Assembly: GCA_017883165.1 (NCBI GenBank)
Contig: JADGOC010000006.1
Span: 1 to 57,035 of the forward strand
Length of the DNA stretch: 57,035 nucleotides
Reading direction: 5' to 3'
From: Acidobacteriota bacterium
Lineage (GTDB): Bacteria; Acidobacteriota; Vicinamibacteria; Vicinamibacterales; CAVVIG01
Part shown: positions 1-57,035 of the stretch, piece by piece
How the letters are laid out: the number at the start of each line of letters is the position of its first letter
Numbering within the stretch: the stretch's first letter is position 1
Program-made: the position numbers and the translations under genes
The notes under the pieces: generated by a model
The model's input: the letters and a program-made list of their open reading frames with translations, nothing else
Told to the model about the DNA's origin: nothing
Databases searched by the model: none

Positions 1-1599
1 TGGATCAACCCGGAGCAGCGCTACGGCAAGAACCCGAAGGACATGAAGTTCCGTTTCGTCCGGCAGGCACCGATCGAAGTCGATCCGCGCAATCCGCTGA
101 TCGTCTACCACGGCTCGCAGTTCCTGCATAAGACGATAGACGGCGGCGTGCACTGGACGACGATTAGCCCCGACGTCACCGCGAACGGGCCGGAGGGAGA
201 AGTCACCTCCGGTGAGCCGATTACGCGCGACATGACGGGCGAGGAAGTCTACTCGGCGCTCTACGCGATCCGCGCCTCGCGCCTCGAACCGGGCGTGATC
301 TGGACCGGCTCGAACGACGGCCCCGTCTACGTGACGCGCGACGGCGGCAAGACGTGGAAGAACGTCACGCCGAGAGATCTGCCGCCCGGCGGGCGGGTGC
401 ACACGATTGAAGACTCGCCGCATCGCAAAGGATCGGCGTACGTGTCGGTCTACCGGATCTTTCTGAACGACTTCAAGCCGTATCTCTACATGACGAACGA
501 TTACGGTGAGCATTGGACGCTGCTCACCAACGGCACGAACGGGATCCCCGCCGATCAGCCGATGCATGTCGTGCGCGAGGATCCCGAGCGGGAAGGCCTG
601 TTGTACGCGGGCACGTGGTACGGCGCCTTCGTGTCGTTCGATCAGGGCAAGCACTGGCAGTCGCTCCAGCAGAACCTGCCAGCCACGCCGGTCACCGACT
701 TGAAAGTGCATCACGGCGATCTTCTGGCGTCCACGATGGGACGATCGCTATGGATCATGGACGACGTGGCGCCACTGCGCCAGATCGCGGCTGGCGTGAC
801 GAAGGACGCGGCTGTCTCTCTCTTCAAGCCCGCGCCGACGTATCGCACGCACTACGCCACGTCCAGCGGCCGTCCCGGCTGGCCCGAATATCCACCCGTG
901 GGCGCGCGGATCGATTACTACCTGTCGGCTCCTGGCGGCAACGATGTCAAGCTCGAGATCCTCGACGCCGCCGGAAAGACCGTGCGCAGCTACACGAGCG
1001 GCGTCGATGCCCCGCAACGCGGCGGCGGCCGTCGCGGCGGCGTGTCATCCACGCTGCCGGCGAAAATCGGAATGAATCGTTTCGTGTGGGATTTGCGGTA
1101 CGCCGGCGGGGCGGCGAGCGCGTCGGATGGTGAAGGCGGTGGCTTCGGCGGCGGCGGACCCATGGTGCCGCCGGGGGTGTATAAAGCGCGGCTTACGGCC
1201 GGTGGCGTGACGAAAACGGAATCCATCACGGTGAAGATCGATCCGCGAGTCGCGAAAGATGGTGTGACGGTCGCCGATCTCGCGGCGCAGACACGCTTCG
1301 CGCTGAAGGTGCGCGACGTGCTCGCTGACGCGCGCGCCTTGTCACAGCGCATCCGCGCAGCGCTCGACGCCAGGTCCGGCGATCCGCAGAGGCTGCAGGC
1401 CGTGTTGTCCAGGCTCGTCACCAAGACCGGCCCGTACGAGGATCAGATGTTCATCGATCAGATGTCGAACATCGGACGAGCGCTCGGGCAGAGCGATCAG
1501 AAGGTCCCAGCCAGCGCGACCGGGCGATTCACCGAACTGATGAAAGAGTGGACGTCGATCAAGGCCGACGCGGACAAGGCGCTCGGTACCAAGCCCTGA
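1..1599 (+). CDS. VPS10/BNR-repeat (sortilin-like) protein, 3' part
   Basis: The frame is open at the left edge (14 codons precede the first Met at 43), so this is the C-terminal ~530 residues of a longer gene. At least four Asp-box/BNR motifs are visible (TIDGGVHW, TRDGGKTW, TNDYGEHW, SFDQGKHW), the signature of the VPS10/sialidase-type beta-propeller. A carbohydrate-binding or FlgD-like beta segment follows, with a glycine-rich insert near position 1130-1160, and then a helical C-terminal region. Family members in Acidobacteriota and Bacteroidota are large secreted proteins of unknown substrate, often annotated as glycosyl hydrolases with little support. It ends 1 nt before the convergent FecR gene. 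I am confident of the fold, not of any activity. Confidence 0.85.
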   Translation, partial: WINPEQRYGKNPKDMKFRFVRQAPIEVDPRNPLIVYHGSQFLHKTIDGGVHWTTISPDVTANGPEGEVTSGEPITRDMTGEEVYSALYAIRASRLEPGVIWTGSNDGPVYVTRDGGKTWKNVTPRDLPPGGRVHTIEDSPHRKGSAYVSVYRIFLNDFKPYLYMTNDYGEHWTLLTNGTNGIPADQPMHVVREDPEREGLLYAGTWYGAFVSFDQGKHWQSLQQNLPATPVTDLKVHHGDLLASTMGRSLWIMDDVAPLRQIAAGVTKDAAVSLFKPAPTYRTHYATSSGRPGWPEYPPVGARIDYYLSAPGGNDVKLEILDAAGKTVRSYTSGVDAPQRGGGRRGGVSSTLPAKIGMNRFVWDLRYAGGAASASDGEGGGFGGGGPMVPPGVYKARLTAGGVTKTESITVKIDPRVAKDGVTVADLAAQTRFALKVRDVLADARALSQRIRAALDARSGDPQRLQAVLSRLVTKTGPYEDQMFIDQMSNIGRALGQSDQKVPASATGRFTELMKEWTSIKADADKALGTKP

Positions 1600-1600
1600 T

Positions 1601-2626
1601 CTAGCGCGGCGTCGACGGCGACGGCAGCGGCCGCTTCCACTGTCGCCAGAAGCTCGTGTCGCCCAGCCCGAGGGCGTTCCACCAGAGATCGAGTGCGCCC
1701 CTGTCGAGCGCGAGGACCCGCTCGCGCGTCACCGCGGAGGGCGGCGGTACGCGCGCGGCCAGCGCGTCGAAGACGTCGCCGCGCTCGGACGGCCGAACGC
1801 GCGCAAGCAGATGCCACAGCGTGACGGCGTCGCGCACGCGGGCGCGGTCGAGAATCAGCCTCAGAGCCGCGGTCCGGTCGACGCCGCTGTTGTCGAAGTC
1901 GACGCGTTCCACCGCCATCTGAAATTCGTGATCCGCATCGTCGAACCTCGGCGTGCCCGGGCCGGCGTGCGCGTCGGTGCGGCAGGACGCACCGGCCGGC
2001 ACGAACGACTCGTGGCCGTTGAACTCGAAGGCGACCCAGCCGACCGTCACCGAGAGCAGCCCGGTTCCGTCGTCGTCGACGTGAAGCGTGTAGACGCAAC
2101 CGAGATCGGTCGCGGTCGCCGACGGCGTGTCGACGATGAACTGACCGGGAGGCGCGCTGATGACGGCGCGCAACGTGCCGCGATCGAGCGCGAGACGGTA
2201 GTGGCCGGCGCGCGTTTCGAGAAGACGCACGCGCGTATCGTGTTCGATGTCGACCTGTCCGATCGTGCTGATGTCGATCTGCGCCCGGGACTCGGCGTCG
2301 GTCGTCAGCGTCTGTCCGACGGCGAGGCGTCCCGTCGTGTCGATTGCGGACGCGCCGATGCGCGGCCGGCCCGCGAGGCTCGCCACTTCCCACGCCGCGG
2401 CCTGTGGCGCGCGCGTGCGCCACACGACTCCGACGAGCAGCACGACGGCGGCAGCTGTGGCGACGAGCGGAACGAACGCGCGCATGTGCCAGCGTGACGC
2501 CGAGTCCGGCAAACGCAGCGGAGGCGGATCCGATCGCAATGGTTCGAGCAGACGTTCGAGCCGCTGGACCTCTTCATCGGGCGGATCAGAGCCGTCCCAC
2601 AGATAGTTGTCGTTCTTCATTTCCAT
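1601..2626 (-). CDS. FecR-domain membrane protein (partner of ECF sigma)
   Basis: A 341-residue protein with a cytoplasmic N-terminus rich in acidic residues, one membrane segment at about residues 49-69 and a FecR-type beta domain at about 100-200 (VGQTL, VDTPSATATDLG and LSVTVGWVAF are typical strands). The last ~100 residues are helical and arginine-rich. It lies directly downstream of the ECF sigma gene, and an alternative ATG at 2620 forms an ATGA overlap with the sigma stop, so translation is probably coupled. FecR proteins sense periplasmic signals and modulate the cognate sigma. No TonB transporter is adjacent, so the input is unknown. The start could be 2626 or 2620. Confidence 0.85.
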   Translation of the reverse strand: MEMKNDNYLWDGSDPPDEEVQRLERLLEPLRSDPPPLRLPDSASRWHMRAFVPLVATAAAVVLLVGVVWRTRAPQAAAWEVASLAGRPRIGASAIDTTGRLAVGQTLTTDAESRAQIDISTIGQVDIEHDTRVRLLETRAGHYRLALDRGTLRAVISAPPGQFIVDTPSATATDLGCVYTLHVDDDGTGLLSVTVGWVAFEFNGHESFVPAGASCRTDAHAGPGTPRFDDADHEFQMAVERVDFDNSGVDRTAALRLILDRARVRDAVTLWHLLARVRPSERGDVFDALAARVPPPSAVTRERVLALDRGALDLWWNALGLGDTSFWRQWKRPLPSPSTPR

Positions 2627-3171
2627 TCCAACTTCTCGCGCAGGAGCGTCATGCCGCGGTGGAGGTTCACACGGACCGATCCGGGCGTCAGGCCGGTACG
2701 TTCGGCGATTTCGGCGCCGCTCATGCCTTCCACGAGCCGCATGAGCAGCGTTTCGCGATATGCGTCAGGCAGCTGGCGGACGATGTCGAGCACGGCGAAG
2801 GTGTCCGCGTCGATCGAATCGCCGCCCGGCATGTCCTTGGGCAGCTCCACCTGTTCGCGCGTCTGGCGCAGGTGATCCGTCGCGCGGTTCCTGGCGATGG
2901 TCGCGAGCCAGCCGCCGAACGCCGCCGGCTCGCGGAGGCTCTTCAGGCGGGTGAAGACCGTCAGAAAGACGTCCTGGACCAGGTCGTCGACGTCGCGCCG
3001 TGGCACGCGTCCGAGCAGGATCGCGTGGACCATGCGGAAGTAGTCGGCGTACAGCCGCGCGAACGCGTCGCGGTCGCCACCGGCGGCGGCGCGAATCGTG
3101 AGATGCAGGCGCGGAAGATCGCGGGGTGTCAGCGCCGACAACACGGAGTGCAGCTCAAGCGCGTGGTCCAT
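2617..3171 (-). CDS. ECF-type RNA polymerase sigma-70 factor
   Basis: A 184-residue sigma factor with only regions 2 and 4. Region 2 (about residues 27-95) carries DDLVQDVFLTVF and WLATIARNRATDHLR. Region 4 (about 125-180) carries LPDAYRETLLMRLVEGMSG and the helix-turn-helix IAERTGLTPGSVRVNLHRG. The size and missing regions 1 and 3 fit the extracytoplasmic-function group. It is followed with overlap by a FecR-domain gene, so it is presumably held inactive or activated by that partner. The small gene at 3245-3502 lies 73 nt upstream on the same strand and might be co-transcribed. The regulon cannot be told from this window. Confidence 0.93.
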   Translation of the reverse strand: MDHALELHSVLSALTPRDLPRLHLTIRAAAGGDRDAFARLYADYFRMVHAILLGRVPRRDVDDLVQDVFLTVFTRLKSLREPAAFGGWLATIARNRATDHLRQTREQVELPKDMPGGDSIDADTFAVLDIVRQLPDAYRETLLMRLVEGMSGAEIAERTGLTPGSVRVNLHRGMTLLREKLEWK

Positions 3172-3244
3172 TCACGGCCGTCCATGGAGCAGACGGACCA
3201 GGGGCGCTCATGTTAACAGGCGGCCGCGTCTCCGATCGGCGTGG

Positions 3245-3502
3245 TCACGCCCGCTCCTTGAGGTTGTGGCTATCGGCCGCGGTCAGATCGAGGCCGTAGA
3301 TCCGTTTGAGCTCGACGATCTTCTGCAGCGTGGCCTTCGAGAACGGCGCTTTGCCCTCGAAGGCGTGCAGGAGCACCCCCTCGAGCAGATCGCCCACCGT
3401 GAGGTCGAGCGTCTCGGCCAGCCCCTTCACCACCTTGAGCAGCCGTTTTTCGATCCGGACGCCCGTTTGAACCCGTTCGACGAGTCGCGGTTGTTGTGAC
3501 AT
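3245..3502 (-). CDS. small protein, possible ribbon-helix-helix regulator
   Basis: An 85-residue protein from ATG 3502 (MSQQPRLVERVQTGVRIEKR). An in-frame upstream Met at 3532 would lie inside the promoter and is unlikely. The N-terminal strand-like segment RVQTGVRIEKRLLKVVKGLA, followed by two amphipathic helices (ETLDLTVGDLLEGVLLHAF), resembles the ribbon-helix-helix fold, but I cannot confirm family membership. The C-terminal half (ATLQKIVELKRIYGLDL) is helical. A strong promoter overlapped by a 7-bp inverted repeat sits immediately upstream, which would suit an autoregulator. No toxin gene is next to it: the next gene downstream is the ECF sigma factor. Confidence 0.6.
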   Translation of the reverse strand: MSQQPRLVERVQTGVRIEKRLLKVVKGLAETLDLTVGDLLEGVLLHAFEGKAPFSKATLQKIVELKRIYGLDLTAADSHNLKERA

Positions 3503-3528
3503 TGGTAACAATATATATAAGTACCAAT
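3501..3528. promoter_or_regulatory. inverted repeat over the -10 box, candidate operator
   Basis: ATTGGTA (3501-3507) and TACCAAT (3522-3528) form a perfect 7-bp inverted repeat around a 14-bp AT-rich centre that contains the -10 element. The right arm in transcript orientation abuts the ATG at 3502. A dimeric regulator bound here would block polymerase; the gene it precedes is the natural candidate. Confidence 0.5.
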
Positions 3529-3539
3529 ACACCTGTCAA
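3511..3539 (-). promoter_or_regulatory. sigma70-like promoter for the 3245-3502 gene
   Basis: On the minus strand a perfect TTGACA (3534-3539) is followed after 16-18 nt by an alternating AT tract that gives TATATA or TATATT. Transcription would begin within about 0-3 nt of the ATG at 3502, so the mRNA should be leaderless or nearly so. AT-rich sequence of this kind is rare in this window. Confidence 0.65.
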
Positions 3540-3579
3540 CCCGCCGCGGCAATCGCGCACGCCCGGCCGTCCGCCGAGC

Positions 3580-3804
3580 TCACCACCCCGCGCGAACCGC
3601 GATCCAGAGCGCCGCGCACACGAGCACGCCGACGCCGACGAGCGAGAAGACCGTCGGCGTGAGAATCGGATACACCATCAGCACCAGCCCGGCGACGAGC
3701 TGCGGCATGCGGCTTTGCTTCTTCCCGTACACGAACAGCACGAACCCGATGCCGCTCGGAATCAGCGAGAGAAACAACCAGGTCGGATCGAGATTCAGAT
3801 TCAC
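3580..3804 (-). CDS. small integral membrane protein
   Basis: A 74-residue protein from GTG 3804 (VNLNLDPTWLFLSLIPSGIG). A longer frame from 3900 adds an implausible polar N-terminus. Three hydrophobic segments are seen (about residues 8-22, 32-46 and 50-66) with a basic YGKKQSR loop between the first two. Similar short proteins are widespread in proteobacteria and acidobacteria and are sometimes labelled 'amino acid transport protein' without experimental basis. It is divergent from the DinB gene. The function is unknown. Confidence 0.6.
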   Translation of the reverse strand: MNLNLDPTWLFLSLIPSGIGFVLFVYGKKQSRMPQLVAGLVLMVYPILTPTVFSLVGVGVLVCAALWIAVRAGW

Positions 3805-3966
3805 GCCGTCTCGATGATACGCCCGGCGCCAAGCTGACGATACGGATCGATCGCCAGCCACGCGATTGCGGGAGGCGCCTGGCATAAAATAGTGCGCCAT
3901 GATGACACGGACGCACCTCTATCGCGCGCTGGTCGATCGCGTGGGCAAGTCGCCCCGCATGATTCC

Positions 3967-4446
3967 ATGACCCAGACACGAGAGCTCGTCGGCGCCTGGC
4001 GCCTCAACAACCAGATCAACCTGCGCCTGATCGACGGCATCAGCGCCGCCGGGATGACCTCCACGATGTCCACGCGCGGCGGGCGCGACGTCGCGCGGCA
4101 GTTCGTGCACGTGCACAATGTCCGCTGGACGTGGCTATCGATGGCCGGACCGCGCTGGGCGAAGGGCGTGACGAAGCTGAACCCGAAGGTCATGCCGAGC
4201 AAGGCGCGGCTCAAGTCGGCGCACACCGCTTCGTCTGAGGCCGTGGGGCGCTGGATCGCGGCGGCGATAGACGAAGGCGTGAAGATGAAGAACTTCGCGG
4301 GCGGACCGTACAAAGCGCTCGGGTACTTCCTCGCGCACGATGCCCATCATCGAGGCAACATCCTGCTCACGCTCAAGCTCAGCGGCCACAAGGTCGACAC
4401 CGACACGCAGTACGGCATCTGGTGGTCGTGGCACAAAAAGACGTAG
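3967..4446 (+). CDS. DinB-family protein
   Basis: A 159-residue four-helix protein from ATG 3967 (MTQTRELVGAWRLNNQINLR). The histidines expected for the DinB/YfiT-like metal site are present: one in FVHVHNVRWTW and a pair in FLAHDAHHRGNI. The motif HDAHHRGNI near the C-terminus is diagnostic. Family members are metal-binding hydrolases or transferases, including thiol-S-transferases. A link to the bacillithiol genes 17 kb away is only speculation. Its ATG overlaps the TGA of a 23-codon ORF (3899-3970) in ATGA fashion. The ORF extends upstream to 3892, but family alignment favours 3967. Confidence 0.8.
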   Translation: MTQTRELVGAWRLNNQINLRLIDGISAAGMTSTMSTRGGRDVARQFVHVHNVRWTWLSMAGPRWAKGVTKLNPKVMPSKARLKSAHTASSEAVGRWIAAAIDEGVKMKNFAGGPYKALGYFLAHDAHHRGNILLTLKLSGHKVDTDTQYGIWWSWHKKT

Positions 4447-4482
4447 CGCGGCATATCATAAGGGGCTGCACCGAAGATCCTA

Positions 4483-6975
4483 GTGCTGGAATCCATCCTC
4501 GCTGACGTCCGGTACGCGCTGCGCTGGCTGCGCAAGAGCCCGGCGTTTACCATCGTCGCTGTCGCCTCGCTCGCCATTGGCATCGGCTTCAACACGGCGC
4601 TCTTCGCGATCGTCGACGCCGTCCTCTTCCGTCCGCTTCCGGTCGCTCAGGTCGATCGGCTCGTCGATGTCTACACGAGCACGCCCGGCGCTTCCGCCAC
4701 CGACCGCTTCAGCACGACCTCGTACGCCGACTACCGCGATCTCAAGGCCCAGAACGACGTGTTCGAGGATCTCATCGGCTACTCGCCGATGTTCGGCGCG
4801 CTCAATCTCGGTGATCGCTCGCGTTTGACGCTCGGCGAAATCGTCACCGGCAACTATTTCCGGATGCTCGGCGTCGGCGCGGCGGCCGGCCGCACGCTCG
4901 TGCCCGACGACGACGCGCTGGATGCGCCGCGGGTCGCGATGATCTCGTATCGCTACTGGTCGCGCGAGCTCAGCGCCGCCCCTGACGTGGTCGGCCGGAC
5001 GCTGCGGCTGCACGGCTATCCGTACACGATCGTCGGCGTCGCGCCGCGCGGATTCACCGGCATGACGTCGATTCTCTCGCCCGATCTCTGGGTGCCCATG
5101 ACGGCCGCGCTCGAAATCGAGCCGCTGGGCCTGCACGACGTCGTCCCCTCACCGACGGGGACGACCCGGCTCGATCGCCGCGGCGATCGCTGGATATTCA
5201 TGAAGGGCCGGCTCAAGCCGGGCGCGACGATTGGCCAGGCGGCGGCCAATCTCGACGTGGTCATGGCCCGGCTCGAGGCGGCCAATCCGGCGACCAACAA
5301 GAACCGCCGCAGCGCCGTGAAGCCGACGAGCGAGGTGCATTTTCATCCCGCGTTCGACCCGCAAATACTGCCCGCCGCCGCGGGCCTGATGGTCGTCGTC
5401 GGCCTGGTGCTGCTCGTCGCGTGCGCGAACGTGGCGAGCATGCTGCTCTCGCGCGCATCGGGACGGCAGAAGGAAATCGGCATCCGCCTCGCGATTGGCG
5501 CGAGCCGCGGACGGCTCGTGCGCCAGCTCGTCACGGAGAGCCTCGTGATGTCGGTCATCGGCGCCGCCGCCGGAGTGATTCTGGCGTGGTGGATTACGGG
5601 GATCGTCGCATCGCTGAGCCTGCCGATCCCGTTCCCGCTCGCGTTCGATCTCCGCATCGACATGCGCGCGCTGCTGTTCACGTCTGGCGCGACGCTCACG
5701 GCGGGGCTGCTCGCCGGCCTGATCCCGGCGGCGAAGGCGTCGCGCTCGGACGTGGTCGCTGATCTGCGCGGCGAGAAGATCGTCTCGCGCGCCGCCGGCT
5801 GGGGGTGGACGCTCGGCGATGTGCTCGTGGCCTGCCAGATGGCGGTCACCACCACGCTCCTCGTCACGGCGGCGCTCCTGACGCGGAGCCTCATCGCCGA
5901 GCAGCACGCCAACATCGGATTTGAGATCAATCGGCTGGCGCTCGTATCGCTCGACACGGCGATGGTGCAGTACTCGCCCGAGCGCAGCGTCCAGTTCTAC
6001 GATCAGGCGCTCGCGCGCGTGCGCGCGATTCCCGGCGTGGACGCGGCCGCCCTCGCGACCTTCGTGCCCTTCTCGCTGAACGGGAACCAGTGGGACGTCT
6101 GGATCCCCGGCCGCCACGCGCCAGGCGACCGCGGCGACGTCGTGAACGCGACGCGCGTATCTTCTGATTACTTCAAGACGATCGGCGTGCCCATCGTCGC
6201 GGGCCGCGGCTTTACCGACGACGATCGTCCCGATACGCCGCGGGTCGCCGTCATCAACGAGACGATGGCGAAGCGCTACTGGCCAGGTACGAGCGCGATG
6301 GGCAAGACGTTCAACACCAACGGACCCGACGGCAAGCTGTTCCAGATTGTCGGCGTCGCGGCCGATCACAAGGTCGCGACAATCGGCGAGAGTCCGATGC
6401 CGTTCATTCATGTGGCGCGCGGACAGCAGCCCAACTCCTACAACATCGTGATCGCGCGCACGCGCGGCGACGCGGCGGCGCTTCTGCGCGACATGCGCCG
6501 CGAGTTGCTCGCGCTCGAGCCGAATCTTGTGTTCGTCGAGAATCAGACCATGGAGGGGGAAGTGGCGGCGACGCTGTTTCTGGTCCGCGCGGGCGCGTGG
6601 CTCGTCGGCATCGTCGGCCTGGTCGCGATGGCGCTGGCGGCGATCGGCCTGTACGGCGTCATCGCCTACTCGGTGGCGCAACGGACGCGCGAGATCGGCA
6701 TTCGTCTCGCGCTCGGCGCGGCGCCCGCGTCGGTGCTCGGCCTCATCATGCGGCAAGGGCTGCGCGTTGCGGCGGTCGGGCTGGCGGTGGGGTGTCTGGC
6801 GGGCGTGTTCGTGTCGCGGTGGATCGCGGGCGCACTCTACGGGATCGGCACCGGCGATCCCGTGTCCTGGGGCGCGGCGGTGGCGGTGCTTCTCACCGTG
6901 TCGGCGCTGGCGAATCTGATTCCCGCGCGTCGGGCCGCGCGCATCGACCCATCGGAAGCGCTGCGCGTCGAATAA
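4483..6975 (+). CDS. ADOP-family ABC transporter permease (MacB/FtsX type)
   Basis: An 830-residue permease from GTG 4483. The order is an N-terminal membrane segment (FTIVAVASLAIGIGFNTALF), a MacB-like periplasmic core domain (about residues 55-280), an FtsX block (about 295-430, with the RQKEIGIRLAIGASRGRLVR coupling motif), a second periplasmic domain and a second FtsX block (about 695-825, with RTREIGIRLALGAAP). This duplicated layout without an attached ATPase is the acidobacterial duplicated orphan permease family, related to MacB and LolCE. No matching MacB-type ATPase lies beside it, because the ATPase at 9599 goes with an ABC-2 permease. Substrate unknown. Confidence 0.92.
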   Translation: MLESILADVRYALRWLRKSPAFTIVAVASLAIGIGFNTALFAIVDAVLFRPLPVAQVDRLVDVYTSTPGASATDRFSTTSYADYRDLKAQNDVFEDLIGYSPMFGALNLGDRSRLTLGEIVTGNYFRMLGVGAAAGRTLVPDDDALDAPRVAMISYRYWSRELSAAPDVVGRTLRLHGYPYTIVGVAPRGFTGMTSILSPDLWVPMTAALEIEPLGLHDVVPSPTGTTRLDRRGDRWIFMKGRLKPGATIGQAAANLDVVMARLEAANPATNKNRRSAVKPTSEVHFHPAFDPQILPAAAGLMVVVGLVLLVACANVASMLLSRASGRQKEIGIRLAIGASRGRLVRQLVTESLVMSVIGAAAGVILAWWITGIVASLSLPIPFPLAFDLRIDMRALLFTSGATLTAGLLAGLIPAAKASRSDVVADLRGEKIVSRAAGWGWTLGDVLVACQMAVTTTLLVTAALLTRSLIAEQHANIGFEINRLALVSLDTAMVQYSPERSVQFYDQALARVRAIPGVDAAALATFVPFSLNGNQWDVWIPGRHAPGDRGDVVNATRVSSDYFKTIGVPIVAGRGFTDDDRPDTPRVAVINETMAKRYWPGTSAMGKTFNTNGPDGKLFQIVGVAADHKVATIGESPMPFIHVARGQQPNSYNIVIARTRGDAAALLRDMRRELLALEPNLVFVENQTMEGEVAATLFLVRAGAWLVGIVGLVAMALAAIGLYGVIAYSVAQRTREIGIRLALGAAPASVLGLIMRQGLRVAAVGLAVGCLAGVFVSRWIAGALYGIGTGDPVSWGAAVAVLLTVSALANLIPARRAARIDPSEALRVE

Positions 6976-7021
6976 CGGAACCTGCGAGGAGCGGCGGTCG
7001 TCTATCTTCAGACAGGACTGT

Positions 7022-9478
7022 ATGTTCAATGATATTCGCGTCGGCCTGCGCCTCTTGTGGAAGGACAAGTCGTTCACGATCACGGCCGCGCTGACGCTGG
7101 CGGTGTGCATCGGCGCCAACACGGCGCTCTTTTCCGTCGTCCACAACGTGCTGATGCGCCCGCTGCCGGTCCCGGAGTCGGATCGCATTCTGGTGATGGA
7201 GAACATCTATCCCAAGGCCGGCGCGGATGTCGGCGGCGCGGGCGTGCCGGACTACTACGACCGGCTGCGCGACATCACCGTGTTCGAGGAGCAGGCGCTC
7301 TACAATTCGGCGAACGTCAACGTCGACCAGAACGGCGTGCCGACGCGCATCCGGGCGATGAACGCGACGCCGTCGTTCTTCCGGCTGCTGCGCGTGCCGG
7401 TTCAGCTCGGGCGCGCGTTCGACGAGAAAGACGGCGAGACGGGCAACGATGAGAAAATCATCCTCAGCTACGCGCTCTGGCAGACGCAATTTGGCGGCGA
7501 TCCCCACGTCGTCGGGCGCGATCTGCGCCTCGACGGACAGCCGTACGCCGTCGTCGGCGTGATGCCGCAGTCGTTCGCGTTCCTGAACCCGAACATCATG
7601 CTGTGGCGGCCGCTGGCCTTCACGGCGGAGCAGAAGTCCGACGCGCACCGTCACAACAACAATTTCCAGGAGATCGGCCGGCTGAAGCCAGGCGCTTCGG
7701 TCGAACAGGCGCAGTTGCAGATCGACGCGCTGAACGCCGCCAATCTCGAGCGGTTCCCCCAGTACAAGGAATTGCTCATCAACGCAGGCTTCCGCACGAA
7801 GGTGTCGCGCCTGCAGGACGATCTGGTGCGCGACGTCAAGGCGACGCTGTATCTCATCTGGGGAGGCGCGCTGTTCGTGCTGCTGATCGGCTGCGTCAAC
7901 GTCGCGAACCTCGTGCTCGTCCGCTCGCGCGTGCGCCTGAAAGAGCTGGCCATGCGCCTCGCGCTCGGCGCCGGTCGCTGGCGCCTCGCCCGTCAGCTCG
8001 TCACCGAGAGCGTCGTGCTGACGCTCGTGTCCGCGGCCGCAGGCCTTTTCGTGGGCTACGCTGTGCTGCGCGCGCTCGGCACGCTCGGCATTCAGGATTT
8101 GCCGCGCGGATCGGAGATTCGTCTCGACGGTGTCGTCGCCGCCTGGACCGTCGCCATCGCGGCGGCCATCGGCATCGTGCTCGGCCTGATTCCGGTGGCG
8201 AGCGCGCTGCCGGTGAACCTCACCACCGCGCTGCACGAGGAAGGACGCTCGGGCACGGTCGGGCGGGGCGCGCGCGCGCTCCGCCGGACGCTCGTCGTCG
8301 CGCAGGTGGCGTTCGCGTTCGTGCTCCTCATCGGCGCCGGTTTGCTGTTTGCCAGCTTCAGACGCGTCCTGTCGGTGGACCCGGGCTTCAACGCCGATGG
8401 CGTGATGACGGCGTCGATCACACTGCCGCGCACGCACTACGCGACAGACGAGGCGCTGATACAGTTCACCGACGAGGCGCTTCGCAGAATTCGTGCCTTG
8501 CCGGGTGTTGTCTCCGCGGGAGCGACGACGACGATTCCGTTCGGCGGCAACCAGAATGACAGCGTCATTCTGGCAGAGGGCTACCAGATGAAGGCGGGCG
8601 AGTCGGTGATCTCGCCGCAGAACGTGGACGTCAGCCCCGGCTACTTCGAGACGATGGGCGCGAAGCGTCTCCGCGGCCGCTTGTTCGACGACCGCGACGC
8701 CGCCAAGGCGCCGCACGTGATCATCGTCGACGAGAAGCTGGCGAACAGGTTCTGGCCGGGCCAGGATCCGATTGGCCGCCGGATGTACACACCGACCGAC
8801 ATCAACAGCGTGCTCGCGATTACCGATAAGACCGTGTTCCTGACGGTCGTCGGTGTCATCGGCGACATGAAGCTGCACGATCTCGTCGAGGGGCCGAAAT
8901 CCGTCGGGGCGTACTACTTTCCGATGGCCCAGGACGCCGCCCGTAACATGACGTTCGCCGTCAAGACCGTGGGCGATCCCGCCGCCGTCACGAGCGCGGT
9001 GCGCGGCGCGATCAACGCCATCGACCGAGAGCTGCCGGTCTTCGATACGCAGACGATGCAGGACCGGACGGAAAAGTCGCTGACGACGCGCCGCTCGCCG
9101 GTGCTGCTCTCCCTCGGCTTCGGCGTCGTGGCGCTGCTGCTGTCGGCGATCGGCATCTACGGCGTGCTGGCGTATCTGGTGACGCAGCGGACCAAAGAAA
9201 TCGGAATTCGCATCGCGCTCGGCAGCAGCGCCGGCGCCATCTTCGAGCTCGTGCTGCGGGAAGGCGTCCTGCTCATCGCCGGCGGATTCGTGCTCGGCGC
9301 GATCGGTGCGATCGCGCTGCGCAGGAGCCTCGAGAGCCAGTTGTTCGGCGTCAGCGCGACCGATCCCATCGTCCTCGCGATCGTGACGACGGTGCTCGCG
9401 CTGGTCGCGCTTGCCGCCTGCGCCGTTCCCGCGCGGCGCGCCACGAAGATCGATCCGATTGTGGCTCTCGGCGAATAA
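7022..9478 (+). CDS. ADOP-family ABC transporter permease (second copy)
   Basis: An 818-residue paralogue of the preceding gene in the same orientation, 46 nt downstream. It has the same architecture: N-terminal segment FTITAALTLAVCIGANTALF, MacB-like periplasmic domain, FtsX block with VRLKELAMRLALGAGRWRLA, second periplasmic domain and C-terminal FtsX block with RTKEIGIRIALGSSAG. The two proteins are clearly diverged, so this is an old duplication or two members of a large genomic family rather than a recent tandem copy. Role as for 4483-6975; the two may form a heteromer, but nothing in the sequence proves it. Confidence 0.92.
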   Translation: MFNDIRVGLRLLWKDKSFTITAALTLAVCIGANTALFSVVHNVLMRPLPVPESDRILVMENIYPKAGADVGGAGVPDYYDRLRDITVFEEQALYNSANVNVDQNGVPTRIRAMNATPSFFRLLRVPVQLGRAFDEKDGETGNDEKIILSYALWQTQFGGDPHVVGRDLRLDGQPYAVVGVMPQSFAFLNPNIMLWRPLAFTAEQKSDAHRHNNNFQEIGRLKPGASVEQAQLQIDALNAANLERFPQYKELLINAGFRTKVSRLQDDLVRDVKATLYLIWGGALFVLLIGCVNVANLVLVRSRVRLKELAMRLALGAGRWRLARQLVTESVVLTLVSAAAGLFVGYAVLRALGTLGIQDLPRGSEIRLDGVVAAWTVAIAAAIGIVLGLIPVASALPVNLTTALHEEGRSGTVGRGARALRRTLVVAQVAFAFVLLIGAGLLFASFRRVLSVDPGFNADGVMTASITLPRTHYATDEALIQFTDEALRRIRALPGVVSAGATTTIPFGGNQNDSVILAEGYQMKAGESVISPQNVDVSPGYFETMGAKRLRGRLFDDRDAAKAPHVIIVDEKLANRFWPGQDPIGRRMYTPTDINSVLAITDKTVFLTVVGVIGDMKLHDLVEGPKSVGAYYFPMAQDAARNMTFAVKTVGDPAAVTSAVRGAINAIDRELPVFDTQTMQDRTEKSLTTRRSPVLLSLGFGVVALLLSAIGIYGVLAYLVTQRTKEIGIRIALGSSAGAIFELVLREGVLLIAGGFVLGAIGAIALRRSLESQLFGVSATDPIVLAIVTTVLALVALAACAVPARRATKIDPIVALGE

Positions 9479-9598
9479 ATCGCCGGTTGAACCGCTGTTG
9501 GACACCGTTCGTCTAACCAAACCAACCGCCTGTCAGGTTCTCGCCCTCCTCGCTCGAGGTCGTGGCAAGATGCCTTTGGCGACACCGCCTCGGGAACC

Positions 9599-10345
9599 AT
9601 GCTGAAAATCAACAATTTGCGTAAAACATACAAAGATCTCGTGGCCGTGAGCGACGTGTCGTTTACGCTCGAGCGCGGCCAGCTCGTCGGTTTGCTCGGC
9701 CCGAACGGCGCCGGAAAGACGACGACCGTGTCGATGATCGCCGGGCTGGTCACCCCGGATCGCGGCGAGGTGCTCATCGGCGATCACCGGCTCTCCGGCG
9801 ATACGGATCCCGTGAAGCGACGGATTGGGCTCGTGCCCCAGGATCTCGCGCTGTACGACGAGTTGACGGCCCACGACAATCTGCGCTTCTTCGGCGCGCT
9901 CTACGATCTGACGGGCGCCGCGCTCGAGCAGAGCATCGCCTCCGTGCTCGAGCTCGTCGAGCTGTCCGATCGCGCCAGCGACCGGGTGAAGACGTTCAGC
10001 GGCGGCATGAAGCGTCGTCTGAATCTGGCGGCCGGACTGCTGCACGATCCCGACATCCTGCTGCTCGACGAGCCGACGGTCGGCGTCGATCCGCAGAGCC
10101 GCAACGCGATTTTCGACAACCTCGAAGCCCTGAAGCAGCGCGGCAAGGCGCTGCTGTACACGACGCATTACATGGAAGAAGCCGAACGTCTCGCCGACCG
10201 CATCGTCGTCATCGATCACGGCAACGTGATCGCCAACGAGACGCTCGCGGAGTTGCACGCGCGCGTGCCGGCCGGTCCAGACGGCGGCCGCGCGACGCTC
10301 GAAACCGTGTTTCTCATGCTCACTGGAAGGAGCTTGCGCGACTGA
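9599..10345 (+). CDS. ABC-2 exporter ATP-binding protein
   Basis: A 248-residue ATPase with Walker A GPNGAGKTT, Q-loop LVPQD, signature FSGGMKRRL, Walker B ILLLDEPTVGVDP and H-loop TTHYMEEAE, so all catalytic motifs are present. Closest in style to the drug, linearmycin or CcmA group of ABC-2 exporters. Its TGA shares one base with the ATG of the permease at 10345 (TGATG), so the two are translationally coupled and presumably form one transporter. Confidence 0.93.
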   Translation: MLKINNLRKTYKDLVAVSDVSFTLERGQLVGLLGPNGAGKTTTVSMIAGLVTPDRGEVLIGDHRLSGDTDPVKRRIGLVPQDLALYDELTAHDNLRFFGALYDLTGAALEQSIASVLELVELSDRASDRVKTFSGGMKRRLNLAAGLLHDPDILLLDEPTVGVDPQSRNAIFDNLEALKQRGKALLYTTHYMEEAERLADRIVVIDHGNVIANETLAELHARVPAGPDGGRATLETVFLMLTGRSLRD

Positions 10346-11652
10346 TGCCGATCACACCGCTCATCGCCATGGTCCGCAAGGACCTGCAGCTCTTCTTTGC
10401 CGACCGACGCGCCGTGATCATGAGTTTTATCGTGCCGATCGCGATCGGGTCGTTCTTCGGCTCGATCTTTTCTGGGCCGAGCACCAACACCGAAGCCGCG
10501 AGGATTCCGGTCGCCATCGTCGATCAAGACGGCAGTCCGATCTCCAATGACATCGTGGCCAGCGCGCGTACCGATAAGAACTTCGCGCTGTCGCTGATTT
10601 CCGCGGACGCCACGCGCGACCAGGTGCGCCGCGGCAAGATGACGGTCGGCGTCATCATCCCGAAAGGGTTCGGCGATGCGGCGGGGAAGGCGTTCTTCTC
10701 GGGCGGCGCGAAGCCGCAGCTCGACCTGCTGTTCGACCCGTCGCATGCGACGGAGCTCGCGATGGTCCGCGGCATCCTCACCGAGCACGTGATGGAAGCG
10801 GTGAGCAAGGAGATGTTCACGGGTCCCGGCGGCCGCAAGGCCGTTGACGATGCGCTCGGCCATCTTCAGTCGACGGGGCTGCCGTCAGACGAGCAGCGCG
10901 CGCTCGGCACCATGCTCCACTCGGTCCAGGCGTACTACAGTCAGCAGGACGCGGCCGCGTCGACCGGCGCGTCGACCCGCACGCGGGCGCCTGGCTTGAC
11001 CATGCCGTATTCGACGCACGAGGAAGCGGTCACCTCCGGCGCCAACATTGCCTACAACGGGTACGCGCATTCGTTCGCGGGCATGGGCATTCAGTTTCTG
11101 CTGTTCGCCACGTCAGGCCTCGGCATCGAGATCTTGCTCGAGCGCCAGAAGGGGCTGTGGAAGCGATTGCGCAGCGCGCCCATCTCGCGGCTGACGCTCC
11201 TGGCCGGCAAAACGCTGAGCATGACGATCGTCGCGTTGATGACGCTGCTCGTGTCGTTCGCATTTGCGATGGTGGTGTTCCATGTCCACATTTCCGGGAG
11301 CCTCATCGGGTTCCTCAGCGTCGCGATTGCGACGTCGCTGATGGCGGCGACCTTCGGCCTGCTCATCGCGGCGCTCGGACACACGCCGCAGGCGGCGCGC
11401 GGCGTCAGCACGCTGGCCGTCCTGATGATGGTCATGCTCGGGGGCGCGTGGGTGCCGACCTTCATCTTTCCCTCCTGGCTGCAGCAGCTGACGCTCGTCG
11501 TCCCCGCGCGCTGGGCGGTGGACGGACTCGACGCGATGACGTGGCGCGGCATCGGCCTGGCAGGCGCCGTCGCGCCGACGCTGGTGCTACTCGGCTTCGC
11601 GGCGTTCTTCGGTATAGTCGCCATGTCGCGCTTCCGCTGGGAAGAGGCATAA
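10345..11652 (+). CDS. ABC-2 type exporter permease
   Basis: A 435-residue membrane protein with one N-terminal segment (VIMSFIVPIAIGSFFGSIF, about residues 28-46), a ~200-residue extracytoplasmic domain and five or six C-terminal segments from about residue 245 (IQFLLFATSGLGIEILLERQ onward). This is the ABC2_membrane_3 layout. The ERQKGLWKRLRSAPISR stretch is the coupling-helix region seen in this family. It is coupled to the ATPase at 9599. The dipeptidase gene begins 16 nt downstream and is probably in the same transcript. Substrate not predictable. Confidence 0.9.
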   Translation: MPITPLIAMVRKDLQLFFADRRAVIMSFIVPIAIGSFFGSIFSGPSTNTEAARIPVAIVDQDGSPISNDIVASARTDKNFALSLISADATRDQVRRGKMTVGVIIPKGFGDAAGKAFFSGGAKPQLDLLFDPSHATELAMVRGILTEHVMEAVSKEMFTGPGGRKAVDDALGHLQSTGLPSDEQRALGTMLHSVQAYYSQQDAAASTGASTRTRAPGLTMPYSTHEEAVTSGANIAYNGYAHSFAGMGIQFLLFATSGLGIEILLERQKGLWKRLRSAPISRLTLLAGKTLSMTIVALMTLLVSFAFAMVVFHVHISGSLIGFLSVAIATSLMAATFGLLIAALGHTPQAARGVSTLAVLMMVMLGGAWVPTFIFPSWLQQLTLVVPARWAVDGLDAMTWRGIGLAGAVAPTLVLLGFAAFFGIVAMSRFRWEEA

Positions 11653-11668
11653 GCACAGAGGAGCCCCC

Positions 11669-12901
11669 ATGCTGTCGATTGGATATCTTCGCGCCGCCGC
11701 CCTACTGGCGGCGATCGTCATGCCCGTGCTGGTGTTCACGCAGCGCGCCGAGGACGTGGTGGTGTCGCCACACGCCAAGCAGCTCCACGATCGCGCCATC
11801 GTCATCGATTCTCACGACGACACGACGCAGCGGCTGCTGTTCGACAAGACGTTCGACATCGGCGCCCGCCACACCGATGGAAATATCGACATCCCGCGCA
11901 TGCGCGACGGCGGCCTCGACGCGCTCTTCTTCTCCATTTGGGTGCCGAGCGACGTGACGGGCGCTCCGGCCGTCACGCAGGCGAACGAGCTCATCGACGC
12001 GGTGCTGGCGGCCGTTCGCACGCATCCCAAGGATCTCGTGCTGGCGAAGACCGCGGCCGACATCCGGCGCGCCGCGGCCGACCACAAGATCGCCGCGCTG
12101 ATGGGTGTGGAAGGCGGCCACATGATCAACGACAGCCTGCAGCAGCTGCGTGATTATGCCGGGCGCGGCGTGCGGTACCTCACGCTCACGCACTTCAAGA
12201 ACAACACGTGGGCCGATTCCTCGACCGACAAGCCCGAGCACAACGGCCTCACGCCGTTCGGCAAGGACGTCGTGCGCGAGCTGAATCGTTTGGGGCTGAT
12301 GGTCGACATCTCGCACGTTGCCGACAAGACCTTCTACGACGCCATCGAGGTGAGCCGGGCGCCGGTCATCGCGTCGCACTCCTCCTGCCGGGAGATTTCG
12401 CATCACCCGCGCAACATGAGCGACGACATGCTGCGCGCGCTCGCGAAGAACGGCGGCGTCGTGATGATCAACTATCACGTCAGCTTCCTGAGCGAGGAAT
12501 TCCGCGCCGCCAGCGAGAAGAAGAGCGGTGACATCGTGGCGCAGAACGAGGCGGCGTCGAAGAAATGCGGAGGCGACGAGGCGTGCTCGACGCTCGAGTC
12601 GGCGCGCATCGACCGCGAGTCGATGAAGAACGGTACGATGCCGATGGTGACGTGGGAGAAGATCATCGACCACATCGATCACGCGGTGAAAGTGGCCGGC
12701 ATCGATCACGTCGGCCTCGGGTCCGACTTCGACGGCGCCACGATGCCCTTCGGGATGGACGACGCGTCCAAGCTGCCAAGGATTACCGAGGCGCTGCTGA
12801 AGAAGGGCTATTCGGATCAGGACATTGAGAAGATTCTCGGCGGCAACATTCTCCGCGTGATGGAGGCAGTTGAACGGGCGGCTCAGAAGACGAAACAGTG
12901 A
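11669..12901 (+). CDS. secreted M19 membrane dipeptidase
   Basis: A 410-residue renal-dipeptidase-type metallopeptidase. A hydrophobic N-terminus (about residues 8-25) suggests a signal peptide or anchor. Binuclear zinc ligands are visible: HxD in DSHDD (H49, D51), the glutamate in MGVEGGHM, and histidines in DISHVADKTF and IASHSSCREI; GLGSDFDGA near the C-terminus is the usual family motif. It hydrolyses dipeptides, including D-containing ones, outside the cytoplasm. The gene is 16 nt after the ABC-2 permease. The stop is followed at once by heptamer repeats. Confidence 0.93.
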   Translation: MLSIGYLRAAALLAAIVMPVLVFTQRAEDVVVSPHAKQLHDRAIVIDSHDDTTQRLLFDKTFDIGARHTDGNIDIPRMRDGGLDALFFSIWVPSDVTGAPAVTQANELIDAVLAAVRTHPKDLVLAKTAADIRRAAADHKIAALMGVEGGHMINDSLQQLRDYAGRGVRYLTLTHFKNNTWADSSTDKPEHNGLTPFGKDVVRELNRLGLMVDISHVADKTFYDAIEVSRAPVIASHSSCREISHHPRNMSDDMLRALAKNGGVVMINYHVSFLSEEFRAASEKKSGDIVAQNEAASKKCGGDEACSTLESARIDRESMKNGTMPMVTWEKIIDHIDHAVKVAGIDHVGLGSDFDGATMPFGMDDASKLPRITEALLKKGYSDQDIEKILGGNILRVMEAVERAAQKTKQ

Positions 12902-12909
12902 ACCTGACT

Positions 12910-12937
12910 GGTTCTGGGTTCTCTAGGTTCTGGGTTC
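12910..12937. repeat. heptamer array GGTTCTN, left side
   Basis: Four 7-nt units GGTTCTG, GGTTCTC, GGTTCTG and GGTTCAC, with a TA insertion between the second and third. It begins 8 nt after the dipeptidase stop. It is the inverse complement of the array at 13111-13156. Confidence 0.8.
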
Positions 12938-13105
12938 ACGCTGCTTCGGACGGCGGTGGCATCGGTGAAGATAGAGCAGCGACTTGGTAGCGGCGCCGGT
13001 CGCTCGATCGGTGAGATGACATAACTCACTGCATTCCGTATCGGTCAGGTAACCGAGATCCAGGCCGTCGTGTAGATGATTATGAGTTTCCAGCAGCGAC
13101 GCTCG
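12926..13105 (-). pseudogene. four-helix-bundle (S23/IVP-type) gene remnant
   Basis: On the minus strand, 13105 to 12959 reads as the C-terminal half of a four-helix-bundle protein (RASLLETHNHLHDGLDLGYL, TECSELCHLTDRATGAATKS, LLYLHRC). The N-terminal half is missing. In its place the frame runs into heptamer repeat DNA and the start of the next gene, so no functional start exists. S23-type proteins are encoded inside 23S rRNA intervening sequences in some bacteria and also occur alone in intergenic DNA in many genomes. Here only a fragment bounded by inverted repeats survives. Family assignment rests on recalled consensus and is not searched. Confidence 0.65.
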
Positions 13106-13110
13106 AACCA

Positions 13111-13156
13111 AGAACCCAGAACCGAACGTAGCACCAAGAACCAAGAACCCAGAACC
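13111..13156. repeat. heptamer array AGAACCN, right side
   Basis: AGAACCC and AGAACCG at 13111-13124, then AGAACCA, AGAACCC and AGAACCT at 13137-13157. The 13-nt core AGAACCCAGAACC occurs at 13111-13123 and 13144-13156, and its complement at 12910-12922, so the S23 remnant is flanked by inverted arrays. Confidence 0.8.
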
Positions 13157-13163
13157 TCGCGAG

Positions 13164-14327
13164 ATGAAGCGATCCGCTGACGTCGTGATCGTGGGCGGCG
13201 GGTGCATGGGCGCGAGCGTCGCCTATCACCTGGCGCGGCGCGGTGTCACCGATGTCGTGCTTCTCGAACGCGAGAAGCTGCTCGCGTCAGGATCCACCGG
13301 CCGCAACGCGGGCGGCGTCCGCCACCAATTCTCCAACGCCGCCAACATCCGGCTCTCGATCGAATCGATTGCGCTGCTCGAGCGCTTCAAGGATGAAATC
13401 GGCTACGAGATCGACTTTCATCAGGACGGGTATCTGTTCCTGCTCTCGACGGCGGCGAGCGTCGAGACGTTCAGGCAGAACGTCGCCCTCCAGCGGAGCT
13501 TCGGCATTGACGTCGAGTGGCTCGCGGCGGACGAGGCGGCGCGGCTTGCGCCGGGTCTTTCGACCGACGGCGTGCTTGGTGCCACTTTCTGCCGGCGCGA
13601 CGGCATCGCCGATCCCAACGGCGTGACGATGGGATTCGCCAAGGCGGCGCAGGCGATGGGGACGACGATTGAGCGCGACACGGAGGTCACCGGCATCACG
13701 GTCGACCGCGGACGCGTGTCGGGCGTGAACACCGCGCGCGGCGCGATCGCGGCGCCCATCGTCGTGAACGCCGCCGGGCCCCACGCGCGTGCGATCGGCC
13801 GCATGGCGGGGGTCGACGTGCCGGTGGACCCGTATCGCCGGCACATCTTCATCGCTCAGCCGGCGTCGACGCTTCGAGCGGCCGCTCTGCCCGCGTCGAA
13901 GATCATGGTTATCGACTTCGAGACGACTTTCTATTTCCATCGCGAGGGCGCCGGTCTCCTGTTCGGGATGGGCGATCCCGGCGAGCCTTCGACCTTCGAC
14001 ACGACCGTTCGGTGGGACTTCCTCGCGCAGGTGACCGATATCGCGGTGACGCGTGTGCCCGCGCTCGCGGACGCATCGATTTCGCATGCCTGGGCCGGGC
14101 TGTACGAAATGACGCCGGACGCGAATCCGATCATCGGCCCCGCGCGCGACGTGCCCGGATTCTTTCTCATCAACGGCTTCAGCGGCCACGGGTTCCAGCA
14201 TTCGCCCGCGGCCGGGCGGATTCTCGCCGACCTCATCGTCGGCGCCGATCCGGCGATGGACCTCGCCCCCTTCGCGCTCGAGCGGCTGGCGGCCGGCACC
14301 GCGGCGGGAGAGCGCTATGTGGTGTGA
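13164..14327 (+). CDS. FAD-dependent oxidoreductase (DAO / sarcosine-oxidase type)
   Basis: A 387-residue flavoenzyme. The N-terminal dinucleotide fold DVVIVGGGCMGASVAYHLAR (residues 6-25) ends in an acidic ribose-binding residue (LLER), followed by GSTGRNAGGVRHQF, the GG doublet and histidine region of the sarcosine/glycine oxidase group. The C-terminal GFSGHGFQHSPAAG motif closes the FAD site. It likely oxidises an N-methyl or secondary amino acid. It stands alone: the GNAT gene 45 nt downstream has its own GTG start. The start at 13164 is 7 nt after the heptamer array, so the array may affect its expression. Confidence 0.88.
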   Translation: MKRSADVVIVGGGCMGASVAYHLARRGVTDVVLLEREKLLASGSTGRNAGGVRHQFSNAANIRLSIESIALLERFKDEIGYEIDFHQDGYLFLLSTAASVETFRQNVALQRSFGIDVEWLAADEAARLAPGLSTDGVLGATFCRRDGIADPNGVTMGFAKAAQAMGTTIERDTEVTGITVDRGRVSGVNTARGAIAAPIVVNAAGPHARAIGRMAGVDVPVDPYRRHIFIAQPASTLRAAALPASKIMVIDFETTFYFHREGAGLLFGMGDPGEPSTFDTTVRWDFLAQVTDIAVTRVPALADASISHAWAGLYEMTPDANPIIGPARDVPGFFLINGFSGHGFQHSPAAGRILADLIVGADPAMDLAPFALERLAAGTAAGERYVV

Positions 14328-14372
14328 TCGTGCGAGAATCGCCGCAGCCGTGAGCACGCGTAGGGCCTCGCT

Positions 14373-14918
14373 GTGAAGATCGCGCTGAAGACCTGCCTCA
14401 TCCGCACGTGGCGAGCGTCCGATCTGGATTCGCTCGTCGAGAACGCCAACAGTCCGCAGGTCTGGCTGAACCTGCGCGATCAGTTCCCGCATCCCTACAC
14501 GAAGCGCGCGGGGCGGACGTTCCTGCGCCACATGCAGGCACGCCGCCCGGAAACCGTGTTCGCCATCGACGTCGGCGGCAGGGCGGTCGGCGCCATCGGC
14601 TTCGTCCTGCAAAAGGACGTGGATCGCGTGTCGGCGGAGGTCGGCTATTGGCTTGGCGAGCAGTACTGGGGGCGCGGGATTGCGTCGGAGGCCCTCGGGG
14701 CGATCACGCGGCATGCCATCGAGACGCACGGCCTGACGCGCGTGTTCGCGGTGCCGTTTGCGTACAACAAGGCGTCGTGCCGCGTCCTCGAGAAGAACGG
14801 CTACGCGCTCGAAGGGTGCCTGCGACGCAGCGCGCTCAAGAACGGCCAGATCGTCGATCAGTTCCAGTACGCGTTCATCGCTGATCCCTCCGAATCTTCT
14901 CGTCGACCTCCACGGTGA
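14373..14918 (+). CDS. GNAT-family N-acetyltransferase (RimJ/RimL-like)
   Basis: A 181-residue acetyltransferase from GTG 14373. It shows the RimJ/L-style start (IRTWRASDLDSLVENANSPQ), the acetyl-CoA pyrophosphate loop WLGEQYWGRGIASEAL and the C-terminal ASCRVLEKNGYALEGCLRRS. Such enzymes acetylate protein N-termini or small amines; the substrate is not predictable. The 3' end overlaps the convergent gene at 14875 by 44 bp. Confidence 0.88.
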   Translation: MKIALKTCLIRTWRASDLDSLVENANSPQVWLNLRDQFPHPYTKRAGRTFLRHMQARRPETVFAIDVGGRAVGAIGFVLQKDVDRVSAEVGYWLGEQYWGRGIASEALGAITRHAIETHGLTRVFAVPFAYNKASCRVLEKNGYALEGCLRRSALKNGQIVDQFQYAFIADPSESSRRPPR

Positions 14919-15765
14919 AGCGGCGGAAGTTCGAATAGGTCGCCGTGCCCACGACGGGTGCGCCCACCGACGACAGGAAGTACTCCTCGTGCATGTCGGC
15001 CGGCACGTTGAGGTTGAAACCGGGATCGAACCGGTACGTCGTCGTGATGGTCGCACGTACGCCGCGATCGTTGTTGACCAGCTCGGTCTTGACGACGCGT
15101 CCGGTGGATGCCTCGATCCAAAGACGCCCTTGCGTGATGAGATCGATGCCCCCGGCGCCGCGAATCAGCGTCGGCCGCTCCCGCTCGATGTACTCGATCG
15201 ACCAGACGTCGGATCCCACCTTGCGGTCCTCCTTCAGGTGCGAGAACGCGAATCGCCGCTGATAGCGCGGATCGAGCACGGTGAGCGCGAGGACCGGGAT
15301 GTTGATGTTCCGCGTAATCCCGATGTTGTACCGCGCGCTCTCGGCGACGATTTGTTCCGCCTGCTGCACGGCGGTCGCCGCCGGCTGCAGAAAGAGCTTC
15401 GTCAACCGATCCTGTCGGTCGCGCACCGGCTTGCCGTCGACCTCGAACACGTCGCGAAACGGCAGCCAGACGTCCTGACTGGGCAGCTTGACCAGGAGGA
15501 AGTCGGACACCAGCGTGCGCATGGCCGGCTGCAGGCCGCCGTGGGGAGCGCGCACGTTTCCCGACGTCTGCTGCACGTAGTGTTCTTCGGCAACGACGTT
15601 CGAGAAGCGCGTCTCGAAGTCCGTGACGTACGCACCGGCGCGCGCCAGGAGATCGGTGAGCGTCACCGGCGCCGGCGTCTGCGCGCAGACAATCGCGGTT
15701 GCGGTGAGCGCGGCGAGCGCCCCGGGGGCGATGACGGCGATGACGGCGGTGACCACGGGCCTCAT
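14875..15765 (-). CDS. secreted protein of unknown function
   Basis: From ATG 15765 the 296-residue product begins with a signal-like segment (VVTAVIAVIAPGALAALTAT followed by CAQTP). The frame continues to 15855, but the extra residues are polar and cross the divergent gene's start. The mature part contains FSNVVAEEHYVQQ and later beta-rich stretches (YRFDPGFNLNVPADMHEEYF), a pattern I associate with acidobacterial secreted proteins of unknown role. It is divergent from the serine hydrolase and convergent with GNAT. I do not recognise a catalytic motif. Confidence 0.7.
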   Translation of the reverse strand: MRPVVTAVIAVIAPGALAALTATAIVCAQTPAPVTLTDLLARAGAYVTDFETRFSNVVAEEHYVQQTSGNVRAPHGGLQPAMRTLVSDFLLVKLPSQDVWLPFRDVFEVDGKPVRDRQDRLTKLFLQPAATAVQQAEQIVAESARYNIGITRNINIPVLALTVLDPRYQRRFAFSHLKEDRKVGSDVWSIEYIERERPTLIRGAGGIDLITQGRLWIEASTGRVVKTELVNNDRGVRATITTTYRFDPGFNLNVPADMHEEYFLSSVGAPVVGTATYSNFRRFTVEVDEKIRRDQR

Positions 15766-15778
15766 CTGACGTAGAGGA

Positions 15779-15803
15779 TATACTGCACGCCGTACCGAGG
15801 AGG
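15779..15803 (+). promoter_or_regulatory. -10 box and strong Shine-Dalgarno for the serine hydrolase
   Basis: TATACT at 15779-15784 would place the transcript start near 15791. GAGGAGG at 15797-15803 lies 5 nt before ATG 15809. This is one of the few textbook ribosome-binding sites in the window and contrasts with the leaderless-looking starts elsewhere. Confidence 0.55.
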
Positions 15804-15808
15804 CCGCC

Positions 15809-17041
15809 ATGTTCCGCGCCGCTGTGTCGTTCACGGCCGCCGTGTCAGTCGTCATTGCCGCCGCCTCCGGGCAGCGCGGCGCGCCGATTCAGCGTCCAGC
15901 GCTTCCGAACGCGCAAACGGCCGCCGCTTATTTTCCCGAGCGCTTCGACTGGCAGCACAAGACGCCGGCCGAGGCCGGCATGGACCGGGCGATGCTCGAC
16001 GAAGCCGTAAAGGCGGCGATCGACAGCGAGAATCCGGCGACGAAGAACATGCTGCTGTATCTCGCGACGACCTTCGGCCGCAGCGAACCGTTCGACACGC
16101 CGATCGGTCCGGTGAAAGACCGCGGCCCCGCGGCTGGTCTCATCACCCGCCACGGCTACATCGTGGCCGAGTGGGGCGATCCCGGACGTGTGGACATGAC
16201 GCACAGCGTGACGAAGACGTTTCTCACCACGGTCGTCGGGTTGGCGTGGCAGCGCGGCCTGATCCACGACGTCGACGATTACGCGCGCGATTACATGCCG
16301 CCCGCCGTCGATCTTTTCGAGGCGCCGCACAACCAGACGATCAAGTGGGATCATCTCCTGCGGCAGACCAGCGACTGGCAGGGCACGTTGTGGGGGAAGC
16401 CCGACTGGGCGGATCGCCCGGAAGGCGCGACCGCGGCGGATTGGCCGAACCGCAAGCTGTGGGACTCAGGCACCCACTACAAGTACAACGACGTGCGCGT
16501 GAACGTGCTCGCGCTGGCGGCGCTCAACGTGTGGCGACGTCCGCTGCCGGATGTCCTGCGCGAACAGGTGATGGAGCCCATCGGCGCCTCGTCTACGTGG
16601 CGGTGGTACGGCTACGACAACTCGTGGGTGGAGCTCGACGGCCAGAAAGTGCAGTCGGTGACCGGCGGCGGCCACTGGGGCGGCGGCATGTTCATCAACG
16701 CGTACGACATGGCGCGATTTGGGTATCTCTTTCTTCGCAACGGCACGTGGAAGGGCAAGCCGATCGTGTCGGAGCAGTGGATTCAGATGGCGCGAACGCC
16801 CGGTCCCGCGAATCCTGATTATGGTTTTGCGAATTGGTTCTTGAACACCGGAAGAAAGCCGCTGCCCGCGGCGCCGGCATCGGCGGTGTGCTTCGAGGGC
16901 AATGGCGCCAACATCATCTACATCGACTGGGACAACGACATCGTCGCCGTCGTGCGCTGGATTCGCGGCGGGCCGGCGCTCAACGATGTCATCGGCAAGA
17001 TACTGGCGTCGATCCAGACGCCCGGCCATGCCGGTCACTGA
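15809..17041 (+). CDS. secreted serine hydrolase, beta-lactamase (class C-like) fold
   Basis: A 410-residue protein with an N-terminal signal-like segment (residues 1-21). The catalytic SxxK motif is in DMTHSVTKTFLTTVVG, and the tyrosine motif is in HYKYNDVRVN (YxN). GGGHWGGGMFINAYDMARFG follows later in the family's third-motif region. Members of this Beta-lactamase family include carboxypeptidases and esterases; resistance to beta-lactams cannot be assumed. It is translated from a strong ribosome-binding site and overlaps the TfoX gene by 14 nt. Confidence 0.9.
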   Translation: MFRAAVSFTAAVSVVIAAASGQRGAPIQRPALPNAQTAAAYFPERFDWQHKTPAEAGMDRAMLDEAVKAAIDSENPATKNMLLYLATTFGRSEPFDTPIGPVKDRGPAAGLITRHGYIVAEWGDPGRVDMTHSVTKTFLTTVVGLAWQRGLIHDVDDYARDYMPPAVDLFEAPHNQTIKWDHLLRQTSDWQGTLWGKPDWADRPEGATAADWPNRKLWDSGTHYKYNDVRVNVLALAALNVWRRPLPDVLREQVMEPIGASSTWRWYGYDNSWVELDGQKVQSVTGGGHWGGGMFINAYDMARFGYLFLRNGTWKGKPIVSEQWIQMARTPGPANPDYGFANWFLNTGRKPLPAAPASAVCFEGNGANIIYIDWDNDIVAVVRWIRGGPALNDVIGKILASIQTPGHAGH

Positions 17042-17381
17042 GAGCTTCATCGCATTCGTCGTCGACCAGCTCGCCGGGTGCGGGTTCATTACGACGAAAC
17101 GGATGTTCGGCGGCGTCGGCGTGTACGGCGGCGAGCTCTTCTTCGCGTTGATCGCCGATGATCTCCTCTATTTCAAAGTCGACGATTCGAACCGCCGCGA
17201 TTTCGAAGCGGCGGGGATGGGACCGTTCAAACCCTATGGCGACGACCGCGAGATCTTTCAGTACTACGAAGTGCCGCTCGTCGTGCTCGAGGACGCGGAT
17301 GAGCTCGCGAGGTGGGCGCGCACCGCGATCCGCGTCGCCGGGTCGAAGCGTGAGTTGAAGCGCACGTCCAGGCGAAAATAG
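17028..17381 (+). CDS. TfoX/Sxy N-terminal-domain protein
   Basis: A 117-residue protein from ATG 17028 (MPVTESFIAFVVDQLAGCG). The frame opens further upstream, but that part is antisense-like and lies inside the serine hydrolase. KRMFGGVGVYGGELFFALIA and DDLLYFKVDDSNRRDF are the TfoX N-terminal domain hallmarks. It lacks the C-terminal domain of E. coli Sxy, so a role in competence is not implied. It starts 14 nt inside the preceding gene and its stop overlaps the -10 box of the next one. Confidence 0.87.
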   Translation: MPVTESFIAFVVDQLAGCGFITTKRMFGGVGVYGGELFFALIADDLLYFKVDDSNRRDFEAAGMGPFKPYGDDREIFQYYEVPLVVLEDADELARWARTAIRVAGSKRELKRTSRRK

Positions 17382-17384
17382 AAT
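17355..17384 (+). promoter_or_regulatory. promoter of the DUF763 gene, leaderless type
   Basis: TTGAAG (17355-17360), an 18-nt spacer and TAGAAT (17379-17384) end 6 nt before GTG 17391. Transcription would start at about the first base of the coding sequence. No Shine-Dalgarno is present. Confidence 0.5.
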
Positions 17385-17390
17385 CGATCC

Positions 17391-18485
17391 GTGGCCCGCC
17401 ATACCGGATATGCCTCCCTTCCGCTGCACGGCGGGAAAGCGCCGCCCTGGCTCTTCTCGCGCATGGTGCGGCTCTCGCGCGAGATCCTGATCTACCTCTC
17501 CAGCGAATTCGGGAGCCGCGAGATTCTGCGCCGTCTGTCCGATCCGTTCTGGTTCCAGGCGTTCGGCTGCGTCCTCGGCTTCGACTGGCATTCGAGCGGT
17601 GTGACGACGACGGTGTGCGGGGCGGTCAAGGAGGGAATCAAGGAGATCGATCGCGATCTCGGCTTCTTCGCGGCTGGCGGGAAAGGGAAGACGTCGCGAA
17701 AGACCCCGGAACAGATTGCGGAGTCGTGCGAGCGGATCGGCCGAGATCCGAAACCGCTGGTGTACGCGAGCCGGACGGCGGCGAAAGTGGACAGCGCCGC
17801 GGTACAGGACGGCTACCAGCTCTATCACCACGTGTTCTTCTTCACCGCGGCCGGCGAGTGGTCGGTCGTCCAGCAGGGGATGAGCGATCGGACGAGCACG
17901 GCGCGCCGCTATCACTGGCTGTCCGAGCATGTGGCGAGCTTCGTCGACGAGCCGCACGAGGCGGTGTGCTGTGACGCGCGCGGCGACACGCTCAATCTGG
18001 TCGCGCACGAAAGCGACGCGGCCCGCCGCGCGTCGGCGGAGCTGGCGTGCCTGAAGCCGGACGTGACGTTGAAGGCCCTCGAGAAGGCTTGTGTGCCGAT
18101 GTTGACGATGCCGGCGCGGCACACGCTGTTCCCGGAGCTCGATGTGGCGGGTCCGTATCTCGAGAAGATCCTGCTGAAGACCTACGAGCGCGCGCCCGAG
18201 AACTTCGAGACGCTGCTCGGCATCGAGGGAGTGGGCCCGAAGACGCTCCGCGCACTGGCGCTCGCGTCAGAGCTCGTGCACGGGACACCGGCGAGCCTCC
18301 GCGACCCGGCGAGGTTCGCATTCGCCCACGGCGGGAAGGACGGCACGCCGTTTCCGGTCGACAAACTGACCTACGACAAGACGATCGAGATTCTGAACAA
18401 AGCCATCAACCGCGCGGCGATCGATCGATCGGGAAAGGTACGGGCTTTTCAGCGGCTCGCACGCTTCGAGTCTCCGCCCCGTTGA
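17391..18485 (+). CDS. DUF763-domain protein
   Basis: A 364-residue protein from GTG 17391. The opening (ARHTGYASLPLHGGKAPPWL) and the ESCERIGRDPKPLVYASRTA, YQLYHHVFFFTAAGEWSVVQ and GMSDRTSTARRYHWLSE segments match the DUF763 family. A helix-hairpin-helix-like stretch (LLGIEGVGPKTLRALALASE) near residue 280 hints at DNA binding. DUF763 proteins occur in archaea and scattered bacteria; their function is unknown. The 3' end overlaps the convergent panE by 80 bp. Confidence 0.85.
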   Translation: MARHTGYASLPLHGGKAPPWLFSRMVRLSREILIYLSSEFGSREILRRLSDPFWFQAFGCVLGFDWHSSGVTTTVCGAVKEGIKEIDRDLGFFAAGGKGKTSRKTPEQIAESCERIGRDPKPLVYASRTAAKVDSAAVQDGYQLYHHVFFFTAAGEWSVVQQGMSDRTSTARRYHWLSEHVASFVDEPHEAVCCDARGDTLNLVAHESDAARRASAELACLKPDVTLKALEKACVPMLTMPARHTLFPELDVAGPYLEKILLKTYERAPENFETLLGIEGVGPKTLRALALASELVHGTPASLRDPARFAFAHGGKDGTPFPVDKLTYDKTIEILNKAINRAAIDRSGKVRAFQRLARFESPPR

Positions 18486-19395
18486 CATGCGGCTTGAGGA
18501 TCGTCGCGATAAAACGGTGAATCGGCGTCTCGACGCCGAGCTCATTCCCGAGGCGCACGATGGCGCCGCTCAGCCAGGGCAGCTCCAGCCGCTTCCCGCG
18601 CTCGAGATCCTCGAGCATCGACGACTTGGCCTGCGGCGGCAGCTCTTGCGTCATCCTGATGATTTCGTCGAACACGCCGGCCGGCAGCGCGATCCCTTTC
18701 TTGCGCGCGACGGCCATGGCTTCGAGCACCGCCGCCTGAATCATCGCGAAGAGATCCGGATCGTCGCGCAGCGGCCCGATCGGCGATCGCGTGACCGCCG
18801 TCATGCCGCTCATGACCGACAGGCGCACGAACTTCGACCAGATGTCCACGTCGATGTGGTCGGACAGCGTCGCCTGGAATCCCGCCGCGTGGCAGGCCTC
18901 GAGCAGACGTTCGAGTCGCGGCGATCTCGCGCCGTCGAGCTCGCCGAACAGCAGGTGGTCCATCGTCGTGTGCCGGATGACGCCCGGTTCGCTGACGACG
19001 GCCGCGACGTACGCGACGCCGCCGGCGACGTGCGGCCGCCCGACGGCGCCCGCGACCGTCTCGACGCCGTCCACGCCGTTCTGCAGCGGCACGACGACGG
19101 TGTCCGCGCCGATGAGCGGCGGAAGAAGGCGGGTCGCCGATTCCGCGTCGTAGAGCTTGACCGCGAACAGCACGACGTCGACCGGTGCAAGTGTCGACGT
19201 GTCTTCGGCGGCGCTGACGTGCGGCAGGTGAAGATCGCCCTTTGGACTTTCGAGGCGCAACCCGTGCGTGCGGAGCGCCTGCAGGTGCGCGCCGCGGGCA
19301 ATGAAGGTGACGTCGGCTCCGGCCGCCGCGAGGCGGCCGCCGAAATAGCCGCCGACGCCGCCGCTGCCGACAATCGCGATACGAAGAGGGATCAC
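18406..19395 (-). CDS. panE: 2-dehydropantoate 2-reductase
   Basis: A 329-residue ketopantoate reductase from GTG 19395. The NADPH fold IAIVGSGGVGGYFGGRLAAA (residues 6-25), FAVKLYDAESATRLL with the catalytic lysine, and LQNGVDGVE are typical. It makes pantoate from ketopantoate for coenzyme A synthesis. The last ~25 residues after FIATILKPHVNG go beyond the usual end of the family and are encoded antisense to the DUF763 gene. A TAAGAT box lies 6 nt upstream of the start on the minus strand. It is divergent from ada. Paralogues acting on other 2-oxoacids exist, so the symbol is probable rather than certain. Confidence 0.88.
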   Translation of the reverse strand: MIPLRIAIVGSGGVGGYFGGRLAAAGADVTFIARGAHLQALRTHGLRLESPKGDLHLPHVSAAEDTSTLAPVDVVLFAVKLYDAESATRLLPPLIGADTVVVPLQNGVDGVETVAGAVGRPHVAGGVAYVAAVVSEPGVIRHTTMDHLLFGELDGARSPRLERLLEACHAAGFQATLSDHIDVDIWSKFVRLSVMSGMTAVTRSPIGPLRDDPDLFAMIQAAVLEAMAVARKKGIALPAGVFDEIIRMTQELPPQAKSSMLEDLERGKRLELPWLSGAIVRLGNELGVETPIHRFIATILKPHVNGAETRSVRAAEKPVPFPIDRSPRG

Positions 19396-19501
19396 GGCAT
19401 CATCTTATCCCGGGCGGGACGGGTATTCCGGCGACGTACAATCCACATTTGCCCGCAAGATGCGGATAGCGGCCAATCCGGCGGCCAGGCATAGTGTGGG
19501 C

Positions 19502-20569
19502 ATGAAGTCGATGGCTATTGAGATTGACGACGCCGGGCGGTGGCGTGCGGTCGTCGCGCACGACCGCCGCGCGGACGGCGAATTCGTGTATGCGGTCGGC
19601 TCGACCGGCATCTACTGCCGGCCGTCGTGCGCGAGCCGGCGCCCGCGCCGCGAGGTCGTGACGTTCTTCGACGCGCCGGCCGACGCCGAGCGCGCCGGCT
19701 TCCGCGCGTGCCGGCGCTGCAAGCCGCACGACGCCGCGGTCGCCGATCCGTGGGTCGAGAAGATTCGCCGCGCGTGCGTGTATCTCGCCAACGTCGACGG
19801 CCATCCGTCGCTCGCGGTTCTGGCGAGGCGCGTCGGCGGCAGTCCGTATCATCTGCAGCGCAACTTCAAGAGGCTGGTCGGCATCTCGCCGCGTGAGTAC
19901 GCCGAGGCCTGCCGGCTGCGCAGGGTCAAAGACCGCCTGCGCGCCGGGCAGGCCATCACCGGCGCGATGCTCGACGCGGGCTATGGATCCAGCAGCCGAT
20001 TCTACGAGCGCGCCGCGCCGATGCTCGGCATGCTGCCAACGACGTATCGACGCGGAGGAGCCGGCATGAGCATTCGATACACGATCGTGGCGTCACCGCT
20101 TGGGCGGCTGCTGATTGGCGCGACGCCGAAGGGTGTGTGCGCGGTCGCCATGGGCGCTTCGTCTGCCGAGCTGGAGCGCGCGCTCGCGCGCGAGTATCCG
20201 GCGGCGACGATTGCCGCCGACGATCGCGAGCTGGCGCGCTGGACCAAGGTGATCCTCGCGCATCTCGCCGGACGCCAGCCGCGGCTCGACCTGCCGCTCG
20301 ACGTGCAGGCCACCGCGTTTCAGTGGCAGGTGTGGGACGCGCTTCGCTCGATTCCGTACGGCGAGACGCGGACCTATGGCGAGATCGCGAAGGCGATCGG
20401 CCGGCCGCGCGCGGTCCGCGCCGTGGCGCGTGCGTGCGCGACCAATCCGGTCGCGCTCGCGATTCCGTGTCACCGCGTCGTGGCGTCGAGCGGTGCGCCG
20501 AGCGGCTATCGCTGGGGTGTGCTCCGGAAGAGGACGCTGCTGTCGTCCGAGCGCCGGTCGCGCGCCTGA
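19502..20569 (+). CDS. ada: bifunctional Ada: transcriptional activator and O6-alkylguanine-DNA methyltransferase
   Basis: A 355-residue protein. The N-terminal Ada zinc domain has cysteines 39, 43, 70 and 73 (E. coli 38, 42, 69, 72), followed by an AraC-type DNA-binding domain (AVLARRVGGSPYHLQRNFKR) and a C-terminal methyltransferase with the acceptor motif IPCHRVV (C323; E. coli C321). The numbering supports the ATG at 19502 rather than the upstream Met at 19460. It repairs methylphosphotriesters and O6-methylguanine and activates its own regulon once methylated. All acceptor residues are intact. No alkB or alkA neighbour is seen here. Confidence 0.95.
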   Translation: MKSMAIEIDDAGRWRAVVAHDRRADGEFVYAVGSTGIYCRPSCASRRPRREVVTFFDAPADAERAGFRACRRCKPHDAAVADPWVEKIRRACVYLANVDGHPSLAVLARRVGGSPYHLQRNFKRLVGISPREYAEACRLRRVKDRLRAGQAITGAMLDAGYGSSSRFYERAAPMLGMLPTTYRRGGAGMSIRYTIVASPLGRLLIGATPKGVCAVAMGASSAELERALAREYPAATIAADDRELARWTKVILAHLAGRQPRLDLPLDVQATAFQWQVWDALRSIPYGETRTYGEIAKAIGRPRAVRAVARACATNPVALAIPCHRVVASSGAPSGYRWGVLRKRTLLSSERRSRA

Positions 20570-20626
20570 GCCTCGGCGCGCACTAGGCCGGCCCGCCCGA
20601 CCCGGCCTACAATTGTCCCTCGACAC

Positions 20627-21853
20627 ATGACCCACTACGGACGCTCCCCGTGGCTCGATCGCTTTCCGAAATCGCGGGTCCCCTCCTTTCCGCGGCATCG
20701 CGGCCACCTCGAACGGGCCGTCGTCGTCGTCGGCGGCGGGCTGACCGGGTGCGCGACCGCGTATGCGTTTGCGGCCGCCGGGATCGGCGTCGCGGTCGTC
20801 GAAGCCGATCGAATCGGGCGCGGCACGAGCGCCTCGGCGGCCGGGTGGATCGCCGACGACCCCGGCGTGACGTTCCTGTCGATGGAGCAGGCGGTCGGCC
20901 GCCATTCGGCACGACGGGCGTGGCAGGCGTGGCGGCGCGCCGCGCTCGACGGGGCGGCCGTCCTGCGGCGGCTCGGCGTCAAGTGCGATCTCGAAGCGAG
21001 CGCGTCAGTGACCATTGCCGCCACAAGCGAGCAGATCACGCGCCTCAAGCGCGAACAGAAGGCCCGGCGCGACGCCGGCCTGGACGCGCCGCTTCTCACC
21101 GCGCGCGCTGTCAGCGCGGAAGCCGCGCTCGCGTCGGGCGGTGGTCTCCGCGGCAGAGACGGGGCGACGCTCGATCCGTATCGCGCGTGTCTCGGCCTGG
21201 CGGCGGCGGCGCGCGAGCGCGGGGCGCAGTTCTTCGAGCATTCACCGGTGAAGAAGATCACGTTCGGGCGAAAAGCGGTCGACGTCCGCACCGCCGCCGG
21301 CACGATTCGCGCCGAGCAGGTCGTTGTCGCGACCGGAGTTCCGACCGCGCTCTTCGCGTCGCTCCAACGGCATTTTTGGTTTCGCAGCGCCTACCTCGCG
21401 CTCACCGGGCGCGTGCCCGCCAAAATCCGACAGCAGCTCGGCACGCGTGCCACCGTCGTCCGCGACTCGGCCGACCCGCCGCATGTGGTTCGCTGGGTGG
21501 ACGATGAGCGGTTGCTGGTGATGGGAGCGGATCGAGAATCGCCTCCCGATCGCCTTCGAGAGAAGACCACGATCCAGCGAACCGGCCAGTTGATGTACGA
21601 GTTGTCGACGATGTATCCGGACATCTCGGGGATGATTCCCGAGTACGGCTGGGACGCGGCCTATGCGCGCACAGCCGACGGGCTGCCGTACATCGGTCCA
21701 CACCGCAATTTTCCCCGGCATCTCTTCGCGTTCGGCGATTCGAGCCACAGCGTGACCGGCGCGCACCTGGCGAGCCGCATGCTGCTGCGCCACTATCTCG
21801 GCGAGCTCGATCCAGCCGACGAGCTCTTCGCGTTCACCCGCAATGTCCGTTGA
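20627..21853 (+). CDS. FAD-dependent oxidoreductase (DAO family)
   Basis: A 408-residue flavoenzyme with a dinucleotide fold set ~30 residues in (AVVVVGGGLTGCATAYAFAA), ending with VVEADRIGRGTSASAAGW. The C-terminal GLPYIGPHRNFPRHLFAFGD and SVTGAHLASRMLLRHY segments match the glycine/D-amino-acid oxidase group. Its last 11 nt overlap bshB1, so it is probably the first gene of a bacillithiol-linked operon. Whether it acts in thiol metabolism or is merely co-transcribed cannot be told. A TACAAT box sits at 20608-20613, 13 nt before the ATG. Confidence 0.86.
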   Translation: MTHYGRSPWLDRFPKSRVPSFPRHRGHLERAVVVVGGGLTGCATAYAFAAAGIGVAVVEADRIGRGTSASAAGWIADDPGVTFLSMEQAVGRHSARRAWQAWRRAALDGAAVLRRLGVKCDLEASASVTIAATSEQITRLKREQKARRDAGLDAPLLTARAVSAEAALASGGGLRGRDGATLDPYRACLGLAAAARERGAQFFEHSPVKKITFGRKAVDVRTAAGTIRAEQVVVATGVPTALFASLQRHFWFRSAYLALTGRVPAKIRQQLGTRATVVRDSADPPHVVRWVDDERLLVMGADRESPPDRLREKTTIQRTGQLMYELSTMYPDISGMIPEYGWDAAYARTADGLPYIGPHRNFPRHLFAFGDSSHSVTGAHLASRMLLRHYLGELDPADELFAFTRNVR

Positions 21854-22544
21854 CATCCTGGTGTTCGGGCCGCATCCCGACGACATCGAGATCGGCCTCG
21901 GCGGCACGATCGCGCGCCACGCGGCGCTCGGCGTCCGCGTCGGGTTGTGCGATCTGACGGCCGGCGAAATGGGTACCAACGGCACGGTCGAGGAGCGGCT
22001 CGCGGAAGCGGCCGCCGCCGCGGCCGTCCTCGGCGCGGCCTGGCGCGAAAATCTTCGCTGGCCCGATCGTCGCATCGGCCAGGATCCCGGCCACCTCGAG
22101 CAGGCCGTCTCGTTCATTCGACGCCATCGTCCGCGCACCGTCGCCGTGCCGTATTGGTCGGATCGCCATCCGGATCACGTCGCGGCCAGCGCGCTGCTCG
22201 CCGAGGCGGTCTTCAACAGCGGACTCCAGCGGTATCGGCCTGATGAAGACTCGTGGCGGCCGGAGTGGATCTGTTACTACTTCGTCAATGACGCGGCGCC
22301 GCCTTCGTTCGTGGTGGACGTGTCGGAGCACTACCATCTGAAACGCCAGGCGCTCGATTGCCACCGCAGCCAGTTCGTGCAGGCGGGATCGGCCAGCGCG
22401 ACGCGGTTGAACGCACCGGTGTTTCGGCAGCTCATCGAAAGCCGCGACGCGCAACTGGGCGCGCTGGCCGGCGTGGCGTGGGCCGAAGGCGTCGTGGTGC
22501 GCGAGCCGATCGTGCGCCAGGGTCTTCTCAAAGGAGCGCTGTGA
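21843..22544 (+). CDS. bshB1: bacillithiol biosynthesis deacetylase BshB1
   Basis: A 233-residue PIG-L/LmbE-fold zinc deacetylase. FGPHPDDIEIGLGGTIA carries the HPDD zinc motif, followed by TAGEMGTNGTVEERLAEA and the second zinc motif WSDRHPDHVAAS, which is very close to the Bacillus BshB1 pattern. It removes acetate from GlcNAc-malate to give GlcN-malate, the second step of bacillithiol synthesis. It overlaps the flavoenzyme upstream by 11 nt and bshA downstream by GTGA. BshC, which adds cysteine, is not in the window. Confidence 0.9.
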   Translation: MSVDILVFGPHPDDIEIGLGGTIARHAALGVRVGLCDLTAGEMGTNGTVEERLAEAAAAAAVLGAAWRENLRWPDRRIGQDPGHLEQAVSFIRRHRPRTVAVPYWSDRHPDHVAASALLAEAVFNSGLQRYRPDEDSWRPEWICYYFVNDAAPPSFVVDVSEHYHLKRQALDCHRSQFVQAGSASATRLNAPVFRQLIESRDAQLGALAGVAWAEGVVVREPIVRQGLLKGAL

Positions 22545-23689
22545 ACGTCGGCATCGTCTGCTACGCGTCGATTGGCGGCAGCGGCGTCATCGCGACCGAG
22601 CTGGGGAAGGCGCTCGCGTCGCGCGGCCACCACGTGCACATCCTGAGCAGCGAGACGCCGTTCCGTCTCGGCGACTACCAGCCCGGCTTGTCCTTTCACC
22701 GAGTGGAAACCCCGAGCTATCCGCTCTTCAGGGAACCGCAGTATCTGCTGTCACTCGCGACCAAGATCGTTCAGGTCTCGCGCGACGAGCGGCTCGACAT
22801 CGTTCATGCGCACTACGCCGTTCCGCACGCGGCGGCCGCCTACCTTGCCCGCCAGATCCTGGGGACGGCCGGTCACTCCGGCGTTCCACGGGTGATCACG
22901 ACGCTGCACGGCACCGACATCACCGTGCTCGGCAACGATCGCTCCTACGCCGAGACGATCGCGTTCTGCATCGAGCAGTCCGACGGCGTCACCGCCGTGT
23001 CCGAAAGTCTGAAGGCGGACACGTACCGCGAGCTCGGCGTGGCCCACGACATTCGCGTCATTCCGAACTTTCTCGACTGCTCGATGTACAGACGCCGCGA
23101 CGGCACGGCGCTCCGGTCGCGTCTGGCTCCCAAGGGCGAGAAGCTCGTGATTCACGTGTCGAACTTCCGCCCGGTGAAGCGCGTGGCCGCCGTCGTCGAC
23201 GTGTTTGCGAGAATCCGGCGCCAGCTTCCCGCGCGGCTGCTGATGGTCGGCGATGGCCCGGATCTGGCCGCCGCGGCACAGACGGCGCGCGCGCTCGGGG
23301 TGGCCGACGATGTGGAGTTTCTCGGCGGACAGGATCAGGTGCTGCCGCTCTTGTCGGCGTCCGACGTGTTCCTGCTGCCGTCGGCGCAGGAGAGCTTCGG
23401 CCTTGCCGCTCTCGAGGCCATGGCGTGCGAAGTCCCCGTCGTCGCATCGCGCGTCGGCGGGCTGCCGGAAGTGATCGAAGACGGGGTCAGCGGTTTCCTG
23501 CTCCCGCTGGACGACCTCGAGGGCATGGCGCGATCGGCGCTGCGCCTGCTCACCGACGGTGCGCTGCACCACCGTGTGGCTGAAGCGGGGTGCCGGACGG
23601 CGCACGAGCGATTCTGCGACCAGGATATCGTGCCGATGTACGAGGCGTACTACGAAGAGGTCCTCGCGCGGACTCCGCGAACGAGGTGA
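22541..23689 (+). CDS. bshA: N-acetyl-alpha-D-glucosaminyl L-malate synthase BshA
   Basis: A 382-residue GT4-family glycosyltransferase from GTG 22541, preceded by AAAGGAG and overlapping the bshB1 stop as GTGA. The opening [20 protein letters not shown] is the BshA hallmark. [17 protein letters not shown] and the C-terminal [20 protein letters not shown] motif complete the two Rossmann folds. It transfers GlcNAc from UDP-GlcNAc to L-malate, the first committed step to bacillithiol. A longer upstream reading of the frame is antisense-like and was discarded. Confidence 0.93.
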
Positions 23690-23710
23690 CCGCGGGAGGT
23701 CGTCGCGGTC
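23688..23710. terminator. hairpin between convergent bshA and dedA-like genes
   Basis: GACCGCG (23688-23694) and CGCGGTC (23704-23710) form a 7-bp GC-rich stem with a 9-nt loop that touches both stop codons. There is no T-tract, so it would be a weak intrinsic terminator at best. Confidence 0.35.
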
Positions 23711-24230
23711 AGGCCTTGCGCCGCGTGGGCCGGGCGAGCCATCGGAAGAACAGAATCACGATGACCGCCGGAATGAGCGGTCCCCACCACGCCGTCAGGC
23801 CGAACGCCGTCAGCGTTCTCGATCCGGTCTTCACGAACAGCATGATGGCCCCGGCCCACGCGAAGGCGCTGACCAAGTTGAGCACGCTGAACTTCACCGG
23901 CCGGACGTTTGCGTAGGCGCACGCGATCGGAATCGCCGTCCGCAGGCCCGGCAGGAACCGGCTGACGAGGATGATGGCGGTTTCGTGCGAATGGACGCGC
24001 TCGCTGACCGAGTGCCGGTACTTGGCGAGCCGCGGGTACCGATCCAGCCAGTGAAGGTGGCCGCGGAGGATGTAGAACCACAATTGGTCGCCAGTCGCCC
24101 CGCCGAGCGCGCCCGCGACCAGCACGCCCACCCAGAACAGCTTGCCGATCATCGCATCCGCGCAGACCTTGCTGTAGTAAATCTCGCCTTCGATGATCGC
24201 CGCGATGTAAATCGGCAGGTAGGCGAGCAT
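23709..24230 (-). CDS. DedA-family membrane protein
   Basis: A 173-residue SNARE-associated/DedA-domain protein from ATG 24230. It shows GALGGATGDQLWFYILRG (typical gxxxGdxxxYxxGr motif), HETAIILVSRFLPGLRTAIP (the conserved R-x-x-P motif) and several hydrophobic segments. DedA/VTT proteins include lipid scramblases that recycle undecaprenyl phosphate or other membrane lipids. The start shares one base with the DegT stop (TAATG), so it is translated as the third gene of the radical SAM-DegT-DedA unit. Confidence 0.87.
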   Translation of the reverse strand: MLAYLPIYIAAIIEGEIYYSKVCADAMIGKLFWVGVLVAGALGGATGDQLWFYILRGHLHWLDRYPRLAKYRHSVSERVHSHETAIILVSRFLPGLRTAIPIACAYANVRPVKFSVLNLVSAFAWAGAIMLFVKTGSRTLTAFGLTAWWGPLIPAVIVILFFRWLARPTRRKA

Positions 24231-25483
24231 TACGCCGTCGATTGCGCGAGGACGCCTCGAACGATACGCGCCACCCGGGCCGTCTGCTCGTCCGTGAGCG
24301 AGGAGTACACAGGGATCTGCATCGCCTGGGCGGCGCGGTGCGCGCCAGGCGCTCCGGCCGGCTCGACCGCCGCGCCGGCGAACAAATCGAGATCGCTGCA
24401 GACGTCCACATGCAGCGTTTCGATATCGATTCCCCGGCGGACGCATTTGACGACGAGCTCGTCGCGCTGCGGTCCGTACACGCAGTACTGATAGTAGACG
24501 TGCGTCCGATCGGCGGGCGCCTGCGGCACGGAGATGCCGGGCAGATCGCCGAGCGCCTGATCCATCACGCGCGCATGACGCCGCGTCCGCTCGGTCCACT
24601 CGTCGAGCTCGTCGAGCGCCGCGAGCCCGATGGCCGCCTGCACGTTGGGAAACCGCTCGGTGTAGACGTCGGGCAGCGGATCGAGCGCACGGATTTCCTC
24701 CCAGAGATACACGTCGGGGTTCGCGCCGATGAGCGACGAGACCCAGAGGATCGGAAAGGCGCTGATGCTGAACACCCACGGCTTGATCAGGATCCGCTGC
24801 ACGCGGCCGACCAGCAGCCGGTTAACGACGCGCTTCTCGTCGGGCCACCGTTCATGCTCGGCCAGTGCCCTGACGCGCGCCGCGACCGCCGCGTCGGCGA
24901 CGAGCGCCATGCCGCCGCCGTAGCAGTTGAGCGGCTTGAGCGTCTGGAAGCTGAAGAACCCGGCGTCGCCGATCGTGCCGACCGGCCGGCCCTTGTAGGT
25001 GGCGCCGAGCGCATGCGCGCAGTCTTCAATCACCCGCAGATCGTGCTGCCGGGCGATCGCCATGATCGCGTCCATGTCGCACGGCAGGCCGTAGAGATGC
25101 GTCGGCACGACGGCGCGCGTCGCGGGCGTGATGGCGCGCTCGAGCGAGGCGGGGTCGAGCGTGAAGGTGGACGGGTCGACGTCGGCGAACACGACCTTCA
25201 GCCCGGCGACCTGCGCCAGCGCCGGCACAACCCAGAAGGTCAGCGCCGGCAGGATGATTTCCGATCCGCGGGGAAGGTCGAGCGCTTTGAGGATGTAGTA
25301 GAAGGCCATCCGCCCGTACGACGCGGAGACGGCATGGCCGCTTCCCGCGCGGCGCGCGAAGGCGTCCTCGAACTGGGCGATGTGCGGGCCCTGGATGAGC
25401 TCGCCGCCCGCCTTCAGGCGCGCGACGATGTCTTCGGTTGCCGGAAGGACTCGCGCTCCGTAGCGCGAGATGGCCGCTAGCAT
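24230..25483 (-). CDS. DegT/DnrJ/EryC1-family PLP aminotransferase
   Basis: A 417-residue sugar-aminotransferase-type enzyme. VIEDCAHALGATYKG (D154 faces the PLP ring), FFSFQTLKPLNCYGGG (K183 is the Schiff-base lysine) and SASYGRMAFYYILKAL are diagnostic. An unusual hydrophobic insertion at about residues 231-253 (ILIKPWVFSISAFPILWVSS) suggests contact with the membrane or a lipid-like substrate. It overlaps the radical SAM gene by 7 nt and DedA by 1 nt. Members aminate nucleotide-linked keto-sugars or related carbonyls. Its substrate is unknown. Confidence 0.88.
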   Translation of the reverse strand: MLAAISRYGARVLPATEDIVARLKAGGELIQGPHIAQFEDAFARRAGSGHAVSASYGRMAFYYILKALDLPRGSEIILPALTFWVVPALAQVAGLKVVFADVDPSTFTLDPASLERAITPATRAVVPTHLYGLPCDMDAIMAIARQHDLRVIEDCAHALGATYKGRPVGTIGDAGFFSFQTLKPLNCYGGGMALVADAAVAARVRALAEHERWPDEKRVVNRLLVGRVQRILIKPWVFSISAFPILWVSSLIGANPDVYLWEEIRALDPLPDVYTERFPNVQAAIGLAALDELDEWTERTRRHARVMDQALGDLPGISVPQAPADRTHVYYQYCVYGPQRDELVVKCVRRGIDIETLHVDVCSDLDLFAGAAVEPAGAPGAHRAAQAMQIPVYSSLTDEQTARVARIVRGVLAQSTA

Positions 25484-26871
25484 GCGACCGGGCGCGAAAT
25501 GTCGGCGATCTCCTCACGGGAATGGCGATCGTTGACGCGGCGATCCATCCGGCTGACCCACTCGCGGACGGCCGTGTTCTGTATCTTCAAGAAGTTGGCG
25601 AGATAGGACGGTCGCACATAGAAGCGCTTGTACGCCGCGCCCAGGAGGAAGCGCAGCTCGTAATCCGACAGGTTCGGGTGCTTGAAGGTCGGCGTGTAGC
25701 CGTCGTACTTCTCCCAGTCGGTCTCGGTGAGCAGCGGCTCGAGCTGCTTGAACATCGGCGTGCCCGGATACGGCGTCAGCATCTTGAACTGCGCGAAGGT
25801 CGACCCGAGATCGGTGGCGTAATCGATGGTCGCCGCGATCGAGTTCCAGTCGTCCTGCAGGAACCCGAGCACGTAGAACGCCGCCGTCACGATGCCGAGC
25901 TTCCGGCAATGTTCGATCACTTCACGCTGGTGGCTCTCGGGGATCGGCCGGCGCCCCGATTTCTTCAGGGTCGCCGGGTCGAGCGATTCGATGCCGAAGC
26001 TCATCGCGCGGAACCCGGCCTTGTACAGCTTGTCGAGTAAATCGACGTCGAGCCGGTCGAGCCGCGTCTCGGCCTCGAACGTCAGGTTGAGCCCGCGCGC
26101 CTGGATCTCCTCGCAGAGCGCGACGACGCGCTCGCGCTGTTCGGTGAAGAGCGGATCGCGGAAGATGACGTACGGCCGCTTGACCTGATCGCAGAGGCGT
26201 TCCATCTCGTCCACGATGTTCGAGATCGACCGCGCGCGGTAGCCGGCCAGAATCCGGTGCGGGCAGTAGGTGCAGAACTCCGGACAGCCGCGGCTCGCGA
26301 GCAGCGGGAAGCCGCCGCCGACGGGGCGCGTGAAGAACTTGAAGCCCATCCCCGCGCGATCTTCGGTGACCAGATCCCAGCGCGGGAACGGCAGCGAATC
26401 GAGATCGTCGATCTGCTCGCTGAGGACCGTGCCCTGAGGGATGATGCCCTGCGCCAGCCGCATGACCGCCGCTTCCGGCTCGCCGTTGAGGATGAAATCG
26501 CAGTGGTCGGCGAACAGCTCCGGCATCTTCGACGCCGTGATGCCGATGAAGCCGACCTTGACGCCTTTCGCGCGCATGCGATCGGCCCACGCGGTCTCAT
26601 TCTTGTGATCGACGAGCGACGAGAGCACGAGCGCGACGTCGCCCTGCACTTCTTCGCCGCGCGTCCACTTCACGTCGTGGCCGGCGCGCGCCAGGATGGC
26701 CGCGATGTAGGCCATGTGGACGCTGGGCACGTCGTGGAATTTCTTCTTGAGATACGCCATCACCGTCGTCACGCGAGTGAACGGATCGAGACGCGATCCG
26801 TAGCCGCCGACAACGGTGTCCTTGCTGACGAACCCACGATCGGACTTCAAGTCTGCGAGCACGACTCGCAT
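25477..26871 (-). CDS. B12-binding-domain radical SAM protein
   Basis: A 464-residue protein from ATG 26871, preceded by GAGG at 6 nt; a TTG at 26874 is the only other option. The N-terminal ~160 residues resemble the cobalamin-binding Rossmann domain of this class (VHMAYIAAILARAGHDVKW, FIGITASKMPELF). The radical SAM cluster motif is CPEFCTYC (about residues 196-203), followed by FRDPLFTEQRERV and FEAETRLDRLD. I do not see the DxHxxG cobalamin motif clearly, so B12 dependence is uncertain. First gene of a three-gene operon with DegT and DedA. Confidence 0.86.
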   Translation of the reverse strand: MRVVLADLKSDRGFVSKDTVVGGYGSRLDPFTRVTTVMAYLKKKFHDVPSVHMAYIAAILARAGHDVKWTRGEEVQGDVALVLSSLVDHKNETAWADRMRAKGVKVGFIGITASKMPELFADHCDFILNGEPEAAVMRLAQGIIPQGTVLSEQIDDLDSLPFPRWDLVTEDRAGMGFKFFTRPVGGGFPLLASRGCPEFCTYCPHRILAGYRARSISNIVDEMERLCDQVKRPYVIFRDPLFTEQRERVVALCEEIQARGLNLTFEAETRLDRLDVDLLDKLYKAGFRAMSFGIESLDPATLKKSGRRPIPESHQREVIEHCRKLGIVTAAFYVLGFLQDDWNSIAATIDYATDLGSTFAQFKMLTPYPGTPMFKQLEPLLTETDWEKYDGYTPTFKHPNLSDYELRFLLGAAYKRFYVRPSYLANFLKIQNTAVREWVSRMDRRVNDRHSREEIADISRPVAC

Positions 26872-27211
26872 CAATCACCTCAATCTGACGGACACGACGG
26901 GAGCGAGACGACCCGGATACACGCCCGTTACCGCGTCCCTCATCAGCATCCGCAGGGCGATGACAAAAAGGTACATCTTGATCGGGGGTTCGAGCGAGAA
27001 CGGCCTAACTATCCCACAGCCCGGCCGGGGGGCGCAACCCATGACATTCTTATGAAGCGCAAATCACGGTGGTTTTCGCAGACTTTCGTCACACATTCGC
27101 CACGATTTGTCACCGATTGTGTCCGGTTGGACCGTCCCTCCGTTCCGGCCGGAGTCACCCCATCTGGTAATCTGATCACCTGGTTATCTGATCATTTGAT
27201 CTGGTCATTTT
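26872..27211. other. 340-nt divergent intergenic region
   Basis: It separates the radical SAM operon from the E1 alpha gene and must hold both promoters. I found no convincing -35/-10 pair, tRNA, riboswitch or small ORF. The only structure seen is a degenerate 8-nt-period tandem repeat at 27164-27211 next to the E1 alpha start. Confidence 0.6.
27164..27211. repeat. degenerate octamer repeat (TGRTNATC type) before E1 alpha
   Basis: ATCTGATCA occurs twice 16 nt apart (27170-27178 and 27186-27194), and related units TGGTAATC, TGATCACC, TGGTTATC, TGATCATT and TGATCTGG run in 8-nt phase up to the GTG start at 27212. No Shine-Dalgarno is present between the repeat and the start. Confidence 0.6.
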
Positions 27212-28195
27212 GTGCCGTCCATCAAGCGAACGAAATTCAAGCTCTCGCCCGAACAGCTTCTCGAGATGTTCTATTGGCTGAAGCTGATTCGCGCCTTCGA
27301 CGAGCGCCTCAGCATTCTGGTCAAGCAGGGAAAGGTGCGCAGCGGCGTCTACACCGGCATCGGCCAGGAAGCGATCATCGTCGGCACCGGCTTCGGGCTG
27401 CGGAAAGACGACTACATCTGTCCGCTGCACCGCGACCTCGGATCATTTCTGATGAAGGGCGTCGAGCCGGGCGTGATGATGTCGCAAATGTTCGCGAAGA
27501 CGACCGGCCTCTCGAAGGGACGCGATTCGGCGCTTCACAGCGGTGTCTCCGATCTCGGGATCTTCGGCAATACGAGCATGCTCGGCGCGAATCTGCCGGT
27601 GGCCGCGGGCCTCGCCCTCACGTACAAGATGGAGCACACCGACAACGTCGTCGTCGCCTATTTCGGCGAGGGCGCGAGCAACGTCGGCGACTTTCACGAA
27701 GCGCTCAACTTCGCCGGCGTTCAGCGGCTGCCGATCATCTTTGTCTGCGAGAACAACCAGTACGCGTACTCCGTGCCGATCGAGAAGAGCATGGCGATCG
27801 ACGATGTGGCCGATCGCGCGGAGAGCTATGGATTCGACGGCGTCGCCATCAACGGCAACGACGTGCTGGCTGTCTATCAGTCGACCCAGGGGGCGCTGGC
27901 GCGCGCGCGAAGCGGAGAAGGGCCGACGCTGATCGAGTGCAAGACGTACCGCTGGCACGGGCATTCCGAGCATGACAAGGCGTTCTATCGCACCAACGAA
28001 GAGCTCGCGATGTGGAAGAGCCGCGATCCGATTCCGACCTTCACGACGTATCTGAAAGGTCTGCACGTGCTCTCGGACCAGCAGGAACAGGACATCGTCG
28101 AGCGCGTCGCGAAGGTCATCGACGAGGCGGTGGAGTTCGCGATGAGCGCGCCGGATCCGAAACCGGAGGATGCGGTAACGGACCTATATGCGTAA
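27212..28195 (+). CDS. 2-oxoacid dehydrogenase E1 component, alpha subunit
   Basis: A 327-residue thiamine-diphosphate enzyme subunit from GTG 27212. GQEAIIVGTGFGLRKDDYI and the TPP motif YFGEGASNVGDFHEALNFAG...CENNQYAYS are clear, and KTYRWHGHSEHD is the phosphorylation-loop histidine region. With the beta subunit (28253) it decarboxylates pyruvate or a branched-chain 2-oxoacid and passes the acyl group to lipoyl-E2. Neither E2 nor E3 is in the window, so pyruvate versus 2-oxoisovalerate cannot be settled; the size is typical of PdhA/AcoA types. A GTG start lies directly after the octamer repeat. Confidence 0.92.
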   Translation: MPSIKRTKFKLSPEQLLEMFYWLKLIRAFDERLSILVKQGKVRSGVYTGIGQEAIIVGTGFGLRKDDYICPLHRDLGSFLMKGVEPGVMMSQMFAKTTGLSKGRDSALHSGVSDLGIFGNTSMLGANLPVAAGLALTYKMEHTDNVVVAYFGEGASNVGDFHEALNFAGVQRLPIIFVCENNQYAYSVPIEKSMAIDDVADRAESYGFDGVAINGNDVLAVYQSTQGALARARSGEGPTLIECKTYRWHGHSEHDKAFYRTNEELAMWKSRDPIPTFTTYLKGLHVLSDQQEQDIVERVAKVIDEAVEFAMSAPDPKPEDAVTDLYA

Positions 28196-28205
28196 CATTC
28201 GCTTT

Positions 28206-28237
28206 TTCACGAAGTCATGCCCTTCGTGTCTTCGTGA
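28206..28237. repeat. CTTCGTGN tandem with inverted copy
   Basis: TTCACGAAG (28206-28214) is followed by CTTCGTGT and CTTCGTGA (28222-28237), so CACGAAG can pair with either CTTCGTG. It fills the gap between the E1 alpha stop and the E1 beta start. Depending on pairing, it could form a short hairpin in the mRNA between the two subunits. Confidence 0.65.
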
Positions 28238-28252
28238 TGAGCCGTCGTCGAT

Positions 28253-29236
28253 ATGAGCAAGGACCTCTCGTACCTGGAAGCCATCCGGGAGGCGCTCGCC
28301 GAGGAGATGCGCCGCGACCCGAAAGTGTTCATTCTCGGGGAGGACGTCGGCGCGTACGGCGGCGCGTTCGGCGTGACGCAGGGGCTGCACGAAGAGTTCG
28401 GCGACATGCGGGTCGTCGATACGCCGATCTCCGAGTCGGCGATCGTCGGCATCAGCATCGGCGCGTCGCTGCGTGGCTATCGGCCGGTGGCCGAGATGCA
28501 GTTCGCCGACTTCATCTCGTGCGCGTTCGATCAGATCGTCAACCAGGCGGCGACGCTGCGGTACCGGTACGGCGGGCGCGCCTCGGTGCCGATCGTCATT
28601 CGCGCGCCGAGCGGCGGCAACGTCAGCGGCGGGCTGTATCACTCGCAGAACCCCGAAGCGTGGTTCGTGCACCGGCCGGGGCTGAAGGTCGTCGCGCCCT
28701 CGACGGCGTACGACGCGAAGGGGCTCCTGAAGGCCGCCATCCGCGACGACAACCCGGTGGTGTATTTCGAGCACAAGTTTCTCTATCGCCGTGCGAAGGG
28801 CCCCGTGCCCGAGGGCGACGACATCGTCCCGATCGGCGTCGCCGCGACGCGCCGCGAGGGCGGCGACGTGACGCTCCTGACCTACGGGGCGATGGTCACG
28901 CCGTCGCTCGAGGCGGCGGATCGCCTCGCGAAGGAGGGCGTCGAGGTCGAGGTCATCGACCTTCGGACGCTGATGCCGTTCGACAAGGCGGCGATTTTCG
29001 CGTCGCTCGAGAAAACGAGCCGCGTGCTGATCGTCCACGAAGACGTCAAGACGCTCGGCATCGGCGCCGAGCTGTCGGCGGTGATCATGGAGGAGCGCTT
29101 CGACCGGCTCGACGCGCCGGTGATGCGTCTCACGTATCCCGACACGCATCCGCCGTTCTCCCACATCCTCGAGCAGGCGAACCTGCCGAACCCCGACACG
29201 ATCACCGGTGCGCTGCGCCGCGTGGCTTCGTACTGA
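28253..29236 (+). CDS. 2-oxoacid dehydrogenase E1 component, beta subunit
   Basis: A 327-residue transketolase-like subunit. ILGEDVGAYGGAFGVTQGLH, VVDTPISESAIVGISIGASL and QFADFISCAFDQIVNQAATL are the family's TPP-binding and interface motifs, and the C-terminal VEVIDLRTLMPFDKAAIFAS is the lipoyl-contact domain. It forms the alpha2beta2 E1 with the gene 57 nt upstream. The gap between them holds the CTTCGTG repeat rather than a recognisable ribosome-binding site. Confidence 0.94.
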   Translation: MSKDLSYLEAIREALAEEMRRDPKVFILGEDVGAYGGAFGVTQGLHEEFGDMRVVDTPISESAIVGISIGASLRGYRPVAEMQFADFISCAFDQIVNQAATLRYRYGGRASVPIVIRAPSGGNVSGGLYHSQNPEAWFVHRPGLKVVAPSTAYDAKGLLKAAIRDDNPVVYFEHKFLYRRAKGPVPEGDDIVPIGVAATRREGGDVTLLTYGAMVTPSLEAADRLAKEGVEVEVIDLRTLMPFDKAAIFASLEKTSRVLIVHEDVKTLGIGAELSAVIMEERFDRLDAPVMRLTYPDTHPPFSHILEQANLPNPDTITGALRRVASY

Positions 29237-29278
29237 TGGAATCCGCGGCTCAACGAGTGCTGGCGTAGGAGCAGATCG

Positions 29279-30136
29279 TCAGCCACGGCCGACGATCGCC
29301 TGCAGCGCGGCGTCCACGTCCTCGTAGCGGAAGTGGAACCAGAGATGTGCGGCTTTTGCCGGCACCGCGCGCTGGCCGGAGAGGAGCAGCGCGTCCGCCA
29401 TTTCGCCCAGCAGCAGCCGCAGCGCGAACGCCGGCGCCGGCACGAACGCGGGACGATGGAGGGCGCGTCCCAGCGCGTGCGCGAAGTCGGCGTTGGTCAC
29501 CGGATTGGGCGCCGTCGCATTGATCGGCCCGGCCGCCGCCGGCGTCTGAATCGTCCAGCGCACGAGGTTGATCCAATCCTCACGGTGAATCCACGGCCAG
29601 TACTGGCGCCCCGATCCGATCTTTCCGCCGGCGCCGAACCTGAACGGCGGGAGCATCTGCGGCAGGGCGCCGCCGTCCTTTTCGAGGACGAGCCCCGTGC
29701 GGATGCAGGCGACTCGCGTCGCCGGGCTTGCCGCCCGCTGCGCTTCGGCTTCCCACTGCACGCACACACGCGCGAGAAAATCTGATCCGGCGGGCGTGTC
29801 CTCGGTGGCGACTTCATCGCCCAAGGGACCGTAGTAACCGACGGCCGACCCGCTGACGAACACGGCGGGTGGCGACGCGGCGGTGCGGATGGCGTCGGCG
29901 AGCGTGCGGGTCGCCTTCACGCGGCTGTCGAGGATTGTGCGTTTGTGCTCGGCCGACCAGCGCGAGCCGGCGATCGGTTCGCCGGCGAGGTTCACGACGG
30001 CGCCGGCGCCGTCGACGTGGGCGCGCCACGATCGCTGGTCGCGGGTCAGGACGACGACGTCGTGGCGGTCGGCGGTGAGGGCGGCGGCGAGGGGGCGGCC
30101 GAGGAAGCCGGTGCCGCCGGCGATGACGATTTTCAT
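29279..30136 (-). CDS. TIGR01777-family NAD-dependent epimerase-like protein
   Basis: A 285-residue short-chain-dehydrogenase-fold protein. MKIVIAGGTGFLGRPLAAAL is the nucleotide-binding loop, and VVNLAGEPIAGSRWSAEHKR, SGSAVGYYG, RTGLVLEKDGGALPQMLPPF and YWPWIHREDWINLVRW are specific to the TIGR01777 group (E. coli YfcH, animal SDR39U1). The YxxxK dyad is not obvious, and catalytic activity is unproven across the family. It is convergent with E1 beta (42-nt gap) and divergent from tetR. The operator at 30205-30220 lies 70 nt upstream and might also affect it. Confidence 0.9.
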   Translation of the reverse strand: MKIVIAGGTGFLGRPLAAALTADRHDVVVLTRDQRSWRAHVDGAGAVVNLAGEPIAGSRWSAEHKRTILDSRVKATRTLADAIRTAASPPAVFVSGSAVGYYGPLGDEVATEDTPAGSDFLARVCVQWEAEAQRAASPATRVACIRTGLVLEKDGGALPQMLPPFRFGAGGKIGSGRQYWPWIHREDWINLVRWTIQTPAAAGPINATAPNPVTNADFAHALGRALHRPAFVPAPAFALRLLLGEMADALLLSGQRAVPAKAAHLWFHFRYEDVDAALQAIVGRG

Positions 30137-30179
30137 GGGGCACCAGTGTAAAGCCGGGGGGCGGCGATCCGCGGCGGGC

Positions 30180-30208
30180 TTGACACGGTGAACGCGCTTT
30201 AGTTAACT
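30180..30208 (+). promoter_or_regulatory. promoter of the tetR-exporter operon
   Basis: TTGACA at 30180-30185 is a perfect -35. After a 17-nt spacer the best-placed hexamer is TTAACT (30203-30208), a poor -10. The start of the inverted repeat coincides with this -10. Confidence 0.45.
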
Positions 30209-30220
30209 AACCAGTTAGTT
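30205..30220. promoter_or_regulatory. TetR-type operator
   Basis: AACTAAC (30205-30211), a CA centre and GTTAGTT (30214-30220) make a near-perfect 16-bp palindrome 15 nt before the tetR ATG, overlapping the -10 region. Its size and position fit repression by the TetR protein encoded next to it. Confidence 0.7.
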
Positions 30221-30235
30221 TAGTCAGTCATCCCG

Positions 30236-30853
30236 ATGCCGCGCCCCGCACGCGTCTCGCCCGACCGCATCCTCGCCGCCGCCGCCGTCGAATTCGCCGC
30301 GCGCGGCTTCGGCGGCGCCCGCGTCGATCGCATCGCCCGCCGCGCCCGCGTCAACAAGGCGATGCTCTATTACCACTTCAAGAGCAAGCAGGGGCTCTAC
30401 CGCGCGCTCCTGCGCCGCACATTCTCCCTCGCCGCCGCGCGCTTCCAGGCGATCGCGGCCAGCGACGCGCCGCCGGCCGAGAAAGTCGACCGCGTCATCG
30501 CCGGCCTCGCCGCGCTCATCCACGACCAGGAGTTCTTCCCGGCGATCATGATGCGCGAGGTCGCCGAAGGCGGCGCGCATCTCGATCGCGAAACGCTGCT
30601 CACGCTCGCCGCCGTCCCCCGCGCCGTGGGCGGCCTCGTGCAGCAGGGCATCGCCGAGGGCGCGTTCCGCGACGTGAACCCGCTCTTCGCGTACCTCAGC
30701 ATGCTCGCCCCGATCGTGTTCTACCTGGCCGCCGGTCCGATCCGAAAAGAATTCGGCGCGTTGCATCTCGAGCACCTCGAACCGCTCCCCGTCGACGACT
30801 TCGTGCAGCACATGCAGGAGACGATGCGGCGCGCGCTCGCACGGACGTCATGA
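30236..30853 (+). CDS. TetR/AcrR-family repressor of the exporter operon
   Basis: A 205-residue regulator. The N-terminal helix-turn-helix spans about residues 9-55 (RILAAAAVEFAARGFGGARV, RIARRARVNKAMLYYHFKSK). The C-terminal ligand domain is of the CecR/TetR_C kind. It is the first gene of the operon, 13 nt before the HlyD gene, and a 16-bp palindrome lies in its promoter. The order TetR-HlyD-ATPase(s)-two permeases matches E. coli cecR-ybhGFSR, so it likely responds to an exported compound. The inducer is unknown. Confidence 0.9.
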   Translation: MPRPARVSPDRILAAAAVEFAARGFGGARVDRIARRARVNKAMLYYHFKSKQGLYRALLRRTFSLAAARFQAIAASDAPPAEKVDRVIAGLAALIHDQEFFPAIMMREVAEGGAHLDRETLLTLAAVPRAVGGLVQQGIAEGAFRDVNPLFAYLSMLAPIVFYLAAGPIRKEFGALHLEHLEPLPVDDFVQHMQETMRRALARTS

Positions 30854-30866
30854 AGAAGCCGACATC

Positions 30867-31907
30867 ATGAAACTGCCACATCGCACGGTGAATCCGTATC
30901 GAATCGTTCCCGCCAGTCTCTGCGTGGCGGCGCTGTGGACCCTCGCCGCGTGCGGCCCGAAACCGCCCGCCGCTTCCGTCCGCGTGTCCGGACAGATCGA
31001 GGCGACCGAAGTGCAGACGGCGTCTCAAGTGGGCGGCCGCCTGCTCGACCTGCGCGTCGCGGAGGGCGACCGCGTGAAGGCGGGCGACGTGATCGCGACG
31101 CTCGACGTCGCCGACGCGGAGCTGGCGCTCGTTCGCGCGCGCGCGGAGCGCGATCAGGCCGACGCCGCGCTGCGGCTCTTCCAAGCCGGCGCGCGCCCCG
31201 AGGACATCCGCCAGGCCGAGGCGCAGCTCGCCAACGCGCAAACGAGCGTCGGCGCCGCGCAGGCCGAGCTCACCTCGGCGCAAGCCGACGTCGATCGCTT
31301 CGAAGCGCTCCTCGCCTCCAACTCCGGCTCGCGCAAGCAGCGCGACGATGCGGTGACGAGGCGGGACGTGGCTAAGGAACGGCTGCAGGGGGCGCAGGAT
31401 CAGGTCCGCGCGGCGCGCGAGAACGTCGCTCGCCTCCGCGCCGGCGCCCGCCGCGAGGAAGTGGAGGGCGCGCGGGCCCGCGTTGCCGCCGCCAACGCGC
31501 AGATCGCGACCTACCTGAAAGCCGTCAGCGACGCCACCGTGTTGGCGCCGGTCGGCGGCATCGTCACCGAGAAGCTGGCGGATGTCGGCGAGCTGATTCA
31601 GCCGCGCGCGCCGATCGTGGTCATCACCGATCTCGACCACGCGTGGGCGAACGTCTACGTCGACGAGCCGATCGTCCCGCGGCTGCGCCTGGGGCAGCCG
31701 GCGACGATCTTCACCGACGCCGGCGGCGCGGGCATCGCCGGTACGGTCAGCTACATCTCCGCCAAAGCGGAGTTCACGCCTCGCAACGTGCAAACGTCCG
31801 ACGAACGCTCGAAGCTCGTGTATCGCGTGAAGGTGTCGGTGGAGAACACGAACGGCGTGTTGAAGACCGGGATGCCCGTCGAGGCGGAGCTTCTCCTTGG
31901 CCGCTGA
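30867..31907 (+). CDS. HlyD/YbhG-type periplasmic adaptor, lipoprotein
   Basis: A 346-residue membrane-fusion protein. The N-terminal signal ends in the lipobox LAAC (C29), so it is probably lipid-anchored. A split lipoyl domain (VGGRLLDLRVAEGDRVKAGD ... VLAPVGGIVTEKLADVGELI) flanks a long alanine/arginine-rich coiled-coil hairpin (about residues 85-220), and a beta-barrel follows. This geometry bridges an inner-membrane ABC pump to TolC. Its stop overlaps the TTG start of the first ATPase by 11 nt. E. coli YbhG has a comparable layout. Confidence 0.92.
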   Translation: MKLPHRTVNPYRIVPASLCVAALWTLAACGPKPPAASVRVSGQIEATEVQTASQVGGRLLDLRVAEGDRVKAGDVIATLDVADAELALVRARAERDQADAALRLFQAGARPEDIRQAEAQLANAQTSVGAAQAELTSAQADVDRFEALLASNSGSRKQRDDAVTRRDVAKERLQGAQDQVRAARENVARLRAGARREEVEGARARVAAANAQIATYLKAVSDATVLAPVGGIVTEKLADVGELIQPRAPIVVITDLDHAWANVYVDEPIVPRLRLGQPATIFTDAGGAGIAGTVSYISAKAEFTPRNVQTSDERSKLVYRVKVSVENTNGVLKTGMPVEAELLLGR

Positions 31908-32826
31908 TCACGCCGTCACGCTCGACGGGGTCGCCAAACGGTACGGCGCGACCGTCGCCGTCGAGAATCTCTCGCTGTCTGTCGAGCGCGGCGAGATGTT
32001 CGGCCTCATCGGCCCCGACGGCGCGGGAAAAACGACGGCGATCCGGCTGATCTGCGGGTTGCTGCCGCCCGATCGGGGATCCATCCGCGTCCTCGATCTC
32101 GATCCGGTGCGCGATCATCGCCGGCTGACCGGTTCGGTCGGCTACTTGTCGCAGCGCTTCAGCCTCTATGGCGACCTCAGCGTCGACGAGAACGTCGCGT
32201 TCTTCGCGGAAATCCACGGCGTCCACGATTATCGCGCGCGTCGCGATCGGCTGCTCGAGATGACGCAGTTGGCGCCGTTTCGGACACGGCTGGCCGACCG
32301 CTTGTCGGGCGGCATGAAGCAGAAGCTCGCCCTGGCGTGCACGCTCGTCCACGAGCCCGATCTCATCGTGCTCGACGAGCCGACGACCGGCGTCGACCCG
32401 GTGTCGCGGCGCGAGTTCTGGAAGCTGCTGTCGGAGTTCCTTTCGCAGGGCATCACGATCGTCATGTCGACGCCCTATCTGGACGAGGCGGAGCGCTGCG
32501 CGCGCGTGGCGCTCTTGAACGAGGGCCGCCTGCTCGCGCTGGATCGGCCGGCGGCGCTGCGCGCGACGCTGCCCGGCGAGCTGTACGAAGTCATCGTCCA
32601 CGATCATCGGCGGATCGCCGAGGTGTTGAAGCGGATGCCGAACGTGACCGACGTGCAGATGTTCGGCGAGCGCGCGCACGTGCGGATCGCGAAGGCCGAG
32701 GGCGACGCGCCCGGACGGATCGCGTCGGCGCTCGGCGCGGCGGGGCTCGAAGGCGCGAGCGTCAGACCGATTCTGACTTCGCTCGAAGACGTGTTCATCG
32801 CTCGACTCGATGAGGCGACATCATGA
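31897..32826 (+). CDS. ABC exporter ATPase 1 (YbhF N-half-like)
   Basis: A 309-residue ATPase from TTG 31897, with GGAG 6 nt upstream. Walker A is GPDGAGKTT, with Asp where Asn is usual. The signature LSGGMKQKL and Walker B LIVLDEPTTGVDP are canonical, but the H-loop reads STPYLDEAE, so the switch histidine is missing. The C-terminal ~80 residues form a DrrA-like tail. In E. coli the equivalent domain is the first half of the fused YbhF. Here it is a separate gene that overlaps tolC by ATGA. It presumably pairs with ATPase 2. Confidence 0.9.
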   Translation: MAADHAVTLDGVAKRYGATVAVENLSLSVERGEMFGLIGPDGAGKTTAIRLICGLLPPDRGSIRVLDLDPVRDHRRLTGSVGYLSQRFSLYGDLSVDENVAFFAEIHGVHDYRARRDRLLEMTQLAPFRTRLADRLSGGMKQKLALACTLVHEPDLIVLDEPTTGVDPVSRREFWKLLSEFLSQGITIVMSTPYLDEAERCARVALLNEGRLLALDRPAALRATLPGELYEVIVHDHRRIAEVLKRMPNVTDVQMFGERAHVRIAKAEGDAPGRIASALGAAGLEGASVRPILTSLEDVFIARLDEATS

Positions 32827-34190
32827 ACGTGCTGCTCGCATTGGCGTTGGCGCTGAACAGTCAGCAGTCGCAAGTCGCAGGTCGTCAGTCGCAAGTCGAC
32901 GGTGATCAGTCGCAAGTCGACAGCCGTCGGTCGTCAGTGGCGACGGTCGACCTGACGCTCGACGATGCGATCGCGCGCGGGCTGGCGGCGAGCCATCGGC
33001 TCGCCGAAGCGGCGGCGCGCGGTGACGCGGCCAGCGCCGTCGCCGACCAACGCCACGCCGCGATCCTGCCGCAGCTCGCGGCGCAGGCCGGCTACACGCG
33101 CACCAACCACGTCGAGGCGTTCGGGCTGCTGCTGCCGAACAACCAGCTCAAGATTATTTACCCAGACATTCCCGACAACTACCGGACGCGGCTCGATCTG
33201 CAGTGGCCGATCTACACCGGCGGCCGGCTCGACGCGCTCGAGCGGGCCGCCCGCATGGAAGCCGCGGCGTCCGCCGACGATCTTGCCGCCGCGCGCGCCG
33301 ATCTGCGCCTCGAGATCACGCGCGCCTACTGGGCGCTCGTCACCGTCGCCGCGTCTCTCCGCGTCGTCGACGAGTCGGTGCAGCGGGTCGATGCGCACCT
33401 GCGCGATGTGCGCAATCAGCTGGACGCGGGGCTGATTCCGCCCAACGAGGTGCTGAGCGTCGAAGCGCAGGAATCGCGGCAGCGGATGCTGAGCATTCAG
33501 GCGCGGTCCATGCGCGATGTGGCGGAAGCCGAGCTCGGCAAGCTGATGGGTGCGCCGCCGGGAACCGCGATCCACCCCGTGTCGACGCTCGATGCGCCGC
33601 CGCCGCTGACGGCGGCCGTGGGCCGGCTCATCGAGGACGCGACCCGCGACCGCTCGGAACGCGCGGCGCTCGCCAGGCGCGTCGCCGCGGCCGGCGTGCG
33701 ACGGGAGGCCGCGGCCGCCGGCGCCAAGCCGACGATCGCGTTTGGCGGCGGGCTCGACTACGCGCGGCCGAATCCGCGCATCTTTCCGCGCGATGCCACG
33801 TGGCGTGACTCCTGGGACGCCAGCATCAATGTGAGCTGGCCACTCTTCGACGGCGGACGCACGCGGGCGGAAGTGGCCGAAGCTCGCGCCACCGTCCGCG
33901 CGGTTGAAGAGCGTCTGGCCGACTTCGACGCCACCCTGGCTGTCGAAGTCCGTCAGCGGCTGAGCGAGCTCGAGTCGAGCCGCGCGGCGATCGAGGCGGC
34001 ATCGGACGCGGTCCGCGCCGCCGCCGAGGCGGCGCGCGTGGTCGCCAATCGTTTTACCGCCGGCGTCGCGACGAGTACCGACGTGCTCGACGCGCACGTG
34101 GCGCTCCTGCAGGCCGAGCTCGATCACACGCAGGCGATGGCCAACGCGCGGCTGGCGGACGCGCGCCTCGCGCGCGCGCTGGGAAAATGA
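32823..34190 (+). CDS. TolC-family outer-membrane efflux protein
   Basis: A 455-residue protein with two OEP repeats. Conserved pieces include DLTLDDAIARGLAASHRLAE, NHVEAFGLLLPNNQ, LQWPIYTGGRLDALERAARM and VSWPLFDGGRTRAEVAEARA, with long alanine-rich helices between them. It is the outer-membrane duct for the pump. The N-terminus is odd: MNVLLALALAL has no basic residue, and where a signal cleavage site is expected there is a 7-residue repeat (QQSQVAG, RQSQVDG, DQSQVDS, RRSSVAT) encoded by a 7-nt DNA repeat. It starts inside the ATPase stop (ATGA) and ends in an ATGA overlap with ATPase 2. Having TolC within this operon differs from E. coli. Confidence 0.9.
   Translation: MNVLLALALALNSQQSQVAGRQSQVDGDQSQVDSRRSSVATVDLTLDDAIARGLAASHRLAEAAARGDAASAVADQRHAAILPQLAAQAGYTRTNHVEAFGLLLPNNQLKIIYPDIPDNYRTRLDLQWPIYTGGRLDALERAARMEAAASADDLAAARADLRLEITRAYWALVTVAASLRVVDESVQRVDAHLRDVRNQLDAGLIPPNEVLSVEAQESRQRMLSIQARSMRDVAEAELGKLMGAPPGTAIHPVSTLDAPPPLTAAVGRLIEDATRDRSERAALARRVAAAGVRREAAAAGAKPTIAFGGGLDYARPNPRIFPRDATWRDSWDASINVSWPLFDGGRTRAEVAEARATVRAVEERLADFDATLAVEVRQRLSELESSRAAIEAASDAVRAAAEAARVVANRFTAGVATSTDVLDAHVALLQAELDHTQAMANARLADARLARALGK
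32858..32941. repeat. twelve-unit heptanucleotide repeat inside the tolC-like gene
   Basis: Twelve in-phase 7-nt units with consensus (C/A)AGTCGC run from codon 12 to codon 40. The best-conserved units are CAGTCGC (three times) and AAGTCGC/AAGTCGA (three times); the others differ at one to three positions. Three units make 21 nt, so the protein shows a 7-residue period. Gain or loss of a single unit would shift the frame. Confidence 0.9.
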
Positions 34191-35110
34191 ACGCGATCGT
34201 CGTCTCCGATCTCACGCGGCGCTTCGGCCAGTTTGTCGCCGTCGATCACCTCACGTTTGACGTGCGCCAAGGCGAGATCTTCGGGTTCTTGGGCGCCAAC
34301 GGCGCCGGAAAGTCGACCACGATCCGCATGCTGTGCGGGCTGCTGAAGCCGACGAGCGGAACCGCGTCGGTCGGCGGCGTCGACGTCAGCCGCGATCCGG
34401 AAGGCGTCAAGCGCCGCATCGGGTACATGTCGCAGCGGTTTTCCCTCTACGAGCGGCTCACGGTCGACCAGAACATCCGCTTCTTCGGCGGCATCTACGG
34501 CCTCGATCAGGCGCATCTCAATCGGCGCCGCCGCTTCGTGCTCGAGATGGCGGGCCTCGAGGGGCGCGAACGCACGCGCGCCAGCGAGCTGGCCGGCGGC
34601 TGGCGGCAGCGCCTTGCGCTCGGCTGCGCGATTCTTCACGAGCCGCCAATCGTCTTTCTCGACGAGCCGACCGGCGGCGTCGATCCGCTCTCGCGGCGCC
34701 GCTTCTGGGATCTCATCGATCAACTCTCCGCCTCCGGAGTGACCGTGCTGGTGACGACGCACTATCTGGATGAGGCGGAGCATTGCCATCGCATCGCCAT
34801 CATCCACGCCGGCCGCCTCGCGGCGCTCGGGTCGACCGACGAGCTGAAACACATGTTGGCGGACCGGTCGATCGTGGAGATTCACGCATCGAACCCGGTC
34901 GAAGCGATGCGGCTCCTCGACCGTATGCCGGAGGTGGAGAAAACGAGCGTCTTTGGAACGACGGTCCACGCGGTGCTGCGGGCCGACCGCGCGATCCCGA
35001 CCGACGCGCTCAAGAGCCGGCTGGTGGACGGGGGTGTGCCGGTCGCCGGCATCGGCCCCGTCCAACCGTCGCTCGAAGACGTGTTCCTTGAAGTCGCGGA
35101 GCGCGCGTGA
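34187..35110 (+). CDS. ABC exporter ATPase 2 (YbhF C-half-like)
   Basis: A 307-residue ATPase. Walker A GANGAGKST and Walker B IVFLDEPTGGVDP are intact, and the H-loop TTHYLDEAE has its histidine. The signature is LAGGWRQRL rather than LSGGQ. It resembles the second half of E. coli YbhF, which also has a degenerate signature. With ATPase 1 it would form a dimer having one complete and one degenerate nucleotide site. The stop overlaps the GTG of permease 1 (GTGA). Confidence 0.92.
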   Translation: MNAIVVSDLTRRFGQFVAVDHLTFDVRQGEIFGFLGANGAGKSTTIRMLCGLLKPTSGTASVGGVDVSRDPEGVKRRIGYMSQRFSLYERLTVDQNIRFFGGIYGLDQAHLNRRRRFVLEMAGLEGRERTRASELAGGWRQRLALGCAILHEPPIVFLDEPTGGVDPLSRRRFWDLIDQLSASGVTVLVTTHYLDEAEHCHRIAIIHAGRLAALGSTDELKHMLADRSIVEIHASNPVEAMRLLDRMPEVEKTSVFGTTVHAVLRADRAIPTDALKSRLVDGGVPVAGIGPVQPSLEDVFLEVAERA

Positions 35111-36207
35111 GAAAAGCCTTCGCCGTCGCTCGCAAGGAATTCCGCCAGATCGCCCGCGACCGGCGCACCCTCATGATCCTCTTGTTCGTGCCGGCCTTCT
35201 ATCTCATGCTGTACGGCTACGCGCTCAATTGGGACATCCGGCACGTGCGTCTCGGCGTCGAGGATCAGGATCACACGCCGGAGAGCCGATCGGTCGTCTC
35301 GGCGTTCGTGAACTCGGGCTATTTCGATCTCGTTGCGTCGGTCGACGACACGCGCATCACGGAGCTGATGAACACCAACGAGGTGCGGGCAGTGCTCGTT
35401 ATGCCGTCCGGCTTCGGCCGATCGCTGCGGACCGGCGCGCGCGCGCCGATGCAGGTGCTCGTGAACGGCGACAACGCGAACACCGCCACGACGGTGATGG
35501 GCTACGCCCTCACGATTCTCCAGAGCGAATCGGCGCACTATCGGAGCGGTCAATCGACGCCGCTGCTGTCGGTTCAGCCGCGCGTCTGGTACAACGCGGA
35601 GCTGCGCAGCACGTTGTTCCTCGTTCCCGGCCTCATCGCGTACATCTCGATGATCACCGCCGTCATTTCGACGGCGCTGTCGATCGTCCGCGAGAAAGAG
35701 CGCGGCACGATGGAGCAGGTGCGGATGGCGCCGCTCGGCGCGCCGGCATTCGTCGTGGGGAAGACGATTCCGTATTTCCTGATTTCACTGGCGTCGGCGG
35801 TCGGCATCATTCTCGTGGCGATGATGCTCTTCGGCGTGCCGATGCGCGGATCGTGGTGGCTGCTGCTCGCCGCGCTGTCGCTCTTTCTCGTCGGTGCGCT
35901 CGGCCTGGGTCTGCTGATCTCGAGCGTGTCCGACAACCAGCAGGTGGCGTTTCAGCTCGCGATGCTCGCCTCGTTCCTGCCGACCTTTATGCTCTCGGGT
36001 TTCATCTTTCCCATCTCGAGCATGCCGGCGTTTCTGCGGGCCGTGACCTATCTAGTGCCCGCCCGGTACTTTCTGGTTGCGCTGCGCGCGATCGTGCTGA
36101 AAGGCGCGGGCGCCGCCGCGTTCTGGGAGGATCTTGCCGCGCTGGCGATCTTCGCCGCGCTCGTGCTGGCGCTCGCGTCGGTGCGGTTGAGAAGAGAGTG
36201 GGCATGA
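35107..36207 (+). CDS. ABC-2 permease 1 (YbhS-like)
   Basis: A 366-residue permease from GTG 35107. One N-terminal segment (LMILLFVPAFYLMLYGYALN) leads into an extracytoplasmic domain of ~150 residues, and five or six C-terminal segments begin at about residue 175 (LVPGLIAYISMITAVISTAL). The coupling stretch SIVREKERGTMEQVRMAPLG and the C-terminal LSGFIFPISSMPAFLRAVTY are typical of the YbhS/YbhR pair. It overlaps permease 2 by ATGA. Confidence 0.92.
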   Translation: MRKAFAVARKEFRQIARDRRTLMILLFVPAFYLMLYGYALNWDIRHVRLGVEDQDHTPESRSVVSAFVNSGYFDLVASVDDTRITELMNTNEVRAVLVMPSGFGRSLRTGARAPMQVLVNGDNANTATTVMGYALTILQSESAHYRSGQSTPLLSVQPRVWYNAELRSTLFLVPGLIAYISMITAVISTALSIVREKERGTMEQVRMAPLGAPAFVVGKTIPYFLISLASAVGIILVAMMLFGVPMRGSWWLLLAALSLFLVGALGLGLLISSVSDNQQVAFQLAMLASFLPTFMLSGFIFPISSMPAFLRAVTYLVPARYFLVALRAIVLKGAGAAAFWEDLAALAIFAALVLALASVRLRREWA

Positions 36208-37325
36208 GGCGCGTCGGCTTTCTCGTCTGGAAGGAGCTGATCGAGCTCAGGCAGGATCCGCGCCTTTTCGGCATCGTCGTGCTCGCGCCGATTCTGCAGC
36301 TCTTCATGCTCGGCTACGCGGCGACGACCGATGTGCGGAACGTGCCGGTGGTGGTCGCCGACGCGGATCGGTCGGCCGCGAGCCGCGACCTCATCGCTCG
36401 GTTCGAGGCATCGCCCAATTTCACCGTGATCGGGATCGTCACTGGCACGAACGAGATCGATCCGTACCTCGAGCGCGGACGCGCGTGGATGGCGTTGTCG
36501 ATTCCGGCCGGATACGGCGAGACGCTCGGCGCCGGCCGGCCGGAAACCGTGCAGGTGGTCGCCGACGGCAGCGACGCGAACTCCACCAACATCGGTCTTG
36601 GTTACGCGACGAGTCTGATTGCGGCCTACGCGCAGCAGCTCGCGGGCGCACGCGCGAGCGGAGGGGGAGGCGCCGGCGGAGGCATTGACGCCCGCGTGCG
36701 CGTCTGGTTCAACGCGCGCCTCGAGAGCCGCGACTTCATGATTCCAGGCGTCCTCGCGCTGCTGCTGATGATGATCACGACCAACCTGTCAGCGATGGGG
36801 ATCGTCCGCGAAAAGGAGCTGGGGACGCTCGAGCAGTTGAACGTGACGCCGCTGAAGCGGTGGGAGTTGGTGCTCGGCAAGCTGCTGCCGTACGCGCTTG
36901 TTGGGATGATCGACGTGTTTCTCGTCATGGGCGTCGCTCTGCTGTGGTTTCAGATCCCGCTGCGGGGAAGCATCTGGCTGCTCCTCGCCTTGAACCTGGT
37001 CTTCCTATTGAGCACGCTCGGCCTTGGGCTGTTCGTGTCGACGATTTCGTCGACGCAGCAGCAGGCCATGATGACGACGATCTTCTTCTTTCTGACGCCG
37101 ATGATCTACCTGTCGGGCTTCGTGTTTCCGATCGAGAACATGCCACGGGTTATTCAGTGGGTCACCTATCTCATGCCGCTGCGATATTTCCTGGTCATCG
37201 TGCGATCGATCTTCCTGAAAGGCGTTGGGCTCGAGACGTTGTGGCCGCAGGCGCTGGCGCTGATGGCGTGGGGCGCCGCGATCCTGACGCTGGCGATTGC
37301 GCGGTCGACCAAACGGATCGCTTGA
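36204..37325 (+). CDS. ABC-2 permease 2 (YbhR-like)
   Basis: A 373-residue permease from ATG 36204; the frame opens far upstream, but that part lies antisense-like inside permease 1. It has the same plan as its neighbour: N-terminal segment FGIVVLAPILQLFMLGYAAT, periplasmic domain with a short glycine-rich loop (GGGGAGGG), then VLALLLMMITTNLSAMGIVR, GIVREKELGTLEQLNVTPLK and YLSGFVFPIENMPRVIQWV. It is the last gene of the exporter operon and presumably forms a heterodimer with permease 1. Confidence 0.92.
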   Translation: MRRVGFLVWKELIELRQDPRLFGIVVLAPILQLFMLGYAATTDVRNVPVVVADADRSAASRDLIARFEASPNFTVIGIVTGTNEIDPYLERGRAWMALSIPAGYGETLGAGRPETVQVVADGSDANSTNIGLGYATSLIAAYAQQLAGARASGGGGAGGGIDARVRVWFNARLESRDFMIPGVLALLLMMITTNLSAMGIVREKELGTLEQLNVTPLKRWELVLGKLLPYALVGMIDVFLVMGVALLWFQIPLRGSIWLLLALNLVFLLSTLGLGLFVSTISSTQQQAMMTTIFFFLTPMIYLSGFVFPIENMPRVIQWVTYLMPLRYFLVIVRSIFLKGVGLETLWPQALALMAWGAAILTLAIARSTKRIA

Positions 37326-37341
37326 AGGATAATCAGGACGT

Positions 37342-38232
37342 ATGCGACGTCTAATCTGGCTGCTTGCCCTCGCGCTCTTCGCCGCGCAGACCGTCGATCC
37401 GTCGGATCTCGTGAAGCAGGCGCAGAAGCTGACGGCCGAGGGAAAAGAAGACGAAGCGCTTGCGTTGTATCGTCAGGCGCTCGCCCGTTCGCCCGAGCTC
37501 TTCGACGCGCATCTGGGCGCCGGGATCGTGCTCGATCTGCAGGGCGCATACAAAGAGGCGCGGCAGCATTTCGAAAAAGCCATCCTCGTGGCGCCCGATG
37601 AGAGCAAATATCAGGCGCTTGTCAACATGGGCGTGTCGTACGCCTTCGACGGGAACGCGAAGAGCGCATCGACTTTTTACAGGCAGGCGTTCGATCGCGG
37701 GATGGCGGCGCAGGATCTCCGCGCGGCCGCGGAAACCGCCAACGCGCTCGGGCGCATTTATCTCGAGTCGAACGATCTCGACAACGCGGCCAAGTGGTAC
37801 CAGACCGGCTACGAGACGAGCCGCCGTCAGCCGAAGCTTCCCGCCGATCAGGCCGACTTGTGGGACCTGCGCTGGGCCCACGCGCAGGCGCGGATCGCCG
37901 CGCGCAAGGGCAACGCCGCCGACGCGCACACCCAGATGGCGATCGTCAAGGGACTGCTCGACAAGGGCACCAATCCCGATCAGCAGGTTCAATATCCGTA
38001 TCTGGTCGGCTACGTCGCGCTGTATCTGAAGGACTATCGCGGCGCGATCGCGGCGCTGACGCAGGCCGACCAGAAGGATCCCTTCATTCTCGTCTTGCTG
38101 GCGCAGGCGTACGAAAAAGCGCATGACGCCGCGAACGCGCGTCAGTGTTACGTGGAGGTGCTGGCGTCGAGCGCGCACAGCTTGAACAATGCCTTCGCGC
38201 GGCCGCTTGCGAAGAAAAAGCTCGCCAGATGA
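37342..38232 (+). CDS. secreted tetratricopeptide-repeat protein
   Basis: A 296-residue protein with a short signal-like start (MRRLIWLLALALFAAQT). TPR units are visible throughout: EDEALALYRQALARSPELFD, KEARQHFEKAILVAPDESKY, KSASTFYRQAFDRG, LDNAAKWYQTGYE and YRGAIAALTQADQKDPF. It is a periplasmic or surface scaffold with no catalytic motif. A GATAAT box lies 8 nt before the ATG, and AGGA lies within that gap, so either leaderless or leadered translation is possible. It sits 7 nt before the histidine kinase gene and may be co-transcribed. Confidence 0.85.
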   Translation: MRRLIWLLALALFAAQTVDPSDLVKQAQKLTAEGKEDEALALYRQALARSPELFDAHLGAGIVLDLQGAYKEARQHFEKAILVAPDESKYQALVNMGVSYAFDGNAKSASTFYRQAFDRGMAAQDLRAAAETANALGRIYLESNDLDNAAKWYQTGYETSRRQPKLPADQADLWDLRWAHAQARIAARKGNAADAHTQMAIVKGLLDKGTNPDQQVQYPYLVGYVALYLKDYRGAIAALTQADQKDPFILVLLAQAYEKAHDAANARQCYVEVLASSAHSLNNAFARPLAKKKLAR

Positions 38233-38239
38233 TCGTGTG

Positions 38240-39865
38240 ATGGAAGCCACACCTGAAATGACCAACCGTCCCCTCGATGACGCCGAGGCGAACTACCGCG
38301 CCATTTTCGATACCGCCAACGACGCCATCTTCGTTCATGACGTGGCGACCGGTGCCATCCTCGACGCCAACCGGAAGGCGTCCGACATGTACGGGTACAC
38401 GCGAGACGAGGCGCGCCACCTTACCGTGCAGGACCTGAGCGCCGGTGTGGCGCCCCACACGCAGGAGCATGCGCTCGAGCTGGTGCAGGAGGCGGTCGCG
38501 GGGACACCGCAACTGTTTGAGTGGCTGGCGAAGGATCGCGCCGGCCGCCTCTTCTGGGTCGAGGTCAATCTGAAGCGCGTCGTCATCGGAGCGCACGATC
38601 GCCTGCTGGCCATCGTGCGCGATATCGCCGAACGGAAGCGCGCCGAGCGGCAGATCCGGGAAAGTCACGAGAGCCAGAAGACACTGAATGCCTTGCTCCG
38701 CCTCGCGCTCGAGGACATGACGCTGGAGGAGCTATTACAGCATGCGTTGACGCTCGTGCTGCACAACCCGTGGCCCGTGACGCTGGGCGTGGGCACCGTA
38801 TTCCTGGTGGACCAGCAGGGTGGAGAGCTTGTGCTCGAGGCCCACAATGGCATCGACCGGCACATTCTCGAACGCTGCGCGCGGGTGCCCCTGGGCCATT
38901 GCCTGTGTGGACGGGTCGCTTCGTCCGGGCAGGCGCTCCACTGCGAGGGCATTGACGAACGGCACGAGACCACCTACGTCGGCATCTCGCCCCACGGGCA
39001 TTACTGCATCCCAATCGCGGCGGGCGAGACGGTGTTGGGTGTGCTCAACGTGTACTTGGCCGCTGGGCATCTGCAGGATGCCGCAGAGGAGGAATTCTTC
39101 GGCTCGTTCGCGAGCACCCTGGCCGGCATCATCGTGCGCAAGCGTGCCGAGCAGAACTTGCGGGCGGCCGACGAGCAGTTGCGCGATCAGGCGACACTCG
39201 TGAAGCTCGGGGAGATGGCGGCCGTCGTCGCCCATGAGGTCAGGAACCCGTTGGCCGGCGTGCGCGGCGCGATCCAGGTCATCGGCGGCCGACTGCCGCC
39301 GGAAGGGAAGGACGCCGCCGTCATCGGTGAGGTCATCGCCCGGCTCGACGCGCTGGACGAGCTCATGAAGGATTTGCTCCTCTTTGCAAGACCGCCGCAG
39401 GTGCGCCCGGCGCCCGTCGACATCCTGGCGCTCACGAAGGAGACGTCAGCGCTCGTCAGCCAGGATCCGGCCGCGCGGGATGTGCTCTTCGAGATTGAAG
39501 GCTCGGCTTCGGCCGTCATGGTCGATCCCCAGCTGCTGCAGATCGTGTTGCTGAATCTGTTTCTCAATGCCGCACACGCCATGCACAGCAGCGGGACGAT
39601 TCGCACTTTGGTGGCCGTCAGCGATCGTACGTGCCGGATCGCGGTGACCGATACGGGCCCGGGTATCCCGCCAGAAATCCGCGACCGCATCTTCGCGCCA
39701 TTCTTTACGACGAAACCGCACGGCACGGGCCTCGGCCTGTCGACGGCGAAGCGGCTGGTCGACATCCATCATGGCCGCATCAGCGTCGAGTGTCCGCCTG
39801 AGGGAGGGACGATCGTTACGATCGCGTTGCCGCTGGGACAGCAAGCGCAGAATGCGCGCGGTTAG
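38240..39865 (+). CDS. PAS-GAF sensor histidine kinase
   Basis: A 541-residue cytoplasmic kinase from ATG 38240, with no membrane segment. Order: PAS (about residues 15-130, NYRAIFDTANDAIFVHDVAT), GAF (about 160-300), HisKA with phospho-acceptor H332 in VVAHEVRNPLAGVRGA, and HATPase (NLFLNAAHAM, DTGPGIPPEIRDRIFAPFFT, TGLGLS). The GAF domain holds several Cys/His residues (GHCLCGRV, HCEGIDERH, HGHYC) that could bind metal or sense redox; this is speculation. No response regulator is next to it, so it is an orphan kinase here. Confidence 0.92.
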   Translation: MEATPEMTNRPLDDAEANYRAIFDTANDAIFVHDVATGAILDANRKASDMYGYTRDEARHLTVQDLSAGVAPHTQEHALELVQEAVAGTPQLFEWLAKDRAGRLFWVEVNLKRVVIGAHDRLLAIVRDIAERKRAERQIRESHESQKTLNALLRLALEDMTLEELLQHALTLVLHNPWPVTLGVGTVFLVDQQGGELVLEAHNGIDRHILERCARVPLGHCLCGRVASSGQALHCEGIDERHETTYVGISPHGHYCIPIAAGETVLGVLNVYLAAGHLQDAAEEEFFGSFASTLAGIIVRKRAEQNLRAADEQLRDQATLVKLGEMAAVVAHEVRNPLAGVRGAIQVIGGRLPPEGKDAAVIGEVIARLDALDELMKDLLLFARPPQVRPAPVDILALTKETSALVSQDPAARDVLFEIEGSASAVMVDPQLLQIVLLNLFLNAAHAMHSSGTIRTLVAVSDRTCRIAVTDTGPGIPPEIRDRIFAPFFTTKPHGTGLGLSTAKRLVDIHHGRISVECPPEGGTIVTIALPLGQQAQNARG

Positions 39866-39874
39866 AATTGGCGG

Positions 39875-39892
39875 CTCTGCGGTTTCTGCGTT
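39875..39892. repeat. two-unit 9-nt repeat (CTCTGCGGT / TTCTGCGTT)
   Basis: Two adjacent 9-nt units with 7 of 9 matches lie in the 41-nt gap between the convergent kinase and MFS genes. Very short, so it could be chance; it is listed because it resembles the other gap-located short repeats. Confidence 0.35.
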
Positions 39893-39906
39893 GATCGTCG
39901 TGTCGG

Positions 39907-41253
39907 TCAGCCTCTCTCGAGCCGACGCGAACCGGCGTCGCGAATCGCCTGGTCGGTGTCGGTGAAGAGCAGCACGATCATGCCCACCACGAATAGCACG
40001 ATCAGCGAGAGGATCGCCTGCCGGTAGGAATTGGTCACGCCGACGACGTAGCCGAAGATGAGCGGACCGATCCACGACGTGCCCCGCTCGGAAATCTCGT
40101 AGAGCCCGAAAAACGACGCCTCGCGCCCGTCCGGGATCATCCGCGAAAAGAGCGAACGCGACAGCGCCTGCGAGCCACCGAGCACGACGGCGATGACGCC
40201 GCCCATCACCCACGCCTGCGCGACCGTCTGCAGGAATCCGTACGCATAGAGCACGACGCCGGTCCACAGCACGAGCGACAGGAGGATCGCGCGCTTGGTG
40301 CCGATGAGCCCGGCAATCCGCTCGAAAATCAGCGATCCGAAGAACGCCACGAACTGCACCATGAGGATGAGGCCGATCAAGAACGATTCGTTGACAGGCA
40401 ATCCCTTGGCGACGAAGAGCTCCTGCGCGAGGAAGACTGACGCGATCGAGATCACCGTCTGGATGCCGTCGTTGAACGCCATGTAGCCGAGGAGATACTG
40501 CAGCGTGTGCGGCAGCTTCCTCAGCGCGCGAAACGACTTGGCGACTTCCGCGAGGCCGAGCGTGAGGTACGAGCAGTCGCGCGGCGGCGTCTTCGGGGCC
40601 CGCGTTCGCAGGCGGTTGAAGGTGATGATCGCGAAGCCGCCCCACCAGACTCCCGCCGACGCGAGCGACAGCCGGACCGCCATCCCTTTCGAGATGCCGA
40701 GCGCGCCCGCGAACGAGACCAACGCGAGATTCGCCGCGAGCAGAATGCCGCCTCCCAGATACCCGAGCGCGTACCCGCGGCTCGACACGGTGTCGCGCTG
40801 CTCGTCCGTGGTGATGTCGTTGAGGAATGCGTTGTACAAGACGATGCTCGCGCCGAAACTGACGTTGGAGACGACGAGCAGCAGGCCGCCGAGCAGGTGC
40901 CGGCCCTCGGTCACCAGCACCATCAGACACGTCGCGACGGCGCCGGCGTAGCAGAACACCGCCATCAGTTTCTTCTTGAGGTGGGTATAGTCGGCCACCG
41001 CTCCGAGCGTCGGCAACAGAAACACCTGAAGAAGAACCGAGAGGGAAATGCAGTAAGGAAAGAGAGATTTCGCGGTCACCGATCCGAGCGGTCCGAGTCT
41101 CAGCACGATGCCGTTCTCGCCGACGGCCTGCTGCGCCATCGCCGTGATGTACGGCCCGGCCAGTACGGTGACGACGGTGGTCTGGAACGCCGAGTTGGCC
41201 CAGTCGTACATCGTCCAGCCGAAGATTTCGCGCGGATCGTCGCGGCGCGGCAT
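39907..41253 (-). CDS. UMF1-type MFS transporter (Atg22-like)
   Basis: A 448-residue membrane protein with about 12 hydrophobic segments. The opening REIFGWTMYDWANSAFQTTV is the UMF1/Atg22 hallmark, and QVFLLPTLGAVADYTHLKKK and NAFLNDITTDEQRDTVSSRG are conserved loops. Yeast Atg22 exports amino acids from the vacuole; the bacterial substrate is unknown. It starts 6 nt after the AAA ATPase stop, so the two are probably co-transcribed. Confidence 0.9.
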   Translation of the reverse strand: MPRRDDPREIFGWTMYDWANSAFQTTVVTVLAGPYITAMAQQAVGENGIVLRLGPLGSVTAKSLFPYCISLSVLLQVFLLPTLGAVADYTHLKKKLMAVFCYAGAVATCLMVLVTEGRHLLGGLLLVVSNVSFGASIVLYNAFLNDITTDEQRDTVSSRGYALGYLGGGILLAANLALVSFAGALGISKGMAVRLSLASAGVWWGGFAIITFNRLRTRAPKTPPRDCSYLTLGLAEVAKSFRALRKLPHTLQYLLGYMAFNDGIQTVISIASVFLAQELFVAKGLPVNESFLIGLILMVQFVAFFGSLIFERIAGLIGTKRAILLSLVLWTGVVLYAYGFLQTVAQAWVMGGVIAVVLGGSQALSRSLFSRMIPDGREASFFGLYEISERGTSWIGPLIFGYVVGVTNSYRQAILSLIVLFVVGMIVLLFTDTDQAIRDAGSRRLERG

Positions 41254-41259
41254 GAGGGC

Positions 41260-42405
41260 CTAGAACGTTTGCCGCGCCACCCACTCGCGCAGCAGCGAAT
41301 CGACGACGGCGTAGCGGGCGCCGGCGCGGGTGATGAGATCGTCGCGGACGAGCGCGGCGAGCGCCGCCTGGACGGTCGACGGCCCGCCGAGGCGGTGGCG
41401 CGTGCGCGCGTCGGCCGACAGCAGTTCCCGGCCGTCTTCGAGCACGACCGCGCGGAGGACGGCCCGCTGCGCCAGCGTCAGCCGCTGCCAGATCGCCTCG
41501 AACATCGTCTGCTGCTCGGTGAGCAGGCGCCGCAGCGCCTGGTGCAGGTCGTCGAGCGTGGCGCGCCGGCGGCCGCCAGTGCGGACTTCATCCCATGTTT
41601 CATGCGCGAGACGCTGCACGTCGTACGGCAGATTGCCGGCGAGATCGACGATCGCCGCGCCGAGGCCCGGCTCCGGCTTGATGCCCGATCGCGAGAATCG
41701 CGCGTCGATGGCGGCGGCGAATTCGTCGGCCGGAATCTTCTCGAGGCGGATCACCGGGCCCGCCTTGTAGAAGGGGCGCTTGGGGCCGAGCATGCGTTCC
41801 ATCAGGCTGGGCTCTGAGCCGGCAAAGACGTATCCGACGTTGCGCTGATGCTGAACGGCGGCGCGCATCGCGTGCTCGACCGACCCGCCGTTGAAGCCGC
41901 CGATGGCCTGGAACTCGTCGAGCGCGACGACGACCTGCTGGTGCCGCGTCTCGGCGAGCCGGGCGGGCAGCGCGAAGACTTCCTGCGCGAGCCGCGAGAC
42001 GTCGCGATCGGATCGGACGGCTGGGAAAGACACGGTGATCGCACCGAGCGGCGAGGTATCTGGCGCGTAGCGGACTTCAGCCCGAGCCGATCGAATCGTG
42101 TCGCGCAGCCATGAGCGGACGCGGTCTGACTTGGTTTCCGCCGCCACGAGTGCGCGCGCGTAGCCCTCGAGGAACGCGACGTAGGAGCTGAAACTGCTGA
42201 CGGTGACCTCGACCGTCAGCGCCCCACGGCGCGTCATCGCCGCGAGCGCGTGGCGGATGAGCGACGACTTGCCGTAGCGGCGCGGTGAGATCAGGAAGAC
42301 CTTCTGCCCGGCCGCCAGGTCGCCGACGAGGCGATCGAGCTCGGCTACGCGGTTGACGAACGCGGCCGCCGGGACGACCTCGCCGTACACGAAGGGATTC
42401 TGCAT
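41260..42405 (-). CDS. AAA-type ATPase with C-terminal winged helix
   Basis: A 381-residue ATPase of the archaeal-type group. Walker A is SPRRYGKSSLIRHAL (residues 39-53), Walker B is VVVALDEFQAI, and sensor 1 lies in YVFAGSEPSLM. The last ~90 residues (LTLAQRAVLRAVVLEDGREL ... LVRDDLITRAGARYAVVDSL) look like a winged-helix domain. Such STAND/AAA proteins occur as stand-alone regulators and in archaea. A perfect TATAAT lies 8 nt before its ATG. No partner suggesting a defence system is adjacent; the next gene is an MFS transporter. Confidence 0.85.
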   Translation of the reverse strand: MQNPFVYGEVVPAAAFVNRVAELDRLVGDLAAGQKVFLISPRRYGKSSLIRHALAAMTRRGALTVEVTVSSFSSYVAFLEGYARALVAAETKSDRVRSWLRDTIRSARAEVRYAPDTSPLGAITVSFPAVRSDRDVSRLAQEVFALPARLAETRHQQVVVALDEFQAIGGFNGGSVEHAMRAAVQHQRNVGYVFAGSEPSLMERMLGPKRPFYKAGPVIRLEKIPADEFAAAIDARFSRSGIKPEPGLGAAIVDLAGNLPYDVQRLAHETWDEVRTGGRRRATLDDLHQALRRLLTEQQTMFEAIWQRLTLAQRAVLRAVVLEDGRELLSADARTRHRLGGPSTVQAALAALVRDDLITRAGARYAVVDSLLREWVARQTF

Positions 42406-42413
42406 TACGGCGA

Positions 42414-42419
42414 ATTATA
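42414..42419 (-). promoter_or_regulatory. TATAAT box of the AAA ATPase gene, leaderless type
   Basis: A perfect TATAAT on the minus strand ends 8 nt before ATG 42405. No good -35 is present at 16-18 nt. The region is AT-rich, unlike its surroundings. Confidence 0.55.
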
Positions 42420-42563
42420 TAATGGTTACTGCTGATAACGTAATGCCCGATCACTGAGGCAATGACAGCCTCGGGCAGATGGGCTGGCCACCCGGCGGGG
42501 AAGTTGTGACAAAAGCGCGGCAGGCGGGCGGCGGCGGCCGATCTGATATTAAACTCGATCCTT

Positions 42564-43814
42564 ATGCGTGGTGTGTGGGGGCGCGCCCTCTGTCTGAGTG
42601 TCGGGTTCATCGTGGTCGGTCGCGGAGCCGCAGGGGCGCAGGACCGGCCGGACACGGCTGCTGCCGAGGCGCCGCGGGCGGCCGAACAGGTGGCGACCCT
42701 CGATGTCGGCGACCTGTGGCGAATGGCTCGTCACAAGGATGCGCAGGACGATGATGCCGGGAAGCGGTTTTTTGTCCTCTCGCCGTCGATCGGCTCGAAG
42801 CCGTCCACCGGCTTCAACGCCGGGTTCTCCGGCAACGTCGCCTTCTTCGAGGGCGATCCGAAGACCACGCACATCTCGTCGTTGTCGGGCGGCTTGAAGA
42901 TCTCGCAGAAGCACCAGACGCTGTCGGGCGTCCGCCTCGCGACATTTACGAAAGATGACCGCTGGTTCATCCAAAGCGACAATCGCCTGTCGTGGACCTC
43001 GCAAAATACCTACGGCCTAGGCGGCAGCACCCCCACGGCCGACGTCGAAAACGTAAAGTACGATTTCTTCCGGTTCTTCGAGTCGGCATACCGCAACGTG
43101 AAGCCGGGCTTGTTCGTCGGCGTCGGGTTGGACGTCAGCGACCACTCCGGCGTCCGGCCGGGGACCGATGCGCTGCCGTCGTGGGACGAAGAGCCGTACG
43201 AGGCCTACAATCAACAGCACGGGTTTGCCGCGAACCGGCAGACCTCGAGCGGGACGAGCGCCGGCCTGCTCTTCGATACGCGCGACAACCCGATCAATGC
43301 GTACCGCGGCGTGCTCGCCAGCGCCAGCTATCGCACGTTCTTTGCAGGGTTCATGGGCGGCGATTCCACGTGGCAGGAGCTGTATCTCGACGTGCGCACA
43401 TATAGGAAGTTATCGAGCGACGCCCGCCACCGGCTGGCGTTCTGGTTTCTCGGCGACTTCGTGACCGGCGGCACCGCGCCGTACTTCGACCTGCCGGCCA
43501 CGGCGGCGCAGGATCGTTCCGCGCGCGGATATGCCGAGGGCCGCTACCGCGGCGACCACCTCATGTACGGCGAAGTGGAGTACCGCGGCACGCTGACCAA
43601 CAATGGGCTGGTGGGTATGGTGCTCTTCCTCAACACGACGACCGTCGACGACCTGGCGGCCAAACAGAAGCTCTTCGATTCGTTCGCGCCCGGCGCGGGA
43701 TTCGGCTTCAGGTTTCTGCTGAACAAACGATCGCGCACCAACCTCTGCACCGACTGGGGCTGGGGCAAAGACGGCTCGAGCGGATTCTATTTAGCCATCC
43801 AGGAGGCCTTTTAG
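42564..43814 (+). CDS. Omp85/BamA-like outer-membrane beta-barrel protein
   Basis: A 416-residue protein with a signal-like N-terminus ending near residue 26 (GRGAAGAQ). Alternating beta strands follow, with the Omp85 barrel pattern SGTSAGLLFDTRDNPINAYR and ARGYAEGRYRGDHLMYGEVE, the latter containing the RGY-type L6 motif. It ends in YLAIQEAF, whose C-terminal phenylalanine is a BAM recognition signal. No POTRA domain is obvious, so it is a barrel-only member (D15/surface-antigen type) rather than BamA itself. It lies 3 nt before the next envelope gene. A TATTAA box ends 11 nt before the start. Confidence 0.83.
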   Translation: MRGVWGRALCLSVGFIVVGRGAAGAQDRPDTAAAEAPRAAEQVATLDVGDLWRMARHKDAQDDDAGKRFFVLSPSIGSKPSTGFNAGFSGNVAFFEGDPKTTHISSLSGGLKISQKHQTLSGVRLATFTKDDRWFIQSDNRLSWTSQNTYGLGGSTPTADVENVKYDFFRFFESAYRNVKPGLFVGVGLDVSDHSGVRPGTDALPSWDEEPYEAYNQQHGFAANRQTSSGTSAGLLFDTRDNPINAYRGVLASASYRTFFAGFMGGDSTWQELYLDVRTYRKLSSDARHRLAFWFLGDFVTGGTAPYFDLPATAAQDRSARGYAEGRYRGDHLMYGEVEYRGTLTNNGLVGMVLFLNTTTVDDLAAKQKLFDSFAPGAGFGFRFLLNKRSRTNLCTDWGWGKDGSSGFYLAIQEAF

Positions 43815-43817
43815 ATA

Positions 43818-44465
43818 ATGCGGAGCGCGTCCGTCAGCGTCGCGATGCTGCTGACGATCACGTCCGGCGTCGCCGCGCAAGAGCCCCCTGGCGACGCGCT
43901 CACGCCGCAGATCACGCAGGCGCGGCCGTCGCTGCCCCTATCGGCTGACGCGTATGTCCCGATCACCGGTCTCGAGCGCGTGCACTGGATTGTTGACGGC
44001 ATCGTCGGGCCTCGCAGCCTTGGCGTCGGCGTCCTCGGCGGCATCTGGCAGACCGGGTTCAATACGCCGCAGGAATGGGGCCGGACGCCGAGCGGCTTCG
44101 GCAAGCGGTATCTCGAGCGCGAAGCCGACGTGGCGATCTCCAACACGATCGAAGCCGGGCTCGGCGCGCTGTGGGGCGAGGAGCCGCGCTACATTCCCTC
44201 GGGCCGGCGTGGCCTCCGGCCCCGTGTCCAATACGCGCTCAAGACGGCGTTTCTCGCCCAGCGGCGCGACGGCCGGCTGGCGCCGGCGTGGGGGCGCTAC
44301 GCGGGAAACGTGTTCAACAATTTGATCGAGAACAGCTGGCTGCCCCCGAGCGCGACCACGCCAGGGGAAACGGCGATTCGCAGCGTGGAGGGCATGGTCA
44401 CTCGCATGCTCGGCAACCTCTGGGAAGAGTTCTGGCCCGAGGTGCGGAAGCGTATCGGGAAATAG
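43818..44465 (+). CDS. exported protein of unknown function
   Basis: A 215-residue protein with a short signal peptide (MRSASVSVAMLLTITSGVAA). The mature part contains WIVDGIVGPRSLGVGVLGGI, ALWGEEPRYIPSGRRGLRPR and YAGNVFNNLIENSWLPPSAT, a glycine- and aromatic-rich pattern seen in acidobacterial exported proteins of unknown role. It starts 3 nt after the Omp85-like gene and ends 21 nt before the TonB-type receptor, so it probably belongs to an outer-membrane unit. Confidence 0.75.
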   Translation: MRSASVSVAMLLTITSGVAAQEPPGDALTPQITQARPSLPLSADAYVPITGLERVHWIVDGIVGPRSLGVGVLGGIWQTGFNTPQEWGRTPSGFGKRYLEREADVAISNTIEAGLGALWGEEPRYIPSGRRGLRPRVQYALKTAFLAQRRDGRLAPAWGRYAGNVFNNLIENSWLPPSATTPGETAIRSVEGMVTRMLGNLWEEFWPEVRKRIGK

Positions 44466-44475
44466 CGTCGGCGTT

Positions 44476-44481
44476 TACAAT
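44476..44481 (+). promoter_or_regulatory. TACAAT box before the TonB-type receptor
   Basis: TACAAT ends 5 nt before ATG 44487. It may give the receptor its own leaderless transcript in addition to read-through from upstream. No clear -35. Confidence 0.4.
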
Positions 44482-44486
44482 AGCCC

Positions 44487-46895
44487 ATGGACTCGAGGAG
44501 CGCGGCACGCTTCGCTGTCGCGGCCTGCGCGATGCTCCTGGCGTCATCTCTCCTCCACGCCCAACCCATCCGCTCGGTCGTCGTCGATCAAACCGGCCTG
44601 CCGCTTCCGGGTGTCCGCATCGACGTCCATCGAGGCGCCCAGATCATCCAGACGCTCACGACTGCCGCGGACGGCACATTCGAGCTCGCGCCTGGAGAGC
44701 CGAGCGACATGGTCGAAGTGGCGCTCGAAGGATTCGAGACCATCCGGGTGCCGCGTGTGCAGGCCAATCGGATTGTGCTCCCGATCGGACGCGCGAGCGA
44801 GGTAACCGAGGTCGTCGCCTCCGCGCTGACCTCTTCGGGCTCGGCGATGGAGCACCTCGGCAGCACGATGTCGGCGCCGCTGGCGCAGCGTCTGCCGACG
44901 ATTCGGCCGCACATTCTCCAATCGTTGCCGCTCCTGCCGTCGGTCGTCCGCGGCCGCGACGGTCTGCTCCGGATCGGCGGGACGCGCCCGCATGAATCGA
45001 GTCTGTGGATCGACGGCTTCGATGTGACCGATCCGGTCAGCGGCACCACGGCGATCGACTTGCCGGACGAGAGCGTGAAGGGCATGGGCGTCGTTCGCGA
45101 TCCGATCTCGGCAATGTTCAACGGCGTCTTGGGATCGATGGCGTCGATCGAAACGACAGCCGGCGGAGACCAGTTCAAGGCGGGCGTGCAGGGGTTCATC
45201 CCGCGCCCGCGGTTGAACAGCCGATACGGATTGGGCCGCATCGAGGCGTTTTTCCCGCGCGCCTACGCCAGCGGCCGCGTGGGCGTCGCGCACTTCTTCG
45301 CGTCCACGGAAGTCAATTTCGAGCGCGTGCCGGTGCCCGGCGTCACGACCTCGCGCGGCAATCCCGCCTCAGGCGCGACCGGCGTCGTCTCGTTCGCGCG
45401 CGTGGACTTCACCGTCTCGCCGCGCCACACGATCACGCTCGAAGGGCTGTTCATGCCGGGAAGCACGGCCCTTTCCGGGCTCAGCCCGTTGCAGCGGCCG
45501 GAAGCGTCGCCCGACGTCCGCTCGCGCGATCTCTTTGCCGGCTTCGTCGATCGGTTTGTGCTGGGTCCGTCGCAACTGCTCACCGTTCGCATCGGATGGA
45601 TGGCGCACGGCACGACGATTGGCGCGGGTGGCTCCGGGCCGTCCATCTCGAGCCCGAGCGGATGGAGCCAGAACTGGTTCTCGACGGTCGACACGTGGGG
45701 CACGCGGCGCTCGGCCTCGATCACGTGGGATCGCGCGGGGATGTCGGCGCTCGGCGCGCACACGGTCTCGCTCTCCGGCGCCTTTCAGATGCGGTCGATG
45801 ACCGGCACGCTCGCGCATCAGCCGATTCACATCCTGGACGATGGCGGACGGTTGACGCGGCTGATTGAGTTCGCGCCGCTCGACCGCCAGCTCGCCGTGG
45901 GAGATACGACCGGCGGCGTCGGCGTGCGCGATCTCTGGGACGTGAACCGTCACCTGCAGATCGATCTGAACCTGCGGTTCGACGCGTCGGCCTCGAGCTC
46001 GGTCGCGTCGCCGCGCATCGCCGTGCGCTACGCCCTGGACGCAGACGGCCGGACCACGCTGAAAGCCAGCGCGGGACGGTTCGTCGGCCTCGCGCCGCTC
46101 GACGCGCTCGCGTACGCGCAGTACCCCGCGAGGACCGACACGTCCTTCGATCCCTCGACCGGCACGCCGATTCGATCGGTCGTGTACCAACCGGAGAGCC
46201 GGGCGCTCGAGCTGCCGCACGCGGACGGCATCGCACTGGAAATCGAGCGCCGGCTTCGCCGGGGGCTGGAAGCGCAGGCCGCCGTGAGGCAACGGCGCGG
46301 CAGCCTGCTGCCAACGGTCGACGTGCCGGCGGCAGGAGGAACGGTGCTGCTGGCCAGCACCGGCCACAGCGTGTATCGCGAGCTGCAGCTCTCGCTCAGG
46401 CAAACGTGGAGCCCGGACACGCAGGCCTTCGTCAGCTACGTGTTCGCGACGTCGCGCGGCGAGCTGAACGACTTCGGCTCACTCTTCACGCGACTTGCCG
46501 CGCCGCTGCTTGAGCCTGGCGGCATGGCGCCGACGCCCACCGACGTCACCCATCGTCTTCGCGGATGGGCCACCGTCGCGCTTCCGCGCCGCGTCGTCGT
46601 GTCCCCGGCCGTCGAGTGGCGGACCGGCTTCCCGTATTCGATTCAGGATGTCTATCGCCACTATCTCGGAGCGCCCAACAGCGAACGATTTCCGGCGCAG
46701 TTCACGACCGACCTCACCGTCTTCAAGACGTTCGATCTGTTCGCGCGGAAAATGGACCTCGGCCTGCAGGTGTTCAACCTGACGGATCACTTCAACCCGC
46801 GCGACGTGATCGCCGTCACGCCGTCGGCACAGTTCGGCGAGTTGACGAACAGCGTCGGCGTCACGCTCGCCGGTTACATGCAGATTCGGTGGTAA
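44487..46895 (+). CDS. TonB-dependent receptor-like protein with carboxypeptidase-regulatory domain
   Basis: An 802-residue outer-membrane protein. Signal peptide at about residues 1-26 (LLASSLLHAQ). A CarboxypepD_reg-like domain follows (about 28-80, DQTGLPLPGVRIDVHRG), then a plug region (about 110-190: SLPLLPSVVRGRDGLLRIGG, SSLWIDGFDVTDPVSG) and a barrel from about 200 to the C-terminal tryptophan (MQIRW). This is the Oar-like layout common in Acidobacteriota. It probably imports or binds a large substrate, possibly a glycan or peptide. No SusD partner is seen. Confidence 0.88.
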   Translation: MDSRSAARFAVAACAMLLASSLLHAQPIRSVVVDQTGLPLPGVRIDVHRGAQIIQTLTTAADGTFELAPGEPSDMVEVALEGFETIRVPRVQANRIVLPIGRASEVTEVVASALTSSGSAMEHLGSTMSAPLAQRLPTIRPHILQSLPLLPSVVRGRDGLLRIGGTRPHESSLWIDGFDVTDPVSGTTAIDLPDESVKGMGVVRDPISAMFNGVLGSMASIETTAGGDQFKAGVQGFIPRPRLNSRYGLGRIEAFFPRAYASGRVGVAHFFASTEVNFERVPVPGVTTSRGNPASGATGVVSFARVDFTVSPRHTITLEGLFMPGSTALSGLSPLQRPEASPDVRSRDLFAGFVDRFVLGPSQLLTVRIGWMAHGTTIGAGGSGPSISSPSGWSQNWFSTVDTWGTRRSASITWDRAGMSALGAHTVSLSGAFQMRSMTGTLAHQPIHILDDGGRLTRLIEFAPLDRQLAVGDTTGGVGVRDLWDVNRHLQIDLNLRFDASASSSVASPRIAVRYALDADGRTTLKASAGRFVGLAPLDALAYAQYPARTDTSFDPSTGTPIRSVVYQPESRALELPHADGIALEIERRLRRGLEAQAAVRQRRGSLLPTVDVPAAGGTVLLASTGHSVYRELQLSLRQTWSPDTQAFVSYVFATSRGELNDFGSLFTRLAAPLLEPGGMAPTPTDVTHRLRGWATVALPRRVVVSPAVEWRTGFPYSIQDVYRHYLGAPNSERFPAQFTTDLTVFKTFDLFARKMDLGLQVFNLTDHFNPRDVIAVTPSAQFGELTNSVGVTLAGYMQIRW

Positions 46896-46904
46896 CCGCT
46901 CGGC

Positions 46905-48143
46905 CTAGTAATACCGCTTCGGCAGATCGAGTACGACGCGGCGGCGCGCGAGGCTGGTGAGCCCCGAGGACAGCCTCACGGAAGGAAGCGCGTCGATGGC
47001 GGCGCGCTCCACGAGGACCTCCTCGGGCAGGTACAACCGCGCGGCACCGTACTCTTCCTCGTAATCCTCCGACGGAAATCGCAGACGCAGCCGCGCCGGG
47101 TCGCCGTCAGGCTCAACGTCATACAGCGGGTTGACCCGGAATTCCCCCCGCGCCTCCGACGGCTCCTCGAGCGGGTACGGACGCCACACGTCGGCGCGCC
47201 GCGACGCGATGATCGTCAGCGCGAGGTCGGCGTCGAGCGCAGCGGTGCCGTGCGCCTGCGACAGATCGAGTGGGCCGCCGGCGACAATCTCGCCGAGCAG
47301 CGTGCGCTCGGCGAAGAGCCGCGGCGTCATCTCGTCGAACAGATCGCGATACGCGCCCGGCGGCAGCGGCATGCCGGCTGACGGATTCCACTGCAGCGCG
47401 TTGTGCGCGTGCGTCACCACGACCGCGCCCGTGTCGCCGGCCACGCGCATCATTTCCGACGCAAGCAGACGCTTGGTCCAGATGTAATGAAAGGCGTCCG
47501 AACAGACGACGAAGCCAAACGCGTGTGTCTTGAAGGGCAGCGGGGCGTTGCCATCGCAGCACACCGGCTCGCAGCCGGGCGCCGTGAAGCGGCGCGCCAG
47601 CCACAGCTTCGCGAAATAGAAATCGGCGACGACGGGCGCCGGCGATGAGAGGTCCATGAGGGATCTCGTCAGGTGGCCCGATCCGCCGCACACGTCGAGC
47701 CCGCGCCCTCCGCCTCGCAGCGTCGTCGCCGCCACCGCGCGCACGACCGCCTCGGCGACCAGATACGTCGGATCGGAAAAGCGATAGAGGAAGTAGCCGC
47801 CTTCGAACCCCGGGCCGAGCGCGTCGACCACCTCGCGGTAGGTCGCCGTGGCTGACGCGGCCGTCTCCTCGAAGCGCGCCGCCTGCTGCTCGTCGTCGAG
47901 CGCGAACATCCGGCGCGCCGCGAGATCGGGCCGGCCGGCTTCGATCTGTTCGCGCGCGGCGACCGCGGCCGGATCGAGATGCATCACCGGGATGCCGGCG
48001 ACGATGGGAAAGACGCAGCAGTGGCAGCCGAGGATCGCGTTGGTGATCTCGCCGTCCTCGCGCTCGTGAAACGAGGATTCGACGAGCTCCAGCCGTCCGC
48101 CGCAGTAAGGGCAGCGAAGCAGGTCGAGCGTGCCGTCTCTCAC
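46905..48143 (-). CDS. zinc-ribbon SAM-dependent methyltransferase
   Basis: A 412-residue protein from GTG 48143; the frame opens further upstream, but that part is antisense-like and lies inside the PIG-L gene. An N-terminal zinc ribbon (LLRCPYCGG and, 25 residues on, GCHCCVFP) resembles the Trm112/UPF0434 type. A class I methyltransferase follows with motif I GLDVCGGSGHL and VVCSDAFHYIW further on. The last ~90 residues are a separate beta-rich part. It is the sixth and last gene of the glycan operon, 10 nt after the PIG-L gene. Substrate unknown; a glycan or lipid intermediate is the contextual guess. Confidence 0.83.
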   Translation of the reverse strand: MRDGTLDLLRCPYCGGRLELVESSFHEREDGEITNAILGCHCCVFPIVAGIPVMHLDPAAVAAREQIEAGRPDLAARRMFALDDEQQAARFEETAASATATYREVVDALGPGFEGGYFLYRFSDPTYLVAEAVVRAVAATTLRGGGRGLDVCGGSGHLTRSLMDLSSPAPVVADFYFAKLWLARRFTAPGCEPVCCDGNAPLPFKTHAFGFVVCSDAFHYIWTKRLLASEMMRVAGDTGAVVVTHAHNALQWNPSAGMPLPPGAYRDLFDEMTPRLFAERTLLGEIVAGGPLDLSQAHGTAALDADLALTIIASRRADVWRPYPLEEPSEARGEFRVNPLYDVEPDGDPARLRLRFPSEDYEEEYGAARLYLPEEVLVERAAIDALPSVRLSSGLTSLARRRVVLDLPKRYY

Positions 48144-48153
48144 GTCTGTGTGC

Positions 48154-48987
48154 TCACGCTTGCTTGCGCTCGCGGACCGGCTCGCCGAGCCGCTCGAGGA
48201 CGGCATCGCCGGAGGTATCGATGGGCGCTCGGCGGAACTGCTCGGTGCCGAGATACCGGCGCGCGTCGGATTCGTCGATCCAGGCGAACGGATTGTGCGG
48301 TCCCATCTGCGTCCGGTGGCAGCGCAGCGCGGCAAGCTTGCGCGAGGCCCAGTCGCGCACGTCGATGGTGAAGGTCGGCGGCTCGGCGGCGTCGCCGAAG
48401 GCGTCAGGCTCGATGCCCCAGAAGCTCGAGTCGGGCGGCGCGCCCCCTTTGGCGTGCGCCGCTTCGACCACCGCGCGCATCAGGCCCTGCGCCATCGTCA
48501 CATAGTAGAGCGGCGGGGCGTCGGCGCCGAGTGAGAGGACGGCGGTGAAGGTGCGTTCGTGGATGCCGATGTGATCGAGATGCCAGTAGAGGCCGTCGTT
48601 GCCGAACGTGATGACGGCGTCTGGACGATAGCGCCGGATCGCGAGGACGATTTCTTCGTGCAGCTGCGGCACGTTGGCCCAGCGCAGATCGCCGTCGTGA
48701 TGATCGAGGATCGTGACCTCGGCGAGGCCGAGAACCGCGGCGGCCTCGGCGAGCTCGCGGACGCGCACGCGCCCGAGGTCGCCGTCCGGCACGAGCGAGA
48801 GGTCGCTGATCGAGCCCGATTCGCCGCGCGTGGCGCAGAGCAGCACGACCTTCGCGCCGGCGTCGGCCGCGCGCGCCAGCGTGCCGCCGCACGCGAGTGA
48901 CTCATCGTCTGGATGCGCGAAGACCGCGAGGATCGTCCGTCCGGCGAGCAAGCCGGCCCTGTGAGGGTCAGCAGGATCATCGGCCAT
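48154..48987 (-). CDS. PIG-L/LmbE-family deacetylase
   Basis: A 277-residue zinc hydrolase from ATG 48987, which overlaps the upstream glycosyltransferase by 11 nt. The zinc motif is AVFAHPDDESLACGG (HPDD), followed by LLCATRGESGSI and the second motif YWHLDHIGIHERTF. The family deacetylates N-acetylglucosamine-type sugars on lipids or thiols (BshB, MshB, PIG-L). Distinct from bshB1 at 21843 and too diverged to be a recent copy. In this operon it may remove acetyl from a GlcNAc-containing intermediate. Confidence 0.9.
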   Translation of the reverse strand: MADDPADPHRAGLLAGRTILAVFAHPDDESLACGGTLARAADAGAKVVLLCATRGESGSISDLSLVPDGDLGRVRVRELAEAAAVLGLAEVTILDHHDGDLRWANVPQLHEEIVLAIRRYRPDAVITFGNDGLYWHLDHIGIHERTFTAVLSLGADAPPLYYVTMAQGLMRAVVEAAHAKGGAPPDSSFWGIEPDAFGDAAEPPTFTIDVRDWASRKLAALRCHRTQMGPHNPFAWIDESDARRYLGTEQFRRAPIDTSGDAVLERLGEPVRERKQA

Positions 48988-50071
48988 GGGAGGCTCCATG
49001 CGCGGCGACGAGCCGGCGATAGACGGCGATGTACTCATCGACCATGCGTTCCACGCCGAAGCGCATGACCGCACGCTCTCGGACTCGCCGTCGATCGAGA
49101 TCGAAGACGCGCGGCAGCCCGTTGACCATCTCCTCGAGATCCTGGAACACGAAGCCGGTGACGCCCTCGTCCACGACCTCGCGGACCGCGCCGCGATCGA
49201 GCGCCGCGACCGGCGTGCCGCACGCCATCGCTTCGGCGAGCACGAGGCCGAACGGCTCGCGGGCCTGGATCGGGTAGAGCAGCGCGCGCGCCCCGCCGTA
49301 CAGCTTCACTTTCGCCGGATGATCCGCTTCGCCGTAATAGATGACGCGGGTGCCGTCGACATGCGGCGCCACCTTGTCGCGGTAGTACTCGTCTTCGGCG
49401 GCGGCGAGAATCAGGCGCATGCCGACGCGTTTGGCCACTTCGATCGCCTGCAGGACGCCTTTGCCGTCGGTGAAGCGGCCGAGAAAGAGCAGATAGTCGT
49501 CCGGCTTCGCCTGAAACGTGAAGGAGTCGGTGTCGATGCCGTGGAGCACCGTGCCGATGACGTTGAGGCCGTGCAGCAAGCGCGCCTGCTCGTTCGAAAT
49601 CGCGACGAAGGGCGCCTCGGGGTAGCGCGACCACAAGCCGATCTCCGCTTCGCTCGGCGAATGATGAAGCGTCTGGACCATTGGCGTCGGCGACAGACGC
49701 GCGAAGGCGAGCGACATCGGGTAGTACGCCGCTTCGTAATGGATGATGTCGAAGTCGCGCGCCAGCTCGACGGCCGCGGCGAGGTTCAACATTTCGTACA
49801 GCTCCCACGGCCACATGTTCTCGTCGTGCCAGTAGCCTTGCTTGTAGATCGCGTGCAGCTTGGCCTTCGTCTTCGAATCGGCCGTGGCGAAGAGCGTGAC
49901 GTCCTGGCCTTTCGCGACCAGCCCTTCGGTGAGCAGCGACGTCATCAGCTCGACCGATCCCGACTTGAGCGGCGGCACCTCGGTGGCGACCGGGGCGATA
50001 TGCGCGATTCGCAAGGGTGCGTCGCTGGTGGCTGGAGGCTGGTGGCTGGTGGCTGGTCGGTCGGTACTCAT
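48977..50071 (-). CDS. GT4-type glycosyltransferase
   Basis: A 364-residue enzyme from ATG 50071, in ATGA overlap with the gene upstream. It shows LRIAHIAPVATEVPPLKSGS at the first Rossmann fold, FDIIHYEAAYYPMSL, the acceptor/donor motif FLGRFTDGKGVLQAIEVAKR, and the C-terminal EPFGLVLAEAMACGTPVAAL (ExxxxxxxE). Between the start and the first fold lie ~15 residues (PATSHQPPATSD) encoded by a 7-nt tandem repeat, which the family does not need. A longer frame to 50401 is antisense-like and was discarded. Confidence 0.9.
   Translation of the reverse strand: MSTDRPATSHQPPATSDAPLRIAHIAPVATEVPPLKSGSVELMTSLLTEGLVAKGQDVTLFATADSKTKAKLHAIYKQGYWHDENMWPWELYEMLNLAAAVELARDFDIIHYEAAYYPMSLAFARLSPTPMVQTLHHSPSEAEIGLWSRYPEAPFVAISNEQARLLHGLNVIGTVLHGIDTDSFTFQAKPDDYLLFLGRFTDGKGVLQAIEVAKRVGMRLILAAAEDEYYRDKVAPHVDGTRVIYYGEADHPAKVKLYGGARALLYPIQAREPFGLVLAEAMACGTPVAALDRGAVREVVDEGVTGFVFQDLEEMVNGLPRVFDLDRRRVRERAVMRFGVERMVDEYIAVYRRLVAAHGASHGR
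50025..50059. repeat. five-unit heptanucleotide repeat CTGGTGG in the glycosyltransferase start
   Basis: CTGGTGG, CTGGAGG, CTGGTGG, CTGGTGG and CTGGTCG in perfect 7-nt phase (plus-strand sense). It begins only 12 nt downstream of the glycosyltransferase ATG on the minus strand. Each unit gained or lost shifts the reading frame by one base. Confidence 0.9.
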
Positions 50072-51186
50072 CTGCACGCTACCTCGAGAAGGGCGGGAAG
50101 CACGCGGTCGGCGCCGAAATGATCGCGCGCGATGTCGGCCGCGCACCGGGCGTGCCGGTCGTAGTCGCCGTTGATGCGGTCGATGCCGGCCAGCGCCTCC
50201 TCGGGCGACGAGAACGCGAGCAGCCCCTCGCCCGACGGCAGATGCGCCGTCCAGCCCGTGTCCTGCACGAGCGCCGGACGGCCGGCGGCCAGATAACACG
50301 CCGTGCGATCGCTGAACCAGCCCGATCGCGTCGCGACGTAGGTGTGCTTGGCGACGCCGAACTCGGCCTTCGACCGCTGGATGAAATCGCGGTAGTCCCA
50401 CAGCGACCGCGAGATGCCCATCGCGTCCACCGTTGCCCAGCCGTGCTCGCGCAGGAGCGCCTGCGGGCCGTTGATCGCGAGCTCGAAGGGCTGCGTGGTC
50501 CGCGACGGCAGGTCGATGTACTTGATGAACTCCTGATCCTTGTTCCCGCCGACGTCGATGAAGCTCTCGATCTGCCAGGTCATCACGGTCGTGAAGCGAT
50601 CGCGCGGCGCGGCGTCAGTTCGCCACTCGTCGAGCGTCACCGGCTGCCACGTCTTGTGCCAGATGAAATCACCGGTCGGTACCGGCGAGGCGGCGGTGCC
50701 GATGTTCGATCCGAAGGTGAACAGATGATCGAACCGGCGGAAGAACTCGACGTACCACGGCTCGGCCTTGGCGATGGCGAGCTGCGTGAAGGCCGGATCG
50801 GAATCGATGAACGCCTTGCTGGGAATACGCGCGTACTCGTCGCGCCAAAACCACGATCCGCCAGACAGATTAAGAAAGAGGTCCGCGTCGGCGCAGTATC
50901 GCCGCACGTCCTCGGCGCTGCGGCCATGGTAGGTGCCGTCGTAGTTGACGAACGCCCAGCGATCGCCCAGGCCGAACGGCTCGAGCGCGTTGTGAATGTA
51001 GGATGTTCCGTAGCTCGGGTCGGTGGCGCGGGTGTTCTGCACCGGATCGTAAACACACTCGCCCGTGTCCTCGATGTAGAAGACCTCGTGGCCGAGCGCG
51101 CGCAGGCCGAGCAGATACATCAGCGAACACCAGGTGACGCCGCCGAATGGATAGCGGGCAATAATCCCCGCGACCAGGATCTTCAT
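50068..51186 (-). CDS. CgeB-like glycosyltransferase
   Basis: A 372-residue protein from ATG 51186 (MKILVAGIIARYPFGGVTWC). The N-terminal fold contains YLLGLRALGHEVFYIEDTGE. The C-terminal half has KAEFGVAKHTYVATRSGWFS, DRTACYLAAGRPALVQDTGW and FSSPEEALAGIDRINGDYDR, the glycosyltransferase group-1 or CgeB pattern where a nucleotide-sugar is bound. It starts 13 nt after the ABC exporter and overlaps the GT4 gene by ATGA. The sugar and the acceptor are unknown. Confidence 0.85.
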   Translation of the reverse strand: MKILVAGIIARYPFGGVTWCSLMYLLGLRALGHEVFYIEDTGECVYDPVQNTRATDPSYGTSYIHNALEPFGLGDRWAFVNYDGTYHGRSAEDVRRYCADADLFLNLSGGSWFWRDEYARIPSKAFIDSDPAFTQLAIAKAEPWYVEFFRRFDHLFTFGSNIGTAASPVPTGDFIWHKTWQPVTLDEWRTDAAPRDRFTTVMTWQIESFIDVGGNKDQEFIKYIDLPSRTTQPFELAINGPQALLREHGWATVDAMGISRSLWDYRDFIQRSKAEFGVAKHTYVATRSGWFSDRTACYLAAGRPALVQDTGWTAHLPSGEGLLAFSSPEEALAGIDRINGDYDRHARCAADIARDHFGADRVLPALLEVACR

Positions 51187-51199
51187 GAGAGTGCAGATT

Positions 51200-53032
51200 T
51201 CAACGTTTTGCAGCCTCGATGAGCTCGTCCACGCTTTCCGGATCGTCCAGCGACTTGCCGACCGACAGCCGCGCACACATCCGGCGATAGAGCTGGCTGG
51301 TCTTGAGCAGCTCGTCGTGTCTGCCCTGCGCGACGATCCGGCCGCCGTCGAGTACGAGAATCCGGTCGGCGTCGCGCACGGTCGACAAGCGGTGCGCGAT
51401 GACAATCGTCGTCCTTCCCGCGCGCAGCCGCCGCAGCGCGGCGAACACGATCTCTTCCGAGATCGCGTCGAGCGAGGACGTCGGCTCGTCGAGGATGAGA
51501 ATCGGCGCGCCCTTGATGATCGCGCGCGCGACGCTCAGCCGCTGGCGCTCGCCGCCCGACAGCCCGCCGCCCGCTTCGGCGATCTCCGTGTCGTACCCCT
51601 TCGAGAGACGCGAGATGAAGTCGTGCGCGTGCGCCGCGCGCGCCGCGTCTTCGATGTCCTGCGGCGTCGCGTCGAGCCGGCCGTACCTCAAGTTGTCGCC
51701 GATCGTGCCCTGGAAGAGCATCGGCTCCTGCAGCACGATCGCGATCTTGTCGCGCAGCGACCGCACACGGTACTTCTGCACATCCACGCCGTCGACGAGC
51801 ACGGAGCCTGACGAGGCGTTGTAGAACCGCGGGATCAGGCTGACCAGCGTCGTCTTGCCGGCGCCGGTCAGCCCAACGAGCGCGACCATCTCCCCGGGCT
51901 TCGCGTCGAACGTGATGTGTCGCAGCACCTCGGTCCCGTCGGGGTACTTGAACCCGACGTCGTCGAACTGAATGTTGCCCGTGACGTGGGTCGCGTCGAG
52001 AGCGTCTGGCGCGTCGAGGGTTTCTGGCAGCATCTCGAAGATCGCGCGCACGCGCTTGGCGCCGGCGAGCGCGCCCTGCAACTGGCCCGTCGTGTGCGCA
52101 ATCGCCGACAACGGCCCGTACACCATGCCGAGGTACGACAGCACGACCGTGAGCTGGCCGAGCGTCATCTGGCCCCGCAGGACGTGCTGGCCGCCCACGA
52201 TCAGGACGAGCGCCGTTCCAAAAATGACGATCGTGCTGACGACGACCGAGAAGAGCGACTCCTGCCAGGTAATGCTGATGCGCGCCTTCATCACCGCGTC
52301 GCCGGTCTGGGAGAAGCGCCGGGCCTCGTACGGCTCGCGCGCAAAGCTCTTCACGAGGCGCATCGCGGCGAAGACCTCGTACAGGCGCTCGACGAGCTTC
52401 GATTCGAGCTCCTTCACGCGCTCGGTCCGGAACACCAGCGTCGTCGTGTAATAGCGAAGACAGATGTACAGGAACGGCACCACCGTGAGCGCAAGCAGCG
52501 AGATCGTCAGGTCGATGTGCGCGAGCCAGCCGAACATCACGACGAGCGTGATGACCGACGAGGCGAGCGGAAACATGCCGCTCATGACGAGGTTCTCGAT
52601 CGAATAAGCGTCGGTCTCGAGCCGGTAGACGGCGTCGCCGGTGTTGGTCGTGACGTGATGATGCAGGGCGAGCGCCTGCAGATGCTCGAACAGCTTGAAG
52701 CGCAGGTCGTACACCATCCGCTGGCCCGTATCCACCTGCACTTGCGTGTGGAACATCGACGCGAATTGGTTGGTCACCTGCAGCACGACGCCCGCAAGCA
52801 CGACGATGACGAGCAGCGAGAGGTCGTGATGGCCGGCCACGCGATCGACCCAGCCCTGAATGAATGGCCGGAACGGATGTCTGAGCAGCACGTGATCCAC
52901 GATGACCGCCAGCGGCCAGGGCTGCAGCGCTCCCAGCCCGATCTCGAGGAGCGAGAGAAACACGAGCAGCCACACGCGGCCCCGATACGGCCGCAAGAAC
53001 GACAACGTCCACGGGATGAGCGTCTGTGGCAT
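51200..53032 (-). CDS. MsbA-type ABC exporter (fused permease-ATPase)
   Basis: A 610-residue ABCB-like half-transporter from ATG 53032. Six membrane segments occupy about residues 15-310, and the ATPase about 345-590. Motifs: Walker A GLTGAGKTT, Q-loop VLQEPMLFQGT, signature LSGGERQRL, Walker B ILILDEPTSSLD, H-loop IVIAHRLSTV; all intact. The ATG shares one base with the stop of the giant fusion protein (TGATG). Family members flip lipids, lipid-linked glycans or peptides. Among glycosyltransferases, a lipid-linked glycan is the natural guess. Confidence 0.94.
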   Translation of the reverse strand: MPQTLIPWTLSFLRPYRGRVWLLVFLSLLEIGLGALQPWPLAVIVDHVLLRHPFRPFIQGWVDRVAGHHDLSLLVIVVLAGVVLQVTNQFASMFHTQVQVDTGQRMVYDLRFKLFEHLQALALHHHVTTNTGDAVYRLETDAYSIENLVMSGMFPLASSVITLVVMFGWLAHIDLTISLLALTVVPFLYICLRYYTTTLVFRTERVKELESKLVERLYEVFAAMRLVKSFAREPYEARRFSQTGDAVMKARISITWQESLFSVVVSTIVIFGTALVLIVGGQHVLRGQMTLGQLTVVLSYLGMVYGPLSAIAHTTGQLQGALAGAKRVRAIFEMLPETLDAPDALDATHVTGNIQFDDVGFKYPDGTEVLRHITFDAKPGEMVALVGLTGAGKTTLVSLIPRFYNASSGSVLVDGVDVQKYRVRSLRDKIAIVLQEPMLFQGTIGDNLRYGRLDATPQDIEDAARAAHAHDFISRLSKGYDTEIAEAGGGLSGGERQRLSVARAIIKGAPILILDEPTSSLDAISEEIVFAALRRLRAGRTTIVIAHRLSTVRDADRILVLDGGRIVAQGRHDELLKTSQLYRRMCARLSVGKSLDDPESVDELIEAAKR

Positions 53033-56000
53033 CAACCGCCCTTCCTCGTTGGCGCCCCGAGCGGTAGCGGCGGCACCAGGTTCGGCGTCAGGTTCGGAAT
53101 GTTCAGCACCACGAGCTTGTCGAGGCTCGAGTCCGCGACGTAGAGCCATCGCCGTTTCGGCGCGAAGGCCACGCGCGTCGGCGCGCCGAAGACGACGCGA
53201 CCCTCGTCGCTCACGTTGCGCATGATCCCGTCGGGGCCGACCGCGCGCACCAGCCCGTTGTAGTAGTCGGCGATAAAGATCGTCAGCGCGCCGCCCGGTT
53301 CGGACATCAGGGCGATGCCGGCGGCTCCCGCCAGCATGGCATCGGTCGCCGGACCGTCGTCGCCAGAATTCCCCCATTTGCCGTTCCCGGCGACGGTGCT
53401 GATGATGTGGGTCTTCGCGTCAACCCTGCGGACACGGTTGTGATGCAGGTCCGCGATGTACAGGTCGCCGTTGCGAGGGTCGAGCGCGACGTCGCTCGGC
53501 ATGTTGAGGTGAGCCGCGGTCGCCGGCCCGCCATCGCCGACTGGCTGGTTGTCGCCGGGGGTACCGTCCCCCGCAACCGTGTGGATGAGGCCTGTCGCGT
53601 GATCGATCATGCGGATGCGGTAATTCAGCGTGTCGGCGATGTAGATGTCGCCGTTGGACGCCGCGGCAACCGCGTTCGGCGTGTTGAGCGCCGCTTCGGT
53701 CGCCGGCTTCTCGTCGCCGTCGTACCCGCTCTCGCCCGATCCCGCGATCGTGGTGATGATGCCCGTCGGCCTGTCGACGCGGCGGATCCGATCGTTGTGT
53801 GAATCGGCGACGATCAGGTCGTCGTCGGGCGCGATCGCCACGCCGTCCGGCGTGTCCAGCTGCGCATCGGTCGCCAGCCCGTCGTCGCCCGAAAAGCCGG
53901 TGCCGAGGTCGTTGTTGCCGACGACGGTCGTGATGATCGTGTTCCGCGCGTCGATGCGCCGGATGACGTCGTTGTTCGAGTCGGCGAAATAGATGTCGCC
54001 GCTCGGGGCGACGACGATGCCGCCGGGCGTGTCGATCCACGCCTCCAACGCCGGTCCGTAGTCGCCGGCGTATCCCTTGCGCGCGCCGATCACTTCGACG
54101 GTCGCCGCTTCGCGCAGCATGAAGGTGCTCGCGCCGAGCGCGAGAATCATCACGACGAAGATGATGGCGCTGCGGAGTCCGTACATTCTGAGCAGCGACG
54201 GCGCGAGAAGCGGCGTCCGCGCCGGCCCGGACTTCATCGCCACCATCCCCTGGCTGAGCGCCACCTGATGGACACCGCGGCGGACGGTCGCCGTGGCCTG
54301 GGCGGTCCGCCATGCGGCGAAGCCGAAGGCGATAAGCGTCAGAAGGGCGGCCACACCTCCCGCCAGCAGACGCCCTCCCGGCGGTGGCCGCCGCGACGCG
54401 ACGTTGGCGCTGACCACCGCGAGCAGCGCCGCGCCCAGCACGACCGCGGTCACCACGCCGAACGTCGTCGGGCGCAGATGCGTGCTGACGCGCAGGAGGC
54501 CCTTGCCCGCGCCGTGATCCTCGACGAGCGCGCGGATGTCGAGCCACGCCCAGCGGCCGACGAAGACGCTGACGTCGCGATCGTCGGACCACCCCTCGTC
54601 GATCTCGATCGTCCGCACCGCGCGCGACCGCCGCAACCACTCGGTGACTTTGGCGAGCACGCGATCGGCCGACGTCCAGCTCTCGCTCCAGTAGCGGTCT
54701 TCGGTGACGCTGCCTGAGATCAGCAGCAGCGCCCGCCACGCCTCCTTGAGCGACGGACGCGGCCCGCCGCTCGTCTGACGCTCCGACTGCGGCAGCGCGA
54801 CTTCCGGCGGCGCGAGCAGGCCGCGGACGTGCCCGCGCAGCCGCGCGATCGGCTGGAGGAAGTGCAGATACGCGACGATCGTGCGATACCACAGCCGGCT
54901 ACCCGGCAGCGAATCGACGTCGGATCGCATCGCATACGTCAGGTTCTTCGCGAGGGTGAGCGCGATGCCGACCAGACCCGTGCCGAGCAGGAGCGCCACC
55001 GCCCAGCGATGCTGGTCGGTCGCCGCCGCCGTCGCGACGCCCGCAATCGCCAGCACGAACGACAACACCTGCCACTTGATGGAATGGGGCAGGAAGGCGA
55101 ACGGGTGGACGTCGGTGCGGTAGACGGACGGAAACGCCGCCGTGCCCCAGACGCCGGCGTTGATGCGCGTGCTCCAGAGCGATCGGACAAACGGCAGCGG
55201 GCTGTAGATGCGGCCGTGCCACAGCATGTGCCCGTCGAGGAATTTGTCGGGATGATGCGCCATCAGCCACGTCTCGCCCTCGCCGTAGCCGACCTGCTGC
55301 CGCCAGTACGCCTTCACGCTGGACCGATGGTGGTGCCAGACGAGCGCCGCCGCCGCGAAGCCGATCTTCCAGCCGCGCGCCTGCAGCCGCCAGCACACAT
55401 CCACATCGTCGCCCGCGCGGAGATAGATCGGATTAAAGCCGCCGATCGCGAGGAGCGCCTCGCGCCGGAACGCCATGTTGCAGCCCGGCACGTGTTCCGC
55501 CGTGCGATCGTCGAGCAGCACGTGCGTCGGCCCACCGGGCGCGCGCGCGATCGACTGCGCCATCGGCGGATCATCAGGCGGCACCACGTTGGGCCCGCCG
55601 GAGGCGACGACGTCGGAGTTGAGGAACGGCTGAACGAGAAACGTCAGCCAGTCGCGATCCGCGCTGACGTCGGCGTCCGTGTAGGCGACGATGTCGCCGA
55701 CGGCGGCCGCGAGGCCGACGTTACGCGCCGCGCTCAACCCGCCGTTGGCAATGTCGATGACGCGGACGCGCGGATGCTGATGGCCGATCTCGCTCGTGCG
55801 ATCGCGCGATCCGTCGTTCACGAGAATGATCTCGTAATCCGGATAGGTCAGCTTGTCGAGCGAGGCCAGGCAGCCCTCGAGCGTGTCGGCCGCGTTGTAG
55901 GCGCAGACGACGACCGAGATGCGGGGCCAGGTGCGTTGAACGGCCGGCGGAAACGGCGCGTTGTCGAACGCCGCTTGCACGGCGAGCGCGGCCGGCTTGG

Positions 56001-56913
56001 TGTTCCGCTCGCGATCGACCAGCCCGAACGACCAGTCCACGACCGGATGCCCGCCGCGCCACCACTCGTCGGTCCACGCGAAGGCGATCGCGCCGCAGGC
56101 GCCCTCCTCGAACGCGGCGCGGATGTGCATCGCCGTGATCTCGGCCTGTCCCGCTTCACCTTCGCGAATGCTGTCGGCGCCGGCCTCGGCCAGCAGCAGC
56201 GGCTTCTGGCCGGCGATGTGCTGCAGGCGCGCGATGTACGCGCGCAGCTCCGGCTCGCGGTGCAGGTAGAGGTTGAAGGCGCAAACGTCGAAGAAGGAGA
56301 GATCGAGAAACTCCGTCGGCGGAAAGTTGACGTAGGTGAAGAGCGCGCCGGGCGCCGCGTCCTTGGCGTCCTGATAGATCTCGCGCAGGAAGCGCTCGAC
56401 GCGGACGCGCCCGTGCCACCGCACGACGGGCGCGGGAATCTCGTTGCCCAGCGCGAGCATGAGCACGGCCGGGTGATCGGCGATCTCGGCGACCTTGCCC
56501 GCGAGCTCGCGCCGAATCGCCCGCTTCAGCCGTCTATCGTCGAGAAACGCGACGTGCTGCGACCAGGGCAGGCCCACCATGACGCGCAAGCCGAGCCGGG
56601 CCGCCTCGTCGAGCAGCTCGCGCCGCGGTGGCGTGTAGACGCGGACCGTGTTGATGCCGAACTCCGCCATCAGGCGGAAGTCCCGAGCGATTTGCTGAGC
56701 TGGAGGGAACTGGTAGCCTTCGGCGTCGGGCGCAAATGTCCCGTACGTCACGCCCTTGACGAGAAAGCGCTCGTCGCCCGCGCGCAGAAATTTTCCGTCC
56801 GCGACGATCCGGGCGGCCCGCGCCGGCGCCGTGTCGCGACGAAGATCCGGGGCAGCCTGAACGGCAGTACTCACAGGGTTGTGTGACGCCTCGCATTGTA
56901 GCGAGGCAAACAC
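53032..56913 (-). CDS. multidomain glycosidase-like / GT2 / NHL membrane protein
   Basis: A 1293-residue protein. Residues ~35-315 form a GH2-type TIM barrel with an acid/base motif LALGNEIPAP (E158) and nucleophile motif LLLAEAGADS (E243). Residues ~331-560 are a GT2 glycosyltransferase (VVVCAYNAADTLEGCLASLD, YTDADVSAD with D413 and D415, RAGDDVDVCWRLQARGW). Membrane segments lie near 613-632, 637-656, 818-838, 847-868 and 914-933. Residues ~950-1270 are NHL repeats (GDIYFADSNNDVIRRID and four more) of a beta-propeller. The start is GTG 56913 or GTG 56874. It is the first gene of the six-gene operon and presumably builds or extends a glycan at the membrane. This combination is unusual; its activities are not proven. 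Confidence 0.85.
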   Translation of the reverse strand: MFASLQCEASHNPVSTAVQAAPDLRRDTAPARAARIVADGKFLRAGDERFLVKGVTYGTFAPDAEGYQFPPAQQIARDFRLMAEFGINTVRVYTPPRRELLDEAARLGLRVMVGLPWSQHVAFLDDRRLKRAIRRELAGKVAEIADHPAVLMLALGNEIPAPVVRWHGRVRVERFLREIYQDAKDAAPGALFTYVNFPPTEFLDLSFFDVCAFNLYLHREPELRAYIARLQHIAGQKPLLLAEAGADSIREGEAGQAEITAMHIRAAFEEGACGAIAFAWTDEWWRGGHPVVDWSFGLVDRERNTKPAALAVQAAFDNAPFPPAVQRTWPRISVVVCAYNAADTLEGCLASLDKLTYPDYEIILVNDGSRDRTSEIGHQHPRVRVIDIANGGLSAARNVGLAAAVGDIVAYTDADVSADRDWLTFLVQPFLNSDVVASGGPNVVPPDDPPMAQSIARAPGGPTHVLLDDRTAEHVPGCNMAFRREALLAIGGFNPIYLRAGDDVDVCWRLQARGWKIGFAAAALVWHHHRSSVKAYWRQQVGYGEGETWLMAHHPDKFLDGHMLWHGRIYSPLPFVRSLWSTRINAGVWGTAAFPSVYRTDVHPFAFLPHSIKWQVLSFVLAIAGVATAAATDQHRWAVALLLGTGLVGIALTLAKNLTYAMRSDVDSLPGSRLWYRTIVAYLHFLQPIARLRGHVRGLLAPPEVALPQSERQTSGGPRPSLKEAWRALLLISGSVTEDRYWSESWTSADRVLAKVTEWLRRSRAVRTIEIDEGWSDDRDVSVFVGRWAWLDIRALVEDHGAGKGLLRVSTHLRPTTFGVVTAVVLGAALLAVVSANVASRRPPPGGRLLAGGVAALLTLIAFGFAAWRTAQATATVRRGVHQVALSQGMVAMKSGPARTPLLAPSLLRMYGLRSAIIFVVMILALGASTFMLREAATVEVIGARKGYAGDYGPALEAWIDTPGGIVVAPSGDIYFADSNNDVIRRIDARNTIITTVVGNNDLGTGFSGDDGLATDAQLDTPDGVAIAPDDDLIVADSHNDRIRRVDRPTGIITTIAGSGESGYDGDEKPATEAALNTPNAVAAASNGDIYIADTLNYRIRMIDHATGLIHTVAGDGTPGDNQPVGDGGPATAAHLNMPSDVALDPRNGDLYIADLHHNRVRRVDAKTHIISTVAGNGKWGNSGDDGPATDAMLAGAAGIALMSEPGGALTIFIADYYNGLVRAVGPDGIMRNVSDEGRVVFGAPTRVAFAPKRRWLYVADSSLDKLVVLNIPNLTPNLVPPLPLGAPTRKGG
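56888..56907. promoter_or_regulatory. 7-bp inverted repeat around TACAAT at the operon start
   Basis: GCCTCGC (56888-56894) and GCGAGGC (56901-56907) flank ATTGTA, which is TACAAT on the minus strand. A second TACAAT lies at 56916-56921, and TTGATA at 56920-56925 gives a -35 with a 19-nt spacer for the inner box. If the inner box is used, the repeat is an operator; if the outer one is used, it is a hairpin just before GTG 56874. Confidence 0.45.
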
Positions 56914-56963
56914 CTATTGTATCAAGAGGTTGTGAGGCGTTGCAGGCGGAGACAAGCCAAAGA

Positions 56964-57033
56964 GGGGTCGGGAGCCTTTTTCAGTTTCTGCACCCCTTGT
57001 GGTACGCAGAAACTGAAAAAGGCTCCCGACCCC
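56964..57033. repeat. 28-bp perfect inverted repeat, REP/REPIN-like
   Basis: Two 28-nt arms (56964-56991 and 57006-57033) are exact inverse complements, with a 14-nt spacer. The arm starts GGGGTCGGGAGCC, then T5, then CAGTTTCTGC. The length and perfect pairing point to a dispersed palindromic element or a very strong hairpin. It lies between the edge of the window and the glycan operon. A transposase of the RAYT type is not in the window. Confidence 0.85.
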
Positions 57034-57035
57034 CC

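What the first reader, a model, noticed from the sequence alone, without database searches (positions are those of the whole stretch)
12910..13156. S23-type gene fragment enclosed by inverted heptamer arrays
GGTTCTN units on the left and AGAACCN units on the right bracket only the C-terminal half of a four-helix-bundle protein. The layout looks like the remains of an intervening-sequence-like element that inserts between genes using short inverted repeats, a behaviour not established for S23 genes outside rRNA.
Basis: partly seen in the sequence, partly recalled or inferred. Interest (0 to 1): 0.6.

Follow-up and report, generated by a model that had tools for sequence, protein, structure and literature searches.

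The report
S23 gene between inverted repeat arrays
The window holds a broken copy of a small insertable genetic unit, found across many bacterial phyla, in which one gene of unknown function (S23) lies between mirror-image arrays of 7-9-letter repeats; this ties a protein family without a known role to widespread intergenic repeats whose origin has been unexplained.

Summary
The element (12910-13156) fills a 262-bp gap between a dipeptidase and an oxidoreductase gene: a 5'-truncated S23 gene (residue ~72 to the end; 59% identity to an intact relative) between GGTTCTN arrays and their reverse complement.

It exemplifies a general pattern. In one family most S23 genes lie between inverted arrays of 7-9-nt repeats (of 81 loci, 61 inverted, 4 direct); 49 of 67 loci from many phyla agree, including Xanthomonas (the gene of PDB 2GSC). 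The unit follows the S23 clade across genera, even at non-orthologous sites.

Between accB and accC in Xanthomonadaceae there are empty (2-8 bp), filled (430-530 bp) and arrays-only states. Genomes with S23 there carry 45-494 dispersed array matches (one has 5); eight genomes without any S23 carry none, including supported sister pairs.

Reading: a selfish gene-plus-repeat unit that works like REPIN-RAYT and is related to S23 intervening sequences of rRNA, but is a member of neither by test. No transposase or RT recurs nearby; that S23 drives the spread, and how, is inferred. No paper found links S23 to these arrays (open-licence papers only).

The parts
12910..12938 (+). GGTTCTN array (3' arm of the element in S23 gene sense); units at 12910, 12917, 12926, 12933
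12923..13105 (-). S23 (PF05635-type four-helix) gene fragment, about codon 72 to the stop; S23-homologous part 12968-13105; N-terminal half missing
   Evidence: 59% identity to L043, E 1e-16
13104..13156 (-). inverted array (5' arm in S23 gene sense, GGTTCTN read on the minus strand); units at 13104, 13111, 13118, 13130, 13137, 13144, 13151
11669..12901 (+). left neighbour: membrane dipeptidase (Peptidase_M19); its stop lies 8 bp before the element
   Evidence: PF01244 E 1e-110
13164..14327 (+). right neighbour: FAD-dependent oxidoreductase (DAO); its start lies 7 bp after the element
   Evidence: PF01266 E 4e-83

Best explanation
The window holds a decayed, 5'-truncated copy of a small intergenic genetic unit built as: 5' array of a 7-9-nt unit, S23 gene, inverted copy of the array. 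The unit is gained and lost between genes and is selfish in character. Each S23 clade goes with its own repeat unit, and the genome also carries dispersed arms (single or in inverted pairs) without the gene. Proposed mechanism: the S23 protein, a four-helix bundle of the same fold as the DGR factor Avd, recognises its cognate arms as hairpin nucleic acid and promotes their copying into new intergenic sites, using an enzyme supplied in trans by the host. Shown here: the anatomy, its generality, the match of unit to S23 clade, empty/filled/arms-only states of one site, and the correlation of dispersed arrays with the presence of S23. Inferred: that S23 binds the arms, that it causes their spread, and the copying route (RNA/cDNA or single-stranded DNA).
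For: Window anatomy and S23 identity. Generality: 81 S23 loci of one family, left flank against reverse complement of right flank, median 32 against 17 for swapped loci, 61 inverted against 4 direct; both flanks tandem in 42/86 S23 genes against 4/121 neighbouring genes; 49/67 cross-phylum loci above the 95th percentile; Nostoc, Anabaena and Riemerella plasmid loci by eye. Unit follows S23 clade across genomes, also at non-orthologous loci (rho -0.21, 0/1000 permutations). Own arms pair more stably than swapped arms in 68/82 and 18/20 loci. accB-accC empty, filled and arms-only. Array load against S23: 18/19 against 0/11 genomes, Fisher 2e-7, with supported sister contrasts 298 vs 0 and 417 vs 0. 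GTCRTTR arrays with the LQVYQ clade: 6/7 against 2/20, p 6e-4. Core motif GNNARAGC inside the arms shared by S23 elements and gene-less pairs. S23 is the only widely recurrent gene within 3 kb. Model fold: 2GSC TM 0.80-0.94, then 2RLD, then Avd and DGR RNP TM about 0.7-0.8.
Against: Loops of gene-less inverted pairs are not homologous to each other or to S23 elements, so a fixed sequence is not simply being copied; only arms and core recur. No target-site duplication was established. S23 at accB-accC is largely single copy and conserved, as a host-adapted gene would be. G017 and G018 carry many GTCRTTR arrays without a detected cognate S23, and G072 has S23 but only 5 array matches. About 10 of 81 family S23 loci show no recognisable arms. 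The array counts are overlapping pattern matches, not numbers of arrays. No enzyme for copying was identified.
Confidence: 0.58

Rival explanations
1. Host-adapted RNA regulation: the arrays are regulatory or mRNA-processing hairpins in operons and S23 is the RNA-binding protein that reads them; presence and absence reflect gain and loss of a regulon, not selfish spread.
For: Elements sit directly between stop and start codons of co-directed genes such as accB-accC and carA-carB; arms pair more stably than swapped arms; S23 at accB-accC is conserved.
Against: Neighbouring genes have nothing evident in common; gain and loss occur without a consistent target gene; S23 genes decay as in the window; Rehm 2015 found array neighbours spread over functional classes (PMC4692102).
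Confidence: 0.2
2. S23 is a passenger: the arrays are spread by another, unlinked factor (for example a RAYT or other transposase, or an RT), and S23 only came to lie within one arm pair.
For: S23 has no known catalytic activity; no enzyme is linked to the unit; gene-less pairs are far more numerous than S23 elements.
Against: The unit matches the S23 clade across genomes; arrays are absent from 8 genomes without S23; S23 is the only widely recurrent gene across loci.
Confidence: 0.13
3. S23 elements insert into pre-existing arrays, which serve as targets or recombination hot spots.
For: Arrays without S23 are common in S23-bearing genomes.
Against: Insertion into one array would leave both flanks in the same orientation; 61 loci are inverted and 4 direct. 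Empty accB-accC sites hold no array. Genomes without S23 lack the arrays.
Confidence: 0.06
4. The window feature is chance or an assembly artefact.
For: The genome is a draft in 334 contigs.
Against: The pattern recurs at dozens of independent loci, including isolate genomes and complete plasmids; shuffles do not give it.
Confidence: 0.02

Closest known systems
S23-encoding intervening sequences (IVS) of 23S rRNA (Coxiella, Leptospira)
   Same: Same protein family (PF05635); S23 frame in the loop between complementary ends; frames often decaying (PMC4990558).
   Different: Not in rRNA; arms are arrays of a 7-9-nt unit, not one unique stem; clade-specific units; many dispersed arms without the gene. 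RNase III excision is not tested here.
REPIN-RAYT systems
   Same: One gene flanked by inverted copies of a repeat, with many gene-less inverted pairs dispersed in the genome and repeat type matched to gene (PMC3116915).
   Different: The gene is a four-helix bundle, not a Y1 transposase; arms are tandem arrays of variable length, not a palindromic REP; loops are non-homologous.
GGGAATC heptamer repeats of Xanthomonas and GGGGA(C/T)T repeats of Nostoc (Rehm 2015)
   Same: The Xanthomonas repeat is the arm of the accB-accC S23 element, and the reported convergent pairs match the gene-less pairs seen here.
   Different: That paper does not mention S23, found no link with mobile elements and left function open (PMC4692102).
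Diversity-generating retroelement accessory protein Avd
   Same: Same fold family (PMC10053308).
   Different: No reverse transcriptase, template or variable repeat recurs near the S23 elements (one search tests recurrence of neighbours only).

Membership tests
PF05635 / S23 protein family | sequence match to the family | tested here: met
   Fragment 59% identical to L043, which scores 96.8 bits against cut-off 33.8; the fragment alone does not reach the Pfam model.
PF05635 / S23 protein family | four-helix bundle fold like 2GSC | tested here: met
   Model of intact relative L043, pLDDT 93.5; 2GSC TM 0.80-0.94. The window fragment itself covers only the C-terminal part.
23S rRNA intervening sequence (IVS) | insertion within an rRNA gene | tested here: not met
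   Lies between dipeptidase and oxidoreductase genes.
23S rRNA intervening sequence (IVS) | S23 frame between complementary ends | tested here: met
23S rRNA intervening sequence (IVS) | excision from the transcript by RNase III | not testable with these tools
   needs RNA work
REPIN-RAYT | gene encodes a Y1 (HUH) transposase | tested here: not met
   The gene is S23; no other gene recurs widely within 3 kb.
REPIN-RAYT | gene-matched repeats flank the gene and are dispersed as inverted pairs | tested here: met
Transposon / MITE | terminal inverted repeats with presence/absence at orthologous sites | tested here: met
   accB-accC empty, filled and arms-only, in Xanthomonadaceae, not at the window locus
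Transposon / MITE | transposase in the autonomous copy | tested here: not met
   S23 is the only gene of the unit
Transposon / MITE | target-site duplication | tested here: inconclusive
   Flanks read at accB-accC; no clear duplication, not analysed statistically.
Diversity-generating retroelement | reverse transcriptase with template and variable repeats | not tested
   No widely recurrent neighbour; genomes were not searched for RT genes.

The most novel reading that the evidence does not exclude
S23/Avd-like proteins outside rRNA and DGRs are the specificity factors of a previously unrecognised class of bacterial selfish repeat, whose ends are arrays of short tandem repeats rather than fixed terminal sequences; the unexplained 7-9-nt repeats of Xanthomonas, cyanobacteria and others are its dispersed arms, and rRNA intervening sequences are one branch of it. 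Arms may be added to both sides of a site (loops unrelated, inner core motif shared), for instance by templated copying in trans.
Probability: 0.38. Interest if true: 0.95.

Novelty: new variant of a known kind. Interest (0 to 1): 0.85.

Why it matters
S23 proteins are widespread, have solved structures and no known role, and the origin of rRNA intervening sequences has stayed unclear for decades (PMC4990558). Intergenic heptamer arrays have likewise been described in Xanthomonas, Nostoc and Beggiatoaceae with no agreed cause. Linking the two makes both testable: the repeat of a genome can be predicted from its S23 clade, and deletion of a single small gene should reveal whether the arrays depend on it.

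Tried and rejected
Chance arrays: excluded by shuffles and recurrence. A fixed AGAACCN array as the hallmark of S23: rejected, the unit varies with clade. Insertion into a pre-existing array: disfavoured by inverted orientation and array-free empty sites. MITE-like copying of one fixed sequence: not supported, loops of gene-less pairs share no homology beyond the ends. Apparent strand bias of arrays along one contig of G056: a listing artefact, both orientations are present when the DNA is read. A 119-bp direct duplication around the truncated S23 of L038, at first like a target duplication: the length equals a common assembler k-mer, so probably an assembly artefact. In some searches three loci (L017, L024, L026) were oriented wrongly by my script; statistics were repeated with corrected strands. 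Phages: no S23 match with the query used.

Full report
What is in the window. On the minus strand at 12923-13105 lies the C-terminal part of an S23 gene, flanked at 12910-12938 by GGTTCTN units and at 13104-13156 by their reverse complement. The arrays far exceed chance: 7 matches against 0.11 in shuffles, and arm complementarity above all of 3000 random positions. Profile libraries miss the fragment, but it is 59% identical over 46 residues to an intact S23 of the same family, starting at residue 72 (E 1e-16). The element begins 8 bp after the stop of an M19 dipeptidase gene and ends 7 bp before the start of a DAO oxidoreductase gene. In gene sense the G-rich strand of the unit is on the 5' side, as in most other loci (111 of 131 arrays).

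Own genome. One intact S23 gene was found (L001). By eye it lies between arrays of a different, 8-nt unit (GGTGATGG), with a degenerate inverted copy on the right. AGAACCN pairs occur at nine places, most without S23, and inverted octamer pairs without S23 are visible in L001 and L010. So arrays are not restricted to S23 genes.

Generality. In 27 genomes of the same family, 25 have S23, about 100 matches in all. After correcting strand assignments, 81 loci give a median left-versus-reverse-complemented-right score of 32, against 17 for swapped loci; 51 exceed the 95th percentile, 61 favour the inverted orientation and 4 the direct one, and about 10 show no arms. Both flanks are tandem in 42 of 86 S23 genes against 4 of 121 neighbouring genes. 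The control neighbours themselves contain arrays, so the contrast is conservative. In 67 loci from many phyla 49 exceed the 95th percentile, and S23 genes on Nostoc, Anabaena and Riemerella plasmids, read by eye, show array-like flanks, clearly inverted in the Nostoc ones.

Unit follows clade. A tree of 72 S23 proteins against the repeat units shows that close S23 proteins in different genomes share units in gene-sense orientation (5-mer overlap 0.375 for the closest pairs, 0.036 for distant ones). Removing pairs that share flanking genes leaves the effect (rho -0.212, none of 1000 permutations as strong). The window fragment's best relatives all belong to the GGTTC/GGTGC clade. Since gene and arms are linked, shared descent alone could produce part of this; it shows that they form one unit, not that the protein reads the repeat.

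Empty sites. In Xanthomonas and Luteimonas the S23 gene related to XCC0516 (PDB 2GSC) lies between genes that I read as accB and accC, enclosed by inverted GGGAATC arrays. Searching that junction in 79 Xanthomonadaceae genomes and reading 50 loci gave gaps of 2-8 bp in 13 loci, S23 elements of 430-530 bp in about 20, and three arms-only states by eye; others hold unrelated short hairpins. The unit differs between species at this one site (GGGAATC, GGGATTC, GTGATTC, GTGATTG, GTGAATC). Own arms match better on average than other species' arms (23.5 against 17.1), but the own right arm ranks first in only 7 of 19.

Array load goes with S23. In 30 of those genomes I counted three pattern classes and S23 genes. 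The 19 with S23 at accB-accC have 45-494 matches, except G072 with 5. The 11 without it have 0-3; eight of these have no S23 at all and no match, while the other three have S23 genes of other clades, which by eye carry other units. Matches overlap within an array, so these are not array counts. On the accB-accC tree supported sister pairs differ in both (298 against 0, support 1.00; 417 against 0, support 0.99). The tree rests on under 900 bp, and presence of S23 is interleaved on it (12 changes, shuffles 15.2 on average, minimum 10). In the window's own family, GTCRTTR arrays follow the LQVYQ S23 clade in 6 of 7 genomes against 2 of 20.

Gene-less pairs. Inverted array pairs without S23 share an inner core GNNARAGC with S23 elements: AGC at the expected position in 27 of 52 pair ends and 11 of 13 S23 left ends, against 29 of 1240 internal controls; the S23 right ends show it less (2 of 13). 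Their loops are otherwise unrelated. What recurs is the arm with its core, not the interior; I have no settled explanation for this.

Protein and partners. The model of an intact relative matches 2GSC best, then 2RLD, then Avd and the DGR ribonucleoprotein. Within 3 kb of 84 loci only S23 itself recurs widely (42 and 39 loci; the next cluster is 7 loci). No enzyme that could copy the unit was identified, and whole genomes were not searched for one.

Literature. Rehm 2015 (PMC4692102) describes the Xanthomonas and Nostoc repeats, including convergent pairs, without S23, and leaves function open. MacGregor 2015 (PMC4679880) describes Beggiatoaceae heptamers, also without S23. Warrier 2016 (PMC4990558) treats S23 as an rRNA IVS frame of unclear origin. 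PMC10053308 notes the Avd resemblance. PMC3116915 gives the REPIN-RAYT parallel. Ten searches found no paper joining S23 to the arrays; only open-licence papers were searched, so earlier description cannot be excluded.

Verdict. The window copy is a decayed member of a widespread unit; the unit itself is the finding. That it is gained and lost at a site is well supported in Xanthomonadaceae; that S23 drives the spread of the arms is the best explanation but rests on correlation; the copying mechanism is open.

Noticed in passing
window 27163-27210: Short interrupted octamer-like array (TCTGGTAA/TCTGATCA type) with no S23 gene beside it, close to a downstream gene start; resembles the GGTTATCT unit class of L081 and L083.
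   Followed up: partly
window 32857-32933: Heptamer array of the AGTCG type apparently lying inside the beginning of a coding frame.
   Followed up: no
window 50024-50057: Heptamer array GGCTGGT, 4.9 copies, without a visible inverted partner; similar unit to L025 and L071.
   Followed up: no
L355 (Anabaena sp. 90 plasmid pANA02): An S23 gene with a long mixed GGTGACA/GGGAACA array upstream sits between cas6 and cas4 of a type I-D CRISPR operon; no clear inverted array follows it.
   Followed up: no
L354 (Nostoc edaphicum plasmid pNe_5): An S23 gene with inverted GGGAGTA-type arrays sits between the two ribonucleotide reductase subunit genes.
   Followed up: no
L267, L269, L271-L274, L276: The accB-accC junction of several Xanthomonadaceae holds a different short GC-rich hairpin element (84-102 bp, CCGCGAACGCC-like core), so this junction attracts more than one repeat type.
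   Followed up: no
L104-L106 and PMC4990558: The Coxiella paper lists Xanthomonas among species with S23 in an rRNA IVS, but the Xanthomonas gene matching 2GSC read here lies between accB and accC.
   Followed up: partly
L038 1378-1496 and 1883-2001: Perfect 119-bp direct duplication of a neighbouring gene's end around a 5'-truncated S23; the length suggests an assembly artefact.
   Followed up: yes
L288, L309, L313: S23 elements with GGGACTC/GGGACCG-type arrays; in L309 and L313 the neighbours read as carA and carB.
   Followed up: partly

Follow-up and report, generated by a model that had tools for sequence, protein, structure and literature searches.

What do six adjoining genes at the end of an acidobacterial contig produce, when the first of them joins a glycosidase, a glycosyltransferase and an NHL propeller in one chain? 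The window, i.e., the whole stretch of DNA that was analysed, is an entire contig of a draft genome (57,035 bases). A preliminary description had proposed a glycan assembly and export operon. The six genes lie between positions 46905 and 56913, all on the minus strand, and their starts and stops reproduce exactly the junctions it had reported: -1 (TGATG), +13, -4 (ATGA), -11 and +10 nt. It had not recognised the combination as a described pathway, and in the open-access literature on the topic no description of this six-gene combination was found. Conserved gene order, co-occurrence and domain content lend good support to the reading as assembly and export of a glycan.

Gene order, borders and distribution

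The start of the head gene and the contig end are 122 bases apart; thus, the upstream border of the unit is outside the view available here. Upstream of the gene, at the contig end, sits a perfect 28-nt inverted repeat (56964..57033). The genome has just one other copy of a 21-base part of its arm. When an upstream member of the unit was sought in relatives, histidine-biosynthesis genes were found to adjoin in several of them, which suggests a position rather than a function. The downstream border is a convergent plus-strand open frame which ends at 46895, 9 bases from the stop of the last gene. A promoter scan found none at a chance expectation of 0.7, hence it is uninformative. Terminator-like sites within the unit (8 versus 4.6 expected, sd 2.1) are not read as breaks. 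A mobile element was considered and rejected: at a threshold of E 1e-40, none of 72,556 plasmid records matches the GH-GT2 part of the head protein.

The preliminary description had named shared gene order in relatives as a point on which the operon would stand or fall. The order is shared. Counting was limited to loci whose downstream sequence reaches 8.5 kb if close and 4 kb if distant. All six genes follow each other in 18 of the 28 close loci counted; three of the shorter loci (L057, L062, L124) also carry all six. One of the 18, L077, has the head gene split into two frames. The full order is lacking in 10 of the 28; L040 carries an insertion of 5.8 kb, and junctions exceed 100 nt in L038, L045 and L109. 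Short overlaps are seen at many junctions among the close loci, the starts there being estimates. Because the order is kept in these 18 loci, the six genes are one functional unit.

Head gene and CgeB-like gene occur together. Across 120 genomes of the order, that of the window included, 43 have both, 4 the head gene only, 1 the CgeB-like gene only and 72 neither; for the 101 genomes outside the window's family the numbers are 25, 3, 1 and 72. Since these genomes are related, Fisher p-values overstate the evidence. In ten genomes of another family (f8) the head gene does not adjoin the CgeB-like gene; the other five genes are together in eight of the ten stretches and two run off their contigs.

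The hosts of the conserved set are uncultured bacteria of soil and groundwater. Among the distant loci an ABC gene is located within 3.5 kb downstream in 11 of 16. GH-GT2 protein, ABC exporter and CgeB-like glycosyltransferase are also present in Bacteroidota and in an Opitutaceae contig, accompanied by different tailoring genes. All three genes are found in Segetibacter koreensis, Terrimonas pollutisoli and Flavihumibacter stibioxidans; Hymenobacter busanensis has the GH-GT2 and ABC genes.

The head protein

The head gene (53032..56913, GTG start) encodes 1293 aa. Near-full-length relatives from the same family are mostly 66-77% identical and their matches start at residues 7-30; the true start may be some 10 codons further downstream.

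The glycosidase domain comprises residues 34-318 (55960..56814) and matches PF02836, a GH2/clan GH-A-like TIM barrel, with 24.5 bits at a cut-off of 21. Clan GH-A is defined by a TIM barrel with a catalytic Asn-Glu on strand 4 and a Glu on strand 7. A structure prediction of the head protein ahead of its NHL part, in line with a suggestion of the preliminary description, yields a TIM barrel which among the matches listed is closest to LaGH157 (Z 32.2, 294 residues, 2.4 Å, 19% identity). LaGH157 is a beta-1,3-glucanase. Counted along the alignment, E243 corresponds to its E224 and N157-E158 to its N131-E132. These three catalytic residues, together with R91, Y216 and W280, are invariant in 46 of 46 aligned head proteins from Acidobacteriota, Bacteroidota and one Opitutaceae contig. 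By predicted fold and invariant residues the domain thus belongs to clan GH-A. Since the catalytic residues are invariant it is probably an active enzyme, and the earlier label 'GH-like' is too cautious. The LaGH157 structures (9fz9, 9g4n, 9g5g) were, according to their PDB titles, solved with laminari-oligosaccharides. GH2 beta-glucuronidases are nearly tied in fold (Z about 30 vs 32), so that a beta-glucan as substrate is but weakly suggested. Of 66 rows, 12 were excluded as truncated or split proteins or as matches to NHL only; the alignment (A1) contains 46 of the 54 that were usable, and alignments A2 and A3 contain 34 of 54 and 37 of 48 rows.

The GT2 domain follows directly (residues 330-560; 55234..55926; PF00535, 109.7 bits). 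Its residues D413/D415, D502/D503 and W537-x-Q539-Q540 are invariant across the 46 aligned proteins. A clear QxxRW, the motif of processive synthases, is absent from its sequence. The best NCBIfam model is MftF (TIGR03965; 162.3 bits over residues 323-557), and with a cut-off of 280 the domain is outside this equivalog by its score. MftF is reported to build beta-1,4-linked chains of at most nine glucoses (PMC7491314). The polymerising activity named earlier is, on this sequence, a putative one. Hydropathy reveals no hydrophobic helix ahead of the GH domain or between GH and GT2; both are predicted to be cytosolic.

Hydropathy and the structure model place a first transmembrane hairpin at residues 611-659 (54937..55083), a second at 813-871 (54301..54477) and a fifth helix at 905-934 (54112..54201), which would lead the NHL part into the periplasm. 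Between the hairpins the model has a small alpha/beta domain (residues 722-815; 54469..54750) in which W742, D780, E798 and H800 are invariant in the aligned head proteins. Residues 686-935 have no Pfam match. The predicted periplasmic NHL beta-propeller (53032..54072; PF25021, 100.4 bits; PF01436, 69.7 bits) shows six NHL-like repeats by eye and its closest solved chains are teneurin-like proteins.

The domain models find GH, GT2 and NHL in one chain as announced; NHL as a constant part did not stand. Among 28 genomes of the order outside the window's family with GH-GT2, one has an open frame above 1,200 aa, and in one further genome (G370, L152) the following frame encodes NHL. In the tree, at least two changes of the NHL label are required by well supported branches. 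For L071 and L077 the label was taken manually from the open frame that follows, L053 and L076 end before NHL, and the matches L097 and L100, which consist of NHL only, enter the locus counts and are left out of models and tree. NHL is an optional add-on of the GH-GT2 protein; as a defining part it was dropped because of these forced label changes.

Exporter and tailoring enzymes

The second gene (51200..53032; 610 aa) encodes a half exporter with membrane (PF00664) and ATPase (PF00005) domains in a single chain, i.e., the fused ABCB type initially described. Genes for Wzx/Wzy or Wzm/Wzt are, as stated then, not among the six. Its best NCBIfam models are MsbA_rel, CphA_assoc_ABC and MsbA_lipidA, none above cut-off among the best 25 listed; with 406.1 bits to the MsbA lipid A model TIGR02203 (threshold 602) it is a relative at the superfamily level only. 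The best solved half transporter is Sav1866 (336 bits), and several full-length ABCB proteins score higher. The exporter says little about its cargo because its nearest solved relatives carry many kinds of substrates.

The third protein (50068..51186; 372 aa) had been called a CgeB-like glycosyltransferase. Its model has a GT-B fold (pLDDT 94.2), nearest to PimA (Z 24.0) and BshA (Z 23.5). The CgeB part of the name depends on PF13524, which matches with 25.0 bits at a cut-off of 25. As this score only equals the cut-off, the protein is, on its predicted fold, best called a GT-B glycosyltransferase.

For the last three genes domain matches agree with the earlier assignments. The GT4 glycosyltransferase (48977..50071; GT4 domain 73.5 bits) aligns with the glucosylsucrose synthase TeGSS (7fg9, 7fga) over 337 residues with 268 bits. 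The UDP-binding residues R179 and K184 of TeGSS are retained in 34 of 34 GT4 sequences; its acceptor residues are replaced, W10 by Ala (A29; 34/34) and Y18 by Ser (S37; 33/34, one Ala). Because of these replacements the enzyme probably uses another acceptor than TeGSS.

The fifth protein (48154..48987; 277 aa; PF02585, 110 bits versus a cut-off of 28.2) is by its AHPDDE and HxDH motifs a member of the PIG-L zinc de-N-acetylase superfamily; H25-P-D-D28 and H136-x-D-H139 are conserved in at least 95% of 29 sequences. Such an enzyme calls for a substrate with an N-acetyl sugar, and a plain glucan would have none; this counts against the mechanism proposed below. The last gene (46905..48143; 412 aa, GTG start) encodes a SAM methyltransferase with a Trm112-like zinc ribbon at its N-terminus. 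The Trm112 model scores 27.9 bits, below its cut-off of 77, and the four-cysteine pattern is conserved; C11, C14, C40, C42, C43 and D150-x-C-G-G are present in at least 95% of 22 sequences.

Product, alternatives and related systems

We propose that a single short oligosaccharide is built, modified and exported by the six genes, a reading to which we assign, with its full mechanism, a probability of about one half. The product would most likely be short, glucose-rich, partly de-N-acetylated and methylated. In the order of steps which we infer, the GT2 domain would add sugars, probably glucose in beta-linkage, on the cytoplasmic side of the inner membrane. The cytosolic GH-A domain would cut or transglycosylate the growing chain and so set its length, or release or cyclise it. 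Side sugars would be attached by the CgeB-like enzyme and GT4, the PIG-L enzyme would take the acetyl group off an N-acetylated sugar, and the zinc-ribbon methyltransferase would methylate the product. The ABCB protein, presumably as a homodimer, would carry the completed oligosaccharide across the membrane into the periplasm. There the NHL propeller may serve as a holder for the exporter, for the product or for a partner in the envelope. An oligosaccharide is supported by the closeness of GT4 to a UDP-glucose transferase which acts on soluble oligosaccharides.

In GPI synthesis PIG-L deacetylates an early GlcNAc-lipid. Here, too, the glycosyltransferases might build a headgroup on a membrane lipid, with PIG-L deacetylating the early GlcNAc-lipid and the MsbA-like protein flipping the finished glycolipid. 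The top score of the ABC protein for an MsbA-related model, the nearness of the CgeB-like model to PimA, a lipid mannosyltransferase (BshA being tied), and the membrane helices predicted in the head protein are consistent with such a glycolipid, which the preliminary description had allowed for. We nevertheless consider it unlikely. Among the six genes there is no acyltransferase, lipid-carrier or sugar-1-phosphate transferase; three matches to the sugar-1-phosphate transferases of other surface-polysaccharide routes are elsewhere in the genome. GT4 is nearest to an enzyme working on free sugars, and such a pathway has no obvious use for an active glycosidase in the cytosol. Much less probable still is a small metabolite containing glucosamine which the ABC protein would export. 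In mycothiol and bacillithiol synthesis a GT4 is followed by PIG-L. Both are in the unit, and the PIG-L protein scores 74-86 bits with the Mca, MshB and BshB1/2 models, yet all under their cut-offs (182-277 bits). A cysteine ligase is absent among the six genes, and two further glycosyltransferases and a glycosidase would be surplus.

The unit could also take the place of OpgGH, or of cyclic glucan synthase and its exporter, and provide the family's osmoregulated periplasmic glucan, the GH domain serving as cyclase. OpgG (PF04349) is absent from 26 of 27 family genomes, including that of the window, the single match being in a draft with 8% contamination. For pseudomonads a GH17-GT2 fusion has been proposed to make cyclic glucan (PMC10237404), and in Cgs the processing domains are cytosolic and a transporter exports the glucan (PMC10901819). 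Against this stands PF10091, the one Cgs-type domain searched, which is present in 18 of the 27 family genomes. Of its 27 matches 14, in 13 genomes, are within open frames of 2,775-2,911 aa, and one is in the window's own genome (C130, frame of 1,888 aa); thus, a cyclic glucan route may already exist in the family. A replacement of all cyclic glucan synthesis by the unit was marked down on this finding. PIG-L is left unexplained as well, and we regard a periplasmic glucan of this kind as improbable.

The oligosaccharide reading may be extended, more tentatively and with doubts prevailing, to a separate glycan-export route. In it the cytosolic glycosidase fused to GT2 would transglycosylate the chain or gauge its length, and finished, decorated oligosaccharides would leave through an ABCB half exporter, with neither lipid carrier nor synthase channel. 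Its core trio would be common to Acidobacteriota, Bacteroidota and Verrucomicrobiota; lineage-specific cassettes (PIG-L/methyltransferase, acetyltransferases, pyruvyl transferase) would alter the decoration, with NHL as a periplasmic arm in some lineages. With a product as proposed, a whole family of mostly uncultured Acidobacteriota would have a named, testable envelope glycan. For the synthase architecture of the head protein no assay was found in the open-access literature; the enzyme can be produced and assayed alone. Because the core is present in named Bacteroidota strains, the product can be sought without a cultured acidobacterial host.

Among known systems the product of cyclic glucan synthase is exported by an ABC-type transporter. 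Like the head protein, Cgs combines domains for adding and for processing sugars on the cytosolic side of a single inner-membrane protein and is paired with a dedicated oligosaccharide exporter; its domains are GT84, cyclase and GH94 instead of GH-A and GT2, and PIG-L, methyltransferase and NHL are not mentioned for it in the accessible part of the report (PMC10901819). The head protein has no Cgs-type Pfam match, PF10091 being in other proteins of the family, and the MdoG domain (PF04349) of the OpgG/OpgH system is not among the six genes. The pseudomonad 'Orphan'/NdvB shares a TIM-barrel glycosidase ahead of GT2 in one membrane protein, for which a cut-and-cyclise step is proposed. Its GH17 is modelled as periplasmic with a transmembrane linker and its GT2 is BcsA-like (PMC10237404), whereas the domain here is GH2/GH157-like, directly joined and predicted to be cytosolic. 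MftF carries out an oligoglucosylation like that proposed for the GT2 domain, and its product also bears methylated glucose; it is a 470-aa GT2 enzyme acting on a peptide-derived cofactor (PMC7491314). LaGH157, similar in fold and catalytic residues, is a separate 537-aa enzyme, and GT4 shares with TeGSS the UDP-binding and not the acceptor residues (PMC9909042). By analogy, the unit would work like a cyclic-glucan synthase with its exporter, using different domains.

Layout and conservation of the six-gene unit

The six minus-strand genes which the preliminary description placed at 46905-56913 are borne out, with junction gaps of -1, 13, -4, -11 and 10 nt: a head gene for a 1293-aa fusion protein, then an ABC exporter, a CgeB-like glycosyltransferase, a GT4, a PIG-L protein and a methyltransferase. 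The downstream border is a convergent 802-aa frame which ends 9 bases from the unit's last stop (PF25183 above, PF13620 below cut-off). The draft genome is 4.24 Mb in size and split into 334 contigs, of which the window is one entire contig (C332); 122 bases are left upstream of the head gene. At this contig end (56964-57033) two perfectly matching 28-nt inverted-repeat arms enclose a loop of 14 nt; a 21-base part of the arm has one further copy in the genome, on C60.

The proposed search for the same gene order in relatives was carried out by scanning the fetched loci with all six proteins. Among the close loci, 28 have 8.5 kb or more of downstream sequence, and 18 of these have the six genes in order and on one strand. 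Three more lack the methyltransferase only, one has the first four genes, one has head and ABC genes only, and in five (L071, L040, L058, L125, L060) the head gene alone was counted. All six genes are actually present in L071, where the head gene is broken into two frames; L077 has the same split, yet is among the 18. At L040 the ABC, CgeB-like and GT4 genes come after a 5.8 kb insert downstream of the head gene (sulfatase, GT2, methyltransferase, a protein matching PMT_2 below threshold), and L058 and L125 belong to genomes G337 and G054, whose other five genes sit elsewhere. Many junctions in relatives are short overlaps, some are gaps of >100 nt (starts estimated).

The head protein including its NHL part is matched in all 26 other searched genomes of the window's family, some of them having it split over more than one contig. 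That search (E 1e-30) gave matches in 41 of 60 genomes, several of those outside the family covering the NHL or GT2 part only. The GH-GT2 part alone (E 1e-80) is found in 21/297 genomes across the phylum and in 47/120 of the order; all three counts include the window's own genome.

Several neighborhood features were seen in passing. Histidine-biosynthesis genes lie upstream of the head gene in seven loci: hisI, hisG, hisD, hisC, hisB, hisF and a hisA-type gene were identified from L038, L048 and L057 (hisC and hisA below cut-offs), and L044, L050, L076 and L077 were assigned via gene clusters shared with these three. A 251-254-aa protein without assigned family stands between his genes and unit in L038, L056, L076 and L109. 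Three genomes of the family (L128, L129, L130) carry an additional GH-GT2 protein that is divergent (44-47% identical) and without NHL, each fetched stretch also having an ABC and/or CgeB-like gene. Close relatives of the family's version on contigs titled Gemmatimonadales/Gemmatimonas (L051, L053, L093) represent transfer or misbinning; for contigs titled Bifidobacterium breve and Acidimicrobiia (L046, L049), which carry the family's version itself, the titles are probably wrong.

Same pathway or same neighborhood

The CgeB-like protein has matches in 44 of the 120 order genomes (E 1e-40). Both genes occur in 43, the head gene only in 4, the CgeB-like gene only in 1, and neither in 72; without the window's family the numbers are 25, 3, 1 and 72 (101 genomes). 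Fisher p is 1e-26 and 3e-19, respectively, values not to be taken at face value because the genomes are related. In another family of the order, f8, the two matches are 2.2 Mb apart on the chromosome-size contig G337:C1. We fetched the stretches around the CgeB-like gene from ten f8 genomes in which the matches lie apart (L140-L149). Eight lack the head gene but have ABC, CgeB-like, GT4, PIG-L and methyltransferase genes on a single strand, with the exact order resolved in all but L141 and L146; the other two run into contig ends, after GT4 or inside PIG-L. In other f8 genomes the head gene is still linked (L124). Thus, a common pathway can be told apart from a common neighborhood. Gaps of ~0.7-3 kb in the five-gene cluster (L141, L143, L145, L146, L149) suggest extra inserted genes.

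GH-GT2 proteins without NHL exist in other Acidobacteriota as well as in Bacteroidota and Verrucomicrobiota (Opitutaceae). An ABC gene follows within 3.5 kb in 11 of 16 distant loci with at least 4 kb available downstream; in L087 and L089 a CgeB-like gene lies between the two. The distant tailoring genes are hexapeptide transferases, polysaccharide pyruvyl transferase and FkbM methyltransferase, with a beta-ketoacyl synthase nearby. The recurrence of ABC and CgeB-like genes next to varying tailoring genes points to a core of GH-GT2 protein, exporter and usually the CgeB-like glycosyltransferase; PIG-L plus methyltransferase is the cassette seen in the window's order. The beta-ketoacyl synthase genes are at 17937-19157 in L080 (Terrimonas; Pfam match) and 21144-22385 in L084 (an Acidobacteria contig; by resemblance), in GH-GT2/ABC/CgeB-like neighborhoods.

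The head protein and its partner enzymes

The head protein starts with a TIM barrel (residues 34-318) joined directly to GT2 (330-560). Two membrane hairpins (611-659, 813-871) then flank a small alpha/beta domain (722-815), and the chain ends with a fifth helix (905-934) and an NHL propeller. Modeled with AlphaFold, residues 1-935 reach a mean pLDDT of 84.1 and a pTM of 0.76. GH and GT2 are both predicted to be cytosolic, since no hydrophobic helix precedes or separates them, and the odd helix count predicts a periplasmic NHL part. NHL occurs in three places of a 64-sequence tree; parsimony gives four changes, at least two forced by well supported branches. The NHL part is an accessory.

The GH fold is nearest to LaGH157, a solved GH157 enzyme (Z 32.2; 294 residues at 2.4 A; 19% identity); GH2 glucuronidases are a close second (Z about 30). 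A profile search pairs N157-E158 with N131-E132 of LaGH157 and E243 with its E224, which is mutated in 9g4n. N157, E158, E243, R91, Y216 and W280 are invariant in 46/46 aligned sequences; in a wider 66-row alignment, which includes two NHL-only rows, N157 is kept in 63/64, E158 in 62/64 and E243 in 64/66. Clan GH-A enzymes use retaining chemistry. Fold, aligned catalytic residues and near-complete conservation make it probable that the domain is active, as a retaining glycosidase or transglycosylase.

The nearest NCBIfam model for GT2 is MftF (162 bits, below its cut-off). MftF is described as adding up to nine beta-1,4-linked glucoses, the product also containing 2-O-methylglucose (PMC7491314). 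Compared with the glucosylsucrose synthase TeGSS, the GT4 retains R179 and K184 (34/34), while W10 and Y18 are substituted (34/34); UDP-glucose is therefore a likely donor and sucrose an unlikely acceptor. The CgeB-like protein (372-373 aa in 30/30 close relatives used) has a GT-B fold, PimA and BshA heading a fold comparison with many tied rows. The PIG-L zinc motifs are conserved, its solved relatives being LnmX, diacetylchitobiose deacetylase and MshB; a solved-structure search at E 0.001 found no relative of the methyltransferase. The exporter's ATPase motifs are kept in at least 95% of 38 sequences. None of its best 25 of 186 functional-model matches reached its cut-off, and among solved structures the exporter is nearest to ABCB proteins, which have substrates of many kinds.

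Comparison with known glycan systems

PF02397 sugar-1-phosphate transferases occur in 26/27 family genomes, three matches being in the window's own; thus, starter enzymes for conventional surface polysaccharides coexist with the unit. OpgG is lacking in 26/27 family genomes. A simple replacement of cyclic glucans is opposed by the presence of a Cgs-type (cyclic-glucan synthase) domain in 18/27 family genomes, including the window's. There, PF10091 lies at G000:C130:11347-11979 within a 1,888-aa open frame; in 13 family genomes it lies in frames of 2,775-2,911 aa.

The preliminary description recognized no described pathway, and topical searches of an open-access library yielded no description of the unit. 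The nearest fused design found is a pseudomonad GH17-GT2 protein, whose GH domain is modeled on the opposite side of the membrane from that of the head protein (PMC10237404). We propose that one membrane protein would make and process a chain in the cytosol prior to export, which resembles Cgs plus exporter (PMC10901819). The head protein is not a Cgs member because the domains differ.
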